Made by a program: the position numbers and the translations under genes. Shown in pieces: positions 1 to 64,000 of a DNA stretch of 64,000 nt (its first letter is position 1; each line of letters starts with the position of its first letter). The DNA comes from Actinomycetes bacterium (GTDB lineage: Bacteria > Actinomycetota > Acidimicrobiia > Acidimicrobiales > Palsa-688). The stretch is from NCBI GenBank assembly GCA_021850325.1, contig JAJZMF010000020.1:1-64000 (forward strand), given 5' to 3'. Below the pieces are notes generated by a model. The model did not search any database, had not been told where the DNA came from, and saw only the letters and a program-made list of their open reading frames with translations.

Positions 1-118
1 ACCCCACCCGCTCCAACAGCCCACGGCCCCGGTCGCGGCTCTGCGCCCGGGGCTCCTTGCGGACCAGCACCGGAGCGAAGGCGACGTTCTCCAGGACCGT
101 CATATGAGGGAAGAGGTT
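1..118 (-). pseudogene. Fragment of a polar amino-acid ABC transporter ATPase
   Basis: Read on the minus strand, the first 118 bases encode NLFPHMTVLENV followed by APVLVRKEPRA and LLERVG. This is the Q-loop region of GlnQ/HisP-type ATPases. Homology stops abruptly at about position 118: the upstream codons read PPLS instead of the expected Walker A domain. The N-terminal half of the gene is therefore missing, not merely outside the window; the C-terminal part runs off the left edge. It abuts a plus-strand decarboxylase fragment. A rearrangement junction is the simplest reading. Confidence 0.7.
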
Positions 119-137
119 CGAGAGCGGAGGCGAGGAG

Positions 138-629
138 GTGGCGGTGCTCGACACCTCGGTCGCCCACGCCCCTGAAGTACTGGAGTTCCAGTTCGTACCC
201 GATGTCGACGGCGGTGGAGACGGCTGTCATCCCTACATCCTGGCGGGCGCCAGCTGCCTCGCCAGCGACACCTTCGGGCGTCATTGTCTCGCCGAGCAGC
301 TGGAGGTCGGGTCCAGGGTGACCATCACCGAAGTCGGTGCCTACTCATTGGTCAAGGCGTCCTGGTTCAACGGCATTGCCTTGCCGACCGTCTACAGCCG
401 CGCAGCTGATGGCACCCTGACCCGACAGAAGCAGTTCACGTTCGAGGACTTTCTCGACTTCAGTGGAGGTTCTGATGAGGATGTCCGAGATTCGCCTGCG
501 TATCCCGGCTCCCAGGACGGGCGCCCCGTGGGAGGAGGTGCGCGGGTCGATCACCTCGCAACTGCGCGACGGGGTCTGGCCCATCCGCTTCGCCGTGGTC
601 GCCTCCACCCGCGAAGCGTGGGAATGTGA
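138..629 (+). pseudogene. C-terminal fragment of a PLP-dependent decarboxylase (NspC/LysA type)
   Basis: The frame begins VLDTSVAHAPEVLEF and continues with CLASDTF, VGAYSLVKASWFNGI and KQFTFEDFL. These resemble the C-terminal beta domain of fold-III PLP decarboxylases, closest in pattern to carboxynorspermidine decarboxylase. The PLP-binding barrel is absent, so the product cannot be active alone. The GTG at 138 is only the first usable start; homology may reach back to about 120. After FTFEDFL the frame reads through into the next gene to 629. A TGA overlapping the next ATG (473-477) lies in another frame, so the original stop was probably lost by a frameshift. Confidence 0.6.
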
Positions 630-1863
630 GATCGGCGTCATCGAGGACATCGACCTCCTGCGCGGGGCGGCGATACAGCCCATCTTCGACCTCCGCCGGC
701 GTGCAGCCGAAGACACGAGGGAGTTCACGGCCGTTCTCCTCGTGCCGACCGGGATCGGCTCCGAGATCGGCGGCCACGCTGGTGACGCCATGCCGGTGGC
801 AGCCCTTGCCGCCAGCGTGGTGGACACCCTCGTGCTCCATCCGAACGTGGTGAACGGCTCCGACATCATGGAACTGCCGAGTAACGCACTTTACGTCGAA
901 GGCAGCGTCATCGCGAGGCTTCTGGCCGGTACGGTCGCCCTCAGGCCGGTCCGCAGCAACCGCGTCCTGACGGTCCTCGACGAGCACGAGATCCGCCGGT
1001 ACACCGACGACGCCATCAACACGGTCAGTGCGGCGAGGGTCTCCTTCGGCATGGACGCCTCAGATGTCTACCCGCTCGACCCGCGGGTACGGCTGACCTC
1101 GAGCTATACCAAGTCGGGCCGAGCGGTGGGTGAAGTCAGCGAACTGGACGGGCTCCTGGAACTGCTGGACCGGCACCGCGCTGACTACGACGCGGTGGCG
1201 CTCTCCACGCAGATCTCCGTCCCTTTCAATTACCACCTCGACTACTACACCGCCCAGGGTTCGATGGTGAACCCATGGGGCGGCGTTGAAGCGATCCTCA
1301 CGCACGCCCTCTCCAGTCTCTACGACGTCCCTACGGCGCACGCACCCATGCTCGAGTCGCCCGCCGTGGAGAACATCGAGGTCGGAGTGGTCGACCCCCG
1401 GATGGCGGCAGAAGCCATCTCGACGTCCTTCTTCACCTGCGTGATGAAGGGCCTGCACCGCAGCCCCGCTGTGGTGCGCCTGCAGGGTGCTGCTCCGGCG
1501 GGAGCCGTCGCAGCTGAGCAGGTCTCGTGCCTCGTCATCCCGGACAAGGTGATCGGCCTTCCAGTGCTCGCTGCGCTCGAGCAGGGCATACCCGTGATCG
1601 CTGTCCGCGAGAACAAGAACATCCTCGACAACGACCTGGCCCAGCTCCCGTGGCGCCACAACCAACTGTTCGTGGTGGACAACTACTGGGAGGCGGTTGG
1701 TGTGATGGCCGCTCTTCGCACCGGCATCGAGCCGGTTGTAGTCCGGCGTCCCATCTCACCGACCCGCGAGATTGCCCCGGCATCACGCGCCGCCCGGACG
1801 GGGGCCGCAGCAGCAACCGACGGGGCTCCCGCCCGCGACGGGCAGGTGCGCACGCCGAGCTGA
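475..1863 (+). CDS. DUF3326 family protein
   Basis: This 462-residue protein resembles DUF3326, a family of unknown function known mainly from cyanobacteria and plants. Recognisable blocks are GIGSEIGGHAGDAMPVA, the HPNVVNGSD stretch, NALYVEG, then NPWGGVEAILTHALS, TAHAPML and a C-terminal CLVIPDKVIGLPVLAALEQG. The C-terminal 35 residues are Ala/Arg-rich and probably disordered. ATG 475 is chosen because TGGAGG at 464-469 lies five bases upstream and the TGATG at 473-477 suggests coupling to the decarboxylase whose remnant precedes it. An upstream in-frame GTG at 463 is less likely. No function can be assigned from sequence. Confidence 0.75.
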   Translation: MRMSEIRLRIPAPRTGAPWEEVRGSITSQLRDGVWPIRFAVVASTREAWECEIGVIEDIDLLRGAAIQPIFDLRRRAAEDTREFTAVLLVPTGIGSEIGGHAGDAMPVAALAASVVDTLVLHPNVVNGSDIMELPSNALYVEGSVIARLLAGTVALRPVRSNRVLTVLDEHEIRRYTDDAINTVSAARVSFGMDASDVYPLDPRVRLTSSYTKSGRAVGEVSELDGLLELLDRHRADYDAVALSTQISVPFNYHLDYYTAQGSMVNPWGGVEAILTHALSSLYDVPTAHAPMLESPAVENIEVGVVDPRMAAEAISTSFFTCVMKGLHRSPAVVRLQGAAPAGAVAAEQVSCLVIPDKVIGLPVLAALEQGIPVIAVRENKNILDNDLAQLPWRHNQLFVVDNYWEAVGVMAALRTGIEPVVVRRPISPTREIAPASRAARTGAAAATDGAPARDGQVRTPS

Positions 1864-1912
1864 GCGAGGTCGCCTTCCGGGTGCTGACGCCCCTGGCGAC
1901 AGGGCCGCGCCG

Positions 1913-2860
1913 TCAACGCTGGGCGGCCGGAGTGGCCGAGACCACGTCGGCTAGAGCGCGGGCACCGCCGACGGCCCCGGTACCGAGCGAGCCGACTCCG
2001 ATGCACTCGGTGGGTGCCGGGCACGAGAGAGCTTGGAGCTGAGCGCCCTGCGCAAGGCCCTTCCTGCCACCGTAGGTCGCCACCGCGCCACCGAGGGCCC
2101 ACGTCTGCCCGTTCCAGTGAGCCGTCACCCCGCCGACGGCGTAGCGGCTCGAAGGGGGCACGCAGGCAGTGGCGGCGAACACGGACGAGCGCGCGTGCGG
2201 GGTCGTGTGCCACGGGCCCCGGCGAGGTCCACCACGAGCGCAGTGCCAGTTCCGTTCCCGACGGCGACGCAGGAGGCCGGGCCGCCGCACGAGACGGAGA
2301 AGAGATGGCCGCCGCCGGAAGGGACCGCGCTCAGCGTGAGCTCGTGCCCGTTCCCGTGCTCGATGAGGGGGCGGCCCGGCCCCCAGATACTGTCCCTGAT
2401 GCCCACGACGAAGCGGTTGGTCGCGCCCGGGCAGGAGATCGACTCCAGGACCGCTGCGGAAGGGGCCGGGCGTCCTTGGTGCCACCGTTCTCCACGCCGA
2501 TGGCGGTACAAGCCGCCGTCGAGGTGTAGGCGACCCCTGACGGCGGGATCCGGCAGGCCGATATCTAACCGTACGCGGCCGACTGGCCGTACCGGGTGAA
2601 CACGGTGGTCACAGCCCCACCGCGCACGACCTCGACCACGACGCTCAGCACAGTCGGGCCCATGACCGCCTCCGTCATGAAGACCGCTGCCGGCGGGCCG
2701 GCGGCCTGCGCATCCGCCGGCGCACCACCGCTGCCGGCCAGAAGACCGAGGACGAGCAGCAGGACGCCGGCAAGCCCCACGGAGACCCTCTCCCCGAAGT
2801 GCGCATCGCCCCCCTCCGAAGGGCACACCCAGATCCAGTTCTCCATCAGGGCTCTAGCCC
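1913..2860 (-). pseudogene. Frameshifted secreted SCP-repeat protein
   Basis: A hydrophobic segment (VGLAGVLLLVLGLLAG) and an export-like start lie near 2790-2850. The frame then hits a TAG at 2565. In the same frame beyond the stop comes YTSTAACTAIGVENGG, and after a shift near 2480 ESISCPGATNRFVVG and SVSCGGPASCVAVGNG. After another shift near 2200 come AATACVPPSSRYAVGG, HWNGQTW and LSCPAPTECIGVGS. These are the 'SCPxxxxCxAVG' repeats of secreted actinobacterial proteins of unknown role. A stop plus two frame changes within one repeat series supports a decayed gene; sequencing error could mimic some of it. Confidence 0.65.
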
Positions 2861-2944
2861 CCTCTGCGGGGCGCGCGCCGAGCCGCCACCAAGGAGCGCG
2901 ACCGGCGGCAGGCCCGGCGCTCCACGGTGGCGCCCCGGCGCGCT

Positions 2945-3130
2945 TCAACCAGGCGTAGGAGGTTGGTACTCAGCGTCCGTCACGTGGGCGCCCCATCGGG
3001 CCGGGCCTTCCGTGATCGACATCTGAGCCACGAAGTGCACGTGGCGGGCGCCGTGCCAGTGCTCTTCACCGGCAGGCGTGAAGACGACGTCGCCGGACCG
3101 GACCTCGACCACTCCCCCCACTCCGGGACT
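2945..3130 (-). pseudogene. C-terminal cupin fragment
   Basis: The minus-strand frame ends with VEVRSGDVVFTPAGEEHWHGA, then HFVAQMSITEG and a short tail. This is the C-terminal half of a small cupin_2 domain (GDVVxxPxGxxHWHGA with metal-binding histidines). The first cupin motif is absent; upstream codons in this frame are Arg/Ser-rich and do not look like a cupin. It is probably a truncated remnant. Its 3' end nearly meets the start of the decayed repeat gene. Confidence 0.5.
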
Positions 3131-3307
3131 GGACCAGGAGGGCCGCCGGCTCCGCACCGACGTGCCGTTCGAGTACCGGTGGCGCAGCGGCTCCCGGGCA
3201 CGTGACCTCGGGTTCCTGCCATGTGACGCCATCAGCCCGGCGGCAACAACGTGGTGGTAGCAGGGGGTCTCCCAATCCCCGGGCCCCGGCCAGCTAGCCT
3301 TGGCGCG

Positions 3308-5653
3308 ATGGCAAGACAGCCAATTTTCCGTGACCGCGCCGTGGCGCCGGTTGGGTGGCGGGGCGCCGGAGACCGGTTCAGGCTCATGACCGGGGTCGCA
3401 CTCGCCTGCACCGGCACTACCGCCGGGTTGGTGGCGCTCACCACTGGGACGGCAGTTGCCTTCTCCGCAGTGGAGAGCCAGGGCTACACGATCAGCGGCG
3501 CCAGTGCCGTCATAAGCGACCTGACCGCATCTGTCGTACCGGACACGGCATCAACCCCCGGGAACGCCGTGACCGGCAACTACAGCCTGCGCTTCAAGAC
3601 GCCGGCGTCATTGCCGGTCGGAGGAGCCGGTGCCGGTTCCATAGCGGTCAGTTCGGCGGCAGCGCCCAGCGGGGTACCGCTTTCGGGTGTGACCAATGTC
3701 GGTGTGGCCGACCTGACCACCGGCTTCGCTTTCAACGCGTCCGGCTCGTCGCTCAACGCATCGGCAACCGACCTGGTGATCAAGCTCGGCGCCTCCAGCA
3801 CGGCCGGCAGGGTCAACGCAGGCGACACCATACTCCTCAGCTTCACGGCCACCAACCCAGCGGTGGGCGCCCCGACCGCGTACACCTTCGATATCGCCAC
3901 CTCCGCCTCGCCCACGCCGCAGGCGGCACCAGCGCTCACCATCGTCCCTGCCGCGGCGCCGGCAAGCGCTTCCGTCGACACCCACGCGTCCGGCACCGGC
4001 GCGTACTTCTCCCTCAGCGGTGCCAGGGTCCCCACCGGGACGACCTCCAACACCAGTTTCACCCTGCAGTCGTGCACGGGCACGGCGCCCTCGTCCCCGT
4101 GCACTCCGGGATCTGGTACATCGAGCGGCACAGGTGACGTCCGGTTCCCGTCGACTCCGTACAGCTATTCCGTGACGGACGCGACCACCGGCAGGGCCCT
4201 CACCGTCGCAAGCGTCTCACCCGTGAGCACCGCAAACGGAGCGACGACCATTGGCGGCGTCACCATCCACGTGGCTTCGGCGACCCCCTTCAATGTCGGC
4301 GACTCTCTGACGGTCACTGCGGTGGCCGGCACGCCTGTTTCACCGGAGAGCGTCTACCTGGTCGCCGGCTTCCCTGGCGGGTCGCCGGCCGCCGTCGCCG
4401 CAGGGCCGCTCAGCTTCGGCAACTCGGTGTCGTCCGTGGCCGTTTCGGTGTCCAACCCGAACGCTTCCGCCAGCGCGACGTACTCGGTGTCCTTCACGAC
4501 CAGTGGCTCGGGTGCACTGCCCAGTGGCGGCACAATCGTGGTGCAGGGCCCCAAGGAGACGAGCTTCGCCCATGTCACGGGTGCACTGGTCAACGCCACC
4601 GGCACCCAGACCACCCAGGTCGTACCCGCAACCACCGGTACTCCCGGCCTCGCTGCAAGTACCACCAACACACAAGACGACACACTGTCCATCAGCACGA
4701 CGCTGCCCATAAGAGCCGACGAGCCACTGACCCTCACCATCTTCGGGGTCGACAACCCGCAACCGGGCTCCTACGCCGGAGCCGCCGGCCTCGCCGTGTC
4801 GACCAACGGCAGCTCGAACGGCGGAGACCCCGTGCCGGCGTACAACGGCTCGGCCTACGTGATCTCTCCCGCCGTCATGAGCACCCAGGCACCATCGGTC
4901 ACCGTCTCGCCGAACACTGCCGGAGCGCTGGCTTCCTACAACATCTCGTCGTTCAGAGCGGCCAGCAACCTGACCGCGGCCGTGGACAGCATTGCAGTGA
5001 GCGCACCGTCCGGCACGCAGCTCCCAGGTACGGCCACGCTCGTGGACGTCACCACGTCCACGAGCCAGCACGTGACCGCCAAGTCGGGTGCCGGCACCGC
5101 TGACGTCATCTATGCGCTCGCGTCATCGCTCAATGCTGGTGATGTCCTCAGCCTGTCACTCTCAAACGTCGTCAACCCCGCCGGCACGCCGTCTGGCAGT
5201 GCGTACAACCTCTATCTGGGCGCCGACACCGTGGCCGGCAACACCGCCGCCAATGGCGGCCAGGGGCTGTCCCAGAACACAGTCCCCACAGTCACCACGA
5301 CATCGACAACAACCACCGTCGCGCCACGGCCCAAGCCCAAGCCGGCGAAGCCTGAGGTCGCCGCCCTGACGGCACAGGCGCACATGGCGCTGCGGAACCA
5401 TGTCGTCGGCATCCGCCTGCGCTGTCGGCAGGCGGCTTGCACCGGGTTCATCCGCTTCGTGCACGACAGGACCGGCTTTGGCAACAGGCGCTACCACCTC
5501 GGGCGCAACCAGACGGCCGTGTTCGGCGTCAAACTGGACGCAGCTGCCATCAGGGCGCTCAACCGCAGCAGGTCGCACCGGGTGAGGGTGACCCAGATAA
5601 CCTCCGTGAACAGGGGCGTCACCAAGCGTCGGCAGGTGGTCCTGGTCCGCTAG
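3308..5653 (+). CDS. Large secreted surface protein of unknown function
   Basis: A 781-residue protein starting MARQPIFRDR. A hydrophobic segment follows at about residues 30-55 (GVALACTGTTAGLVALTTGTAVAF), consistent with an export signal. The body is Ser/Thr/Ala/Gly-rich with repeated beta-type patterns (VNAGDTILLSFT, FNVGDSLTVTAV, LNAGDVLSLSLSNV), suggesting tandem Ig-like or beta-sandwich domains. A Thr-rich linker and KPKPKP spacer near residue 680 lead to a basic C-terminal domain of about 100 residues with two Cys (RCRQAAC). ATG 3308 is chosen over the upstream GTG at 3251 because the extension lacks a plausible signal. No enzyme motif is seen; an envelope or adhesive role is inference. 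Confidence 0.7.
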   Translation: MARQPIFRDRAVAPVGWRGAGDRFRLMTGVALACTGTTAGLVALTTGTAVAFSAVESQGYTISGASAVISDLTASVVPDTASTPGNAVTGNYSLRFKTPASLPVGGAGAGSIAVSSAAAPSGVPLSGVTNVGVADLTTGFAFNASGSSLNASATDLVIKLGASSTAGRVNAGDTILLSFTATNPAVGAPTAYTFDIATSASPTPQAAPALTIVPAAAPASASVDTHASGTGAYFSLSGARVPTGTTSNTSFTLQSCTGTAPSSPCTPGSGTSSGTGDVRFPSTPYSYSVTDATTGRALTVASVSPVSTANGATTIGGVTIHVASATPFNVGDSLTVTAVAGTPVSPESVYLVAGFPGGSPAAVAAGPLSFGNSVSSVAVSVSNPNASASATYSVSFTTSGSGALPSGGTIVVQGPKETSFAHVTGALVNATGTQTTQVVPATTGTPGLAASTTNTQDDTLSISTTLPIRADEPLTLTIFGVDNPQPGSYAGAAGLAVSTNGSSNGGDPVPAYNGSAYVISPAVMSTQAPSVTVSPNTAGALASYNISSFRAASNLTAAVDSIAVSAPSGTQLPGTATLVDVTTSTSQHVTAKSGAGTADVIYALASSLNAGDVLSLSLSNVVNPAGTPSGSAYNLYLGADTVAGNTAANGGQGLSQNTVPTVTTTSTTTTVAPRPKPKPAKPEVAALTAQAHMALRNHVVGIRLRCRQAACTGFIRFVHDRTGFGNRRYHLGRNQTAVFGVKLDAAAIRALNRSRSHRVRVTQITSVNRGVTKRRQVVLVR

Positions 5654-5713
5654 CCGACCGGCTCCGACGGCTGGCCCTGCAGGCCCGCTGCCGGGTGCAC
5701 CCCTGTGCGCCTC

Positions 5714-5748
5714 ACCACGCTGCCCGTCAACCGCTCGGGCAGCGTGGT
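5714..5748 (+). terminator. Perfect 13-bp hairpin after the surface protein
   Basis: ACCACGCTGCCCG (5714-5726) and CGGGCAGCGTGGT (5736-5748) are perfect inverted arms around a 9-base loop, 61 bases after the stop of the surface-protein gene. There is no long T tract, as is common in high-GC actinobacteria. Confidence 0.65.
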
Positions 5749-6380
5749 CCTCCCCGGGTTCAGGGTCGTGCAACCGGAAGACCGGGGCCGGCCCCGGCCG
5801 GTGGGGCCCGAAGGCGCACGTCTGTGCAGACTGCCCGGTCCGGGCCACCGCGACCGCTGCCTCGACCCGGTCAGACGCACTCGCACGACGGTCGCAGCGC
5901 GAAGTGCCGGCCCGGCCCAGGGCTCCGGTGCTCAGGTCGCAAGTCCCTACCCCGTGCGACGAACGGCAGGGCCCCGAGCCGGCCGCTGTGCGTAAGTTCA
6001 ATGAGCATTAGACCAACGAAGGCCGCACCGAGCCGTGCTGAGACCGGTGCCGCCCGTTCGTCTGCCACCCACCGTGCTCCCCGGGCACCCAGGTACCAGC
6101 AGGGGAACCTCGTTCCCCACCATGTCCGCAGGCTCAGAGAACCCGGTCTCGTGGATGAACGCCGCGCCCCGGGTCACGGCCGCTCGGCCGATATCCGCGT
6201 CGACACCGACGCGCCCGACGAGGCCATGGCCCCGCTCCGTACCGCGCTCGACCCGAACCGTCCCGGGCTCCGTCTGCCTTCGCGCGGCCCGAGGGATGAC
6301 TAGTGGTGCCCGGGGTGCCACCGCAGCAGAGGAGCGCTCGCAGGCACCGGTCGCCTGGGCCCCTGCCCGGACGGCACAGA
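5749..6380. other. Intergenic region, no confident gene
   Basis: About 630 bases without a convincing coding frame. On the minus strand near 6050-6250 one frame reads GRAAVTRGAAFIHETGF and MVGNEVPLLVPG, which looks protein-like but matches no family I can name. It may be a decayed gene piece. Confidence 0.4.
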
Positions 6381-6400
6381 CAATTGACAAGGAGGCAACG

Positions 6401-7003
6401 ATGAAGGACCAAGCTCCCCTCGAAGGCCTGTTGGCCTTCCATGGCCACCGCTGCTGGGCAAGCACCGCTGGAGTGCGGGCCGGCGAGGCCGCACTACGGG
6501 CGCTCGGCGTCGAGGCCAGCGGCGGCAAGTCGCTGCACGCCATCGTGGAGATCGGCGACCACCACGGTGCGATGTGCTTCGCCGACGGCGTCCAGTACGC
6601 AACCCAGTGCACACTGGGGAAGGGCAACATCGAGAAGTCCCACCGGGGGAAGCTCGCCTTGACCCTGGTCGACACGGCCCGTGACCGCAAGGTGCGAGTG
6701 TCCTACAAACCGACGCTGCAACCCAAGATCGCGGCCTCCGCGTTCATGCAGAAGCGCGCTGGCGGGGCCCCGCCAGACGAGATCCCGGAAGCCGAGCAGC
6801 TCGAGCTCGTCAACCTCGTCCTCGGCGCACCAGAGGACGAGGTGCTCTCGGTGGGTCCTGTCGAGCCGGCCGGATGGCAGCCGGTCCGGGAGGTCGTCCG
6901 CTTTGCGACCTGCCCCGGCTGCGGCGAGCTCGTGGCAGAGCCCTACCTGCGTGTCCTGGGGGACAAGATGCTCTGCGTGGACTGCGCCGGCTACCAGGTC
7001 TGA
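6401..7003 (+). CDS. FmdE family protein with C-terminal zinc ribbon
   Basis: A 200-residue FmdE-family protein. The N-terminal FHGHRCWASTAGVRAGEAAL and central KSLHAIVEIGDHHGAMCFADG and TLGKGNIEK blocks follow the family pattern, with conserved His/Cys that usually hold a metal. The C-terminus has a CPGCGEL...CVDCAGYQ pair forming a probable treble-clef or ribbon. FmdE proteins were named from methanogen formylmethanofuran dehydrogenase operons, but bacterial members have no settled function. No other methanofuran genes are nearby. ATG 6401 has AAGGAGG at 6389-6395. The gene is followed 23 bases later by a TauE/SafE permease, so the two are probably cotranscribed. Confidence 0.85.
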   Translation: MKDQAPLEGLLAFHGHRCWASTAGVRAGEAALRALGVEASGGKSLHAIVEIGDHHGAMCFADGVQYATQCTLGKGNIEKSHRGKLALTLVDTARDRKVRVSYKPTLQPKIAASAFMQKRAGGAPPDEIPEAEQLELVNLVLGAPEDEVLSVGPVEPAGWQPVREVVRFATCPGCGELVAEPYLRVLGDKMLCVDCAGYQV

Positions 7004-7026
7004 GCCGCGGACCACCGGGGCAAGCG

Positions 7027-7764
7027 GTGCTTTTTGTCACAGGGGCCACGGTCCTGCTGGTCGCAGCAGTCTTCTCAGCCCTCGGTCAGGGTGGGGCCCT
7101 GCTCTACACACCGGTCCTCCACTGGTTCGGTTACGACCTCAAGTCGGTGGTCATCCCGCTCGCGCTGTTGCTCAATGGGCTCACCACGCTGCTCGCCCTC
7201 ATCCCCTACAGCCGGAGGGGCCTCGTGGACTGGCTCGGCGGCCTGCCCATGGTGGCCACCGTGCTCGTCTCGTCACCACTCGGCGCCCTCCTCGCCCCCG
7301 TCGTGCCGACCAGGGTGCTCCTCTACCTGTTCGCGGGCGCCGTGGTGGTCGCCGCCCTCAGGACCCTCTCGTCCGCGCGAAAGCCCGAGCCGAGCGGGCT
7401 CATGCCTGTGCGGCGGCGGGTGGTCATCGGGAGCCTGGCGGCCGGCATTGCCGGCTTCGCATCGGGGATGCTCGGGGTCGGGGGTGGTTTTGTCATCGCC
7501 CCGCTGCTCATGTGGCTCGGTTATGAGACAAAACGTGCCGCAGCCACGACTGCTTACGTGGTGACCTTCTCCAGCTTCTCGGGCTTCGCTGGGCACTTGG
7601 CCCACATGACGGTCGAGTGGCCGCTACTACTTTCCGTCGTGCCCGCTGTCGTGGTGGGCTCTCTCGCCGGCTCATGGTTGATGGCCAACCGGGCCAGGCC
7701 CTCGGCGGTGAAATGGCTCTACGGAACGCTACTGCTGGGGGTAGCGCTGAAGTTGCTCGTGTAG
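7027..7764 (+). CDS. TauE/SafE family membrane exporter
   Basis: A 245-residue membrane protein with about eight hydrophobic segments. It has two related halves, each with the family's glycine-rich signature: FSALGQGGALLYTPVL near the N-terminus and GFASGMLGVGGGFVIAPLLM near residue 150. TauE/SafE proteins move sulfite, sulfoacetate or related organosulfur anions; the substrate here cannot be read. GTG 7027 is chosen because the hydrophobic segment starts immediately after it and it lies just downstream of the FmdE gene. The ribosome site is weak, so coupling to the upstream gene is likely. The next gene is convergent. Confidence 0.85.
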   Translation: MLFVTGATVLLVAAVFSALGQGGALLYTPVLHWFGYDLKSVVIPLALLLNGLTTLLALIPYSRRGLVDWLGGLPMVATVLVSSPLGALLAPVVPTRVLLYLFAGAVVVAALRTLSSARKPEPSGLMPVRRRVVIGSLAAGIAGFASGMLGVGGGFVIAPLLMWLGYETKRAAATTAYVVTFSSFSGFAGHLAHMTVEWPLLLSVVPAVVVGSLAGSWLMANRARPSAVKWLYGTLLLGVALKLLV

Positions 7765-7849
7765 GACAGGTACCTGCCGCCTCAGGGGAGGCGCACGACG
7801 TCGTCGGGCCGACCCGTGCGGGTACGCTCCCGGCCCTCGCGGGCCCGCC

Positions 7850-7880
7850 GCGCTCCGGGCCGGGCAGTCCCTCGGAGCGC
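7850..7880. terminator. Hairpin between convergent genes
   Basis: GCGCTCCG (7850-7857) pairs with CGGAGCGC (7873-7880), with flanking GCCCG/CGGGC extending the stem around a bulge. It lies between the convergent TauE/SafE and methyltransferase genes, so it may serve both. Confidence 0.4.
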
Positions 7881-7924
7881 GGGCCCAGCGCAACAGCGCT
7901 CGCCCCGGTCTCACGCCCACCCCG

Positions 7925-8671
7925 CTAGCGGGCCATCAACGCGAAGACTCCCCACCCAAGGTACTCACGCTGGTACCGGACGTGCCGTACCACACCGGTG
8001 GCCAGTTCGATGCGCAGCTCACCAGCCAGCTCGTCACCGGGGTTCTCATCGAGCCACCGGCGGATGTTGAGCCACTGAGGCGCGACGTAGCGGTCCCAGC
8101 TGTCCTGGTCGGCCAGCACCATTTCAACAACGTCGTAACCGAGCTCGCCGAAGGACTCGACCAGGCCGGCCAGCGGGAGGAGCTCGTCCCTGTCGGTAGC
8201 TTGGCAGCCCTCGACAGTGGCCTGGTCGGGCGGGTCGAGCCGCCAGTAGGGCTCGCCCAAGAGCAGCAGCCCGCCTGGGGTGAGGCTCCTCCGAAGCAGC
8301 TCCACGGTCCCGGCCACACCCCCACCCACCCAGGTGGCGCCGATGCACGCGGCGATCTCCACCGGCCGATGGGCGACGTAGCCAGTGGCGTCCGCGTGCA
8401 CAAAGCTGACCCTGTCGGAGACGCCGAGCTCATCGGCTCGGGCGCGTGCCTTGGCGAGGAACTCTCTACTTATGTCCACCCCCGTACCGGCCAACCCGTG
8501 GTCGCGCGCCCAGGTGCACAGCATCTCCCCCGATCCGCACGCAAGGTCGAGCATGCTGGTCCCGGGCGTCAGACGGAGGGCCTGCCCGAGGACGGCCAGC
8601 TTCTCCTCGGTGAAAGGGTTGTGGATGCGGTGGGTGCTCTCACGGATGGTGAACATGCGGGGCAGGTCCAC
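7925..8671 (-). CDS. Class I SAM-dependent methyltransferase
   Basis: A 248-residue Rossmann-fold methyltransferase. Motif I is LDLACGSGEML near residue 42, followed by an acidic strand end at GVDIS and the HADATGY motif. The chain continues through GGLLLLGEPYW. The C-terminal third (DSWDRYVAPQW...REYLGWGVFALMAR) resembles small-molecule methyltransferases. The substrate is unknown. The start is GTG at 8671, with AAGGAGG seven bases upstream. It stands alone, convergent with the TauE/SafE gene and divergent from the ArsR/RibD_C fusion. Confidence 0.85.
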   Translation of the reverse strand: MDLPRMFTIRESTHRIHNPFTEEKLAVLGQALRLTPGTSMLDLACGSGEMLCTWARDHGLAGTGVDISREFLAKARARADELGVSDRVSFVHADATGYVAHRPVEIAACIGATWVGGGVAGTVELLRRSLTPGGLLLLGEPYWRLDPPDQATVEGCQATDRDELLPLAGLVESFGELGYDVVEMVLADQDSWDRYVAPQWLNIRRWLDENPGDELAGELRIELATGVVRHVRYQREYLGWGVFALMAR

Positions 8672-8883
8672 TTCGGACCTCCTTGGCTCGATCGGTCCGG
8701 TCCTCTCACAGGCCTGGCCGGAGGGCCGGGCCCGCAGCGCACGACGGTTGGCTCATCGGGCCAGGTGCCCCAGCGCCCCGGGCTCACCGCAGCGGCACCC
8801 GACCTGCCGAGTTCAACCTATTGGTTCACAACCTGGCAGCCACACCCTACCCTCCCGTTCAACCAGAGAGCTCAGGAGGACGG

Positions 8884-9345
8884 GTGGCTGGGCGCGCGGT
8901 CGCAACCATCTTCTCTGCGTTGGCCGATGGGACCAGGCTCGACATCGTTGCCCGCCTTGCTGCCGGCGACGCGACACTGACCGAGCTCGCCGAGCACACG
9001 ACCCTGGTGCGCGGTGATGCCATCGAAGCGGCACGGGCGATGAAGGCTGACGCGCCCGGCCCCCTGCGGGCCATCGGCGGCGTCAGCCTTTGCCGGTCGC
9101 TGCTGCAGGCGGGGACCTTCGACCGGTCCCGGGTCGTCATGTTCCCCGTCATCATCGGCGCCAGCGGCGCCGAGCACATCTACGACGGCTACCCTCACGT
9201 CGCTCTCGACATGGTGAAGAGCAGGACGTTCGACAAGCGGATCCAGCTCGTGGGGTACCAGCCACGCGTCCTCGGACGTCCACCGCTGCCGCCGCACCCC
9301 GCCCGGTACAGGTCGTGTGAGCCCTGTGCCCACCCGTCGCCCTGA
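8884..9345 (+). CDS. In-frame fusion of truncated ArsR regulator and RibD_C reductase tail
   Basis: A 153-residue frame. The first ~40 residues (VATIFSALADGTRLDIVARL, LTELAEH) match the start of an ArsR winged-helix domain but stop before the recognition helix. From TTLVRGDAIEA onward it matches the C-terminal half of dihydrofolate reductase-like RibD_C proteins (IGGVSLCRSLLQAG, VVMFPVIIGASG, YDGYPHVALDMV). ArsR genes often neighbour such reductase genes, so an internal deletion that stayed in frame is the likely origin. GTG 8884 has AGGAGG at 8875-8880. Neither half is complete, so function is doubtful. Confidence 0.75.
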   Translation: MAGRAVATIFSALADGTRLDIVARLAAGDATLTELAEHTTLVRGDAIEAARAMKADAPGPLRAIGGVSLCRSLLQAGTFDRSRVVMFPVIIGASGAEHIYDGYPHVALDMVKSRTFDKRIQLVGYQPRVLGRPPLPPHPARYRSCEPCAHPSP

Positions 9346-9511
9346 TCTCCCCAAAAGCCTCACCGGACCGGTAGCCTTTCAATCAGCTACGGCCGGCCAG
9401 TTGGTACGTTCACCGCCGCTCCCGCGAGCACGCACGGCGTGCCCGGGCGCCTGCGGCATGCCGGTCGGCCGCTCGATGCCAACGCGAGCTGGCTCCACAG
9501 GAGGGCCACAA

Positions 9512-9850
9512 ATGGACATTGACAAGCTCACCAGCACCACTGCAGATTCCCTGACCGTAACACGGGTGTTCGGGGCACCGATAAGCCAGGACGGCACTCT
9601 TGTGATCCCCGTGGCCATGGTGGCGGGCGGCTGGGGCGGGGGCGAACGTCCCTCCGGCGCGGACACCGGCCCCGAAACCGGTAGCGGCTCGGGAGGGCTC
9701 GCCCGGCCCCTCGGTGTCTACGTGCTCAGGGATGGCAAGGTCCGCTGGGTGCCCGCGGTCAACGCGACCCTGGTTGCGATCACCGCGCTCATCGTTGTCC
9801 GCAGGTTGGTCGAGGGGGCACTGTTACGCCGTCTCGGCAGGGCCGGGTAG
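9512..9850 (+). CDS. GerW-family (YtfJ-like) protein
   Basis: A 112-residue protein with the GerW layout: SLTVTRVFGAPISQDGTLVI, then VAMVAGGWGGGE, a Gly/Ser-rich stretch, and ARPLGVYVLRDGKVRWVPAV. It ends in a hydrophobic segment and basic tail (LVAITALIVVRRLVEGALLRR), which may anchor it. GerW/YtfJ was named from Bacillus spore germination, but homologues are widespread in non-sporulating actinobacteria with unknown role. ATG 9512 has CAGGAGGG at 9498-9505. The upstream in-frame extension has no family match and is excluded. Confidence 0.8.
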   Translation: MDIDKLTSTTADSLTVTRVFGAPISQDGTLVIPVAMVAGGWGGGERPSGADTGPETGSGSGGLARPLGVYVLRDGKVRWVPAVNATLVAITALIVVRRLVEGALLRRLGRAG

Positions 9851-10172
9851 CGGCTCCAGCCTCACCACTGCCCTGTCATCCCGGGGACCGGCCTCGGTGC
9901 CCCGGGGCCGTCCACCGTCCGTCACCGGGAGAAGGCCGGTTCGGCCGAACGGGCCCCCGAGCCGGTGACCGGGGGCCTGCCCGGCGCTCATCGGTTGCCG
10001 CTGGCGGCAACCGGGCGCGCGTTGTCCACCCGGCACTGTGCCACGTTCCGGCCCTCTGCGACCGGGGACCAGACGCCACGCGGGCCAACCGTGGTGGCGG
10101 CGGAGCGGAGATGCCACAAAAGATCAGTGACCTCACGGATATGGAGGGTGCCGCCGGCCGACTAAGAACGTG
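9851..10172. other. Intergenic region, nothing recognised
   Basis: About 320 bases after the GerW-like gene with no supported reading frame, RNA or strong hairpin. Confidence 0.5.
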
Positions 10173-10177
10173 ACCTG

Positions 10178-10217
10178 AGGTAGTTGGTCTCGACACCGGA
10201 GGTGGTTGGTCTTGACA
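10178..10217 (+). repeat. Two 18-bp near-identical direct repeats with 22-bp period
   Basis: AGGTAGTTGGTCTCGACA (10178-10195) and AGGTGGTTGGTCTTGACA (10200-10217) differ at two positions. The period is 22 bp, about two helical turns. They lie immediately before or over the translation start of the NlpC/P60-like gene. They could be a regulator site; the second copy also contains the GGAGG used as ribosome site and a TTGACA. Confidence 0.55.
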
Positions 10218-11624
10218 GTGCGAACGTGCCCGGACGCTCCCTCGGCTGATAGCAGGGTCTTGGCTGCGGCACCGGCGGGCCCAAGGCGGCAATGCCCAGC
10301 GGCGCCCGCCGGGCGGGCTGCCGCCGGGAAGGCGCTCCGCGCTCTGGCGGCCACGTTGGCCTGCCTCCTCGTGATGGCCCCTGCCACCGCGGCCGCAGCC
10401 TCTTCGTCCGGTCGCCCGGGTGCCGGCCTCCACCTGCAACCGAGCCCGGCCACCGGCGCCCCGGCGGTGGACAACTTCTGGTTGGCCAGCACGACCGGCA
10501 CCGTCTGGTCCTTCGACAACGCTCGCCCATATCCCGACAGCCCGAAGTTCACGGGCACCTTGGCAGACATCGTCCCCAACGAGGGCCTCGGTGGCCGGCA
10601 GGGCTACTGGCTCGTGAGCACGACAGGCGAGGTGGTGGGGCGTGGGACCGCCCACACCTATGCCGCTGTGGTACCCGGCTCACACCCGGCCACCCCTGTC
10701 GCGGACTTGACGCCGACAACCGACGGCAAGGGCTACTGGCTCGTCTCTGCCAACGGGGACGTCACCGCCTACGGCGATGCCCGGGGCTACGGCGTCGGCC
10801 ACGACCCGGTCACCGGCCCGGGCCGGGCCGTGCGGCTGGTGGCGGCACCCCCGGGCAAAGGAGGTTACTGGCTCCTTTCGGCCGACGGCCGGGTGCAGGC
10901 TTTCGGCGACGTGAGCTCCTACGGACCGGCGCCGACCGCGAAGCTGCAAGGCGAGGTGGTCGACATGCAGGCGACCAACGACGGCAGGGGCTACTGGGAG
11001 CTCACGTCGCTCGGCAACGTCTACACCTACGGCGACGCCAGGTACTACGGAGCGCACCATCTCGACACCAACACGGGCCCAGCCGAGAAGCTGGTGGTCG
11101 GCCCCAAGGGCGACGGCTACTGGATCGAGGACCAGAACGGCAGCTCATGGGCGTTCGGCACGGCCCGGACCTTCGTGGACTACTTCCTCTTCGGCCAGCC
11201 CGGTAGTGCCCCCCTGGAAGCACTCGTGTTCCGGCCCGCGACTGTCGGCGACAGGGTGGCGCTCTTCGCGCTCTCCCAGCTGGGCAAGCGCTATCAGTAC
11301 GGCGGCACGGGCCCCGACGGCTATGACTGCTCCGGCCTGGTCTACCGCTCGTACCTCACCGTGACAGGCAGGCGGCTACCACGGGTTGCGGCGGACCAGT
11401 ACCACGCCGGGGGCGTTCACGTGCCGCTGAGCCAGCTCCAGACCGGCGACCTCCTGTTCTACTCCTCCAACCCCGACCCGGCCCACTGGCAGGACGTCAA
11501 CACCGATGCGATCTACATCGGAGGCGGTGGCATCGTTGCAGCCGACGTACCGGCCGTGCAGACCGAGTCGGTCGGTTGGTGGGCTGGGGACGGCGGCCCG
11601 CTGCCCACAGGTGTCCGCCCCTGA
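10212..11624 (+). CDS. Secreted beta-repeat protein with C-terminal NlpC/P60-like domain
   Basis: About 470 residues. A signal-like segment (LRALAATLACLLVMAPATAAAA) is followed by six repeats of the form GYWLxSxxGxVxxYGDA, spaced ~40-50 residues, as in actinobacterial secreted beta-propeller-like proteins. The C-terminal ~130 residues form an NlpC/P60 domain: ALSQLGKRYQYGGTGPDG then the nucleophile in YDCSGL (Cys codon 11328-11330), RLPRVAADQ and GDLLFY. The usual catalytic His of the H-V-x-I-Y-I-G strand is replaced (NTDAIYIGG), so peptidoglycan hydrolysis is uncertain. TTG 10212 is chosen for its distance from GGAGG at 10198-10202; the start is not certain. Confidence 0.8.
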   Translation: MTVRTCPDAPSADSRVLAAAPAGPRRQCPAAPAGRAAAGKALRALAATLACLLVMAPATAAAASSSGRPGAGLHLQPSPATGAPAVDNFWLASTTGTVWSFDNARPYPDSPKFTGTLADIVPNEGLGGRQGYWLVSTTGEVVGRGTAHTYAAVVPGSHPATPVADLTPTTDGKGYWLVSANGDVTAYGDARGYGVGHDPVTGPGRAVRLVAAPPGKGGYWLLSADGRVQAFGDVSSYGPAPTAKLQGEVVDMQATNDGRGYWELTSLGNVYTYGDARYYGAHHLDTNTGPAEKLVVGPKGDGYWIEDQNGSSWAFGTARTFVDYFLFGQPGSAPLEALVFRPATVGDRVALFALSQLGKRYQYGGTGPDGYDCSGLVYRSYLTVTGRRLPRVAADQYHAGGVHVPLSQLQTGDLLFYSSNPDPAHWQDVNTDAIYIGGGGIVAADVPAVQTESVGWWAGDGGPLPTGVRP

Positions 11625-11801
11625 CGCCCCCCCCGGCCGCAGAGCCGGCACCGCCACGTCCACTGACCGCGCCGACAGGCCCGTCCACCGGCTCGCCGGC
11701 GGAGTGAGCGGGTCACCCGCCGGAACAGCCTCGTCCTCGGTGGGGGGGAACGGGGACCGTGTTGGAACCTGACCCGCCCGCTGGGACGGGGACCGCGTGC
11801 G

Positions 11802-11820
11802 CCACGGCATCGCGCCGTGG
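11802..11820. terminator. Hairpin between convergent genes
   Basis: CCACGGC (11802-11808) and GCCGTGG (11814-11820) form a 7-bp stem with a 5-base loop. It lies between the NlpC/P60-like gene and the convergent small gene that ends at 11928. The rest of 11625-11927 shows no gene. Confidence 0.45.
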
Positions 11821-11927
11821 GTGTGCGGACGTCTCGGACCCGTTGAGGAGGTGCGGGTAGGGAGGGGTAGGCCAGACCGGGCTCCTGACCGGCAGCACGG
11901 GATCTTCCCGGTCAGCCGCCAGCGCAG

Positions 11928-12197
11928 CTACCTCTCCACGAAAACCCTCATCGGCAGGACGATCCCGTGACGCTGCATCTCCGCCGCAAGCTCGGCCGAG
12001 GGGACTTCCATCCGGGCCATGGTCGCGTCCACGTCGTCGACTTCATACGTGATGGCAACCGTCTTCGAACCGTCAAGGGCCACGTGGTCGATGACGTTCC
12101 TCCCACCTATGCTCTCGACAGCGTCTGCTCGCGCCTTCTTGTAGCTCAACCAGGTGCCGATGTCCTCGACATCGTGCACGGTGACCATTTTCGGCAT
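11928..12197 (-). CDS. Small conserved-looking hypothetical protein
   Basis: An 89-residue protein beginning MPKMVTVHDVEDIGTWLSYK and containing VALDGSKTVAITYEVDDVDAT and a C-terminal GIVLPMRVFVER. Alternation of beta strands and an acidic turn suggests a ferredoxin-like dimeric alpha/beta-barrel fold, as in small monooxygenase-like or stress-responsive proteins; this is inference from pattern only. ATG 12197 is preceded by AAAGGACTTGAA, a good ribosome site, which is why longer upstream starts are rejected. It is monocistronic. Confidence 0.7.
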   Translation of the reverse strand: MPKMVTVHDVEDIGTWLSYKKARADAVESIGGRNVIDHVALDGSKTVAITYEVDDVDATMARMEVPSAELAAEMQRHGIVLPMRVFVER

Positions 12198-12510
12198 TTC
12201 AAGTCCTTTGTCCGAGCTCAATGAGCCTACGGCCGCGCCGCGACCGAGCAGCCACAGACCGCTTCGCCGCACCGGCACAGCGGCTGGACCAAGCTGCCCA
12301 GCCTCTGGTCGCCCGTGAACAGCATCTGCCCCGGGAGGCATGTTCGATTTACCACGACCCGTCTCCGACTGCCGTGAAGGTGGGGTGCACGCACCGTGGA
12401 GCTCGGCGGCGCAGCCGCCGTCACGGGGGCAGCGTTGACCTCCGCTGGCTGCACGGTGTTCCCCGCCCGTGACGACCGGGCGCAGCCCGATCGGCACCGC
12501 CTCTGCCCGG
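12198..12510. other. Intergenic region, nothing recognised
   Basis: About 310 bases between the small hypothetical gene and the TetR gene, both on the minus strand. No gene or strong hairpin is seen; the promoter of the small gene should lie near 12200-12260. Confidence 0.4.
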
Positions 12511-13089
12511 TCAGCCGAGCGACGCCGCCGCCGCCCGAAGCTCCTCGAGAGCGGTCAGCATGTACACCGCCAGCTCGTCCGGGGCCCGCTCGTCGGCTTC
12601 GGACCACTCGGCAAAACCACGCTTGAAGGCCAACAGCCCGAGCTCGCCCACCACCTGGGCGACGGGCTGGGCTACACCCCTGGCCACCAGTGCCGCCGTC
12701 ATGGCCGTCGCCAGCCCGACGCTCTTCAGGGCGTCGCGCTCCTGGAGCTCAGCACTCGCCGCCATGGCCGCCTTCAGGCGGGGGGCGATCTCCCGGCTCA
12801 TGGTCCCCATGACGCCCGACACGCGCTCGAGGCCCGCCGCCACCGCCTCGAGCGGGCCGGCGTCCTCGGCAGCCTCGGCGATGCCCTCTGCCAGCAACCG
12901 GCTCAGGGTCTCCTGGCCGGCTGCCAGGACCTCACGCTTGTCGGGGAAGTACCGGAAGAAGGTGCTCTTGGTAGCCCCGGCACGCTCGGCGATCTGCGCC
13001 ACCGTCGTCGCATCAAAACCCTGCTCGCTGAAGAGCTCGACAGCCGCCACCACGAGCCGCTCCCGGGCTCCAGGCTCCCAACGTGGCAC
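12511..13089 (-). CDS. TetR family transcriptional regulator
   Basis: A 192-residue TetR repressor. The N-terminal helix-turn-helix is clear (RLVVAAVELFSEQGFDATT, VAQIAERAGATKSTFFRYF, PDKREVL). The ~130-residue C-terminal ligand domain is helical and not assignable to a ligand. It starts with GTG at 13089 and is divergent from an NAD-dependent epimerase-like gene. Two palindromes lie in the 86-base gap, so it very probably represses both itself and the epimerase gene. Confidence 0.9.
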   Translation of the reverse strand: MPRWEPGARERLVVAAVELFSEQGFDATTVAQIAERAGATKSTFFRYFPDKREVLAAGQETLSRLLAEGIAEAAEDAGPLEAVAAGLERVSGVMGTMSREIAPRLKAAMAASAELQERDALKSVGLATAMTAALVARGVAQPVAQVVGELGLLAFKRGFAEWSEADERAPDELAVYMLTALEELRAAAASLG

Positions 13090-13105
13090 CCGCTCAGCTT
13101 ATGTG

Positions 13106-13127
13106 ATGGGACATGTGTCCCGTCATC
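13106..13127. promoter_or_regulatory. TetR operator copy 1
   Basis: A 22-bp near-perfect palindrome with arms TGATGGGACA and TGTCCCGTCA around a TG centre. It lies 16 bases upstream of the TetR start codon and shares the pattern TGAyGGGAC-N4-GTCCCrTCA with a second copy. Confidence 0.75.
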
Positions 13128-13137
13128 CGGTACAGTG

Positions 13138-13159
13138 ACGGGACCACAGTCCCATCACT
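13138..13159. promoter_or_regulatory. TetR operator copy 2
   Basis: A 22-bp palindrome with arms TGACGGGAC and GTCCCATCA separated by CACA. It is 32 bp centre to centre from copy 1 (about three helical turns), just before the ribosome site of the epimerase-like gene. Two repressor dimers could bind the same DNA face. Confidence 0.75.
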
Positions 13160-13175
13160 GTCAGGAGACAACCCA

Positions 13176-14057
13176 ATGAAGGTCTTCGTCACCGGAGGCA
13201 CCGGCCTCATCGGCTCCGCCGTCGTCGCCGAGCTCCTCGCCCACGGCCACACCGTCACCGCTCTGGCCCGCTCTGACAAGTCCGCGCTCGCGGCGCAGAA
13301 AGCCGGTGCAGAACCGCTCAGAGGTGGCCTGTCCGATCTGGATGTCCTTCGTACCGGTGCGGGCCGGGCCGACGGCGTGGTGCACCTAGCCTTCGGGCAC
13401 GATTTCAGCAGCCCGGAGGCCATAGCCCGTTCGGTCGAGGAGGAGAGCGCCGCTCTGGGAGCGCTCGGAGAGGCGCTGACCGGCAGCGACCGCCCGCTGG
13501 TGACGGTCTCGGGGACCCCGTACGTGCCGGGCCGCGCCTCCACGGAGGCCGACCCCATCCCGACCGACGGCCCGGTCGGTGGGCGTGCCCGTTCGGTCAT
13601 GGACGTTCTCGCCCTGGCGGAGCACGGTGTCAGGAGCACCTCCATCCGCCTGCCGCGCACCGTCCACAACCGGGGCAACGGCGGGTTCGCCGGGCTGCTG
13701 GCCCAGATGGCCCGCCAGAGCGGAGTGTGCCGCTACCCCGGAGACGGCAGCCAGCGCTGGCCGGCTGTGCACGCCCTCGACGCCGCCGTGCTGTTCCGGC
13801 TGGCCCTCGAGTCGGCACCGGCCGGAACAGCCTGGCACGCAGTGGCGGACGAGGGCGACACCGTCCGCGCCATAGCCACCGTCATCGGCCGCCGCCTCGG
13901 GCTACCGGTGGAGGAGGTGCCACCGGCCACCTTCGGCCCGCTCGGCACCATCTTCGCCGCCGACCAACCCTCCACGTCCACCCGCACGCAGGACGAGCTC
14001 GGCTGGAAGCCGGCACACCCGAGCCTGCTCGAGGACCTCGAGAACATCCAGCCCTGA
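13176..14057 (+). CDS. NAD(P)-dependent epimerase/dehydratase family protein (extended SDR)
   Basis: A 293-residue Rossmann protein. The N-terminal MKVFVTGGTGLIGSAVVAEL carries the TGxxGxxG nucleotide motif. VVHLAFGHDF is the second strand, and the C-terminal part (WPAVHALDAAVLFRLALE, AWHAVADEG, LGWKPAHPSLLEDLE) is typical of atypical SDRs that act on small ligands. The canonical YxxxK is not evident, so a reductase/oxidase role is uncertain. ATG 13176 follows CAGGAGAC. It is divergent from and presumably controlled by the TetR gene, an arrangement common for drug or aldehyde responses. Confidence 0.85.
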   Translation: MKVFVTGGTGLIGSAVVAELLAHGHTVTALARSDKSALAAQKAGAEPLRGGLSDLDVLRTGAGRADGVVHLAFGHDFSSPEAIARSVEEESAALGALGEALTGSDRPLVTVSGTPYVPGRASTEADPIPTDGPVGGRARSVMDVLALAEHGVRSTSIRLPRTVHNRGNGGFAGLLAQMARQSGVCRYPGDGSQRWPAVHALDAAVLFRLALESAPAGTAWHAVADEGDTVRAIATVIGRRLGLPVEEVPPATFGPLGTIFAADQPSTSTRTQDELGWKPAHPSLLEDLENIQP

Positions 14058-14704
14058 CATGTGCCCCGGCCGCTGCTGTCAACCGCGGCACGGATCCAAA
14101 CCGGCGACGACGTCTGACAGGCGCGGCAGGACCGAGCCGCTGGGGATGTCCCCGCCGGAAAAGGCGGCTGTGGGCGTACCCGACGGTCTGCTGCCCTCGC
14201 GTGCGACCGTCTGCAGCGCGAGAGCGGGCCACCGGCACGGGACCACGGAGCGCAGCGCCCGAAGAAGCGTCCGTTGCACCTGGCGACGCTCTGCCGTGGA
14301 GACGCCGGACCGGGCGGACAGCTCGAACACCCCGATGGAGACGGTCCCGTTGCCGCCTCCATCGGGTTGGTGCCAGCGCCTGTCCTGGAGAGTCGTGCCG
14401 TCAGCACCGTCCCACAGGGCACAGGAACAGGCCATCCGACCGTCCGGCCAGGTCGGGTGGAAGTCCCGCCCCGCGGCTTAGTGGTGCCCGATCGCGGAGC
14501 GGCCCGCGCCCCCGCCACCGCCCGGCAGGTTGTCGCCTCTTCCCACGCCCACGCCCGTCCCGCTGTCGCCGGTGATCGGTCCGTGGTGACCGGGCCGCCT
14601 CCGAAACGGGGAGAGCCCACCTCGCGCACCTCGGCCTCTCGGGGGTTCACCAGGGTCGTCCCCCATGGACGGGCCGGCGCGCTGAGGCTACTGTAAGTGC
14701 ATGG
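14058..14704. other. Intergenic region, no confident gene
   Basis: About 650 bases. A minus-strand frame near 14080-14420 contains GTVSIGVFELSARSGVSTAE and GGDIPSGSVLPRLSDVVAG, which looks weakly protein-like but matches no family I recognise and lacks a ribosome site. It is not called. Confidence 0.35.
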
Positions 14705-14725
14705 TGTATACATCGAGAGTATACA
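14705..14725. promoter_or_regulatory. Probable PadR operator
   Basis: TGTATAC (14705-14711) and GTATACA (14719-14725) are perfect inverted arms around seven bases. It is an AT-rich palindrome in a GC-rich context, 114 bases before the PadR gene. PadR regulators commonly autoregulate, so this is the likely operator of the PadR-exporter operon. Confidence 0.65.
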
Positions 14726-14838
14726 GCGGTGACCGTAGCGCTCGCTCCGGCCATGGGCAGCACCCGGACCATCAGGCCCAGCCACGTGCCACCCGCCGGC
14801 GGGCACGTCCCCGCAGACCAGGCACTGGGGTCTGAACC

Positions 14839-15363
14839 GTGTCCGTACCCAACACGCTTCTCGGCCTGCTGGAAAGAGAGCCGAGCCACGGTTACGACCT
14901 CAAACGCGAGTATGACTCCTATTTCGGCCGCGGCCGGCCGCTCCCGTTCGGGCAGGTCTACTCGACGCTTGCCCGGCTCGCGCGTGACAAGCTCGTGGCT
15001 CCCGGTGAGGCCGAACCCGGGGAAGGACCGGACCGCAAGCGCTACACCATCACGGCAGCGGGCCGCCAGGAGCTCGAGACCTGGCTGGCAAATCCGATCG
15101 AGCCGGAACCACACCTGCAGAGCGTGCTCTTCGCAAAGGTCGTCCTCGCCCTCATCCTCGGGCGGCCGGCCGGGCGCTACATCGATGCCCAGCGCGCCGC
15201 CCACCTCCGGCGCATGCGGGAGCTGCGTGAGCGGCGCCGACGGGGAGGCCCGCTCGACGCCCTGCTGGCCGACTACGCCATGTTCCACCTGGAAGCAGAC
15301 CTGCGTTGGATCGAGCTCACCGAAGCCCGGCTGGCCACCTTGAAGGAGGCGTTGACACGATGA
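14839..15363 (+). CDS. PadR family transcriptional regulator
   Basis: A 174-residue PadR protein. The winged helix is clear: LLGLLEREPSHGYDLKREYD, then LPFGQVYSTLARLARDKLV and DRKRYTITAAGRQELETWL. A helical C-terminal dimerisation domain follows. It starts with GTG at 14839 and its stop overlaps the ATG of the downstream ABC ATPase (ATGA at 15360-15363), so all three genes form one operon. PadR genes typically repress adjacent drug or peptide exporters in response to their substrate. Confidence 0.9.
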   Translation: MSVPNTLLGLLEREPSHGYDLKREYDSYFGRGRPLPFGQVYSTLARLARDKLVAPGEAEPGEGPDRKRYTITAAGRQELETWLANPIEPEPHLQSVLFAKVVLALILGRPAGRYIDAQRAAHLRRMRELRERRRRGGPLDALLADYAMFHLEADLRWIELTEARLATLKEALTR

Positions 15364-16073
15364 GCAGCACAGACGTGGCACAACAGCACAGGGCCTTCGT
15401 CGAGGCACGCGGGCTCTTCCGGTCCTTCGGCCGGACACCGGCCCTCAGGGGCGCCGATGTGGCGGTGGACAACGGCGAGATCCTGGCGGTGATGGGACCG
15501 AGCGGCTCTGGCAAGTCCACGTTTCTGCACTGCCTGGCCGGGATCTTCAAGCCCGACCAGGGTGAGGTGTGGTTCGACGGTCGCCGTATCGACGATCTGA
15601 GCGAGGGCGCACGAACGCAGCTGCGGCGGAGGGCGTTCGGCTTCGTGTTCCAGTTCGGCCAGCTCGTGCCGGAGCTGACCAGTGCCGACAACGTCGCCCT
15701 GCCCCTGCTGCTCAACCGCGAAAGCCGTAAGAAGGCCTACCGTCAGGCAGGCTCCTGGCTGGAACGCCTCGGGCTGGGCGGCCTGGAGGGCCGCCGGTCC
15801 GGGGAGCTCTCGGGCGGGCAGGCACAGAGGGTGGCGCTCGCCAGGGCGCTTGTCGTCAGCCCCAAGGTGATCTTCGCCGACGAGCCGACCGGCTCGCTCG
15901 ATTCGCTGACCGGCGAGCAGGTCATGAACCTGCTGGTGGACAGCGCCCGCGCCGAGGGCACGACTGTCGTGCTTGTGACGCATGACGCCCGCATAGCGGC
16001 TTTCGCCGACAGGGAAGTCGTCGTCCGCGACGGGGTCGTCTCGGATTACAGCCGGGCCGGGACTGGTCGGTGA
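15360..16073 (+). CDS. MacB/LolD-type ABC transporter ATPase
   Basis: A 237-residue ATPase of the type that pairs with FtsX-like permeases. Walker A is MGPSGSGKSTFLH, the Q-loop is FVFQFGQLVPELT, the signature LSGGQAQRVALARAL, Walker B VIFADEPTGSLD and the H-loop LVTHD. It overlaps PadR by four bases and its stop overlaps the permease start (TGATG at 16071-16075). It would power an export or mechanotransmission complex in the cytoplasmic membrane. Confidence 0.93.
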   Translation: MSSTDVAQQHRAFVEARGLFRSFGRTPALRGADVAVDNGEILAVMGPSGSGKSTFLHCLAGIFKPDQGEVWFDGRRIDDLSEGARTQLRRRAFGFVFQFGQLVPELTSADNVALPLLLNRESRKKAYRQAGSWLERLGLGGLEGRRSGELSGGQAQRVALARALVVSPKVIFADEPTGSLDSLTGEQVMNLLVDSARAEGTTVVLVTHDARIAAFADREVVVRDGVVSDYSRAGTGR

Positions 16074-18445
16074 TGGTCCGCCTCGGGCTGCAGCTCACGC
16101 TGCGCAGCGGCCGGGAGGCCCTGGCGCGCGCTCTCTTGACTGCCGTGGCGGTCGCGATCGGCGTCACCATCCTGTTGTCCGTGCTGGCCGGCTACCACGC
16201 CTTCGAGGCCACCAGTGGCAGGCCCTGCTGGGAGTGTACGGTCGCCGCCGGAGGGCAGCCGCCGAAAACCCGCTCGGAGCTGTGGAACTTCAGCGAGAAC
16301 ATCTACCAGGGGCACTTCGTGGAAGTGCTCGACGTCGCAGCTCTGGGACCGGGCGCCCCGGTCCCTCCCGGCATCACGCACCTGCCTCGGGCGGGTCAGT
16401 TCTACGCCTCGCCGGCGCTCGCCCAACTGCTGAGAACGGTACCCCGCCGACAGCTCGGGGCCCGCTTCCCCGGGACGCTGTCCGGCACGGTCGGTTACCA
16501 GGCCCTGTCCGGGCCCACCGAGCTTGTAGCCGTCGTCGGGTACGCTCCGGCCGAGCTCGGCCGCCTACCCGGCACGGTCACCGTGGACCGGGTTGCGACG
16601 TACCCCGACAACCAGGGCACCACCGGCATCTACCGCACCCTCTTCTGGATCGGGGCCGTCGTGGTCCTCTTCCCGCTCCTTGTGCTCGTCAACACGGCCA
16701 CACGCCTGGCGGCAGCCCGGCGCGAGGAGCGCTTCGCCGCCATGCGACTGGTCGGAGCCACTCCACGGCAGGTCAACACCCTCGCTGCGGTCGAAGCGGC
16801 GGTCAGCGCCCTACTGGGGGCCTTGCTCGGGGCCGCGCTCTTCCAGGCCTTGCGACCGGGCCTCGCCGATCTGTCGTTCTCAGGTGCCCGTTTCTTCGAG
16901 CGCTACGTGACACCGACCGTCCCCGGGTACCTCGCCCTCGTAGCCGGCGTACCCGTCCTGGCCGTCGTCGCCTCCCTGTGGTCCCTGCGCCGGGTGCGGA
17001 TCTCCCCTCTCGGCGTCAGCCGACGGGTGACGCCCCCCCCGCCGGGCCTGTGGAGGCTACTGCCGGTCGTCGTCGGCGTACCCCTGTTCGTGCTGCCTTT
17101 CACGCTCGGCTCCAAGGCACTGGACCAGGGCAGCTCCACGGACCTGTGGCTGGTGGTGCTCGGCACTCTGCTCATCATGGTGGGTCTGGTGGCGAGCGGG
17201 CCATGGCTCACGCTGCAGTCGGCCAGAGTGCTGAGCCGTGCTGCCCGTGGGCCCTCTTCGTTGCTCGCGGCGCGACGGCTGGCGGACAGCCCCAAGGCTG
17301 CCTTCCGGACCGTCAGCGGCCTCGTCCTGGCGGTGTTCGTCGCGTCGCTGGTGGCTTGCATCGTCCCTGCCTTCAAATTCGCACAGACCAATCTCGGCGG
17401 GGAGGCGAGCGCGCTCACGGGCGTGCTGCGTGTGCCCGAGGGGGTCCCGCCGGCGACAGCCGGGCACCTGATGGCGCAATTGAAGCTCTATCCAGGCACG
17501 ACCGTGCTGCCTCTTTACGCCAACCCTCTCTACGCCGTCAACCAGGCTCCCCCTCCCCGCCCGCCCGGCGGGCGGCCGCTGTCGCGCTCCGCTGCGGCAG
17601 GGGCCGTCGCCCGCCTGAGGGCCGTTGCATTGCACCGGGGCCACGCTGCTCCCGGCTCGCACTACGATGCCATCGTCGGCTGCGCGGGCCTACGTGCCAT
17701 GCCGGCCCTGGGTCGATGCGCCCCGGGGGTGACGGCGGTGTACGCCGAAACGGGTGACACGTTGTTCACGGACAACCCGCTGTACGTGAACCTGCCCATC
17801 GTGAAGGCTGACAGCCCGGTGGCTCACGTTGCCACAGGTGGCCTGGCATTGGAGGCACTGCTGGTGAAGGCCCCTACCCCGGCGGTGCTCGAAGAGGTGC
17901 GCACCACCCTCACTCTGTTCTCCCGGACCTCGGGTACCGGTCACCCGGCACACGACGGCAGCTCTCTGAGCGCTTGGCAGATGGGGGACTTGGAGGCGGA
18001 GACGTTCGGGGAGGTTGCCGGTGTCCGCAACAACGACATGACCAACGCCGAGGACGTGGTGCTGGCCCTCGTCGGCCTCACGCTCTTCGGCGCCGCTTGC
18101 AGCCTGGCGGTGACCGTGGCCGGCGGCATCGTCGAGCGCCGACGCCCCTTCACCCTCCTGCGCCTGAGCGGGGCGCCGTTCAAAGCGCTGTCGAAGGTGG
18201 TTGTCCTGGAGTCCGTCCTGCCACTGTTCAGTGCTGCAGTGGTGGCCGCAGTGACAGGCATCGGTGTGGCGGTGCCCCTGGTGAAGGCCCTGCCAAAGTT
18301 GCAGCACGCCCACCGCCTGGCCTTTCCGGGACCTGCATACTACGCAGCCCTCGGCACCGGCCTGGTCGTGGCCCTCGCGGTCGTGTCAACAGCCCTGCCG
18401 CTCCTGGCGCGGACAACGCACCCGGGTAGTGCCAGGTTCGAATGA
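16073..18445 (+). CDS. FtsX-like (MacB-type) ABC permease
   Basis: About 790 residues with two FtsX cores. A first membrane span (TAVAVAIGVTILLSVLAG) precedes an extracytoplasmic loop of ~145 residues containing a CWEC motif. Then comes an FtsX core with the coupling-helix pattern EERFAAMRLVGATPRQVNTL. Central spans and a second extracytoplasmic domain (~residues 445-650, with a CAGLRAMPALGRC pair) lead to a second core with ERRRPFTLLRLSGAPFKAL. About ten spans are expected. ATG 16073 overlaps the ATPase stop; GTG 16070 is also possible. The substrate is unknown; lipid, peptide or drug are typical. Confidence 0.88.
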   Translation: MVRLGLQLTLRSGREALARALLTAVAVAIGVTILLSVLAGYHAFEATSGRPCWECTVAAGGQPPKTRSELWNFSENIYQGHFVEVLDVAALGPGAPVPPGITHLPRAGQFYASPALAQLLRTVPRRQLGARFPGTLSGTVGYQALSGPTELVAVVGYAPAELGRLPGTVTVDRVATYPDNQGTTGIYRTLFWIGAVVVLFPLLVLVNTATRLAAARREERFAAMRLVGATPRQVNTLAAVEAAVSALLGALLGAALFQALRPGLADLSFSGARFFERYVTPTVPGYLALVAGVPVLAVVASLWSLRRVRISPLGVSRRVTPPPPGLWRLLPVVVGVPLFVLPFTLGSKALDQGSSTDLWLVVLGTLLIMVGLVASGPWLTLQSARVLSRAARGPSSLLAARRLADSPKAAFRTVSGLVLAVFVASLVACIVPAFKFAQTNLGGEASALTGVLRVPEGVPPATAGHLMAQLKLYPGTTVLPLYANPLYAVNQAPPPRPPGGRPLSRSAAAGAVARLRAVALHRGHAAPGSHYDAIVGCAGLRAMPALGRCAPGVTAVYAETGDTLFTDNPLYVNLPIVKADSPVAHVATGGLALEALLVKAPTPAVLEEVRTTLTLFSRTSGTGHPAHDGSSLSAWQMGDLEAETFGEVAGVRNNDMTNAEDVVLALVGLTLFGAACSLAVTVAGGIVERRRPFTLLRLSGAPFKALSKVVVLESVLPLFSAAVVAAVTGIGVAVPLVKALPKLQHAHRLAFPGPAYYAALGTGLVVALAVVSTALPLLARTTHPGSARFE

Positions 18446-19089
18446 CTGCCACTGCTGCCCGGCCCGGTCGGCGCCCGGGGGCCAGCCGGGCCCGGTGGTG
18501 TGACCGGCCGCTGTGGCTCCGGCATACGGACCGGAACGACGGCGCACCCGGTGCGCGCCCAGCCTCCCCGGCATTTCGTTGTTGCTGTCGGGCTTGTGCC
18601 CACTCTGGAAAGGGCAAGGCTACCGTTCGGCGACGTGGGACAAGAGACGACTTTGCCGGCAGCGGGCGGCGGTCCTGTCCGCTCTGCTCGGGCCATGGCC
18701 CCGCACCAGTCCCTTGCTCGGTGCGCCACGAGGCGTAGCCGCCGGCACCCCCCCGCACCCGGCTTGGCCATTTGCGCGGGCCGGAGCGCCCATGAGGCCA
18801 GGGCAGCTGTTGCCTGTCGCACCAGGGCGCCCGGCGCGGTGCTGTCGGCAGAGGTGGGGCAGGCCGTGCGGTTCGGCGCCCGCTGCCACAGGCACTTGTT
18901 CGCACTTGACAGGGCCGGAGGGCCACCGCGGGAGACGGCGTTCTCCAACCTCAGCATTGGGACCGCCCCTTGACCTGCTCCAAGCACCCGAGCGTGAGAG
19001 GGTCGTCCTGGGTGGCACGGGCGACGGACAGTCCTCTCCGCTGCGGTCGACGAGCCCGGCAGCCGGGAAGGGTCTTCCGTCAGGCCTGT
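18446..19089. other. Intergenic region, no confident gene
   Basis: About 640 bases between convergent genes. No frame on either strand has a recognised domain or ribosome site. Composition is as GC-rich as the surroundings. Confidence 0.4.
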
Positions 19090-21225
19090 TCAGCACGAAA
19101 GCCCGGTCGGCACCTCTCCCCTGACAGTTGGCGGTGCATCGTCAGGCTGGACGGGCTTGAAGCTCAAAGTGGTCTTCTCCGCAGTGGGCTTGGCTCCCTC
19201 CACCCTCCAGGCCGTGTCCCGTCCCCGACCGAGAAGGGACCGCCCCGCCAGCCCATGCCAGCTCCACGTTATCGGGTGGGCGATGGGGACCCAGATGTTG
19301 GCGGTGCCAGCGGGGCGGAACATCAGGTAGTCCATGGCCACGAAGGCCTTGTACTTCTCAACGACCAGCGACTCTGCGACCCCAGCAGCCGACCTCAGGC
19401 TTATGAACGGGCTGTCGCGCTCCCACCACTGCCCCGGCACGTCGATGACCGGGGACTGGGGGTGGGCCTCGGTGTGCTTGTCGACATTGACGTAGTCGTA
19501 AAATAGCGACGCGTCGGCCAGATCGGCGCCGAGCGCGTAGTTGTAGCAGGTGCGCGTGACCTCGACGGGGCCTGCGTAGTAGCGCTTCCAGGCGTTCGTC
19601 CCCAGTAGCTGGATCATCCCGAGCTGACCGGAGGGGCCGGCGACACGGACCTCCCAGCCGATCCCCGGACGCGACCCGGTGTTCAGCCCGCCACCCTCCC
19701 AGGGGCAGGAGTTGTTCCAGCCCAGGCCGAGCCATGGAGGCTCGCTGCCGTTGATCGTGTACCTGGTGTTGATGTCGACCTTGCACATCTGGACGTCCTG
19801 CTGGGTGATCTCGGGCGAGCGCACGTCGATCACCGCAGACGTCAGCATGTACCCCCCCAATGCCGAGGTCCCGCTCACCATCACGTGGTAGGTCCCTCCC
19901 CGCACGAAGTACACGTCCGGCAGAAATGACCGCTCGGTCCCCGGCTTGGACAGCCCGACGGGCAATGCGACCTTCGAGGCAGCCGACCTGACGTAGTCAG
20001 CCAGCACGTAGCTGCGGCACTCCAGGAGGGGCACCGTCTCCGTGCTCTGCGGCCCCGTTGTCGCCCCGGGGTTCCCTGGTCGAACGGTCTGGGTGCAGGT
20101 CGGCGGCTTCTCGAACCAGAGCTCACTGACGGGCCCGTGCGCAATGACCCACCTGACGTGGGAGACCGGGTTCGTTGCGTTGCCCATCACCGCGCTCAGG
20201 TCGAGGTGCTGGCCGACCACCGCGTGACTGGGCACGCCCGGCTGGAGCAGGTCGCCGTTTTGGAGGATGCTCGCCCGGCTGATGGTCACCCTGACCGTCC
20301 CGCTCCAGCTCATGCTCATCGTCACGTCAGTGTTCGGGTCCTTCCACTTCGCCATCTTCCCTGACACCTGGAACTGCTCGGTGAGCTGCTCCCTTTGGCC
20401 GATCGCCTTGGTGGGGACGCCGAAGAGCACAGGGTACGGGTTCTGGGTGCCGTTGCTCACCTCGTACTTGGCCAGCGCGGCTGTGTATCTGCTCACATTG
20501 GAGCCTCCTGCTGACACCGACAAGCAGCTGTTGTTGAGGCGCAGGCAGTCGTCGTAGGTACCCCAGAACGTCCCCGGGGCGCTGCCGAAGTTGGGCCCGT
20601 TCGTCAGCCACACGGAGTCCGCGGAGAACCAGTACTTGCCGTTCCTCAGGCCGAAGAAGTAGGTGTTCGGCGGGTTCTGCGGGTAGGCGCCCTGGCTGAC
20701 CGGCTCCCCGTCCGCGTAGGCAGTCAGATCCCAAGTGCCGTTGTTGCCCGAAGTGGCAGGGTTCGCCCGGCAGGTCAGGGCCCCTCCCAGGTTGGACTGC
20801 TTGGGCGTGTAAGCCCGCGTTGCAAGGTAGGGGGACCGGAAGCTGGTGGTGGGGTAGTCCCAGTCCGTGAGGCCCTGGAACACCTCGGGTGCCAGAGACT
20901 GTTTCTCACTGCAAGTGTCGTATGCGCTCTTCCCACCGGGTACCCCGATCGTAAAAGTAGCCGTCGCTGTCGTGGTCCTGTAGACCACCTTCACCACGCA
21001 GGTCGTGCTCGAACAGGGGTCCTGGCTGGCGCCGACGGAGCTCGGGCCGGCGGTGGCCCGGCTGCGGGCACTCGCTCTGACCGGGCCAACGCTTGCGAGC
21101 GGGGACAGCGCCGCCGCGGCTGCGGCTACGGCGACCATCCTCAAACCTGAGGTCTGCCACGTACGTGAGACGTGCGGCAGCGGAACTCTGTTCATGACGG
21201 CCGGACAGCAGGTCGATCTCGTCAC
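19090..21225 (-). CDS. Large secreted protein of unknown function
   Basis: About 711 residues, with a signal-like segment (LRMVAVAAAAAALSPLASVG) then a mature chain rich in Tyr, Trp, Asn and paired Cys. Local features include CSSTTCVVKVVYRTTTA, YWFSADSVWLTNGPNFGSA, MSMSWSGTVRVT, GGTYHVMVSGTSALGGY and ITWSWHGLAG, consistent with extracellular beta domains. No catalytic signature is recognised. GTG 21225 is chosen for the GAAGGGGAGA just upstream; ATG 21243 or ATG 21195 are alternatives. It stands alone between regions without genes, so context gives no function. Confidence 0.7.
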   Translation of the reverse strand: MTRSTCCPAVMNRVPLPHVSRTWQTSGLRMVAVAAAAAALSPLASVGPVRASARSRATAGPSSVGASQDPCSSTTCVVKVVYRTTTATATFTIGVPGGKSAYDTCSEKQSLAPEVFQGLTDWDYPTTSFRSPYLATRAYTPKQSNLGGALTCRANPATSGNNGTWDLTAYADGEPVSQGAYPQNPPNTYFFGLRNGKYWFSADSVWLTNGPNFGSAPGTFWGTYDDCLRLNNSCLSVSAGGSNVSRYTAALAKYEVSNGTQNPYPVLFGVPTKAIGQREQLTEQFQVSGKMAKWKDPNTDVTMSMSWSGTVRVTISRASILQNGDLLQPGVPSHAVVGQHLDLSAVMGNATNPVSHVRWVIAHGPVSELWFEKPPTCTQTVRPGNPGATTGPQSTETVPLLECRSYVLADYVRSAASKVALPVGLSKPGTERSFLPDVYFVRGGTYHVMVSGTSALGGYMLTSAVIDVRSPEITQQDVQMCKVDINTRYTINGSEPPWLGLGWNNSCPWEGGGLNTGSRPGIGWEVRVAGPSGQLGMIQLLGTNAWKRYYAGPVEVTRTCYNYALGADLADASLFYDYVNVDKHTEAHPQSPVIDVPGQWWERDSPFISLRSAAGVAESLVVEKYKAFVAMDYLMFRPAGTANIWVPIAHPITWSWHGLAGRSLLGRGRDTAWRVEGAKPTAEKTTLSFKPVQPDDAPPTVRGEVPTGLSC

Positions 21226-21764
21226 CGGTCTCTCCCCTTCCATCTGCTCTGCCGAGCACGCTCATCACCAGGGTGGACGCACGCGATTACTCTAGTCCTT
21301 CCCCCTCAGAGCGCCACCCCCAATTTCCGGCGCGCCCGAGCCGAACGCCCTGCCTTCCGGTCGCGGTTTGGCAGTGCGACGGGCACCTGTGAACTGCTGT
21401 TCACCGCGGCACGTGGCGAGGGCTTCCTGGGCCGGCATCTTCAGTGGAGCCGGTGCAAGCGACAATTGTCCTAAAGGCGGCGGCCACCAGCCCGGTGTCT
21501 CTGGGGCACGGTGCCGAGCATGTTGCGGGTGAAATAGACGGGCCAGCGTCGGGATCTGCCCTGTAGGCAAGGGCGCACGACCGCCACCAGCCCGGCGTGC
21601 TCGTCGGAGCTCACCGGGTGCACGCCCAAGAGGCCCGTTCGCGCAGCCTGGTGAGCAAAGTCCGCCAGAACACCTCGTCCTGGGAGCTGCCCACGAAGCC
21701 GGGTACCCCGAGCAGGCCCTCGGCACTCACGGCGCTACAGGAGGACCAGGCTTCGGTCGAATGG
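21226..21764. other. Intergenic region, nothing firm
   Basis: About 540 bases between a minus-strand start and a decayed plus-strand gene. A minus-strand stretch near 21611-21720 reads GVPGFVGSSQDEVFWRTLL before a stop, possibly a tail of a lost gene. No complete gene is seen. Confidence 0.35.
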
Positions 21765-22050
21765 GACATCCGCTCGCGCACCGTGCTCATGGCTCGCGTC
21801 GACAGACAGACCGTCGGAAGCGCCCGCGGCACGGTTTCGGGAAACTCCCGCGAGATCCGCACCGTGTGCGTGCACCCCTCCCACCATGGGCGTGGCATCG
21901 GGGGAGCGCTGGTGCGGGCGATCGAGCAGGCGTGTCCCCGGGTGTCCCGGTTCGCGAACCCGCCGCCAACGCACTCGTCCCCGGCAACGTCGGGTTTCTA
22001 CGAGCGTCGTGGCTACTCGGTCATCTCACATAGGAGGTCCCACGGAGACC
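21765..22050 (+). pseudogene. GNAT acetyltransferase remnant
   Basis: The frame reads TVLMARVDRQTVGSARGTV and then VCVHPSHHGRGIGGALVRAIE, the acetyl-CoA binding core of GNAT enzymes. The next segment loses the pattern; NALVPGNVGF appears in one frame and FYERRGYSVIS in another, so the conserved tail is split by frameshifts. No good start lies upstream. It is probably inactive. Confidence 0.6.
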
Positions 22051-22283
22051 ATCCGGCTGGCGCATCTCGCCGAAGACGCGAACTTGACCGGGAGGCACCA
22101 GTCCCACCAGGCCCGTAGCTGCCCTTCGCCGGGGAGCCGCCAGCCGGTCGGCACCGGGCAGAGGGTACGGGCCAGCGTCGCACAGGACGACGTACAGGGC
22201 CTCCCAGAGCCACGCTCGGACGAGACCCGCAACCGTGTGAGGACGGCTCCTGCAGGGCCGCTGACCTGCTACCCTCGCCACCC

Positions 22284-22907
22284 GTGGGGCTCAGGGTGGT
22301 GGGGGCCGGCCTTGGCCGGACCGGGACGAAGTCTTTGAAAATGGGGTTGGAGACGCTGCTCGGTGGCACCTGTTACCACATGAGCGAACTGTTCTCCCGG
22401 CCCGAGCACATCCCGATGTGGCACGCCGCCGTGCTGGGCAACGAGCCGGACTGGGCTTCGATGATGCAGGGCTTCACCGCCGCGGTGGACTGGCCGGCCG
22501 CCGCGGTGTGGCAGGAGTTGCACCGGGCCTTTCCCGGATCGGTCGTCGTTCTGTCCAAGCGCTCCAGCGCCGAGGCGTGGTGGGACAGCTTCTCCGAGAC
22601 CATCCTCCAGTTTATGCAGCGCGGGCCTACCCCCGGGATGGAGCAGTGGCACGACATGTCCGTCGACGCGCTGGCCCGGTTGACGCCCGACTACGCTGAC
22701 CGGGGCGCTGCCATCGCGGCCTACGAGGCGCACAACGACGAGGTGCGCCGCCTCGTCGCCCCGGACCGGCTCATCGAGTGGCAGCCCGCCGACGGCTGGG
22801 GCCCGCTGTGCGTCGGCCTCGGGTTACCTCAGCCGGCCGAGCCGTTCCCCCGTGTCAACGCCAAGGACGAGTTCCGGGCCTCGGCCGGTCTCGACCAGAC
22901 CGCGTAG
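22284..22907 (+). CDS. Sulfotransferase-family P-loop protein
   Basis: A 207-residue protein of the family annotated as sulfotransferase (Sulfotransfer_4 type). The N-terminal VVGAGLGRTGTKSLKMGLE is the 5'-phosphosulfate-type P-loop. VVVLSKRSSAEAWWDSF is the 3'-phosphate binding region, and DRLIEWQPADGWGPLC is the C-terminal conserved block. Members are found in many actinobacteria and fungi; acceptor substrates are mostly unknown. GTG 22284 fits the conserved N-terminus exactly. It stands alone before a tRNA-linked remnant region. Confidence 0.82.
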   Translation: MGLRVVGAGLGRTGTKSLKMGLETLLGGTCYHMSELFSRPEHIPMWHAAVLGNEPDWASMMQGFTAAVDWPAAAVWQELHRAFPGSVVVLSKRSSAEAWWDSFSETILQFMQRGPTPGMEQWHDMSVDALARLTPDYADRGAAIAAYEAHNDEVRRLVAPDRLIEWQPADGWGPLCVGLGLPQPAEPFPRVNAKDEFRASAGLDQTA

Positions 22908-23186
22908 CCGGACGCCGTCCGCATTGCGGCCCTCGCCATCGTGGGGGTCGAGCGCCGGCTGTTCAGGCCGACCACGAACCCCGGGGCCCCGGGCCCCCGT
23001 ACCCTGACCAGCGGGGGTACTGCCCCGAGGCCGTCAACCAGCTGCAGACCGCGGACATCCTCCACGGCATGCAGTTCGACGAAGCCGAGTGGGCGAAGGG
23101 CGGCTGGTGTCGACCACTTCCCGGGCGGGTGCCCGTCAGGCGACAGCAGCCCTCGGCGCGCCCATAAGGACGATCTGCCGGGGCTT
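22908..23186. other. Remnant-rich intergenic stretch
   Basis: About 280 bases after the sulfotransferase-like gene. A plus-strand frame near 23000-23105 reads GYCPEAVNQLQTADILHGMQ and FDEAEWAKGGW, which looks coding but has no start and no recognised family. It may be another gene fragment. Confidence 0.35.
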
Positions 23187-23288
23187 CTGGTGAGTGGACA
23201 TCTCGGCGCCCTGGTCCCAGGCGATGGACCGCACCAGCGCGTCGGGCAGCGTGGGGACACCGCTGTCCATCGCGGCATGGAACTCGGG
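23187..23288 (-). mobile_element. IS30-family transposase remnant
   Basis: The minus-strand frame reads VPTLPDALVRSIAWDQGAEM followed by STH. This matches the conserved segment of IS30 transposases around the second catalytic Asp (TWDQGxEMxxH). The expected YFCDPxSPWQRGxNENxNG block is missing downstream, and upstream sequence runs into the tRNA within ten bases. Only about 34 codons survive and no inverted repeats were identified. Confidence 0.65.
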
Positions 23289-23297
23289 CACTGTGCG

Positions 23298-23381
23298 TGT
23301 CGGAGGGGGGACTTGAACCCCCACGGGCTTGCGCCCACTAGCACCTCAAGCTAGCGCGTATACCTATTCCGCCACTCCGAC
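23298..23381 (-). tRNA. tRNA-Leu (anticodon GAG)
   Basis: The 84-base minus-strand sequence starts GTCGGAGTGGCGGAATAGG and folds as a tRNA. The acceptor stem is GTCGGAG/CTCCGAC with discriminator A; the anticodon stem CTAGC/GCTAG encloses loop TTGAGGT with anticodon GAG. A long variable arm as expected for Leu and a T-arm GGGGG-TTCAAGT-CCCCC follow. CCA is not encoded. An IS30 remnant lies directly beyond its 3' end. Confidence 0.95.
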
Positions 23382-23591
23382 GTGGCCCGGCTAGGCCGGC
23401 AGCCTGCAAGCATACCCGAGGCGCGCGGAGCGGGGTGACGCCCTCCGAGGCGAGCGGCTCCGAGGGACCTTTCCCGTCGCAGGTTAGGCATATGCTCGTA
23501 CACACGTTCGAGGCTCCGGGTAGTCGGAACGTCTCGCTGGCCCGCCACGCGGTAGCCGGCCTTCGGACACCAGCCACCCCGGGAGCCGCAC

Positions 23592-25013
23592 GTGTGCACC
23601 AGTTTCGCCCAAGTCGCCGCAACAGCTGCGGCCCTCGTCGATGGTCTAGAGCCGGCCACCATCCCGGTCGAGGGTCTGCGCGAGCTCATGGCCCATGCCG
23701 CCCGAGTGGAGAAGTTGATGGCGTTGGCCTCGAGCCTGTGCGCGTCGCGCCTGGCTGCGCTCGCTCCTCCGGGCGAGGCCGACCAGGTCGCACGCGACCT
23801 CGCCCGGAGCACGGGGACGTCGCTCGGGGAGGCCAGACGGGCGCTCGACGTCGCCCGCTCGCTCCGGGGCTCACCCGAGCTGGAGGTACCCGCCCGACGA
23901 GGCCTGCTCTCGCGACCTCAGTTGGCCCTCCTGGCCCCGCTCGCCAAGTCCGACCCCGCTGCCGCCGCCGACCTGGCAGAGCGAGCGCGACGCACCTCGC
24001 TGCAGGAGCTGTCCGACGCAGTCGCCACCGCTCGGGCGTCCACCGACGACATGGAGGCAAGACGTGAGCGCGTCCGCAGAGCCCGCTCCCTGCGCCACTG
24101 GACCGGGCCGGACGGCACCTGGCACCTCCGCGCCGACGGGCCGCCGGAGGCCGGTGCCGTGGTGATGGCCGCTATTGCCACAGCAGCCGACCAGGTGTTC
24201 GCCATCGCTCGGAGGGAGGGCCGGCGCGAGCCACCCGCGGCCTACGCCTTCGACGGCCTCACCTCGCTCGCTTCAGGGACCGCGGGCATGGGCAGCCCTC
24301 GCTACGAGGTGCTCGTCCGGGTCGACCTGGACGCCCTCCTGTCGCAGACCACACCCCGTGGCAGTACCTGCGAGCTGGTCGGCTTCGGGCCGATCAGTGC
24401 GAGCAGTGCCCGTGAGCTGCTCGAGACGGGCGACCCGTTCCTCAAGGCCATCGTGACCAAGGGTAAGGCCGTGGCCGGCGTGGCGCACCTGGGTCGACGC
24501 CCCAACGCCTACCAGCGCAGTGCCCTGGACTGGTTGTTCCCAACTTGCGCGGCCGAGGGCTGCTCCACCCGTGCCCACTACCTCGAGAGCGACCACCGCA
24601 CCGACTGGGCCAAGACCCACCTCACCGTCCTGGACCTCCTCGACCGGCTGTGCAAGCACCACCATGACCTGAAGACCTACAGAGGCTGGGCACTTGTCCA
24701 GGGGACGGGCAAACGGCCCTTTGTGCCCCCCGACGACGAGCGCCACCCTGCACGCCGTGCACCAGGTACCGGCCGCTCGGCCACCATGGACGGGCCTGGG
24801 GCGCCACGGCCCACAGGCCCGGGGCCCGGGAGGTCAAGGGCCCGCCCAGCCGCAGCGGGGGGCAACTCCCCCACGACTGCTGCTCCGGGTCTCTCCGCCA
24901 GGCAAGGCTCAGGCCAGAGCCTGAGCCGGCCCATGGGACGCCCACCCGAGGTCTGCCGGCACGACCCGGACGACCACCAGGCCGGACGGCCGACGGTCGG
25001 GCCCCGGGCATGA
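23592..25013 (+). CDS. DUF222 / HNH endonuclease-domain protein
   Basis: A 473-residue protein of the actinobacterial DUF222 (13E12-like) family. The helical N-terminal part (residues ~1-330) is typical; the HNH module lies near residues 315-370, with CAAEGC then HYLESDHRTDWAKTHLT and LCKHHHDLKTYRGWAL, containing the Cys pair and His residues that usually bind the metal. The last ~100 residues are Pro/Arg/Gly-rich and disordered. Copies are numerous in actinobacterial genomes and often treated as mobile or nuclease genes without a proven role. It starts with GTG at 23592. Confidence 0.88.
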   Translation: MCTSFAQVAATAAALVDGLEPATIPVEGLRELMAHAARVEKLMALASSLCASRLAALAPPGEADQVARDLARSTGTSLGEARRALDVARSLRGSPELEVPARRGLLSRPQLALLAPLAKSDPAAAADLAERARRTSLQELSDAVATARASTDDMEARRERVRRARSLRHWTGPDGTWHLRADGPPEAGAVVMAAIATAADQVFAIARREGRREPPAAYAFDGLTSLASGTAGMGSPRYEVLVRVDLDALLSQTTPRGSTCELVGFGPISASSARELLETGDPFLKAIVTKGKAVAGVAHLGRRPNAYQRSALDWLFPTCAAEGCSTRAHYLESDHRTDWAKTHLTVLDLLDRLCKHHHDLKTYRGWALVQGTGKRPFVPPDDERHPARRAPGTGRSATMDGPGAPRPTGPGPGRSRARPAAAGGNSPTTAAPGLSARQGSGQSLSRPMGRPPEVCRHDPDDHQAGRPTVGPRA

Positions 25014-25048
25014 CCTCTCACCGGGGTAGTTACTGCCCGGCCAGCCCG

Positions 25049-26053
25049 CTAGTAGTGCCAGGGGTAGGGCGACCAGTCCGGTGGGCGTCGCTCGAGGAAC
25101 GAGTCACGGCCCTCGGCAGCCTCGTCCGTCATGTACCCGAGCCGCGTTGCCTCGCCTGCGAAGAGCTGCTGACCGACGAGGCCGTCGTCCACGAGGTTGA
25201 ACGCGTACTTGAGCATCCGCACGGACATAGGGCTCTTGGCGTTCACCGCCAACGCCCACTCGAGAGCAACCCGCTCGAGCTCCGCGTGAGGGACCACTGC
25301 GTTCACCATGCCCATGCGGTGGGCCTCGTCAGCGTCGTAGGTGTACCCCAGGAAGAAGATCTCCCTCGCCCGCTTCTGGCCCACCTGGCGGGCCAGATAG
25401 GCAGAGCCGTACCCGGCGTCGAAGCTGGCCACGTCGGCGTCCGTCTGACGGAAGCGAGCATGCTCCCGGCTGGCCAGCGTCAGGTCGCACACCACGTGCA
25501 GGCTGTGCCCTCCCCCGGCGGCCCAGCCGGGCACGACCGCGATAACCACCTTGGGCATGAACCTGATCAGGCGCTGCACCTCCAGGATGTGCAGCCTCCC
25601 CAGCCGGGCCCGCTCCATCGGCGAGCCTCCGCTGTCCGGAGGCCCCGGCACGTCTCCTCCCATGCCCGGCCCATCATCGGCGCCGGTGTTGCCGAGCCGC
25701 GCTCCACCCGCACCCGCACCTGCATCGGTGCGGTACTCGTAGCCCGCCTTGCCTCTCACCCTCTGGTCACCGCCGGAGCTGAACGCCCACCCGCCGTCCT
25801 TCGGGGACGGGCCGTTGCCCGTGACCAGGACGCAGCCCACGTCCGCCCATTGACGGGCATGCTCGAGCACCGTGCACAGCTCGTCGACGGTCTGGGGACG
25901 GAAGGCGTTCCGCACTTCAGGACGGTTGATCGCTACCCGCACCGTCCCCTGGTCCACCGCACGGTGGTAGGTGACGTCCTCCAGTTCGAAACCGGCGACG
26001 GGCTCCCACGCTGCCGGGTCGAACAGCTCCGACACAAAACCCTGCTCTTGCAC
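25049..26053 (-). CDS. menB: 1,4-dihydroxy-2-naphthoyl-CoA synthase
   Basis: A 334-residue crotonase-fold enzyme that closes the second ring in menaquinone biosynthesis from o-succinylbenzoyl-CoA. MenB landmarks are INRPEVRNAFRPQTVDEL, TGNGPSPKDGGWAFSSGGDQ and RVRG, then VVPGWAAGGGHSLHVVCDLT and FRQTDADVASFDAGYGSAYL. Residues ~105-150 form a Gly/Pro-rich insertion in the mobile loop near the active site, longer than usual. It starts with GTG at 26053, nine bases after the flavin oxidoreductase stop, so it appears cotranscribed with a phosphonate-type operon; no other men genes are in the window. Confidence 0.92.
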   Translation of the reverse strand: MQEQGFVSELFDPAAWEPVAGFELEDVTYHRAVDQGTVRVAINRPEVRNAFRPQTVDELCTVLEHARQWADVGCVLVTGNGPSPKDGGWAFSSGGDQRVRGKAGYEYRTDAGAGAGGARLGNTGADDGPGMGGDVPGPPDSGGSPMERARLGRLHILEVQRLIRFMPKVVIAVVPGWAAGGGHSLHVVCDLTLASREHARFRQTDADVASFDAGYGSAYLARQVGQKRAREIFFLGYTYDADEAHRMGMVNAVVPHAELERVALEWALAVNAKSPMSVRMLKYAFNLVDDGLVGQQLFAGEATRLGYMTDEAAEGRDSFLERRPPDWSPYPWHY

Positions 26054-26062
26054 CTGGCGAGC

Positions 26063-27388
26063 TTATGGCCTGCCCGTTGCTCCCGGCCACGGCACTGCCG
26101 CACCGGTCCGTGCAGCCCGGTCCGGGCCCACCGTGCCCTCCACGGCCGACCGCACGTCCTGAGCGGAGCCTCGCACACCCGCAGGGCCGGCAGACGGGGC
26201 CTCATCGAGCAGGCGGGCAATCGACACCTCGGCTATGGCTGGCGCACAGGTCATGCCACGGCCCCCCGGGCCGTTGACCACCTCGACACCGGCCAGGACC
26301 TCCTCGCGCCAGTACAGCTCGGCGCGCTTGTCCAATGTCTCGGCGTAGACGCCCGCCCAGCGCCGGCGCACCGGGGGGAGCGGCTGCCGGAGGAGGGATG
26401 CTGCTCTGCCGAGGAGGTGGTCGTAGAGGTCCTCTTCCAGGTCGAAGGGGAACGGCTCGTCGTACTCATGGGTGTCACCGATCGTGAGCCCACCGTCCAC
26501 TCGCTGCACCAGCAACAGTTGCGCCCCGGCCGCCCGAGCCGAGGACGGTTGCGGCGGCAGGTCCGCCAGAGCCGGCACGTCGTACGCCGGGTAGTACCGG
26601 AGCGAGTCGCCATCGGCCAGCGCCGGGCCCACCTCGCCCCTGTACGGCGTGGTCTCCAGCATCTGCAGGCGCACCCGCCTGGTCCGGGGGCGCTCGACGT
26701 ACCGGGAGAGCAACCCCGGCGTCGTCGCCCCTGTGCAGAGGTACACGTGGTCCCCACGGTGCCATTGGCCAAGGTCGTCGCACACCGCACCCGGTCCCAG
26801 GCCCACCACTTCGCGCGCCGGCACCCACGTGTACCGTGGCTGTCGCCGCAGGTGCTCCCGCAGGACGTGCACCGCCTGCCTGGGCTCCACCACGGCGTCA
26901 ACCGGGCAGTAGAGCGCTCCTGCCAGCTCCGGCGAGACCTCGGGGCAGAGGTCGACGGCCGCGCCCACCGAGAGCAGCTCCCATCGCCTGAGCGAGGTGC
27001 CCGCCGCCGAACAGGCCTCCCGCATCACCTCCAGCTCCTCCTGCGTGGCGGCGAGCGTGAGCGACCCGGAGGTCCTCAGGTGAAGTCCCTCTACGCTCAG
27101 CGCCACCTCTTCCCACAGACGCCTGCCGCGCAGGGCCAGCTCGAGATCGGCACCGGAAGCACGTCCGCTCACCCAGACCAGGCCGAAGTTGCGGGTACTT
27201 GCGCCGCGCGGCTCGATCTCCCGCTCGATGTGCACCACTTCCAAGCCCGCACCCACAGCCAGCAGCGCATGCATGGTGCCGATCACCCCGGCGCCCACGA
27301 CCACCACCCTGCCCCGGCTGCCCTGCCTCGGCCCGCTCCGCCCGCTGGCGAGCCCCGGGCCCACCCCGTCCTCGACCGCCACGGCCAC
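26063..27388 (-). CDS. FAD-dependent oxidoreductase, TIGR03364-like
   Basis: A 441-residue DAO-type flavoprotein. The dinucleotide motif is VVVVGAGVIGTMHALLA, followed by VVHIEREIEPRGASTRNFG, as in the TIGR03364 family that clusters with phosphonate catabolism genes. HVYLCTGATTPGLLS and VNGPGGRGMTCAPAIAEVSI near the C-terminus complete the FAD domain. Known relatives oxidatively deaminate N-methylated 2-aminoethylphosphonate or similar amines; the substrate here is inferred from context only. It starts with GTG at 27388, 21 bases after the transporter ATPase, so it belongs to that operon. The last ~45 residues are a disordered tail. Confidence 0.82.
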   Translation of the reverse strand: MAVAVEDGVGPGLASGRSGPRQGSRGRVVVVGAGVIGTMHALLAVGAGLEVVHIEREIEPRGASTRNFGLVWVSGRASGADLELALRGRRLWEEVALSVEGLHLRTSGSLTLAATQEELEVMREACSAAGTSLRRWELLSVGAAVDLCPEVSPELAGALYCPVDAVVEPRQAVHVLREHLRRQPRYTWVPAREVVGLGPGAVCDDLGQWHRGDHVYLCTGATTPGLLSRYVERPRTRRVRLQMLETTPYRGEVGPALADGDSLRYYPAYDVPALADLPPQPSSARAAGAQLLLVQRVDGGLTIGDTHEYDEPFPFDLEEDLYDHLLGRAASLLRQPLPPVRRRWAGVYAETLDKRAELYWREEVLAGVEVVNGPGGRGMTCAPAIAEVSIARLLDEAPSAGPAGVRGSAQDVRSAVEGTVGPDRAARTGAAVPWPGATGRP

Positions 27389-27409
27389 CCGCCCCTGACG
27401 TCCCTGCCC

Positions 27410-28609
27410 TCACAGGCCCTCGTCGTTGAGCGAGACCGCCTGGGGGCTCGTGTCCACAAGCACGCTCTCCGCACGGAGGCGCACCTCCACCGGCGAACCG
27501 GGAGGGGTCGCCGTGGCCGCACTGCTCGGGAGGTCCACCTTCACGGACAGGTCAGCCGAGACCAGCACGTCGGCCCGCGACTGGGCGCCCCGGAACGTGA
27601 CCGAGCTCACCATCGCTCTCGCCTCCGCAGCCACCGACACTTCGAGCTCCTCGGGCCGGACAAGCACATCCACCGCAGCACCCACCGGCGTGCCGGCGGG
27701 CAGGCCCCGGGCGGGGACTTCGCGGCCCAGCACCGCCACGCGACCGGCACCGGCGACCCTACCCGGGACCCGGTTCATGGTGCCGACGAACTCGGCCACA
27801 AACGGTGTCTCCGGCCGGTTGTAGAGCTCCGACGGGCTGGCCACCTGCTCGAGCCGGCCGTTGCGCATGACGGCTACCCGGTCGGCCAGCGACAACGCCT
27901 CGTCCTGGTCGTGGGTGACGAAGACGGTCGTTATGGCGAGGCGCTTCTGCAAGGCACGGATGTGCTCGCGCAGTTGGGAGCGCACCTTGGCGTCCAGGGC
28001 CGAGAGCGGTTCGTCGAGCAGCAGCACCCTCGGTTCGATGGCCAATGCCCGGGCCAGCGCCACCCTCTGCTGCTGCCCCCCCGACAGCTCGTGGGGGTAG
28101 TTGCCAGCACGGTCGGCCAGCTCCACCATCTCGAGCAGGCCCATCGCCAGGGAGCGCCGCTCGGCTGTGCCGACCTTGCGGAGCCGCAGGCCGAAGGCGA
28201 CGTTCTCCAGTGCCGTCATGTTCGGGAACAGGCTGTAGCTCTGGAAGACCATGCCCATGTTCCGTTTCTGCGCCGGGACGCCGACCACGTCCTGGCCCCC
28301 GACGACCACCCGGCCGGCCGACGGCTCCTGGAAGCCGGCCAGTATGCGCAGGGCTGTCGTCTTCCCACAGCCCGAGGGGCCGAGCAACGCCAGGAGCTCC
28401 CCGGGCCCGATGGCCAAGGAGAGCCCGTCCAGCGCCACAATGCTGCCGAAATAGCAGCTCAGCTCCACCAGTTCGACGGCCGTGCCGGCATGCCCGGCAT
28501 CAGCCGGCCTGCGCCCCGCACCCGCCGGCCCTACGAGCCTCACCGAGGTCGTGGGCGTCGAGCCGGTCCGTCCCGGCGAGCCGTCACCAGATTGGGAAAC
28601 GACCGTCAC
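27410..28609 (-). CDS. ABC importer ATPase (PhnT/PotA type)
   Basis: A 399-residue ATPase. Walker A is LGPSGCGKTTALRILAGF, the Q-loop FQSYSLFPNMTALENVAFGL, the signature ELSGGQQQRVALARALA, Walker B VLLLDEPLSALD and the H-loop FVTHDQDEAL. A C-terminal TOBE-type domain from ~residue 270 (VDVLVRPEELEV) places it with spermidine/2-aminoethylphosphonate/iron importers. GTG 28609 overlaps the permease stop (GTGA) and has AAGGAGG eight bases upstream. The first ~50 residues are a low-complexity extension. Confidence 0.92.
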   Translation of the reverse strand: MTVVSQSGDGSPGRTGSTPTTSVRLVGPAGAGRRPADAGHAGTAVELVELSCYFGSIVALDGLSLAIGPGELLALLGPSGCGKTTALRILAGFQEPSAGRVVVGGQDVVGVPAQKRNMGMVFQSYSLFPNMTALENVAFGLRLRKVGTAERRSLAMGLLEMVELADRAGNYPHELSGGQQQRVALARALAIEPRVLLLDEPLSALDAKVRSQLREHIRALQKRLAITTVFVTHDQDEALSLADRVAVMRNGRLEQVASPSELYNRPETPFVAEFVGTMNRVPGRVAGAGRVAVLGREVPARGLPAGTPVGAAVDVLVRPEELEVSVAAEARAMVSSVTFRGAQSRADVLVSADLSVKVDLPSSAATATPPGSPVEVRLRAESVLVDTSPQAVSLNDEGL

Positions 28610-29679
28610 GAGCGGCCTCCTTCGAGATCGTTGTCGCGCCGTTCCGCCACGACGGCGCTGCTCCACAGGTACGCTTTCTGCGCCCTGGCCGGGTCTGCCC
28701 CAAGCCCGCCAGCTCCCCCTGAGGCTCCCGCCAAGCCCGTACCGACCGGCGTTGTCGCCACGCGGCCGGCTCCCGCCGCCCGGCGCCACAGGCGCCGCCG
28801 GCCGGAACGACGGGGCCGGCCGATCATCGAGATGAGGAGGAGCACGACCCAGGTCAGCACCAGGGACATGAGTGAAGCGGCCTCGGACACATGGGAGTTG
28901 CTCTGGTCGAACAGCACTATCCAGGCGGGGAAGGTCGAGAACTGGTCCAGGCTGGCCATCGTGTACTCGCCCAGCACCAGGGCCACCGTGAGCACGGTTG
29001 CCGACAGCACAGCCGCCCTCAGGTTGGGCAAGAGCACCCGGCGCAGCATTGTCAGGGGCCCTGCGCCCAGCGAGCGCGATGCGTCCACCAGGGTACGGGC
29101 GTCGATGGCCCTCACGCCCGTGTCGAGCGCGCGCCAGGCAAAAGGCACAGCGAGCACCACGTACTCCAGCGCCAGCAGGAAGGGGCTCGCCTTCAGCCAC
29201 CCGGGCGCCACGTCCAGCACCCCGATAATGAGCACCACGGGCGGTATCACGATCGGGAGCGAGGTGACGAAGTCCATCACCCGGCGCACACGGGGGAGCT
29301 TGAGGTGCACGTAGAGCACGGTGGGCACCATCAGGGCCAACGTCACCCCTGTGGCCACCACCGCCAGTTGGACCGACAACCAGACGGCGGTCCCGAACCC
29401 CTGCTGGCCGCTCAATCCGGAGTAGGCCTGCAAGCTCCAACCGGCCCCGTCATAGGCCAGGCTGTAGCGCAGTCCCGCCCACAGCGGCACCAGGAAGTAG
29501 GCCCCGGCTACAACGAGCACAGCCAGGCGCCAGAACCTCACCCTGCCCCGTGCGGCCAGGGCCCGTTTGAGCCCCCGGGGGCGGCCGGTCCCGGTCCCGG
29601 GCGACCGCGCCCCCGGGACAGCACCGGGCTCTGCCTGTGCGCCGAAGCCCAGCCCCAGCGGGCTGGTGGTGGCGCTCAC
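28606..29679 (-). CDS. ABC importer permease 2 (PhnV-like)
   Basis: A 357-residue inner-membrane permease of the binding-protein-dependent family. After a Gly/Pro-rich cytoplasmic N-terminus there are about six spans (LAVLVVAGAYFLVPLWAGL, VVATGVTLALMVPTVLYV, IVIPPVVLIIGVLDV and others). The EAA-like coupling loop is DASRSLGAGPLTMLRRVLLP. The C-terminal ~60 residues are a basic tail. GTG 29679 overlaps the upstream permease stop. It pairs with the neighbouring permease and ATPase. Confidence 0.88.
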   Translation of the reverse strand: MSATTSPLGLGFGAQAEPGAVPGARSPGTGTGRPRGLKRALAARGRVRFWRLAVLVVAGAYFLVPLWAGLRYSLAYDGAGWSLQAYSGLSGQQGFGTAVWLSVQLAVVATGVTLALMVPTVLYVHLKLPRVRRVMDFVTSLPIVIPPVVLIIGVLDVAPGWLKASPFLLALEYVVLAVPFAWRALDTGVRAIDARTLVDASRSLGAGPLTMLRRVLLPNLRAAVLSATVLTVALVLGEYTMASLDQFSTFPAWIVLFDQSNSHVSEAASLMSLVLTWVVLLLISMIGRPRRSGRRRLWRRAAGAGRVATTPVGTGLAGASGGAGGLGADPARAQKAYLWSSAVVAERRDNDLEGGRS

Positions 29680-30686
29680 CTGAGCCACCTCGAGGCCCGC
29701 CGCTGGAGCAGGGCGTAGCCCACCATCACCACAGCCACGATCACGACCAGCCCGAAGGCCAGCGCATAGCCCACGTTCTGCTGCCCCGCCAGCACATTGC
29801 CGTTGAGGAAGCTGCCTATCTGCAGCGGCGTGAGCGCCAGCGTCCCTGCTGTCAGGGCCTGCGCCGTGGCATAGGCCGCCATGGCCCACCCGAAGAGCAG
29901 CAGGGTGGAGGCCAGGAGGGAGGGCATCAGTACAGGGATGCCGACATAACGCCAGTAGTGCCAGGACCTCGCACCGAGGCCACTGGCCGCCTCCTGCCAC
30001 GAGGGGCGCAGTGCCTCGAAGGCGGGCAGCACCACCAGGACCATCAGCGGTACCTGCCAGTACATGTAGACGAGAGCGACGCCCCAGAAGGAATAGAGCG
30101 TGAACCCGGTGCCGTAGAGGTTCAACCCGATGGCGTTCAACCAGTTGGTCACCAGCGACGTCTCCGCGCCCACCGAGGCAATGAAGAGGAACGCCAGCGG
30201 CACGCCGCCGAAGTTGGCCAGCACCCCGGCCGCGGTCACAATGGCCCGGCGAAAGCCGGCCCGGGGGGACGTGTGGACGGCATAAGCCAGGACGGCCCCA
30301 CAGATCGCAGGGACGACCGAAGTTATGAGAGCAAGTTCCAGTGTGTTCTCGAAGCCCTGCAGGTACACCCCGGTGGTGGCAGCCCGCAGGTTGTACAGCG
30401 TGAAGCCGCCCGAGGAGCCTTCGAAGGCCGCAACACCCACCGCACCGGCAGGCACACCGAGGAAAAGGAGCATCCAGGCCCAGAAAGGCACGAGAGGGAG
30501 CCAGTCCCGGGCACCGGGGCGCAGGCGCCGCGGCAGGGGGATCCCAGCCCGCCGCTCCCGGTGCTCGGCGCCGGCTCGCCGGCTGCCCGGCCCACGCCCC
30601 GGCCGGGCCGGAGCCGGCGGGGCTACTGGGGTGGCCCCTCCCGGCTCCTGCAGGAACGGCGTACCAGCCGGTGGTTCAGCTGGCAA
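29676..30686 (-). CDS. ABC importer permease 1 (PhnU-like)
   Basis: A 336-residue permease with about six spans (VPFWAWMLLFLGVPAGAVGVA, LALITSVVPAICGAVLAYAV, VPLMVLVVLPAFEAL and others). The coupling loop is EAASGLGARSWHYWRYVGIP. The first ~60 residues are Pro/Arg-rich. The assumed TTG start at 30686 overlaps the binding-protein stop by 11 bases; a start further in is possible. It sits between binding protein and second permease in one operon. Confidence 0.86.
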   Translation of the reverse strand: MPAEPPAGTPFLQEPGGATPVAPPAPARPGRGPGSRRAGAEHRERRAGIPLPRRLRPGARDWLPLVPFWAWMLLFLGVPAGAVGVAAFEGSSGGFTLYNLRAATTGVYLQGFENTLELALITSVVPAICGAVLAYAVHTSPRAGFRRAIVTAAGVLANFGGVPLAFLFIASVGAETSLVTNWLNAIGLNLYGTGFTLYSFWGVALVYMYWQVPLMVLVVLPAFEALRPSWQEAASGLGARSWHYWRYVGIPVLMPSLLASTLLLFGWAMAAYATAQALTAGTLALTPLQIGSFLNGNVLAGQQNVGYALAFGLVVIVAVVMVGYALLQRRASRWLR

Positions 30687-31815
30687 CTTTGATCGACCAC
30701 TCCTTGGCCACGACGTTCTCGGCCTGGGCCGTCTGGGCGCTGGTGGGGTACCCCTTGAAGCCGCTGGGTACCGGGGGCAGTGCCTTGAGCGCGGCCTGGT
30801 CCACGGTGCCGTTCTTGATCATGGAGGGCAGCTCGATGGGACGGCAGTAGCCCTGCAGCCACTGGTTCTGGCCCGCCACCGAGTACAGGTACTCCTCCCA
30901 CAGGCGGGCGGCCGCCGGGTCGGGGGCGTTGGCCGAGATGGCCTGGTCGTAGTAGGACGCGTAGATACCGTCCGAGGGGATGACGACCTTCCAGGTCTTC
31001 ACCTCGGGGGCGATCTCGGAGGCCTGGAGGTAGTCCCACCAGATCACGATGGGCGTGGCGCCGCTCTGCACCGTTGACGGCCCGGCGACCACAGGCACGA
31101 AGTTGCCCTCTTTGTTGAGCTTCTGGAAGTAGGCCACACCGGGCGCTATGTTGCCGAACGAGCCACCGTTGGCCAGAGCGGCCGCGTACACGGCGGCGAA
31201 CGCAGCCCCGGCCACCGTGGGGCTGTTGTTGATCCCCACCATGTGCTTGTAGACGGGCTTCAACAGGTCCTTGAAGGTCTTGGGCGGCGTCTTCACGACG
31301 GCGGAGTTGTAGCCGATGGCCACGTAGCCTCCGTAGTCGGCCCACCAAGAGGCGTCGTTCGCCTTCTGGGCACCCGGGATGGCAGCCCAGCTCGAAACCC
31401 GGTAGTGCGCCAGCAGGTGCTGCTGGTCGGCCTTGATCGCGAACGGTGTGCCCATGTCGAGCACGTCCGGCTCGCGGCTCTGGCCCTTGAACTGGACCAT
31501 GGCATTGATCTCGTCCTGGCTGCTGCCCTCGGGGTTCTCGCTCGTGATGGAGATCCCGTACTTCTTGGAGAAGGTGCTGAGGATCGTCCCGTAGTTGCAC
31601 CAGTTGTTGGGCAGGGTGATGACGTTCAGGTGGCCCTCGGCCTTGGCTGCCTTCACCAGCCCGGCCATGCCGCCGAAGGCGGCGACAGAAGTGGCGTCCT
31701 GGTACTTGGAGGCGGCGCTGGCCGGGCCGGCGCCTGCCATCAACGATGTGGCGCAGGTGGCCAGTGCTGCTGCGGCGGACGTGACCCGCACAACGCTTCG
31801 GCGGTCGGTCTTCAT
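30676..31815 (-). CDS. ABC importer substrate-binding protein (PhnS-like)
   Basis: A 379-residue periplasmic-type binding protein. The N-terminus MKTDRRSVVRVTSAAAALA with an ASA cleavage-like site near residue 37 suggests export. The mature part (VITLPNNWCNYGTILSTFSK, DVLDMGTPFAIKADQQ, IWWDYLQASEIAPEVKTW) belongs to the spermidine/putrescine-2-aminoethylphosphonate class. ATG 31815 has a GGAGA site. It heads the operon with two permeases, an ATPase, a flavin oxidoreductase and menB. With a phosphonate hydrolase upstream, 2-aminoethylphosphonate or a related compound is the best guess for the ligand. Confidence 0.85.
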   Translation of the reverse strand: MKTDRRSVVRVTSAAAALATCATSLMAGAGPASAASKYQDATSVAAFGGMAGLVKAAKAEGHLNVITLPNNWCNYGTILSTFSKKYGISITSENPEGSSQDEINAMVQFKGQSREPDVLDMGTPFAIKADQQHLLAHYRVSSWAAIPGAQKANDASWWADYGGYVAIGYNSAVVKTPPKTFKDLLKPVYKHMVGINNSPTVAGAAFAAVYAAALANGGSFGNIAPGVAYFQKLNKEGNFVPVVAGPSTVQSGATPIVIWWDYLQASEIAPEVKTWKVVIPSDGIYASYYDQAISANAPDPAAARLWEEYLYSVAGQNQWLQGYCRPIELPSMIKNGTVDQAALKALPPVPSGFKGYPTSAQTAQAENVVAKEWSIKVAS

Positions 31816-31940
31816 GGTGCTTGTCTCCTGGTTCTCCCAACCCCTTCGGGGGCTGGGCCCGGTGCGCATTGGTGAGCTCAGGGGCCCTTGCGGCCCCCTG
31901 GAGAGGGCCGCTCGTGAGGAGACGATATGCAGGCACCTTG

Positions 31941-31973
31941 AACCGCCGGTTACGTCCAGGCTCTCCGGCGGTT
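31941..31973. promoter_or_regulatory. Inverted repeat upstream of the importer operon
   Basis: AACCGCCGG (31941-31949) and CCGGCGGTT (31965-31973) are perfect 9-bp arms 15 bases apart, 126 bases upstream of the binding-protein start and about 190 bases after the HD gene. It could be an operator or an intrinsic terminator; the spacing suits either. Confidence 0.5.
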
Positions 31974-32008
31974 AACTTTGGGCGGCATCTGGCCGGCACA
32001 GCTGCCTC

Positions 32009-32088
32009 GGCCCGTGCGCCCCTGCCCCGGCCCGTGCGCCCCTGCCCCGGCCCGTGCGCCCCTGCCCCGGCCCGTGTGCCCCTGCCCC
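32009..32088. repeat. Four tandem 20-bp repeats
   Basis: Four head-to-tail copies of GGCCCGTGCGCCCCTGCCCC, the last with one change (GTGTGCC). They sit in the 348-base gap between the HD-protein gene and the importer operon, which has no gene. Downstream to 32163 (the HD gene's 3' end) the sequence stays low-complexity (CTCGGGCC motifs). Confidence 0.85.
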
Positions 32089-32163
32089 GGACAGCGCCCG
32101 TCCGTCCGGCACGAACCCCCAGCCCGCCTCGGGCCTGCCCTCGGGCCCGCCTCGGGCCTGGCC

Positions 32164-32739
32164 TCAGGCCACCCCTGGGAGCACGGCAGGGTCGCCCCCG
32201 GTAGCGGGCAGCGAGGCGAGAAGAGGCGCCAGTTCGCCCAGCACCTCGGGCAGGCTCGAGGTGCGCGCCCGAGGCGCCTTCGCCTCCTCGTCCCATCGGC
32301 ACAGGCGCAGCGCGTCCCCCCAGCGGGGGTGGGCCACCAGGTGCTCCAGGGACAGCTCCCAGCCCGTCTCGCCCTCCCGGCCGGCCCTGCCCGAGGGGCC
32401 GAGCAGGTACAGCTTGGCCGGCGCCTGCGCCATGACGAGCCAGGCGACCTCGAGGCCCAGGCGCTCCCTGGCCCACCGGGCGCCCACGACCTCGGGGGGC
32501 GCCAGCGGCGCCGCCGCCCTCAACCCGGCGTGGTGCCCGAAGCCGTGCACCAGCGCAGCAGCCACCAGTTCCGCCCCCGCCCCCTCCTCGACGGCCAGGC
32601 TGGCGCACTGCAGGGCGTGCACCGCCGCGTCCTGGGGGCAACAGGGGCTGGCAACCCCCTCCATCTCCCCCAGCATGTGGTACAGGTCGGCCACCACCTC
32701 GTCCCGCCCGCGCCGGTGACGGCGCTTGTTCAGCGCCAC
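32164..32739 (-). CDS. PhnZ/TIGR03276-type HD protein with missing metal ligands
   Basis: A 191-residue protein resembling the HD-domain proteins of phosphonate operons, which include the diiron oxygenase PhnZ. Family landmarks are VHALQCASLAVEEGAGAELV (His41), AALVHGFGHHAG, VVGARWARERLG, APAKLYL and LRLCRWDEEAK (Asp150). The HD pair is HG (Asp replaced by Gly66), the usual His of HEEVGA is Pro82, and the His of HVAAK is Gln105. So about three of six expected metal ligands are absent, and C-C bond oxygenase activity is unlikely. GTG 32739 overlaps the hydrolase stop by ten bases with GGGGAG upstream. A regulatory or scaffold role, or decay, is possible. Confidence 0.75.
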   Translation of the reverse strand: MALNKRRHRRGRDEVVADLYHMLGEMEGVASPCCPQDAAVHALQCASLAVEEGAGAELVAAALVHGFGHHAGLRAAAPLAPPEVVGARWARERLGLEVAWLVMAQAPAKLYLLGPSGRAGREGETGWELSLEHLVAHPRWGDALRLCRWDEEAKAPRARTSSLPEVLGELAPLLASLPATGGDPAVLPGVA

Positions 32740-34277
32740 GGGTCGCTCCCCCACACCGGGCCCAGCCCGGGGTCGAGGAAGCAGTCGGCCAGGGCGCGGT
32801 CGAGGTTCCTGGCCCTCCAGCGCAACAGTTCCTGTGCCCGCTCCAGGGCCCGTTCAGCGGCGCCCGCCGCCCCCTCGGCCAGCAGGTCGTGGGTGTGGCC
32901 TGGGCTCTCCTCCAGGTCGAACAGCATGGGCGGCAGTACTTCGGGATCCGCTGCGAACTGGACGTACTTGGTCGACGCCGAGCGGCTGACGGCCAGCGAG
33001 CAGTGGGCGCTCGGGATGCCCAAGCGCTCCTCGGCCCAACGCTTGTGGACGTGGCGGAAGTCCCACTCGAAGTGGACGGCCGACCTCCAGTGCTCAGGGA
33101 CGTGGTCCCCTTCCACCAGGGGCATCAACGACCAGCCGTCGAACTGGCGGTCCGGCTCCAGGCCCAGCCAGTCGACGATGGTGGGCGCCAGGTCGACCGA
33201 CTCGGTGGGCACCCGGACGACAGCACCCCGTCGGCCCTCGGCCAGGTACGGGTCCCTTACCACCAGGGGCACATGGAAGCTCTCGTCCCAGTAGCCGCAC
33301 TTGTCCACCAGCCAGTGGTCCCCGCCCATCTCGCCGTGGTCACTGCTCAGCACCACGAGCGTGCTGGCGGCGAGGCCGGTCCGCTCCAGGTGGTCCAGCA
33401 GCCTGCCCAGCTGGTCGTCCACCTCGGCCTGGGCCCCGTAGTAGGTGGCCCGTAACTGGCGCCGCTCACGCTCGTCCAGAGGGGCGGCGGTGTGGGGCAG
33501 GGACATCAGCAACCGGTTGAGAGGATGGGCCGCCGCCTGGTCGGCCGGGCTCGCGTGCCCGGCAAAAGGGCCGACGTCGCGCTCGTCGTACAGGTCGTGG
33601 TAGCCGACCGGGTTGCGCCTCGGCGGATGGGGCCGGAGATAGGACAGGTGCACGAAGAAGGGCGAGGCGGCGTTCTCGTCCAGCCACCGGGTCACCTTCT
33701 CGGTCAGGAAGGCTGTGTCCGACAGCTCAGCCGGGAAGCGGGCCGGGGCCCAGGTCGAGGCGTGCTCGTCCGCCCCCGGGAAGGACATGTCCGGCTCGTA
33801 GAGCGCCAGCGGGAACGAAGGGACGTCGACGCCGTGCGCCGACAGCCACCTCCCCCACTCGGTGCCACCCTGCTCCCAGGGGTCGTTCACGACCACGTCG
33901 AAGCCGGGCAGCACACCCTCGTAGGTCATGGTGCGGGGGTCTCCCACCGGAAGGCCCCGGGGGTCGGCGCTGGTGTCGGTGTAGCCGAAGAGCACCGGCC
34001 GGTAGCCGGCCCGTCGGGCCTCGAGGGCCACATTGGTGAACCGGGTACTGAGGGGGGTGCCGTTGGTGACCGAGCGGTGGTTCTGCATGTACATGCCCGT
34101 GTACATGCACGCCCGGCTGGGCCCACAGGGGGCGGCGTTGGCCCAGTGGTCGGCGAAGGTCACCCCCTCCGCGGCCAGGCGGTCGATGTTGGGCGTGCGC
34201 ACCAGGGGGTGGCCAAGGTGGGACAGGCAGTCCCCCCTCCACTGGTCCACCGTTATGAACAGCACGTTGCGCTGCAC
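32730..34277 (-). CDS. Phosphonate monoester hydrolase / sulfatase family enzyme
   Basis: A 515-residue alkaline-phosphatase superfamily hydrolase. VLFITVDQWRGD supplies the first metal-binding Asp. NAAPCGPSRACMYTGMY holds Cys51, which in this family is converted to formylglycine, with the CxPSR sulfatase signature. LSSDHGEMGGDHWLVDKCGYWDES carries the second metal site. The pattern is closest to phosphonate monoester hydrolases (PehA type), which cleave phosphonate and phosphate esters and some sulfates. Activation needs a formylglycine-generating enzyme, not seen in the window. GTG 34277 is chosen for GAGGAGG nine bases upstream. It is followed by the overlapping HD gene. Confidence 0.85.
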   Translation of the reverse strand: MQRNVLFITVDQWRGDCLSHLGHPLVRTPNIDRLAAEGVTFADHWANAAPCGPSRACMYTGMYMQNHRSVTNGTPLSTRFTNVALEARRAGYRPVLFGYTDTSADPRGLPVGDPRTMTYEGVLPGFDVVVNDPWEQGGTEWGRWLSAHGVDVPSFPLALYEPDMSFPGADEHASTWAPARFPAELSDTAFLTEKVTRWLDENAASPFFVHLSYLRPHPPRRNPVGYHDLYDERDVGPFAGHASPADQAAAHPLNRLLMSLPHTAAPLDERERRQLRATYYGAQAEVDDQLGRLLDHLERTGLAASTLVVLSSDHGEMGGDHWLVDKCGYWDESFHVPLVVRDPYLAEGRRGAVVRVPTESVDLAPTIVDWLGLEPDRQFDGWSLMPLVEGDHVPEHWRSAVHFEWDFRHVHKRWAEERLGIPSAHCSLAVSRSASTKYVQFAADPEVLPPMLFDLEESPGHTHDLLAEGAAGAAERALERAQELLRWRARNLDRALADCFLDPGLGPVWGSDPWR

Positions 34278-34516
34278 TGAGCCGTACCTCCTCGGGGCTG
34301 GCGGGCACACGAGGCGGGGCCGGCACAGCCGGCTTCAGACGCCGACGAGCCCGTGCCGGGAGCTGGCCCCGCCCGGCTCGAGCCTCGTGAGCCGCACCCA
34401 GCAGCTGCTCGAGCGGGCTCAGGCTAATGGGGCCGACTTAACGACGGGTGAACCAGGAGCGGCCGGGACGTGCCCGGGGGGTGAAGCCGGCTCGAACGGC
34501 GGTCAGGCCAGCCCGT

Positions 34517-36673
34517 TCACGGAGCAGCGAACCCCCAGTCCTCGGCGTCCCAGCCCAGGTTGCCCACCAACGGGCCCGGGTCGACGTTCAGCAACTTGTG
34601 GCTCACGACCACGAGGTAGGGCACCTGGACGAGCGGGAGGTCGACCGCCTCGGACCAGGCCATGGCGTCAACCTGGTCCAGCGGCCCGGCCGGCTGGGAG
34701 GCGGTGCTCAGGCCGGCCAGCAACCGGTCCATGGCCGGGCTCGAGTAGTGGTCCAGGTTGCCCAGGCCCCCGGTGTGGTAGCGGGCGAACAGGTCCCAGG
34801 GGCTGCCGCCCAGCCGCCTGAGCACCAGGGCCATCTCCCAGCCGGCCGGTGGCGCCACGGCGGTGCCCGAACCGGGGTGGTCTCCGGGCACGGTCGTGCC
34901 GTAGTCCAGGGTGACCGCAATACCCAGCGCAGAGCACGCGGCGCGCACGGCCTGGGCCGCGAGCAGTGCAGTGGCGGCTGCCTGCGGCCCACCGGCCGTG
35001 GTGACCGCTGCGGCCTGGCCGCCCACCGCCCCCGTGCCCGGGGGGACGGGCGGCGGCGCAGGTACGTAGAGGGTGAGCGCCACCGGGCGACCGGCCGGTG
35101 TGCGCAACTGGCCCCCCGAGGACCGGTAGCCGGCCGCGGACAGCATCCTGGCGGCAGCCGTGGTGGCCGCCTTCCCCGTCAGGTCGTAGGCGCTGCCGTC
35201 GGCGACGTAGCCGGGGGTACCGGGCAGGTAGGCCCGGTTCTCGACAGGCGAAGGGGCAAGACCGTACGGCCCGAGCACCTGGTCGGCCAGGCCGGCCCGG
35301 TCCAGCGCGGTCATCACCGCCCGGCGCAGGACCAGGCTTGACAGCAACCCTCCTGTCTCGTTGAAGTCCAGGTCCTCGTACCAGCTGGAGGCCACCGGCG
35401 TCACGGTCGGCCCGCTCGTGGCCGAGAGCTGCTGGTAGAACTGCGGCGTGGCCCCCAGCGAGGCCACGTCCAGCTCCCCCGCGACCACGCTGTTGAGCAC
35501 CTCCGCTGAGCTCGACGTGAAGTAGAGGTTGAGAGCTGCGAGGTTCGCCGGGGTGGCCCAGTAGTGCGGGTTGCGCACCAGTTGCAGCGCGTAGCCCGGT
35601 TGCCACCCCGTCACCACATAGGGCCCGCCCGAGACGAGGTCGTCGACAGGGGCCGTGAAGCCCCGGTTGAAGCCCACCTTCTGGGCCACATGGGCCGGGA
35701 CCAGGTAGGAGAAGAGCGACCGCCAATCGGGGTCAGGGGTGAGGAAGCTGACCGTCACGGTGTAGGGGTCACCGGGCGCACCGCTCACCGAGGCGACCTT
35801 GTGGTAGCCCAGGGTGTCAGCGGCGAGATAGGGCTGGCCACCCACGTCGTGGAAGCGCAGGCGCCCCGACTGGGCCTGCCAGTTGTACTGGAAGTCCCGA
35901 TAGGTGATGGGCTGGCCGTCCGACCACACCGCCCGGGGGTTGATCTTGTAGACGACCCTCTGGGGCCGCGTGGAGACCTCGGTGGCCGACTGGAGCAGGG
36001 CCGAGTTCATGACCATGGCCCCGTTGGTGGCCTGGTCGAAGGCCGATGGCCACACCTGGGCCAGCACCTGGCGCAGCACCTGCACCGAGCCCGAAGCGAG
36101 GGCCGAGTGCAGGTTCCAGTTGACAGGCGCCGGCCCCACGGCGGCACTGGCAACGGCATCGGTGTTGTAGGGCACGGTGGCCGTGGTCGGAGGGGGCGGC
36201 GTCGTGGTCGCCGGCACCGTGCTCGCCGCAGGAGCGCTCGGTGCGCCACTCGAGGAGGCCACACCCTGTGAGCCCTGAGGGGTGCCGGTCCCCCGGGGTG
36301 CCGAGGTGGTGCCCGCCCGGGCGGGCGTGCCCGTGCTGCTGCTCGCCGTGCTGCTGCTCGCTGTGCCGGCGCCGCCAGCCGTACCGGGCGCCCGGCCCGC
36401 GACCGGAGAGGTCGGTGCGCCGGCCCGGCCCGAGCTGTTGGTGACCGTGGTGGTCGTCGTCGTGGCGGTCGTGGTGGTCACGCCGTGGGAGGTGCTCGGA
36501 GGCGGCGGCGCCTTGGGCAATTGGGCGCTGCAGGCCGCGGTGACCGCCCCCAGCACGCACAGGGCGGCCACGGCCCCGGCCCATTGTCGCGGGGACCGGC
36601 CCGACCACCCACCGGCGGCCGTCCGGGCGGCGGCGCCACGGCCGGGTCGAGCGGGCCTGGCGGCTTCAGTCAA
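34517..36673 (-). CDS. Family 5 solute-binding lipoprotein
   Basis: A 718-residue extracellular binding protein. A lipobox (LCVLGAVTAAC) near residue 45 predicts membrane anchoring. A Thr/Ser/Pro/Ala-rich linker of ~120 residues then leads to the SBP_bac_5 domain (VVYKINPRAVWSDGQPITYRDFQYNW, GPYVVTGW, YEDLDFNETGGLLSSLVLRRAV). These proteins bind peptides, nickel chelates or similar. No permease genes follow directly; the adjacent genes are an exporter and, beyond it, the dipeptide importer, which it might serve. The TTG start at 36673 overlaps the exporter stop by eight bases; the exact start is uncertain. Confidence 0.86.
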   Translation of the reverse strand: MTEAARPARPGRGAAARTAAGGWSGRSPRQWAGAVAALCVLGAVTAACSAQLPKAPPPPSTSHGVTTTTATTTTTTVTNSSGRAGAPTSPVAGRAPGTAGGAGTASSSTASSSTGTPARAGTTSAPRGTGTPQGSQGVASSSGAPSAPAASTVPATTTPPPPTTATVPYNTDAVASAAVGPAPVNWNLHSALASGSVQVLRQVLAQVWPSAFDQATNGAMVMNSALLQSATEVSTRPQRVVYKINPRAVWSDGQPITYRDFQYNWQAQSGRLRFHDVGGQPYLAADTLGYHKVASVSGAPGDPYTVTVSFLTPDPDWRSLFSYLVPAHVAQKVGFNRGFTAPVDDLVSGGPYVVTGWQPGYALQLVRNPHYWATPANLAALNLYFTSSSAEVLNSVVAGELDVASLGATPQFYQQLSATSGPTVTPVASSWYEDLDFNETGGLLSSLVLRRAVMTALDRAGLADQVLGPYGLAPSPVENRAYLPGTPGYVADGSAYDLTGKAATTAAARMLSAAGYRSSGGQLRTPAGRPVALTLYVPAPPPVPPGTGAVGGQAAAVTTAGGPQAAATALLAAQAVRAACSALGIAVTLDYGTTVPGDHPGSGTAVAPPAGWEMALVLRRLGGSPWDLFARYHTGGLGNLDHYSSPAMDRLLAGLSTASQPAGPLDQVDAMAWSEAVDLPLVQVPYLVVVSHKLLNVDPGPLVGNLGWDAEDWGFAAP

Positions 36674-37697
36674 GGTGGCTTACCGTACCACCAGCACCTA
36701 CGGGGCCCGCCTCGCCGACTGCCCCGTCCAGGCAGACGCTCCCGCGCCCGCCAGGGACCTCCACCGCCTCAGCCCCCACCAGTCTGCCTTCGACCGTCGA
36801 CAAAGGGGGGGCACCGGAGCGCAATGGCCTGGTGGCCAGGAAGGACCCGGCCAGCACGAGCAGGAAGCCCACTGCGCTGGCCGGGCCGAAGTGCTCGCCC
36901 AGCACCGAGACACCGAGAACCACCGCCACCGCCGGGTTCAGGTAGGTGACGACGGTCGCCCGCATGGCCCCCACCTCGCCCACCAGGGCGAACATGGTCG
37001 TGAAGGCCACGGCGGTGCACAGCACGGTGAGCCCGGCCATCGACCAGACGGCCCCGGCAGAGACCGGTCGGGCCGGCCACTGGAGGACGGCGAAGGGCGT
37101 GTAGGCCAGCGCGCACAGGGCCAGGGAAGCCGCGACCACGCTGACCCCGGGCAGGTCCGAGAGGTGGCGGCCGAGGATCCAGGGCCCCAGGGCATAACCG
37201 GCCACCACGACCAGGAACGAGCTTGCCGCCAGCCAGTCGGAACCTCCGACATCGAAGCCCACCAGGGACGCGACGCCCACGATGCCCAAGCCCAACCCGG
37301 CCAGCCGGCGCCGGTCGAGGTGGTCGGTCCCCGCCACCCGGGCGATCAATGCTCCGGCAATGGGCACCGCCGCCACCAGCAGCCCGGCCAGGGAGCTCGT
37401 CACCTTCTTCTCGGCATCGAAGAGCAGCCACCAGGGTGCCCCGATCTCGACGGCGGTGTAGACAACGAGAGGCTTCCAGTGGCGGGCCAGCGACCGCCAG
37501 GCCGGCCCCCCCGGGCCGCCCGCCCGCGACCGGTTCTCCCGCAGCACCAGGGGCGCCAGCAGCAGAGCGCCCCCTGCTGTACGCACGAAGACCAGGAAGC
37601 CAGGGCTGACCTCCCTCACCGACACCCGGATCAGCAGGTAGGGCAGTCCCCAGATGAGGCTGAGAGCGCAGAAGAGGAACCAGCCTCGGCGCGTCAT
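36666..37697 (-). CDS. EamA/DMT superfamily transporter
   Basis: A 343-residue membrane protein with two EamA repeats and about ten spans. The first repeat starts GWFLFCALSLIWGLPYLLIRV and includes ALLLAPLV and VVYTAVEIGAPWWLL; the second includes LTVLCTAVAFTTMFALVG, YLNPAVAVVLGVSVLGEHFGPAS. The C-terminal ~50 residues are a soluble tail. DMT proteins export amino acids, metabolites or drugs; the substrate is not readable. Start ATG at 37697. It overlaps the lipoprotein gene and probably forms a two-gene operon with it. Confidence 0.87.
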   Translation of the reverse strand: MTRRGWFLFCALSLIWGLPYLLIRVSVREVSPGFLVFVRTAGGALLLAPLVLRENRSRAGGPGGPAWRSLARHWKPLVVYTAVEIGAPWWLLFDAEKKVTSSLAGLLVAAVPIAGALIARVAGTDHLDRRRLAGLGLGIVGVASLVGFDVGGSDWLAASSFLVVVAGYALGPWILGRHLSDLPGVSVVAASLALCALAYTPFAVLQWPARPVSAGAVWSMAGLTVLCTAVAFTTMFALVGEVGAMRATVVTYLNPAVAVVLGVSVLGEHFGPASAVGFLLVLAGSFLATRPLRSGAPPLSTVEGRLVGAEAVEVPGGRGSVCLDGAVGEAGPVGAGGTVSHLD

Positions 37698-37802
37698 TCA
37701 GGCGCCCTGGCTGCTGAGGGTGAACATGGCTGTCCCATCTGACGACCTCGGCCCGGCACCAGGACGGGCCCTGAGCGCAGTGGCCGAGGGCAACTACGGA
37801 AG

Positions 37803-40034
37803 CTAGGCGACCCCGACCGGTACCGGCGGCTCGGCCGGGTCCTGCAGCGGGTAGAAACAGGCCGCCTGGTGACGGCCGCCGAAGGAGGTCAGGGCCGGCT
37901 CCTCCTGCGCGCACCGTTCCTGGGCCTTGGGGCACCTGGTGCGGAACGGGCACCCCGAGGGCGGGTTGATGGGTGAGGGGAGCTCGCCGCTGATGGGGAT
38001 GCGCTGGCGCCGGCGCTGCAGGGTCGGGTTGGGCACCGGGATGGCGCCGATCAGGCCCGCTGTGTAGGGGTGGGCAGGGCGGGAGTAGATGTCTTCGCCG
38101 GTGCCGATCTCCACCAGCTTGCCCAGGTACATGACGGCGATGCGGTCCGCCAGGTAGCGCACCACCGACAGGTCGTGGGAGATGAACACATAGGAGAGCC
38201 CGTGCGCTGCCTGCAACCTCTTCATGAGGTTGAGGATCTGAGAGCGTATCGAGACGTCCAGGGCGGACACAGGCTCGTCCGTGACTATCAACCTCGGGTT
38301 GAGGGCGAGCGCCCGGGCGAGCCCGATGCGCTGGCGCTGGCCTCCGGAGAACTCGTGGGGGTAGAGCTCGACGGCGTGGGGCGGCAGGCCGACCTCCTTG
38401 AGCAGGGCCGCCACCCGGTCGCGCTGCTCAGCCGGCGACCCGGTACCCTGCACCGCCAGGGGCTCCCGCACGATCGTGCCCACCCTCATGCGGGGGTCGA
38501 GCGATGCATAAGGGTCCTGGAACATGAGGGCCAGGTCCCGGTGCTGGCGGCGCAGCTGACTGCCCTTGAGCTGGGTGAGGTCGACGCCGTCGAAGAGCAC
38601 CGCACCCGAGGTGGGCCGCTCCAGGCCCACGATCATCCGGCCCAGGGTGGACTTGCCGCACCCCGATTCCCCCACCACGCCCAGGGTCTCACCCCGGGCC
38701 ACCTGGAGGTCGACCCCGCGCACAGCCTGCACGGCACCGATCTTTCGTTGGAGCACCGCGCCCGCCGTGACCGGGTACTCCTTGCGTACCGCCCGCAGCT
38801 CGAGGATGGGCGCCTGCTCCTTGCCGTTCGTCGTCCCGGGGGCGGGGGCGGCCGGCAGCGCAGCCGCGCCCCCCGCACCCTGTGCCTCGCTCCCCGCTCG
38901 CACTGCACCGTCTCCGGCGCCCGGGGCCGTCGTCGGGCCTCCCGGCGGCACGACAGCAGGCGACGGGGCGGGGGCGGTCGGCACCCGGGCGCCGTCCGGG
39001 CCGGCGGGGGCGGCCCCGTCAGCCGCCTCACCGAGATCACCGCCGGTACCGGCTATCTCGGTCACGGCCCGGCTGACCGGGTGGAAGCAGGCGTAGGAGT
39101 GCCCGGGCTCGGTACCGCCCAGCACCGGCTCCTCGGTCCGGCAGGTCTCTGTGGCGTAGCGGCAACGGGGGCTGAACCGACAGGCCACGAGCGTCCGGCT
39201 GAGGTCGGGCGGGATCCCGGGTATGGCGTACAGCCGCTGGTCCTTGTCCTGGTCGAGCTGGGGTATGGAGGCCAGGAGAGCCTCGGTGTAGGGATGGTGG
39301 ACGTTGTTGAAGAGCTCCTCGGTGCCCGCCGCCTCGACCACCTTGCCCGCGTACATCACCATGGTCCGGTCGACGTGGCCGGCGATGACGCCCATGTCGT
39401 GGGTGATGAGCAGTATGGCCATCCCCAGCCGGGACTTGAGGTCGTCCAGCAGGGTCAGGATCTGGGCCTGGATGGTGACGTCCAGAGCCGTGGTCGGCTC
39501 GTCGGCGATGAGGAGCTTGGGCTCGCAGGCCAGGGCCATGGCGATCATCACCCTCTGGCGCAGCCCGCCCGAGAGCTGGTGGGGGTAGTCGTTGATGCGC
39601 TCGCGGGGGTTGGGCAGGCCCACCAGGCCCAGGACCTCCGCCGCCCTGTCCAGGCCGGCCTTCTTGGTGACTCCCCGGTGCAGGACGACGCTCTCGGCGA
39701 TCTGGCGCCCCACCGTCATGGTGGGGTTGAGCGAGGTCATCGGGTCCTGGAAGATCATCCCGATCTCGTTGCCCCGCACCCTGCGGATCTCGTTGTCGTC
39801 GAGCGCCGTCAGGTCCCGGCCGTCGAGCCTGATCCTCCCCCCGACCACCCGGCCCCCGGGAGGCAGCAGCCTCATGATGGACGAGGCGGTCATGGTCTTG
39901 CCGCAACCCGACTCCCCCACCAGGCCCACGGTCTCGCCCTGGTTGACGGTGAGGCTCACCCCGTCCACCGCCCGCACCACACGGGTGCGCAGCTGGACAT
40001 AGGTCTTCAGGTCTTCGATCTCTAGGAGGCTCAT
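37803..40034 (-). CDS. Fused DppD-DppF oligopeptide ABC ATPase
   Basis: A 743-residue chain with two complete ATPase modules. Module 1 (residues ~1-330): [56 protein letters not shown], and the C-terminal Cys cluster typical of oligopeptide ATPases ([14 protein letters not shown]). A ~95-residue Ala/Gly/Pro linker follows. Module 2: [56 protein letters not shown], then [14 protein letters not shown]. Usually these are two genes. ATG 40034 is preferred, since [10 protein letters not shown] is the usual family start; GTG 40115 would overlap DppC. It energises the importer encoded immediately upstream. Confidence 0.9.
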
Positions 40035-40080
40035 TGGCTCTGTAGGTCCGTCACTGTTCTCGGTCTGGGTCTGGTCCGGC

Positions 40081-41049
40081 TCAACGCTCCTGGAGCCGGA
40101 CCTCGAAGGCGTCACGCAGGGCGTCGCCCATGAAGTTGAAGGCCACCACGATGAGCACGATGGCGACGAGGGGCGGGTAGACCTGCCACCAGTAGCCGTC
40201 GGAGAGGAAGTTGATGCCCTGGGAGAGCATGCCGCCCCAGGTGGCGGTGGGCGGGGGGAGGGAGAAGCCGAGGTACTGCAGGACAGCCAGGACCAGGATG
40301 GCGTCGGCCACCTGGAACGTGGCGTTGACGATGATCGTGCCGATGGTGTTGGGGATGATGTGGCGGAACACGACCCGGCGCGACTTGCCCCCCATGACCT
40401 TCACCGCCTGCACGTAGTCCCTGGTCCGCAGGGAGAGCGTCTCACCTCGGACCAGACGGGCCGGTGCCAACCAGGACAGGCCGCCCAGCACGGCGATCAG
40501 CAGCCAGGTGCTGGGGGTCACCAGGGTGGCCACAAAGATGAAGAGGAAGACGATGGGCACGGCCAGCAGGATGTCGACCACCCGCATCATCACCGCGTCG
40601 ACGACCTTGCCGAAGTACCCGGCAATGGCCCCGTAGACGACGCCGGTGATGGTGGCGAGCAGCGCCACCGCCAGTCCGATCTCAATAGAGCTCTGCCCAC
40701 CGACCATCAACCGGCCCAGGATGTCGTAGCCGTTGTTGTCGGTGCCGAGCGGGTGGCTGCCGGAGGGGCCCAGGTTGCTGGCCATGATGTTGGTGTTGAC
40801 CTGGTCCGTCCGGTAGACGAGGGGCCCGACGAAGCAGAACAGCACCAGCAGGACGACGATGGCCACGCCGATCACGGCCAGCTTGTTGCGGGTGAACGTC
40901 CGCAGGACCAGACGGAAGGCGCTGCCCTGGCTGTAGACCTCGCCCCCCTCGACGCCCGGCGCCGAGGCTGGCGGCCCGGGGACGGTGCCGGCCGGAGCGG
41001 CCGTGGTGGCCGGCACCGGCTCCTCGGTCAGCCCGCCCATGGGCCGCAT
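40081..41049 (-). CDS. dppC: Oligopeptide ABC permease (DppC-type)
   Basis: A 322-residue permease with the extended N-terminus typical of DppC/OppC. After ~50 residues come the first span (VIGVAIVVLLVLFCFVGPLV), the HPLGTDNNGYDILGRLM motif, four to five more spans and the coupling loop YVQAVKVMGGKSRRVVFRHIIPN. ATG 41049 overlaps the DppB stop (TGATG). It forms the channel with DppB. Confidence 0.92.
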   Translation of the reverse strand: MRPMGGLTEEPVPATTAAPAGTVPGPPASAPGVEGGEVYSQGSAFRLVLRTFTRNKLAVIGVAIVVLLVLFCFVGPLVYRTDQVNTNIMASNLGPSGSHPLGTDNNGYDILGRLMVGGQSSIEIGLAVALLATITGVVYGAIAGYFGKVVDAVMMRVVDILLAVPIVFLFIFVATLVTPSTWLLIAVLGGLSWLAPARLVRGETLSLRTRDYVQAVKVMGGKSRRVVFRHIIPNTIGTIIVNATFQVADAILVLAVLQYLGFSLPPPTATWGGMLSQGINFLSDGYWWQVYPPLVAIVLIVVAFNFMGDALRDAFEVRLQER

Positions 41050-42002
41050 CAGTAGCGCACCCGGGGGTCGAGGACGGCGTAAGCGATGTCGGCCAGCAGG
41101 TTGCCGAGCACGGTGGCGCAACCGACGAGCACGGTGATGCCCAGCATGACCGGGAAGTCGTAGGTCGTGGCGGCGTTGAAGTACTCGAGCCCCAGCCCCT
41201 GGAAGTTGAAGAGCTGCTCCACCACCAGGCCTGCGGTGAGCACGGCCGGGAGGGACAGGCCCACCAGCGTCGTCACCGGCACGAGCGAGTTGCGCAGCAG
41301 GTGCCGCCAGAGGACAGCGCGCTCGGAGAGGCCCTTGGCCCGGGCGGTCCGTATGTAGTCCTGCGCCAGGTTGTCGATGGCTGCCGAGCGCATGTACCGG
41401 GAGAAGAGGGCGTAGGTCACCAGGGTCAGGGTGGCCACGGGGAGCACCAGGCCGGCGGGGTGGGCCAGCATGGCCCCCACGGTCGAGCCCTGTGGTGCGT
41501 TGGCCGGGAGGGCCTTGATGGCGATCGAGAAGGCCGCCACCAGGAGCAGGCCCAGGGCGTACGAGGGCATTGAGTAGAGCACGAACGCCGTGGCCGTGCC
41601 GGCGTAGTCGAAGGCGCGGTTGCGCTTGACCGCCTGGGCCACGCCCACGGGGACGGCGATCAGCACCGCCAGGACCAGCGAAGTGCCCACCAGCATCACG
41701 TCCCGGGGCAGGTCGCTGGCGATTATGGCGTCCACACTGCGGTTCTGTTTGTAGGAGAAGCCCAGGTTGCCGTGGAGCAGGTGGTCCAGGAAGACCCAGT
41801 ACTGGTACCACACCGGGCTGTCGAAACCGTTCTCACGGTTGAAGGCGTTGATCTGCACCTGGTTCGCCCGGGCACCCAGGATGGCACGGGCGATCCCACC
41901 GGGGATGAGGTGCTCCAGCCCGAAGACGATCACAGTCACCCCGAGGACGACTACGACTGCCTGGGCCAGGCGGCGGGCTATGTAGCCGGCCACCGGGAGC
42001 AC
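41049..42002 (-). CDS. dppB: Oligopeptide ABC permease (DppB-type)
   Basis: A 317-residue permease. The N-terminus IARRLAQAVVVVLGVTVIVFGL is the typical first span, followed by QYWVFLDHLLHGNLGFSYKQ, and the coupling loop DYIRTARAKGLSERAVLWRH. About six spans are present. The start is GTG 42002, 38 bases after the binding-protein gene. It forms the translocation pore with DppC. Confidence 0.92.
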   Translation of the reverse strand: MLPVAGYIARRLAQAVVVVLGVTVIVFGLEHLIPGGIARAILGARANQVQINAFNRENGFDSPVWYQYWVFLDHLLHGNLGFSYKQNRSVDAIIASDLPRDVMLVGTSLVLAVLIAVPVGVAQAVKRNRAFDYAGTATAFVLYSMPSYALGLLLVAAFSIAIKALPANAPQGSTVGAMLAHPAGLVLPVATLTLVTYALFSRYMRSAAIDNLAQDYIRTARAKGLSERAVLWRHLLRNSLVPVTTLVGLSLPAVLTAGLVVEQLFNFQGLGLEYFNAATTYDFPVMLGITVLVGCATVLGNLLADIAYAVLDPRVRY

Positions 42003-42040
42003 CTCATCTCGGTCATCTGCTTACACGGCTCCCTGTGCGG

Positions 42041-44041
42041 CTACTTGGTGAGGTACCAGGTTTCGGGGGTCATGTTGGTGTAGGCGTTGTTGGTGTAGCC
42101 CCCAAGGTGCTTGGAGGTGAGCACCACCGCCGCCGACGTGGGGTCGCCGGTGGCGGTCGGGAAGAGGACCACCGGGACCTGCTGGGCGATGTAGTTCTGG
42201 TAGGCGTCGAGCGCAGCCTTGGTCTGGCTCGCCGGTGCACTGGTGGTGGCGTTGATCAGGGCGTCAGCCTTGGCACTGCTGTAACCCTCGTAGTCGGCAC
42301 CGGCACCCGTGTAGAAGATCGACTCACCGGTCGGGGCGTAGTCGGGGGCGTAGATCCAGCCTGCCCCCCAGTCCTCGGCGGTCCAGTTGCACTGGGCACC
42401 CTTGCCCGTGCCTCCCGGTCCGCAGTCGACGGCCTTGCTGATGACCTGGGCGAAGGGGTGGACGGTCAGGTTCAGCTGGATGCCGACCTGGGCCGCCTGG
42501 GACTGCAGGTCCTTGACCTCCTCGTCGGTTACGACCGAGCCGCTCTGGTAGTCCAGGTTGAAGCTGAGCTTCAGGCCCTTCTTGACACCCTTGCCGCAGA
42601 GGCTGGGGTTGTCACAGGTCGCCACGCCACCCGAGCCCACGTTCGACCAGCCGTGCGCCTTCAGCAGCTTGGCTGCGTCGGCGACGCTGAACGGGTAGGG
42701 GTTGTTGAGCTCGAAGCGGTCGTAGAAGTTGTTGGGCGGGGCGAGCGGCACGGGGCCGTAGGTGGGCACGGCGTAGCCGCCCAGGATCTTCTGCTGCCAG
42801 CCGGTCTGGTCGACCAGGTGCTGGAAGGCCTGACGGAAGTACAGCTGGCGGAACACGGGCCCGAAGGTGGGGTTGCCCATGTTGAGCGGGAAGTACGAGA
42901 AGCTGAACCCCGTGAAGTTGGTTGCCGTATAGCCCTCGGCCTCCACCGACTTCAACTGGGGCAGGAACTCGTCTGCCAGTTCGGCCACCGTGAGGCTGTT
43001 GGGCCCGCCCGACTTGATGGCGTTGAGCTCGGCCTGGTCAGAGGTGAAGGGGACCTCCACGAACTGGGCCAGGGAGGGCTTGGGGAAGCCGCTGTAGCTC
43101 GGGTTGGGCACGAAGGTGACCTGACCGGTGGCAGTGAAGCTCTTGAGCTGCCAGGGCCCGTCGACGACCGACCACAGGGGGCTCTTGGCGTAGGTGGTCA
43201 CGTTCTTGGCCTGGGAGTTGAGGTAGTTGTACACCGCCGCTGCACCCTTGGCCGTGGCGTCGGGCAGGTTCTTGCTGGCTGCCGTAGGCGTGGGGCCCGA
43301 CGACGAGGTCCGGTCCCAGGCGATGGGCAGGGGCGTGATCTGGGACAGCTCGTTGTAGAGGAACCAGGTCGGGTTGTAGGCCTTCTTCATGTGGAATACC
43401 ACGGTGCTGGCGTTGGGATAGCTCATCGACGCCACGTTGTCGGGGAAGTACCCGGGCGTGTAGTCGCACCAGTTGTCCTTCTCGGCGAACATCAGGTTCA
43501 TCCAGAACTCGACGTCCCGGCTGGTCACCTGCTCACCGTTGGACCACTTCCAGTTCTTCAGCGACACGGTGACCGTCTTGTTGCCGTCCGAGAACTTCGG
43601 CGGCAGGCCGATGCTGTAGTTGTAGTCCACCGTGGCCTGGTTGTTGTTGCCGAACCAGTACAGGGGCCGGTACATCAGGTAGGTGAGCTGCCCGTAGTTC
43701 ATGGTGGAGCAGACCTGGGGGCTGATGAAGGGGAAGATGTAGGTCGGGGGCGCCGACGGGCCCTCCATGAAGTACGCCGTCCCACCCTTGACCCGCTTGC
43801 CCACCGAGGCCACCGGGCCGGTGGGGCCGAAGTTGCCCAGTGAGCTGCTGGCCACCGGCATGAGCCCGCTCGGGACCTGGGCCGATGCGGTCCCCCGTAC
43901 TGCCAGCGGCACGACGGCCGTGGCCACTGCAGCCACCACCGCCCCGAACTTGCGAGGACCGCGCACGGCAGCCCCCAACCTGGCCATCTTGTCGCGGCCA
44001 GCATTGGCGCCGAGCTCTCGCCCGGCGACGTTCCATCTCAT
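42041..44041 (-). CDS. dppA: Oligopeptide ABC substrate-binding protein (family 5)
   Basis: A 666-residue extracellular binding protein. A hydrophobic export segment (FGAVVAAVATAVVPLAV) lies near residue 40, without a lipobox. The SBP_bac_5 domain includes TVTVSLKNWKWSNGEQVTSRDVEFW, PNASTVVFHMKKAYNPTWF and FSVADAAKLLKAHGW. At 666 residues it is longer than Escherichia coli DppA. ATG 44041 is preceded by AAAGG. It is the first gene of the four-gene importer. Confidence 0.9.
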   Translation of the reverse strand: MRWNVAGRELGANAGRDKMARLGAAVRGPRKFGAVVAAVATAVVPLAVRGTASAQVPSGLMPVASSSLGNFGPTGPVASVGKRVKGGTAYFMEGPSAPPTYIFPFISPQVCSTMNYGQLTYLMYRPLYWFGNNNQATVDYNYSIGLPPKFSDGNKTVTVSLKNWKWSNGEQVTSRDVEFWMNLMFAEKDNWCDYTPGYFPDNVASMSYPNASTVVFHMKKAYNPTWFLYNELSQITPLPIAWDRTSSSGPTPTAASKNLPDATAKGAAAVYNYLNSQAKNVTTYAKSPLWSVVDGPWQLKSFTATGQVTFVPNPSYSGFPKPSLAQFVEVPFTSDQAELNAIKSGGPNSLTVAELADEFLPQLKSVEAEGYTATNFTGFSFSYFPLNMGNPTFGPVFRQLYFRQAFQHLVDQTGWQQKILGGYAVPTYGPVPLAPPNNFYDRFELNNPYPFSVADAAKLLKAHGWSNVGSGGVATCDNPSLCGKGVKKGLKLSFNLDYQSGSVVTDEEVKDLQSQAAQVGIQLNLTVHPFAQVISKAVDCGPGGTGKGAQCNWTAEDWGAGWIYAPDYAPTGESIFYTGAGADYEGYSSAKADALINATTSAPASQTKAALDAYQNYIAQQVPVVLFPTATGDPTSAAVVLTSKHLGGYTNNAYTNMTPETWYLTK

Positions 44042-44129
44042 ATCTTGCGCCTTTCTGAGCGTGACGTGCCCAGCCGAGCTGGTCCCTGCCCGAGGAGCCG
44101 CCGCGGCCCGGTAGGGCCGCCACGGGCGC

Positions 44130-44363
44130 CTACTGCAGCCGGATTGCCAGGATCGTCGTGGTGAAGGCGAAAGCGATGGCAGAGAACACAGTGAAGCGGT
44201 CGAGGTTGCGCTCGACGACGCTTGACGCCGCAGCAGCCGAGCCCACTCCGCCCCCGAACATCTCGGAAAGGCCTCCGCCTTTTCCGCTGTGGAGCAGTAC
44301 GGAGATGATCAGGCTTATGCAGAGCACTACGTGCACCACGATCACCAACCACGTGATCACCAC
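44130..44363 (-). CDS. secG: Preprotein translocase subunit SecG
   Basis: A 77-residue SecG. The first span (VIVVHVVLCISLIISVLLHSGKGGGLSEMFG) is followed by the glycine-rich loop and the second span (FTVFSAIAFAFTTTILAIRL), with NLDRFT before it as in other SecG proteins. It assists SecYE during export. The GTG start is at 44363. Its position after tpiA is the classic actinobacterial order. Nothing but low-complexity sequence fills 44364-44610. Confidence 0.93.
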   Translation of the reverse strand: MVITWLVIVVHVVLCISLIISVLLHSGKGGGLSEMFGGGVGSAAAASSVVERNLDRFTVFSAIAFAFTTTILAIRLQ

Positions 44364-44610
44364 TTAGCCGGCACCTCCTCCGATCGGTATATCCCTTACC
44401 TCGGGCCCCGGCCACCTGCTGGCCGGTTGCCCAGCAAACTTAGCAGGGCGCTGACAGCCCCCGAACGCGGGCCCCCGCCGGGCGCTGGAGCGGTCACAGC
44501 GCTCCGACGTGGGCGTTTGTCACACCAGCGGCACCCCTGGCCGGGCGCGCCCGCGCCCCGGGCCTCCCGGGCACCGGTCGAGCACGGGCACCGCCGGGCC
44601 CGGGCCGGGC

Positions 44611-45393
44611 TCAGGCCGGCCCGGTGCCCAGCCTGGCTATGCGGGCGAAGCGCTCGGCGTCGAGGCTCGCGCCTCCGACCAGGGCTCCGTCGATGTCGGG
44701 CTGCGCCATGAGCTCAGCCACGTTGTCCGGTGTCACCGAGCCTCCGTACTGGGCCCGCGTGGTGCTGGCCACCTCCGCCCCGTAGGCCTTGGCCACCCAG
44801 CTGCGCACCGATGCGCACACGGCCTGGGCGTCCTCCGGGCTCGCAGTCCGCCCGGTGCCGATGGCCCAGATGGGCTCGTAGGCGATCACCACCTTGGCCG
44901 CCGCAGCGGCGTCCACGCCCTGGAAAGCCGCCTCCAACTGGCCGAGCACCTTGTCCTGGGTGGTACCTGCCTCCCGCTCCTCCAGGGTCTCGCCCACGCA
45001 GAGGATGGGCACCATCTGGTGCTCGAGGACCGCCACCAGCTTGCGGTTGACCATCTCGTCGCTCTCACCGAGGAGCTGGCGACGCTCGGAGTGGCCCACG
45101 ATCACGTAACGCACGTTCAGCTTGGCCAGCATGACCGGGCTGACCTCGCCCGTGAACGCACCGGAGGGGGCCGGGTAGACGTTCTGGGCACCGAGGGCGA
45201 TGGGGACCTCGTCCGCGTCGAGCAACGTCTGCACCGAGCGCAGCGAGGTGAAGCTCGGGTGGACCGACACCTCGGCCCGCTCGTAGTCGGCCGGGCTGAG
45301 GCTGTAGGCCAGCTTCTGCACCACGGCGATGGCATCGAGGTGGGTGTGGTTCATCTTCCAGTTGCCGCTGATGAGCGGCTTGCGGGTGGCCAC
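44611..45393 (-). CDS. tpiA: Triosephosphate isomerase
   Basis: A 260-residue TIM barrel that interconverts dihydroxyacetone phosphate and glyceraldehyde 3-phosphate. The start reads KPLISGNWKMNHTHLDA (catalytic Lys), then VIVGHSERRQLLGES (catalytic His) and VIAYEPIWAIGTGRTASPED (catalytic Glu), with YGGSVTPDNV and LVGGASLDAERFARI at the phosphate site. GTG 45393 lies two bases after pgk, so both are cotranscribed. Confidence 0.97.
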   Translation of the reverse strand: MATRKPLISGNWKMNHTHLDAIAVVQKLAYSLSPADYERAEVSVHPSFTSLRSVQTLLDADEVPIALGAQNVYPAPSGAFTGEVSPVMLAKLNVRYVIVGHSERRQLLGESDEMVNRKLVAVLEHQMVPILCVGETLEEREAGTTQDKVLGQLEAAFQGVDAAAAAKVVIAYEPIWAIGTGRTASPEDAQAVCASVRSWVAKAYGAEVASTTRAQYGGSVTPDNVAELMAQPDIDGALVGGASLDAERFARIARLGTGPA

Positions 45394-45395
45394 GC

Positions 45396-46571
45396 TCAGC
45401 CCTCCCGGCGCCCGGCTGCGTCCCGCAGGGCGGCCAGGCCCGGCAGGTCACCCTTCTCGATGAGCTCGAGGGACGCACCGCCCCCCGTCGAGAGATGGTC
45501 GACCCGGCTGTCCAGCCCGAACTGCTTGAGGGCACTGGCGCTGTCGCCTCCCCCCACGACGCTGAACGCCCTGGTGGACGCCACGGCCTCGGCCACCGCC
45601 CGGGTGCCCGGAGCGAAGCGCGGGTCCTCGAACACGCCCATGGGCCCGTTCCAGAACACCGTCGCCGCCCTGGCGATCTCGTCCGCGAAAGCCGCTGCCG
45701 TGGCGGGCCCTATGTCCAGGCCCACCCATTCGTCGGGGATGCTGTCCGCGGCCACCTGGCGTACCTCGCCCGAGGGCTCCTTGCCCGCGCCGAAGGCACC
45801 ACCGGGCGAGAGAGCCACGATGTCCGTGGGGACCAGGATCCGCTTGCCCTTGGCCGCAGCAGTCCCGAACAACCGGGCACAGGTCTCCACCTGGCCGGCT
45901 TCGAGCAGGGAGCCGCCCGTGCCGTAGCCCTTGGCAGCCAGGAAGGTGAAGCACATCCCACCGCCGACGAGCAGGACGTCAACCTTCTCCAGGAGGGCCT
46001 CGATGACGCCCAGCTTGTCGGAGACCTTGGCGCCGCCGAGGACGGCGACGAAGGGACGTGCCGGTTCCTCGAGCAGGCCGGCGAGCACGTCCACTTCCCG
46101 GGCCAGGACCCGGCCCGCAGCCGAGGGCAACTTGGCCGGCGGGCCGACGATCGAGGCGTGGGCACGGTGGACGGCGCCGAAGGCGTCGTCCACGTACAGG
46201 TCCTGCCCCTCGGAGAGAGAGGCCGCGAACTCGGGGTCGTTGGCCTCCTCGCCGGGGTTGTAACGCAGGTTCTCGAGCAGCTCCACCCTGCTGACGTCGG
46301 CACCCCTGGCCTCCAGCAGCTCGTAGAGGCGCTTGCGGACCGGTTCGACCGAGTACTTGGGGTCAGGCTTGCCCTTGGGCCGGCCCAGGTGGCTGCACAC
46401 GGTCAGCTTGGCCGCACCATGGTCGAGCAACCACACCAGCGTGTCGATGGGCAGGCGGATCCGCAGGTCGTCGGTGATCTCGCCCCCCGAGAGGGGCACG
46501 TTGAAGTCGCAACGTACGAGGACGCGCTTGCCCTCGACGGAGCCCAGGTCTTCCAGCTGGGGGAGCTGCAC
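45396..46571 (-). CDS. pgk: Phosphoglycerate kinase
   Basis: A 391-residue glycolytic kinase. RVLVRCDFNVPLSGGEITDDL and SHLGRPKGKPDPKYSVEPV are the phosphoglycerate-binding motifs; VAVLGGAKVSDKLGVIEAL and WNGPMGVFEDPRFAPGT form the nucleotide side, and VVGGGDSASALKQFG ends the hinge region. It starts with GTG at 46571, four bases after gap. Confidence 0.97.
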   Translation of the reverse strand: MQLPQLEDLGSVEGKRVLVRCDFNVPLSGGEITDDLRIRLPIDTLVWLLDHGAAKLTVCSHLGRPKGKPDPKYSVEPVRKRLYELLEARGADVSRVELLENLRYNPGEEANDPEFAASLSEGQDLYVDDAFGAVHRAHASIVGPPAKLPSAAGRVLAREVDVLAGLLEEPARPFVAVLGGAKVSDKLGVIEALLEKVDVLLVGGGMCFTFLAAKGYGTGGSLLEAGQVETCARLFGTAAAKGKRILVPTDIVALSPGGAFGAGKEPSGEVRQVAADSIPDEWVGLDIGPATAAAFADEIARAATVFWNGPMGVFEDPRFAPGTRAVAEAVASTRAFSVVGGGDSASALKQFGLDSRVDHLSTGGGASLELIEKGDLPGLAALRDAAGRREG

Positions 46572-46575
46572 GGGC

Positions 46576-47580
<1,005 letters not shown>

Positions 47581-47628
47581 GGAGTTCTCCTAGCTCACTC
47601 GTCTTTGGGCCCAATTGTAGGCGAACGA

Positions 47629-47646
47629 CCTGGCGGGCCCGCCAGG
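47629..47646. repeat. 18-bp perfect palindrome upstream of gap
   Basis: CCTGGCGGG followed directly by CCCGCCAGG forms an 18-bp perfect palindrome 49 bases upstream of the gap start. It could be an operator for a glycolytic regulator or part of the yvcK terminator. Confidence 0.55.
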
Positions 47647-47655
47647 CAGAGGTCA

Positions 47656-47693
47656 GGCGGCCGCAGGCCTTTGGTCACAGGCCCCAGGCCGCC
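47656..47693 (-). terminator. Stem-loop after yvcK
   Basis: GGCGGCC (47656-47662) pairs with GGCCGCC (47687-47693), and inside it GGCCT (47666-47670) pairs with AGGCC (47679-47683). It lies about 30 bases beyond the yvcK stop on the minus strand and may separate yvcK from the gap operon. Confidence 0.5.
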
Positions 47694-47721
47694 GGAGCAG
47701 CCCCGCTCCCCGTCCGGTCTG

Positions 47722-48690
47722 TCAGGACGGGGGTGCCGTACGGGCCAGACGGGCCAGCACGGGGGCGAGCAGGCTGGGGTCGTGGGCGTGGCCACCGGGG
47801 CCGGACAGAGGGGCGTTGACCAGGACGGCCTCCGCCGCCCGGCGCTCGGGGGCCGGCACCGACAGAGCGGACATGCCCAGCCCGGTGGGCGACAGGGCCC
47901 CTACCTCCGACGTCGGGTCGCAGACCACCGTGTCGACCACCACACCGTGCGCCACCAGGGCCGCCAGGTGGGAGTCGGCGTCACAACCGGCGGTCTCGGG
48001 GACCTGGTAACCCAGGTTGCACACGTACACGCGCCCGCCGCGGCGCGCCGCCAACGCCCGGCGCAGCTCGGGTACGGAGCAAACGGCGATCACACTGGTG
48101 TAGAGGGAGCCCGGGCCCAGCACCACCTGGTCGGCCGTGGCGACCGCCTCCAGGGCCTCGGGGAGCGCCTCCGGGCATGCCGGGCCGAGCCACACCCGGC
48201 GCACCGGGGCCTCCGAGTAGGCCACCGCGGCCTGCCCGTTCACCTGCTCGGGCCCGTCCGGCCCGTCCACCTCGGCGCACAGCTCGACCCGCCCGCCCGT
48301 GGCCGGCAGCACCCGCGCGCTCACCCCGAGGAGGCGGCCCAGTTCGGCCGTGGCCGCCCCGAAGTCCCCCAACTGCTCGGCCAGCGCCACGAGCACCAGG
48401 TTCCCGAGCGAGTGCCCGGCCAGGTCTCCCTGAGAGAACCGGTGGTCCAGTAGGCGCGCCCACAGCTGCTGGTCGGCCTGCTCCCCTGCCAGGGCCAACA
48501 GGCAGCGCCGGACGTCCCCGGGCGCCGGGCCGTCCCACCACTCGCGCAAGCGGCCGCTGGACCCGCCGTCGTCGGCCGCCGATACCACAGCGGTGACCCT
48601 CGATGCGTAGGCCGATACCGCCTTCAGGGTCACTGCCAGCCCGTGGCCCCCGCCCAGGGCGACAACATGGAGGCCCCCGGTGGCGCTCAT
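47722..48690 (-). CDS. yvcK: Gluconeogenesis factor YvcK / CofD-like protein
   Basis: A 322-residue protein of the YvcK family, required in Bacillus for growth on gluconeogenic carbon and for cell shape. HVVALGGGHGLAVTLKAVS and VVSAADDGGSSGRLREWW are the nucleotide-sugar binding motifs. APGDVRRCLLALAG, HSLGNLVLVALAEQLGDF and VVLGPGSLYTSVI follow the family. It lies 31 bases after rapZ in the conserved cluster. Confidence 0.92.
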   Translation of the reverse strand: MSATGGLHVVALGGGHGLAVTLKAVSAYASRVTAVVSAADDGGSSGRLREWWDGPAPGDVRRCLLALAGEQADQQLWARLLDHRFSQGDLAGHSLGNLVLVALAEQLGDFGAATAELGRLLGVSARVLPATGGRVELCAEVDGPDGPEQVNGQAAVAYSEAPVRRVWLGPACPEALPEALEAVATADQVVLGPGSLYTSVIAVCSVPELRRALAARRGGRVYVCNLGYQVPETAGCDADSHLAALVAHGVVVDTVVCDPTSEVGALSPTGLGMSALSVPAPERRAAEAVLVNAPLSGPGGHAHDPSLLAPVLARLARTAPPS

Positions 48691-48721
48691 GGGGCCGCGC
48701 CGCCCAACCAGCCCGGCCGGC

Positions 48722-49570
48722 TCAACGCTCTAGGTCTCGGTGGGCCACGGTCGGGTTGTAGCCCATGGCCCGGAGCCGGGCAGCGAACTCCTCAGCCAGC
48801 ACCACGCTCCGGTGCCGGCCGCCGGTGCAGCCGACGGCCAGGGTCAGGTACGACTTGCCCTCCTTCACGTAGGCGGGCAGGAGGAACCGCAGCATCTGCC
48901 CGGTCAGCTCCAGGAACTCCTTGGCCTCGGGCTGTGCAAGCACGTAGCGGCGCACCGGCTCGTCCAGGCCGGTGAGCGGGCGCAGGTCCTCCACCCAGTG
49001 GGGGTTGGGCAGGAAGCGGACGTCGACCACGTTGTCGACGTCGAGGGGGACCCCGTGCTTGAACCCGAAGCTCAGCACCTGCACCTGCATCGCCGCCACG
49101 TCCGTCCGCCCGAACAGGTCGCTCAGGCGCTCGCGCAGCTGGTTGACGTTGAGCTCGCTCGTGTCGACCACCACGTCGGCTATCTCCTTGACCGGGCCCA
49201 GCCGCTGCCTCTCGTCCGCGATGGCCTCGACCACCCCCTCCCGTCCCAGTGGGTGCCTCCGGCGCGTGCCCTCGAAGCGACGGACCAGGACCTCGTCGGT
49301 GGCGTCCAGGTAGAGCACCCTCACCACCTGGCCACTGGCCCGCAGCTGGCGCACCGCGACCTCGAGCTCTCCCAGTTGGGCGGCATGGCGGCCCACCACC
49401 AGGGCCACCCGCTGGACCTCGGGCCCCGGCCCCGACACCAGGTCGGCGACCTTGGTGATGAGCGCGGTGGGCAGGTTGTCCATCACGTACCAGCCCAGGT
49501 CCTCCAGGACCGCCCCCGTCTGGGAACGGCCCGCCCCGGACAGACCGGCGACCACCAGGAACTCGACCAC
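48722..49570 (-). CDS. rapZ: RNase adapter / nucleotide-binding protein RapZ
   Basis: A 282-residue P-loop protein. The Walker A motif is GLSGAGRSQTGAVLEDLGW, with the Arg common in actinobacterial members, followed by VMDNLPTALI. SFGFKHGVPLDVDNVVDVRF and VGCTGGRHRSVVLAEEFA are the conserved C-terminal blocks. In E. coli RapZ controls GlmZ small RNA and glucosamine synthesis; the actinobacterial role is not settled. It is followed by yvcK as usual. Confidence 0.93.
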   Translation of the reverse strand: MVEFLVVAGLSGAGRSQTGAVLEDLGWYVMDNLPTALITKVADLVSGPGPEVQRVALVVGRHAAQLGELEVAVRQLRASGQVVRVLYLDATDEVLVRRFEGTRRRHPLGREGVVEAIADERQRLGPVKEIADVVVDTSELNVNQLRERLSDLFGRTDVAAMQVQVLSFGFKHGVPLDVDNVVDVRFLPNPHWVEDLRPLTGLDEPVRRYVLAQPEAKEFLELTGQMLRFLLPAYVKEGKSYLTLAVGCTGGRHRSVVLAEEFAARLRAMGYNPTVAHRDLER

Positions 49571-49603
49571 TGCCTCTATCTAGTTGCTGCAGGGCCCCGA
49601 TGT

Positions 49604-50512
49604 CTAGGCGCCCTCGCCCCGTCCGGGCCCCGGCGGGGCCGGGGCGCCCAGCTTGCGCGCCCGCAACATGAGCAGGCGGGGGAACGCGGCCGCCTCCCGG
49701 TACTCCTCTGCACGGGCCAGGAAGCCCTCGGGGGGAGGGGGCTCGGCCATGCCTGTCAGGTAAAGGCCTGCCGCGGCCATGGCGTTGACGTAGACGGAGA
49801 GGGGCCGGTGCACGAAGGGGATCCAGACGTCCTTGTCCACCTCCTCCACTCCGTGGTGCTCGACGAGGTAGGGCCCTATCCTCCAGTACTGCTCGCCCAG
49901 GATCTGGTCGTCGACCCAGCCGCTGCCCGGTGCCTGGAGCAGGGGGTGGTTCAGCAGCAGCACGAAGGTCCCCCCTTCCCGGAGGACCCTGCCCACCTCG
50001 GCCATGGCCCCTGCCGTGCCTTCGATGTGCTCGAAGACCAGGCAGGCGAAGGCGGCGTCGAAGGAGGCGTCGGCAAAGGGCAGCGAACCCGCCACGGCCC
50101 GGGCGTAGGAGACGGGGGCCACTGCCGCACCTGCCTCACCGAGGGCGTCGCGGGCCGCACGCCCCCTGACCTCGGCCTCCACCAGCTGGGAACGCGTAGG
50201 GTCGACGCCCCACACCCGGCGCACCCCCTGCACCTGCGACGCCACGCGTGAGAGCTGGCCCTCGCCGCAACCGATGTCCAGCACGTCCCGCGGCGCCGCC
50301 ATGCGGAGCTCGGCGCGCAGCAGGGGGATGATCTGCTCCTCGTACTCGGCGTCCGCCCCCTCGGTGAAGCTCTCCTGCCACCAGGTGGCGTTCACCTCCC
50401 AGAGCTGCCCGGCCTCGTCGGGCAGGGGCAGGCCGGCCTCGTGGTAGCCGTCGGCCTGGTAGGCCACCGGCCGTTCGCCCTCCGCCGGGCGCCCGGCGCC
50501 GGAGGCGGTCAC
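49604..50512 (-). CDS. Class I SAM-dependent methyltransferase
   Basis: A 302-residue methyltransferase. After ~70 residues comes motif I, VLDIGCGEGQLSRVA, then VWGVDPTRSQLVEAE and GSLPFADASFDAAFACLVFEHI (motif IV), VGRVLREGGTFVLLLNHPLL and VDKDVWIPFVHRPLSVYV. The last pattern resembles small-molecule or lipid methyltransferases. GTG 50512 overlaps the uvrC stop (GTGA), so it is cotranscribed with uvrC and precedes rapZ. The function is unknown. Confidence 0.88.
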   Translation of the reverse strand: MTASGAGRPAEGERPVAYQADGYHEAGLPLPDEAGQLWEVNATWWQESFTEGADAEYEEQIIPLLRAELRMAAPRDVLDIGCGEGQLSRVASQVQGVRRVWGVDPTRSQLVEAEVRGRAARDALGEAGAAVAPVSYARAVAGSLPFADASFDAAFACLVFEHIEGTAGAMAEVGRVLREGGTFVLLLNHPLLQAPGSGWVDDQILGEQYWRIGPYLVEHHGVEEVDKDVWIPFVHRPLSVYVNAMAAAGLYLTGMAEPPPPEGFLARAEEYREAAAFPRLLMLRARKLGAPAPPGPGRGEGA

Positions 50513-52605
50513 AGCTCGCCGCCCTGGCGCCCATCGGCCCGGTCGGGGCTCCCCGACGGACGGGCCTGTCCGTGCACCTTCTCCCATACAGCCTCGCCTA
50601 CAGCGCTGGGCAGCCAGCTGAGCGACACGAGCACCTCCTTGGGGGCTTCCTTCACCGCCTTCACGCTGCCCAGCTCGGCCACCAGGCGCTTGCGCCGGGT
50701 TGGCCCGAGACCGGGCACGCCGTCCAGCACGGAAGCCGTCATCCGCTTACCACGCAGCTGGCGATGGTAGGTGATGGCGAAGCGGTGGGCCTCGTCCCGC
50801 ACCCGCTGGAGCAGGTAGAGAGCCTCTGAGGTCCGCGGTATGCGGACCGGGTCGTCGCGGTCGGGCAGGTAGACCTCCTCGAACTGCTTGGCCAGCGAAG
50901 CCACCGGCACCTCGTCGTCCAGCCCCAGCTCCTCCAGCACCCTCACCGCCACGTGGAGCTGGCCCTTACCCCCGTCGACAAGGAGCAACTGGGGTGGGTA
51001 GGAGAACCTCCGCTTGCGCTCGTTCACCGGGAGCTCCCGCTCGGCCAGGTAGGCCTTCAGCCGGCGGGTGAGGACCTCCTCCATCGCCGCGTAGTCGTCG
51101 TTGCCCGGCACCTGGCGCACCTTGAAACGCCGGTACTCACCGGGCCGGGGCAGGCCGTCCTCCAGGACGACCATCGAGCCCACGTAGTCCGTGCCCTGCA
51201 GGTGGCTCATGTCGTAGCACTCGATACGCAGCGGGGCCTCCGGCAGGTCGAGGGCCTCCTGGAGGGCGTTCAGGGCCCGGGCACGGGCGTTGTGGTCGGC
51301 CGAGCGCCGGAGGCGGTGGCGGGCCAGTTCCTCCGCCGCGTTCTTGGCCACCATGTCCAGAAGCGCCTTCTTCTCGCCCCTCTGGGGCACGTGCAACCGC
51401 GCCCGGCCGGCCCCGGTCGCCCGGGGGTTCACGCTGCGCTCGGGACGGCGTTCGCCGCTGGCGGCCCACCACTCCACCGAGGTGTCCAGGGCGGGGGCCG
51501 GGCGGGAGGGCCGCCCCGGCGGCTCCGCGCCCTCCTCCGCTATCTTCACGCCCTGCCCGTCGGGCCCGTACTGGCCCGTGAGGCCGTCGCTGCGCAGGCC
51601 GCTCAGCCACTCCTCCACCAGTTCGGGCTCGTCCACGGGGCCGGGCACCAGGACCAACGGGGGTACCCCGTTGGTGGCGTCGGAGTAGTGCTGCTCGAGC
51701 ACCTGGGCCAGCAACCCGGGAGGGCCGAGGTCCTCCACCTTGTCCACGATGAAGCCCTTGCGCCCCACCACGCGGCCCCGGCGCACGTAGAAGACCTGGA
51801 CGGCCGCTTCCAGTTCGTCCTCAGCCAGGGCGAAGCAGTCCAGGTCCTCGGGCCTCTCGCTCACCATCTGCTGCTTCTCGATGGCCTTGCGCACGCTCGC
51901 CGCCCGGTCCCGCAGACGGGCCGCCATCTCGAACTCGAGGTTGGCGGCCGCCTCGCGCATCTGGCGGTCCAGCCTCTCCACCACCGGTGCCGTCTCGCCC
52001 TCGAGGAAGGACGCGAAGTCGTCCACCAGGCGTCCGTACTGGCCGGCCTCCACCAGGCCGGCGCACGGCCCGGCGCAGCGCTCGATGTGGTAGAGCAGGC
52101 AAGGCCGTCCGAGGCGCTGGTGCCGGACGAACTTGCCGTCGGTGCAGCTGCGCACCGGGAAGGTCCGCAGGAGCAGGTCCAGGGTCTCCCGGATGGCATA
52201 AGCGTGGGGGTAGGGGCCGTAGTAGCGGTGCTGGCTGCGGGGCGCCGGCCGACCGCGGCGCACGGTGGCCCGGGGCCACTCCTCGCCCAGGGTCAGGACC
52301 AGGAAGGGGTAGCTCTTGTCGTCCCGCAGCCTGACGTTGAACCGCGGTTTGTGCTGCTTGATGAGGCTGTACTCAAGCATGAGGGCCTCGACGTCATTGC
52401 GGACCTGGATCCACTCCACTGTCTCCGCGCTGGCCACCATCTGGGCGGTCCGAGGGGGCAGGACGGCCGGTGACTGGAAGTAGTTGGCCAGCCGCTGGCG
52501 CAGCGACTTGGCCTTGCCCACGTAGATGACCCGTCCGTCCCGGTCCCGGAACTGGTACGAGCCGGGCGCGTCGGGTACGTCGCCGGGAGCGGGCCGCTGC
52601 AGCAT
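50509..52605 (-). CDS. uvrC: Excinuclease ABC subunit C
   Basis: A 698-residue nucleotide-excision repair nuclease. The N-terminal GIY-YIG domain is DAPGSYQFRDRDGRVIYVGK. A Cys cluster near residue 155 (CTDGKF...CLLYHIERCAGPC) is followed by the UVR domain (LEFEMAARLRDRAASVRKAI) that binds UvrB. The RNase H-like endonuclease half begins near residue 440 (RIECYDMSHLQGTDYVGSMV, LLLVDGGKGQLHV), and a helix-hairpin-helix ends it (LDGVPGLGPTRRKRLVAELG). The two nuclease domains make the 3' and 5' cuts. Confidence 0.96.
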   Translation of the reverse strand: MLQRPAPGDVPDAPGSYQFRDRDGRVIYVGKAKSLRQRLANYFQSPAVLPPRTAQMVASAETVEWIQVRNDVEALMLEYSLIKQHKPRFNVRLRDDKSYPFLVLTLGEEWPRATVRRGRPAPRSQHRYYGPYPHAYAIRETLDLLLRTFPVRSCTDGKFVRHQRLGRPCLLYHIERCAGPCAGLVEAGQYGRLVDDFASFLEGETAPVVERLDRQMREAAANLEFEMAARLRDRAASVRKAIEKQQMVSERPEDLDCFALAEDELEAAVQVFYVRRGRVVGRKGFIVDKVEDLGPPGLLAQVLEQHYSDATNGVPPLVLVPGPVDEPELVEEWLSGLRSDGLTGQYGPDGQGVKIAEEGAEPPGRPSRPAPALDTSVEWWAASGERRPERSVNPRATGAGRARLHVPQRGEKKALLDMVAKNAAEELARHRLRRSADHNARARALNALQEALDLPEAPLRIECYDMSHLQGTDYVGSMVVLEDGLPRPGEYRRFKVRQVPGNDDYAAMEEVLTRRLKAYLAERELPVNERKRRFSYPPQLLLVDGGKGQLHVAVRVLEELGLDDEVPVASLAKQFEEVYLPDRDDPVRIPRTSEALYLLQRVRDEAHRFAITYHRQLRGKRMTASVLDGVPGLGPTRRKRLVAELGSVKAVKEAPKEVLVSLSWLPSAVGEAVWEKVHGQARPSGSPDRADGRQGGEL

Positions 52606-52790
52606 GCTGCCAGTCTGGCCCAGTGCACCGGTGGCACGGTGCCGCTCGTCTGCGCTGCGCCGGCTCGCCCGCCGGGCGCCGCTTGAGGCTTCACAGGACC
52701 ATCACAGCTGGCCCAAGAGGGGGTCATAAACGCCTCTCACAATTGTCCCCGAAGCCTGAACTGCAGTACCGACCAAGGAGGAGAGAACCG

Positions 52791-53618
52791 ATGGACAAGA
52801 CCCGGCGTCCCCACCGAGCCACCAAGGCCACCACGGCCCTGGCCGTCTCGCTCGCCACCGTTGCCGGGGCCCTGGCGCTCGGGGCCGCCCCCGCCATGGC
52901 AGACCAGAACGACGGCCACAGCAACCAGGGCAGCGGTCCCGCCACCGTCCCTGTGACGCCCGGGACGCTGCCCCCTGTGGCACCGGGCCAGTCCAAGCAC
53001 CTCTGGCAGGTCAAGCGGGACGCCGACCGCGCCATCAACGAGCGCGTGAACGTCCTCAATGTGGCCGTCCGCCGCCTGGCCACCATGTCCTACATGGGCC
53101 AGGACGCCACGACGCTCACGAGCTCGATGCAGCAGGACGTCACCAACCTCCAGGCCCTCAAGGTCAGCATCGATGCCGCCACCACTGTGCAGCAGGCGAT
53201 GGCCGGCTACACCCAGATCTTCACCGACTACCGCGTCTACTACCTCGTCCTGCCCGCCGCCCAGGGTGCCGCCACCGCCGACTGGCTGACCTCGGTGAAG
53301 ATCCCCACCCTCACCCAGCAGGTCACCCAGTTGCAGGGCCTGCAGAACACGGCGGACCAGGCTGTGCTCGGGCCCATCGTGAGCGGGATGCAGTCGCTGC
53401 TGCAGACAGCCACAACTGACACCACTGGCGTCTCGGCCCAGCTGCTCTCCTACACCGCCCAGCAGTGGGACGCCAACCACAACATCCTCTTCGGCGCCCA
53501 GACCAACCTCCGCACCGCCTCTGGCGCCATAGCGGCGGCCGAGCGCGACTACGCCCGGGCCGAGGAGTACCTCACCCGGGGCTTGACCAACAACGGCGGC
53601 GACAGGCGGGGCCGCTAG
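52791..53618 (+). CDS. Secreted helical protein of unknown function
   Basis: A 275-residue protein with an N-terminal export signal (basic MDKTRRPHRATK, then ALAVSLATVAGALALGAAPAMA). The mature part is mostly amphipathic helix with heptad-like spacing (VKRDADRAINERVNVLNVAVRRL, MQQDVTNLQALKVSIDAATTVQQAM, LTQQVTQLQGLQNTADQAV) and no Cys, suggesting a coiled-coil bundle. ATG 52791 has AAGGAGGAGAG. No family is recognised. It is divergent from uvrC and convergent with uvrA, with a strong terminator between. It may be an envelope protein. Confidence 0.85.
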   Translation: MDKTRRPHRATKATTALAVSLATVAGALALGAAPAMADQNDGHSNQGSGPATVPVTPGTLPPVAPGQSKHLWQVKRDADRAINERVNVLNVAVRRLATMSYMGQDATTLTSSMQQDVTNLQALKVSIDAATTVQQAMAGYTQIFTDYRVYYLVLPAAQGAATADWLTSVKIPTLTQQVTQLQGLQNTADQAVLGPIVSGMQSLLQTATTDTTGVSAQLLSYTAQQWDANHNILFGAQTNLRTASGAIAAAERDYARAEEYLTRGLTNNGGDRRGR

Positions 53619-53658
53619 CCGCGAGCCCTCACACGACCACGGGCCCGGGTCGTGCGAG

Positions 53659-53701
53659 GTACAAGGGCCCCGCGCTACTGGAGGGCGCGGGGCCCTTGTA
53701 C
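53659..53701. terminator. Strong bidirectional terminator
   Basis: GTACAAGGGCCCCGCGC (53659-53675) and GCGCGGGGCCCTTGTAC (53685-53701) are perfect 17-bp arms around a 9-base loop. It lies 40 bases after the secreted-protein stop and 44 bases after the convergent uvrA stop, so it can end both transcripts. Confidence 0.9.
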
Positions 53702-53745
53702 AAGGCGGGAACCGGACGGGCCGGCCGTGGGCACGCCGGGCCCGC

Positions 53746-56616
<2,871 letters not shown>

Positions 56617-56689
56617 GGCTGAACGTTACCAGCCGAACGCATGTTCGGACAACGGCCTCCGCCCCTCGGTGACCGACCCGCGCCGGCGG

Positions 56690-58018
56690 CTAGGGCAGGG
56701 CCACGGGGCCTGTCCAGGTGGCCCCTCCGTCGGTTGTGCGGTACAGCTGCTCGGCCTGCGAGGTGCCGCCCGACGAGCGCAGGGCAGCCCCCACCGTGGC
56801 GCTGGTGAACCCGGCCCAGGCCCAGTTGCCCGAACCGGCGGGCGAGGGCACCGGCGACCAGGTGGCCCCGCCGTCGGTGGTCCGGAGCATGCCCCCGGAA
56901 CTGCCCGGGCTCAGTACGGCCGTGGTTGCACTGGCCGCAGCGAGGAGGGCGCTGTTGGGCAGCTCGCCCGTGGCCTGGCCGAGCGAGGTCCACGACCTGC
57001 CCCCGTCGGAGCTGCGGTAGGCACCGGCCAGCATCCCTGTGGGGCACACCGCCCAGACGACCTCCGACGAGGCGGCCGCCAGGGACCCTCCCAGACCTGC
57101 GTAGCAGGGGCTCTGGGCGGTGGTGAAGCTCGCCCCCGAGGCGCTGCCGATGACCAGCAGCTGGTTGGCCTGGGTGGCCGAGGTCGTCAGCGATATCCAC
57201 AGGTCGGAGCCGTGGACCGTCATTGCCGCCAGGCCGCTCACCCCTGAGGGCACAGGGACGTCCAACGCCGTCCAGTTGTCGGCCCCCACCGCCGACCGCT
57301 GGAGCGACACCGCGGAGCACGTGCCTCCCTGGCACGTGCCCACCAGGGCGAAGGCGTAACCGGCGCCGGTGCCGAAGGCCAACAGCGAGCGCCCGGCCAT
57401 GAAGGCCGGCTCGGCCCAGTGCTCACCCCCGTCATGGGTGTCCCAGAACTGGCCCCCGCCGGGGGCGAAGGCATAGCCGTCGAGGGGGTCGGCGAAACGC
57501 AGGGTGTCGATCCCGCTGCTGTTGCCAAAACCGCTGGCCAGAGGCACCGGCGGTGCTGGCAGGCCGACGAAGCCGGTCCCCCCGTCGGTCGTGCGCAGCA
57601 CCGAGGTGCACACCGGGTTGCTGCACGGGGCGGTGCCGAGCAGCCAGTACTCGCTGGGCGACACGGCAGTGAACGACACCGGTTGGAAGCCGCTCGGCGC
57701 GGGGCCTCCCGCCGGCAGGGCACCTTGGCGGGCGCCCGCCTGGGGCCCGGGCCCCGAGGTCGTGGTCGCAGCCCGCCGGCCGGCCACCCTGGTCGTGGTG
57801 GTGGCCGCCCCCCTCGTGGTGGAGGTCGTGGTGGTGGAGGTCGTGGTGGCGGCCGTGGTCGTGGCCCGTACCGTCGTGCCTGTGGTCGAGGCCGCCCCGC
57901 CCCGCCGGCCAGAAGCGCTCGGGCTGGTGCCGCCGCACGCGCCCAGCAGGCCCGACGCTGCCAGCGCGGCCAGAGCCAGCACGTGGGCCCCGTGCCTTTT
58001 GCGCCTGTTCGTCACCAC
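56690..58018 (-). CDS. BNR-repeat (Ycf48-like) lipoprotein
   Basis: A 442-residue exported protein. A lipobox (LAASGLLGAC) near residue 27 predicts lipid anchoring. A Thr-rich linker (~residues 45-95) precedes a beta-propeller-like domain with recurring Asp-box motifs (SVLRTTDGGTGF, FWDTHDGGEHW, AYRSSDGGRSW, LRTTDGGATW, YRTTDGGATW). Such folds occur in sialidases and in the photosystem assembly factor Ycf48; no sialidase active-site Arg triad is apparent. It is divergent from rpsA. Its substrate or partner is unknown. Confidence 0.85.
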   Translation of the reverse strand: MVTNRRKRHGAHVLALAALAASGLLGACGGTSPSASGRRGGAASTTGTTVRATTTAATTTSTTTTSTTRGAATTTTRVAGRRAATTTSGPGPQAGARQGALPAGGPAPSGFQPVSFTAVSPSEYWLLGTAPCSNPVCTSVLRTTDGGTGFVGLPAPPVPLASGFGNSSGIDTLRFADPLDGYAFAPGGGQFWDTHDGGEHWAEPAFMAGRSLLAFGTGAGYAFALVGTCQGGTCSAVSLQRSAVGADNWTALDVPVPSGVSGLAAMTVHGSDLWISLTTSATQANQLLVIGSASGASFTTAQSPCYAGLGGSLAAASSEVVWAVCPTGMLAGAYRSSDGGRSWTSLGQATGELPNSALLAAASATTAVLSPGSSGGMLRTTDGGATWSPVPSPAGSGNWAWAGFTSATVGAALRSSGGTSQAEQLYRTTDGGATWTGPVALP

Positions 58019-58255
58019 TGTGCTAACCCTAGGTCACGCCCCGGCCGTTCCCCCGCTGCCCGGTCGGCGACCACGGCGCCGCCCGGTCCGCCCACCGTTG
58101 ACGGGAGCGTCGCCGGCAGCCCCGCCCGGGCTCCTCCCGTGACCCAAAAGCGCAGCCAGGGGGGCGCGAAGGCCCCGGCCCGGATCAAGGTGTACCATGC
58201 GACAGCGCGACCTCCGCGCCTCCAGAGCCTTTATGTCAAGGAAGTACTGATCCCT

Positions 58256-59683
58256 ATGTCCGACCTCACCCCGCCGACCAGTGCCTCAGGGACCGCCGAC
58301 CAGGTCGGCGCCACAGAGATGGGCACTTTCGACGAGACCGGTGCCTACACCCCTCGCCAGGTGGTCAGCGACGACCTCAACGGCACCTCCTTCGAAGACG
58401 CCATCGCCGGCACCATCGTCGAGTTCGATGACGGTGACATCGTGTCGGGCACGGTGGTCAAGGTCGACAAGGACGAGGTGCTCCTCGACATCGGGTTCAA
58501 GTCCGAGGGGGTGATCCCGGCCCGCGAGCTGTCGATCCGTCACGACGTCGACCCCCATGAGGTGGTCGCCCTGGGTGACAAGATCGAAGCGCTCGTCCTG
58601 CAGAAGGAGGACAAGGAGGGCCGGCTCGTCCTCTCCAAGAAGCGGGCGCAGTACGAGCGGGCGTGGGGCACCATCGAGGCCATAAAGGAGCGCAACGGCA
58701 CCGTGCGGGGCCCGGCGATCGAGGTCGTCAAGGGCGGCCTGATCATCGACATCGGCCTGCGGGGCTTCCTCCCCGCCTCGCTGGTGGAGCTGCGCCGGGT
58801 GCGCGACCTCCAGCCCTACGTGGGACGGGAGCTCGAAGCCAAGATCATCGAGCTGGACAAGAACCGCAACAACGTCGTCCTGTCACGCCGTGCCTACCTG
58901 GAGGAGGCGCAGCGCTCGCAGCGGGACGAGTTCCTCACCAACCTCAAGCCGGGGGAGGTCCGCAAGGGCGTCGTGTCCTCGGTGGTCAACTTCGGTGCGT
59001 TCGTCGACCTGGGGGGCATGGACGGGCTCATCCACGTGTCCGAGCTCTCCTGGAAGCACGTCGACCACCCGGGCCAGGTGGTGCAGGTCGGCGACCAGGT
59101 GACGGTGCGGGTGCTCGACGTGGACCTCGACCGGGAGCGCATCAGCCTCTCGCTCAAGGCCACCCAGGCCGACCCCTGGCAGGAGTTCGCCAATGCCCAC
59201 CGGGTGGGCGAGCTCGTATACGGCCGTGTGACCAAGCTGGTGCCATTCGGCGCCTTCGTGCAGGTGGGAGATGGCATCGAGGGCCTGGTGCACATCTCGG
59301 AGATGGCCGTCCACCACGTCGACCAGCCCGACCAGGTGGTCTCCCCGGGCGAGGAGCTCTGGGTCAAGATCATCGACATCGACCTGGCCCGGCGCCGCAT
59401 CAGCCTGTCCATCAAGCAGGCGGCCGAGGGCGGAGAGGTGGCCGCCGAGTACCGCGAGGCCTTCGGGGAGCACGCCTACGACGAGCAGGGCAACTACATC
59501 GGGGCCGGGTACGCCAGCTTCGAGCCCGAGTCGGAGGCCCAGGCCGCATGGGCCGGCTACCTCGAGGAGCAGGCGCAGCACGAGCCCGGTACGCCCGGTG
59601 CCGAGGGCGAGCACCAGGTGGCCGAGGCGGCCGGGGAGCCCGAAGCCTACGCCGCCAACCCCCAGGACGAGGCCACCGAGTAG
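58256..59683 (+). CDS. rpsA: 30S ribosomal protein S1
   Basis: A 475-residue protein with four S1 domains. They lie at about residues 48-120 (GDIVSGTVVKVDKDEVLLDIG), 130-205 (VVKGGLIIDIGLRGFLPASLV), 220-295 (KGVVSSVVNFGAFVDLGGMD) and 305-380 (YGRVTKLVPFGAFVQVGDGIE), then an acidic disordered tail of ~85 residues. It binds mRNA on the 30S subunit. ATG 58256 gives the family start; upstream codons in frame look like non-coding sequence. coaE follows. Confidence 0.95.
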   Translation: MSDLTPPTSASGTADQVGATEMGTFDETGAYTPRQVVSDDLNGTSFEDAIAGTIVEFDDGDIVSGTVVKVDKDEVLLDIGFKSEGVIPARELSIRHDVDPHEVVALGDKIEALVLQKEDKEGRLVLSKKRAQYERAWGTIEAIKERNGTVRGPAIEVVKGGLIIDIGLRGFLPASLVELRRVRDLQPYVGRELEAKIIELDKNRNNVVLSRRAYLEEAQRSQRDEFLTNLKPGEVRKGVVSSVVNFGAFVDLGGMDGLIHVSELSWKHVDHPGQVVQVGDQVTVRVLDVDLDRERISLSLKATQADPWQEFANAHRVGELVYGRVTKLVPFGAFVQVGDGIEGLVHISEMAVHHVDQPDQVVSPGEELWVKIIDIDLARRRISLSIKQAAEGGEVAAEYREAFGEHAYDEQGNYIGAGYASFEPESEAQAAWAGYLEEQAQHEPGTPGAEGEHQVAEAAGEPEAYAANPQDEATE

Positions 59684-59772
59684 GTCCCTCCGGGGCCCGC
59701 TTTGACCCCGCACCCCGCCCGCCGCGCCCTGTTCGGGCCGGTAGGCGGGGTGCTGCGCGTCCGGGACCAGCC

Positions 59773-60435
59773 GTGACCCCCGTTCTGGTGGTGGGCCTCA
59801 CCGGGAGGCTGGGCGCAGGCAAGTCGACCGTAGGCCGCCTGCTCGCCGGCCTGGGCGCCACCGTCATCGACACCGACCAGGTGGCACGTGACGTGATGGC
59901 CCCCGGCTCGGAGCTGGAGGCACTGGTCAAGCAGCGCTTCGGCCCCTCGGTGACGGCGCCGGACGGCTCCGTGGACCGGAGAGCCCTGGCCCGTACCGTC
60001 TTCGCCGACGCCACCCGGCGGGCGGAGCTCGAGGCCCTCACCCATCCCGCCATACGGGCAGGGGTAACCTCCCTCCTCGCCACGGCCCCCGCTCCCGTGG
60101 CGGTGGTGGAGGTGCCCCTCCTCGACGCGGCACGCAAGCGGCAGTACGGCCTGGACGCCGTGGTCCTGGTCGACGTCCCGGGCGAGCTGGGCCTACAGCG
60201 CGCCGTGGCCCGGGGCATGGGCGAGCACGACGCCCGGGCGCGCGCGGCTGCCCAGCCCACGGACGAGGAGCGCCGCTCTCTGGCCGACTTCACGGTCCAC
60301 AACGACGGTGACCTCGCGCACCTGCGCCAACAGGTGCTAGAGGTGTGGGACCAGCTCGCGGCCATGGCCCGTGACCGTTCGGTCCCCCGGCCCGGCGGCC
60401 CGGGCCCCGGCCGCTGTCCCTCCCGGGACGACTAG
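59773..60435 (+). CDS. coaE: Dephospho-CoA kinase
   Basis: A 220-residue kinase that phosphorylates dephospho-CoA in the last step of CoA synthesis. VVGLTGRLGAGKSTVGRLLA is the P-loop, with GRLGAGKS where GGIGSGKS is common. VIDTDQVARDVMAPGSE and LEALTHPAIRAGV, and VVEVPLLDAARKRQYG complete the family motifs. GTG 59773 is chosen because the P-loop starts soon after; rpsA-coaE order is common in actinobacteria. Confidence 0.93.
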   Translation: MTPVLVVGLTGRLGAGKSTVGRLLAGLGATVIDTDQVARDVMAPGSELEALVKQRFGPSVTAPDGSVDRRALARTVFADATRRAELEALTHPAIRAGVTSLLATAPAPVAVVEVPLLDAARKRQYGLDAVVLVDVPGELGLQRAVARGMGEHDARARAAAQPTDEERRSLADFTVHNDGDLAHLRQQVLEVWDQLAAMARDRSVPRPGGPGPGRCPSRDD

Positions 60436-60458
60436 CCTGGACGGAGCCGGATGAGCCC

Positions 60459-60526
60459 CCGGTGGGTGACCGAGGCCACCCGAACCGCCCCCAGGGCCCG
60501 CCCCCGGGGCTGATGGTCTCTACCAG
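60459..60526 (+). ncRNA. Fluoride (crcB) riboswitch
   Basis: The sequence GGTGGGTGACCGAGGCCACC (60461-60480), the core GAACCGCC (60482-60489), a hairpin CCCAGGG...CCCCGGGG and the hallmark GCTGATGGTCTCTACC (60509-60524) match the fluoride riboswitch aptamer. It lies ~115 bases before the first crcB gene. Fluoride binding should raise expression of the exporters. The exact expression platform was not resolved. Confidence 0.85.
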
Positions 60527-60642
60527 ACGTGAAGTCGCCCGCGACGTCCGAAAGGTAGGGACATGGGCTCAGAAGCCGGCACACGCCCTGACGCAGCGCC
60601 GGGCCCGGCTACGCTGCTCGACAGCCACCGGCTCCACCTCCT

Positions 60643-61161
60643 ATGAGCACCGACGCGCCAGTCACCACCACCACGGCCCCGGCCGACCGGCCACCGGTGC
60701 CACCGCCGGCCAGCGGCGACCGGCGGCCCCCGGTTGGCTACCGCCAGCGGCAACGGGCACTGCTCGTGGCCGTCGCCGTGGGCGGTGCGTGCGGTGCGGT
60801 GGCACGTTACGCCGTCAGCCTGGCCTTACCAACCGCCCACGGGGCCTTCCCCTGGGGCACCTTGACCATCAACCTCTCGGGCAGTGCCCTGCTGGGCGTA
60901 CTGCTGGCGCTCCTGGCGGAGCAGTTCACGCGCGCCAGGCTGGCCCGCCCCCTGCTGGGCACCGGTTTCGTGGGCGCCTACACCACCTTCTCAACCTTCG
61001 CCGTGGAGGCCGTGGACCTGGGCCGGGCCGGCCACTGGGCCCTGGCGGCTCTGTACGTCGTGGCCAGCAGCATGGGCGGCCTGGCCGCCGTGTGGGCCGG
61101 GATGGCCGTCGGCCGTTCCCTGGTCCGCCTCGAGGAGTGGCTCCGCCAGGAGGCGGCGTGA
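60643..61161 (+). CDS. crcB: Fluoride exporter CrcB/Fluc subunit 1
   Basis: A 172-residue Fluc channel subunit. After a ~38-residue Pro/Thr-rich N-terminus come four spans with the family motifs GGACGAVARYAVSLAL, WGTLTINLSGSALLGVLLAL and GTGFVGAYTTFSTFAVEAV. The Phe box (TTFSTF) and Asn of the pore are present. It follows a fluoride riboswitch and precedes a second crcB; two-gene Fluc pairs generally form heterodimers. Confidence 0.93.
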   Translation: MSTDAPVTTTTAPADRPPVPPPASGDRRPPVGYRQRQRALLVAVAVGGACGAVARYAVSLALPTAHGAFPWGTLTINLSGSALLGVLLALLAEQFTRARLARPLLGTGFVGAYTTFSTFAVEAVDLGRAGHWALAALYVVASSMGGLAAVWAGMAVGRSLVRLEEWLRQEAA

Positions 61162-61207
61162 GCCCCCGGTCCGCTCCCGGCCGGACGGGCACACGGCCGG
61201 AGCGCCC

Positions 61208-61588
61208 GTGAGCACCACCTCCGCATTCCTCGCCGTGGCTCTGGGCGGGCTGTTCGGCGCACCCTGCCGGTTCCTGGTGGACCGGGCGGTGAGCGCACGA
61301 GCCAGGGCGTCGCTGCCCTGGGGCACCTTCCTGGTCAACATCTCCGGTTCCCTCCTCCTGGGGCTCCTCACCGGCCTGAGCACCTCCGGGCAACTGCCCA
61401 CGGGCGCCAAGGACGTGCTGGCGGTCGGGTTCTGCGGTGCCTACACGACGTTCTCGACGTTCTCGTTCGAGACGCTCCGCCTGCTGGAGGGGGGCGAGGT
61501 CCTGGAGGCCGCCCTCAACCTGGGGTCGAGCCTGCTGGTAGGCCTGGCTGCAGCGGCGGCAGGCCTCGGCCTGGGCCTCCTGGCATGA
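61208..61588 (+). CDS. crcB: Fluoride exporter CrcB/Fluc subunit 2
   Basis: A 126-residue Fluc subunit with four spans. Motifs are GGLFGAPCRFLVDRAV, WGTFLVNISGSLLLGLLTGL and VGFCGAYTTFSTFSFETLRL. GTG 61208 gives the usual family N-terminus; it is 46 bases after subunit 1. It probably forms a heterodimeric channel with the upstream product. Confidence 0.93.
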   Translation: MSTTSAFLAVALGGLFGAPCRFLVDRAVSARARASLPWGTFLVNISGSLLLGLLTGLSTSGQLPTGAKDVLAVGFCGAYTTFSTFSFETLRLLEGGEVLEAALNLGSSLLVGLAAAAAGLGLGLLA

Positions 61589-61637
61589 GCGGGCCACCGG
61601 CGCCGACGCCCTACCGGGCGCCCGGGGAGGCGACAGC

Positions 61638-63173
61638 ATGAGCACCGTGCCCTCGCTGCTGCACCCCCTGGGGGACGATGCCCTGAGCGGTGCCCCCGAG
61701 GCCTCCCTGGCCCTCACCGACCTGGGCCTGCACCAGGCGCTGGCTGTGATGGGGGACCTCGGGCCGGAGCTCGAGGCGCTCTTCCGCACCCCGGCCGGCG
61801 GGGCGGACGCCGTGGCCTACCGTTACGAGGTCTGGGACGACCTGGGCGCAGGGGTGGTCGAGAGCCTGCTGCGCAGGTTCACCCAACAGATGGGCTCGTT
61901 GCGCGAGCTGCTCGCAACGGCAGCCCGGGCCCGCAATGCCTGGCAGGCCCGTCGGCTCGTGGTGGAGGCCTGCAGTGCCTACACCGCGCACGTCCGCTCG
62001 CTCAGCACCGGGCTCACCTCCGCCTGTGCCAGTTCACGTGCCCTGCGCGCCTTTGGTACCGAACTGGAGGCCTACGTGGGTTCGGCAGCCTTCGCCGAGC
62101 TCGAGGAGGGCTCCCGGGCCGTGCTGGACGAGCTGGGCGAGGTCCGCTACACCGTGCTCGTCCGCAACAACAGGGTCACCGTCACCACCTACCAGGGAGA
62201 GGACGACTACGCCCTGGAGGTCGCCCGGACCTTTGCCCGCTTCGAGGCGCCCGGTGGCCAGCAGTACCGCTTCGCCAGCTCCGGGCCGGTCGAGCTGGAC
62301 GACGTAGAAGCACGCCTGCTCGACGTGGTGGCCGAGCTGCACCCTGGCCCGTTCGGCCGCCTCGACCGGTTCGCCGCCCACAACGGCGCCTTCTTCCACC
62401 CCGCCGTCGTCTCGCTGGAGAAGGGGGCACGCTTCTACCTCACCTACCTCGACCTCGTCGCCCCTCTGCGGGCCCGTGGGCTCGGAGTGTGCCGGCCCCA
62501 GCTGTCGGTGGGCCCCGGGCCCACGAGAGCCGAGGGCCTCTACGACCTGGCCCTCGCCCTTCGGGCCGGCACAGCCGCCAACCCGCCGGAGGTCGTCCCC
62601 AACGACGTCGACCTGGCGGCCGACGAACGCACCGTGATCGTGACCGGCCCCAACAGCGGAGGCAAGACGACCCTGGCGCGCGCCCTGGGCCAGGCCCACT
62701 ACCTCGCAACGTTGGGCCTTCCCGTCCCGGCGCGCCGCGCCGAGCTCGTGCTCCCCGACCGGGTCGCCACCTCGTTCACCCAGAAGGAGGTCCTGGACCT
62801 CGGCCGGAGCCACCTCGAGCACGAGCTCGTGCACCTGCACGAGGTCCTGGCCCACGCCGGGCCCCGCACCGTGGTGGTCCTGAACGAGACCTTCTCCTCC
62901 ACCACGCTGCGTGATGCCCTGCTGCTCGGGCGGGCGGTCCTGGGCGCGCTCGCGGAACGGGGCTCTCTGTGCATCTTCGTGACCTTCGTCGAGGAGCTCG
63001 TCACCTCGGTGCCCGGCGCAGTGAGCCTGGCTGCGGTCGTGGGCACCGACGACCGGCTGCGCCGGACCTACCGCTTCACCCGCCAGCCCCCTCAGGGCGC
63101 TGTCTACGCCGCAGCTCTGGCCGAGCGCTACGGGTTGACCGATCTCGGGGCCCGGGACCAGGTGGGGCGGTGA
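61638..63173 (+). CDS. MutS-like ATPase 1 (no mismatch-recognition domain)
   Basis: A 511-residue protein with a helical lever-like N-terminal ~300 residues and a C-terminal MutS-type ATPase. Walker A is VTGPNSGGKTTLARALGQ (near residue 336), Walker B is VVVLNETFSSTTLRDALLLG, where Asn replaces the usual Asp, and FVTFVEELV follows. The N-terminal mismatch-binding and connector domains of MutS are absent, so it is not a standard mismatch repair enzyme. A related gene overlaps its stop, so the two products may work as a heteromer. It starts at ATG 61638, 49 bases after crcB. Confidence 0.85.
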   Translation: MSTVPSLLHPLGDDALSGAPEASLALTDLGLHQALAVMGDLGPELEALFRTPAGGADAVAYRYEVWDDLGAGVVESLLRRFTQQMGSLRELLATAARARNAWQARRLVVEACSAYTAHVRSLSTGLTSACASSRALRAFGTELEAYVGSAAFAELEEGSRAVLDELGEVRYTVLVRNNRVTVTTYQGEDDYALEVARTFARFEAPGGQQYRFASSGPVELDDVEARLLDVVAELHPGPFGRLDRFAAHNGAFFHPAVVSLEKGARFYLTYLDLVAPLRARGLGVCRPQLSVGPGPTRAEGLYDLALALRAGTAANPPEVVPNDVDLAADERTVIVTGPNSGGKTTLARALGQAHYLATLGLPVPARRAELVLPDRVATSFTQKEVLDLGRSHLEHELVHLHEVLAHAGPRTVVVLNETFSSTTLRDALLLGRAVLGALAERGSLCIFVTFVEELVTSVPGAVSLAAVVGTDDRLRRTYRFTRQPPQGAVYAAALAERYGLTDLGARDQVGR

Positions 63174-64000
63174 GGCCGAGGCTGATGTCGCCCGAGGCCG
63201 ACTTCGTGGCCGGCCCCGGGCTCCCCACCGGGGCACAGGACCAGGAGGACGACCTGGGCCTGTCGTCGGTGGTCGCAGTCATGGGCGACGGCGACCAGGT
63301 GCGGGCCAGGGCGGCCCGGGCGGCGCTCAGCAACCCGGTGGCCGACCACGCAACGCTGCTCTGGCGCCAGCAGGCCCTGGCGGACCTCACAGCGAACGCC
63401 GGGCTGGCGACCGAGCTGTACCAGGCGGCGACCTACGCCCTGCGCGAGCACGACCGGCTCACCATCTGGGGGATGGGCCGCTCGCCCGAGAGCATGCGCT
63501 ACACCTCGGTCCAGGTACTGGAGATGTTCGTACCCGAGCTGGTGAAGCTGCGCCGGCTGCTCGCCGGCTACGGCGACCGCCTGGCGTCGCCGGCCCTGAG
63601 GGGCCTGCACGACCGGGTGCAGGCCGAGCTGGACGACCGCTACCTGGACGAGGTCCGGTCGCACCTGGCCCGCATGCAGCTGGCCGGGGGCACCAGCTTC
63701 AGTGCCTCCCTGGGCGATGCCAACCATGGCACGGCCTACATGATGCACGAGCCCCCCTCCCAGGGCATGCGCTGGCGGCTGGCAAGACGAGGGCCCCAGA
63801 GCCGTACCTTCAGCGTGGCCGAGGGTGACGAGGAGGGCATGCGGGCCCTGGCCCGGCTGCAGGGCCGGGGTATCGCCGTTGCCGCGACAGCGCTGGCGGC
63901 GGCGGCGGCCCACGTCCGGGGCTTCTTCGAGGTCCTGCAAGCCGAAACGGCTTTCTACCTGGGGGCCATGCACCTGAGCGCCGTGATCGGCTCCCGCGGC
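63170..64000 (+). CDS. MutS-like ATPase 2, N-terminal part (runs off window)
   Basis: An open frame begins with GTG at 63170, overlapping the stop of the previous gene (GTGA), or with ATG at 63185, and stays open to the window end (about 277 codons). It reads MSPEADFVAGPGLP, then LSNPVADHATLLWRQQALAD and TIWGMGRSPESMRYTSVQVLE, with YLDEVRSHLARMQLAGGTSF further on. The helical layout resembles MutS-like lever domains (LxxNPVxDxxTLxxRQ is typical); the ATPase motif should lie beyond the window. It is probably a paralogue and partner of ATPase 1. Confidence 0.75.
   Translation, partial: MRPRLMSPEADFVAGPGLPTGAQDQEDDLGLSSVVAVMGDGDQVRARAARAALSNPVADHATLLWRQQALADLTANAGLATELYQAATYALREHDRLTIWGMGRSPESMRYTSVQVLEMFVPELVKLRRLLAGYGDRLASPALRGLHDRVQAELDDRYLDEVRSHLARMQLAGGTSFSASLGDANHGTAYMMHEPPSQGMRWRLARRGPQSRTFSVAEGDEEGMRALARLQGRGIAVAATALAAAAAHVRGFFEVLQAETAFYLGAMHLSAVIGSRG

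Follow-up and report, generated by a model that had tools for sequence, protein, structure and literature searches.

Background

HD oxygenases bind two irons through an H...HD...H...H...D ligand set in which the first aspartate is bridging, and for YqeK, another HD protein, the middle pair of histidines is said to serve the second metal (PMC8177086). PhnZ (PDB 4MLM, 4MLN and 4N71) and TmpB (6NPA) are HD-domain, mixed-valent di-iron phosphonate oxygenases. In Achromobacter, oxygenases of family TIGR03276 (PhnHD) are encoded in clusters linked to HpnW, and their oxidative route is described as one that the phosphonatase pathway would make redundant (PMC11203657). PbfD-type FAD enzymes, including a member of TIGR03364, convert aminoethylphosphonates to phosphonoacetaldehyde, which is the substrate of PhnX (PMC10590968). 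In the literature that we searched, no derivative of the PhnZ oxygenases was reported that is non-catalytic or binds a single metal.

In this report, we analyzed an HD protein encoded within a phosphonate operon on a 64,000-nucleotide stretch of actinomycete DNA, hereafter the window. Our main finding is that this protein lacks exactly half of the metal ligands of its family, and that its gene is the only accelerated one among the operon genes compared. On balance, we lean towards reading the gene as a degenerating, redundant di-iron phosphonate oxygenase of the PhnZ/TmpB type (TIGR03276-like), under relaxed selection after a rearrangement of the pathway.

Results

Gene and operon

Features of the locus are collected in Table 1. 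The longest reading frame of the HD gene begins at a GTG at 32754 (32164-32754, minus strand) and is open down to an intact stop; the likely start is a second GTG, which has a GGGGGAG motif a few bases upstream and overlaps the stop codon of the hydrolase gene (32730-32732) by 10 nt, and the product is thus 191 to 196 amino acids long. The original prediction of an intact frame overlapping an intact hydrolase gene therefore holds. G+C content at the three codon positions (0.83/0.55/0.92 over the whole length) indicates a coding sequence and matches that of intact homologues, for example 0.83/0.54/0.92 in L007. Two large plus-strand reading frames over the gene (32054-32719 and 31978-33294) were rejected as G+C artefacts, the periodicity following the minus-strand HD frame. 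The spacer downstream of the gene includes two G+C-rich tandem-repeat arrays (32002-32170; a 20-bp unit repeated 4.4 times and a 23-bp unit repeated 2.1 times), the second of which extends into the HD stop codon.

The HD gene is accompanied by an ABC transporter of the 2-aminoethylphosphonate type and by a TIGR03364 oxidoreductase, and its neighbourhood is thus that of a phosphonate operon. Directly after the oxidoreductase (HpnW) gene, on the same strand, lies a menB-like gene for 1,4-dihydroxy-2-naphthoyl-CoA synthase (25052-26053), which looks unrelated to phosphonate use.

Table 1. Coordinates, in the window, of the operon genes and of the ligand positions of the HD protein
Feature	Coordinates	Strand	Basis or remark
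PhnZ/TmpB-like HD protein, three of six di-iron ligands lost	32164..32739	-	GTG start 32739
Kept ligand His: PhnZ H34 = H46	32617..32619	-	alignment
Kept ligand His: PhnZ H58 = H70	32545..32547	-	alignment
Lost bridging Asp: PhnZ D59 to Gly71, codon GGC	32542..32544	-	alignment
Lost second-metal His: PhnZ H80 to Pro87, codon CCC	32494..32496	-	alignment
Lost second-metal His: PhnZ H104 to Gln110, codon CAG	32425..32427	-	alignment
Region of the deleted or replaced substrate helix (...Y..LSxxSxxSLxxQGG), residues ~118-132	32359..32403	-	low model confidence
Kept ligand Asp: PhnZ D161 = D155	32290..32292	-	alignment
PehA-like phosphoric/sulfuric ester hydrolase, intact, operon head	32730..34310	-	
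2-Aminoethylphosphonate-type ABC substrate-binding protein (SBP)	30676..31869	-	
ABC permease 1 (PhnU/CysT type)	29676..30686	-	
ABC permease 2	28606..29601	-	start approximate
PhnT2-like ABC ATPase	27410..28600	-	start approximate
TIGR03364 (HpnW/PbfD-type) FAD-dependent oxidoreductase	26063..27388	-	above family cut-off

Family and fold

The HD protein shares descent and fold with the TIGR03276/PhnZ-type HD oxygenases. Its best solved relative is PhnZ (4mlm; E = 1.7e-4 with phmmer), the match to TmpB being weaker (E = 0.09), and its best family match is TIGR03276 (E = 1e-12), at 47.8 bits, below the curated cut-off of 214.6; in the genome search it scored 32.4 bits and was the sole match to this family in the window genome. 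A Pfam search of the protein gave no match. In a maximum-likelihood tree it forms a clade with L003 and L006 (support 100/96). The AlphaFold2 model has a PhnZ fold (pLDDT 88.3, pTM 0.83), although, as intact homologues were in the alignment, the procedure favours that fold and the model is not independent evidence of folding; its best PDB matches with Foldseek are PhnZ and TmpB (TM 0.66-0.71; 0.69 for 4n6w). In sequence and predicted fold the protein thus resembles PhnZ and TmpB, with which it also shares the setting in a phosphonate operon, three of the six ligands and the active-site Lys; what it lacks by comparison are the two Fe2 histidines, the bridging Asp, the Ser/Ser/Gln helix and, in the YxxE loop, the substrate Glu. 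It is linked to HpnW as TIGR03276 oxygenases are; unlike them, it scores far under the cut-off and has only three of the five histidines invariant in the clade.

Metal ligands and substrate pocket

We aligned the protein with 106 homologues, which came from a search of the order and from scanning about 85,000 species genomes; ligands are labelled by PhnZ numbering and residues of the query by that of its 196-residue reading frame. The assignment of each PhnZ residue to a metal goes in part beyond the text of the review from which the ligand set was taken and follows the PhnZ structure, as does the substrate-binding role given to the Ser/Ser/Gln helix.

Three of the six ligands are kept and exactly three are lost, in agreement with the original prediction that about half had gone (HD to HG, the next His to Pro, and the His of HVAAK to Gln). 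These positions are nearly invariant elsewhere: H58, D59 and H104 are present in all 106 homologues and H80 in 105, and H34 and D161 are each gapped in one row. The sole other ligand substitution is a Tyr at H80 in an HD homologue of Streptomyces violaceusniger (L079 9001-9429). The combined D59G, H80P and H104Q losses occur in none of the aligned homologues; the search within the family covered 32 genomes. No register shift in the alignment would let other parts of the chain supply the ligands; an additional His, H75, is without a common counterpart in the family.

The loss extends to the substrate pocket, which the prediction had missed. S36-P-C-C39 replaces the YxxE loop, the substrate Glu (E27) becoming Cys; an Arg conserved at 98% is also changed to Cys; and the Ser/Ser/Gln helix is replaced or deleted, helix 124-134 of the model of the intact protein from G015 (a genome of the same family) being absent or of low confidence in that of the HD protein. 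K108 and K165 are kept, beside H34, H58 and D161. Of the 22 columns with at least 95% conservation, the HD protein departs at 10 and its homologues at 0 to 4, except for L005 and L030, whose rows look like a different HD subfamily. Because both ligands and substrate residues are missing, the protein has almost certainly lost its oxygenase chemistry.

The three lost ligands, namely the bridging Asp and both histidines of the second metal, make up exactly the second-metal set, and what is left is a 2-His/1-Asp triad; had three of six been lost at random, exactly this pattern would arise 1 time in 20. A repurposed metalloprotein is therefore conceivable, in which loss of the second metal left a mononuclear site (H46, H70 and D155) serving a new reaction or metal sensing. 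The retention of precisely the non-bridging first-metal ligands, together with the accelerated rate of the gene described below, agrees with this idea, but the substrate Glu, the substrate helix and the conserved Arg were lost as well, the HD Asp persists in the mononuclear HD sites that are known, and the pattern is found in a single sequence; we consider it quite improbable.

Evolutionary rate and neutral expectation

The end branch of the HD gene is the longest in the maximum-likelihood tree (1.66, against 0.46 in G015 and 0.96 in G392, which make up the rest of its clade). In Tajima relative-rate tests of the window genome against G015, with G392 (same order) as the outgroup, the HD gene has 35 unique changes against 7 in G015 (p = 1.5e-5); the counts for its neighbours are 36/32 (SBP), 22/28 (permease 1), 19/19 (permease 2), 16/18 (ATPase) and 32/27 (HpnW), with p = 0.48-1.0. 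Since these five neighbours are clock-like and the HD gene is asymmetric, the acceleration is private to the HD gene within the operon.

The same data bear on whether the substitutions are an error of sequencing, assembly or binning, which a single genome in a draft assembly of 49 contigs might invite. The losses lie scattered along the chain, codon periodicity is intact and the frame unbroken, each of the three ligand changes is a substitution of its own without any sign of compensating frameshifts, and the neighbouring genes are clock-like; we regard such an error as highly improbable.

A rate elevated over that of linked genes is a mark of a pseudogene. The HD gene does not have another such mark, a disrupted frame, which is weak evidence given neutral simulations. 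In these, about 28 excess amino-acid changes (45 as the upper case) were placed on the gene of an intact relative, as substitutions only and without indels; at 77% G+C, the frame remained free of stop codons in 25-60% of runs. An intact frame is thus no proof of function, and the original argument that it speaks against decay loses its support, all the more as the HD gene alone is accelerated. The hydrophobic core is kept at 26 of 31 columns, with gaps in the alignment accounting for three of the five departures; as simulated neutral retention is similar, core retention does not discriminate. Among sites conserved in the clade, 8 of 13 active-site positions were lost (5 kept) and 30 of 74 others (44 kept; Fisher p = 0.23): losses hit active-site and other conserved sites alike, without significant concentration.

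These results weigh on the main rival to decay, a maintained pseudoenzyme, that is, a folded HD scaffold retained for binding to a protein or a phosphonate and tuning, for example, the FAD oxidase or the hydrolase of the overlapping gene. The same pathway offers a precedent: PcrP (PA2803), an inactive relative of phosphonatase, binds proteins (PMC12632274; NCBIfam NF053741). Like the HD protein, PcrP derives from an enzyme of phosphonate degradation; it has a HAD fold, belongs to a subfamily of high sequence conservation and has demonstrated protein binding (PMC12632274), whereas the HD protein has a different fold and is a single sequence. The intact reading frame, start and hydrolase overlap, the undrifted composition by codon position, the confidently predicted PhnZ fold and the retention of H34, H58, K108, D161 and K165 would all suit such a scaffold. 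On the other side, frame and core would be retained under neutrality too, catalytic sites have not taken a disproportionate share of the changes, the same substitutions recur in no second genome (106 homologues; 32 family genomes), and a related cassette in G006 has no HD gene. We judge the maintained pseudoenzyme possible but unlikely. Of the non-catalytic role that was first proposed, the loss of catalysis is thus upheld, and its retention finds nothing in its favour beyond the intact overlapping frame.

Related genomes and the wider pathway

The closest relatives of the HD protein are those of G015 (G015:C141; L003/L072) and G392 (G392:C131; L006/L082), at 47% and 37% identity; in contrast to it, both have all six ligands. 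In these genomes the intact HD gene accompanies the same transporter and HpnW and adjoins a TIGR03351 PhnX-like HAD gene, and tblastn detected no PehA-like hydrolase in the stretch read around the cassette. The window genome, a draft assembly, yielded no TIGR03351 HAD gene. It encodes a phnW-phnX pair elsewhere (L191 8006-10006; contig C15 of G000, ~74005-76005), both genes being above family cut-offs (PhnX 336.9 bits, cut-off 220); no PhnX above cut-off was found in the draft genomes G014, G015, G006 and G392. C-P lyase was rejected as a replacement route, no PhnJ being present in any of the five genomes.

G006 has one orthologous transporter cassette without HD and HpnW genes, and a second cassette with the hydrolase (68% identity) and no HD gene, which implies that the HD module is separable from the transporter cassette. 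Upstream of the orthologous cassette (G006:C47), a 42-bp stretch (L156 9176-9217) matches the beginning of the PehA-like hydrolase at 79% identity; this is possibly a deletion remnant, though short enough for chance. In G014, the nearest relative within the genus of the window genome, the contig begins within permease 1 and so does not reach the hydrolase-HD-SBP junction, and the upstream SBP is also missing from the assembly; with a further genome of the genus (G013) 61% complete, the genus gave no information on the junction. HpnW of G014 (L062 3056-4249) is 63% identical to that of the window, against 78-89% for the adjacent transporter proteins, which suggests exchange or faster divergence.

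Discussion

Relaxed selection after pathway rearrangement is, for this one sequence, the most economical account. The operon of aminophosphonate uptake and oxidation would have been rebuilt such that the oxygenase became dispensable: the TIGR03351 PhnX-like HAD hydrolase, formerly the neighbour of the HD gene, appears to be gone, and a PehA-like ester hydrolase has come to stand at the operon head. Phosphonoacetaldehyde, the expected product of the FAD enzyme, could be cleaved by the PhnX encoded with PhnW elsewhere in the genome, and selection on HD catalysis would then have relaxed. Translation of the gene probably continues, coupled to the hydrolase, and its product may still be folded and catalytically dead; at high G+C, relaxation may have been too short for a stop codon to arise.

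Consistent with decay are the acceleration of the HD gene alone, its longest branch, the similar incidence of changes at active-site and other conserved positions, the missing or low-confidence substrate helix, the lack of these substitutions in any other genome searched, the absence of TIGR03351, the presence of phnW-phnX and the HD-free cassette of G006. Counting against it, besides the features that would suit a scaffold, are the ribosome-binding site and the precision with which the second-metal set was lost; moreover, accelerated evolution can also mean adaptation, and the genomes in which PhnX or TIGR03351 was not found are drafts. It is rather doubtful that the protein is maintained, either repurposed with a mononuclear 2-His/1-Asp site or as a metal-free phosphonate-binding regulator co-translated with the PehA-like hydrolase.

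Should it prove to be maintained, it would represent a pseudoenzyme, or a derivative with a single metal, in a family that otherwise keeps its six ligands almost without exception (106 homologues), and would warn against annotation as an oxygenase. If decay is the true reading, a C-P-cleaving oxygenase is being discarded where a hydrolytic phnW-phnX route exists, which would be a concrete case of pathway replacement in phosphonate metabolism.
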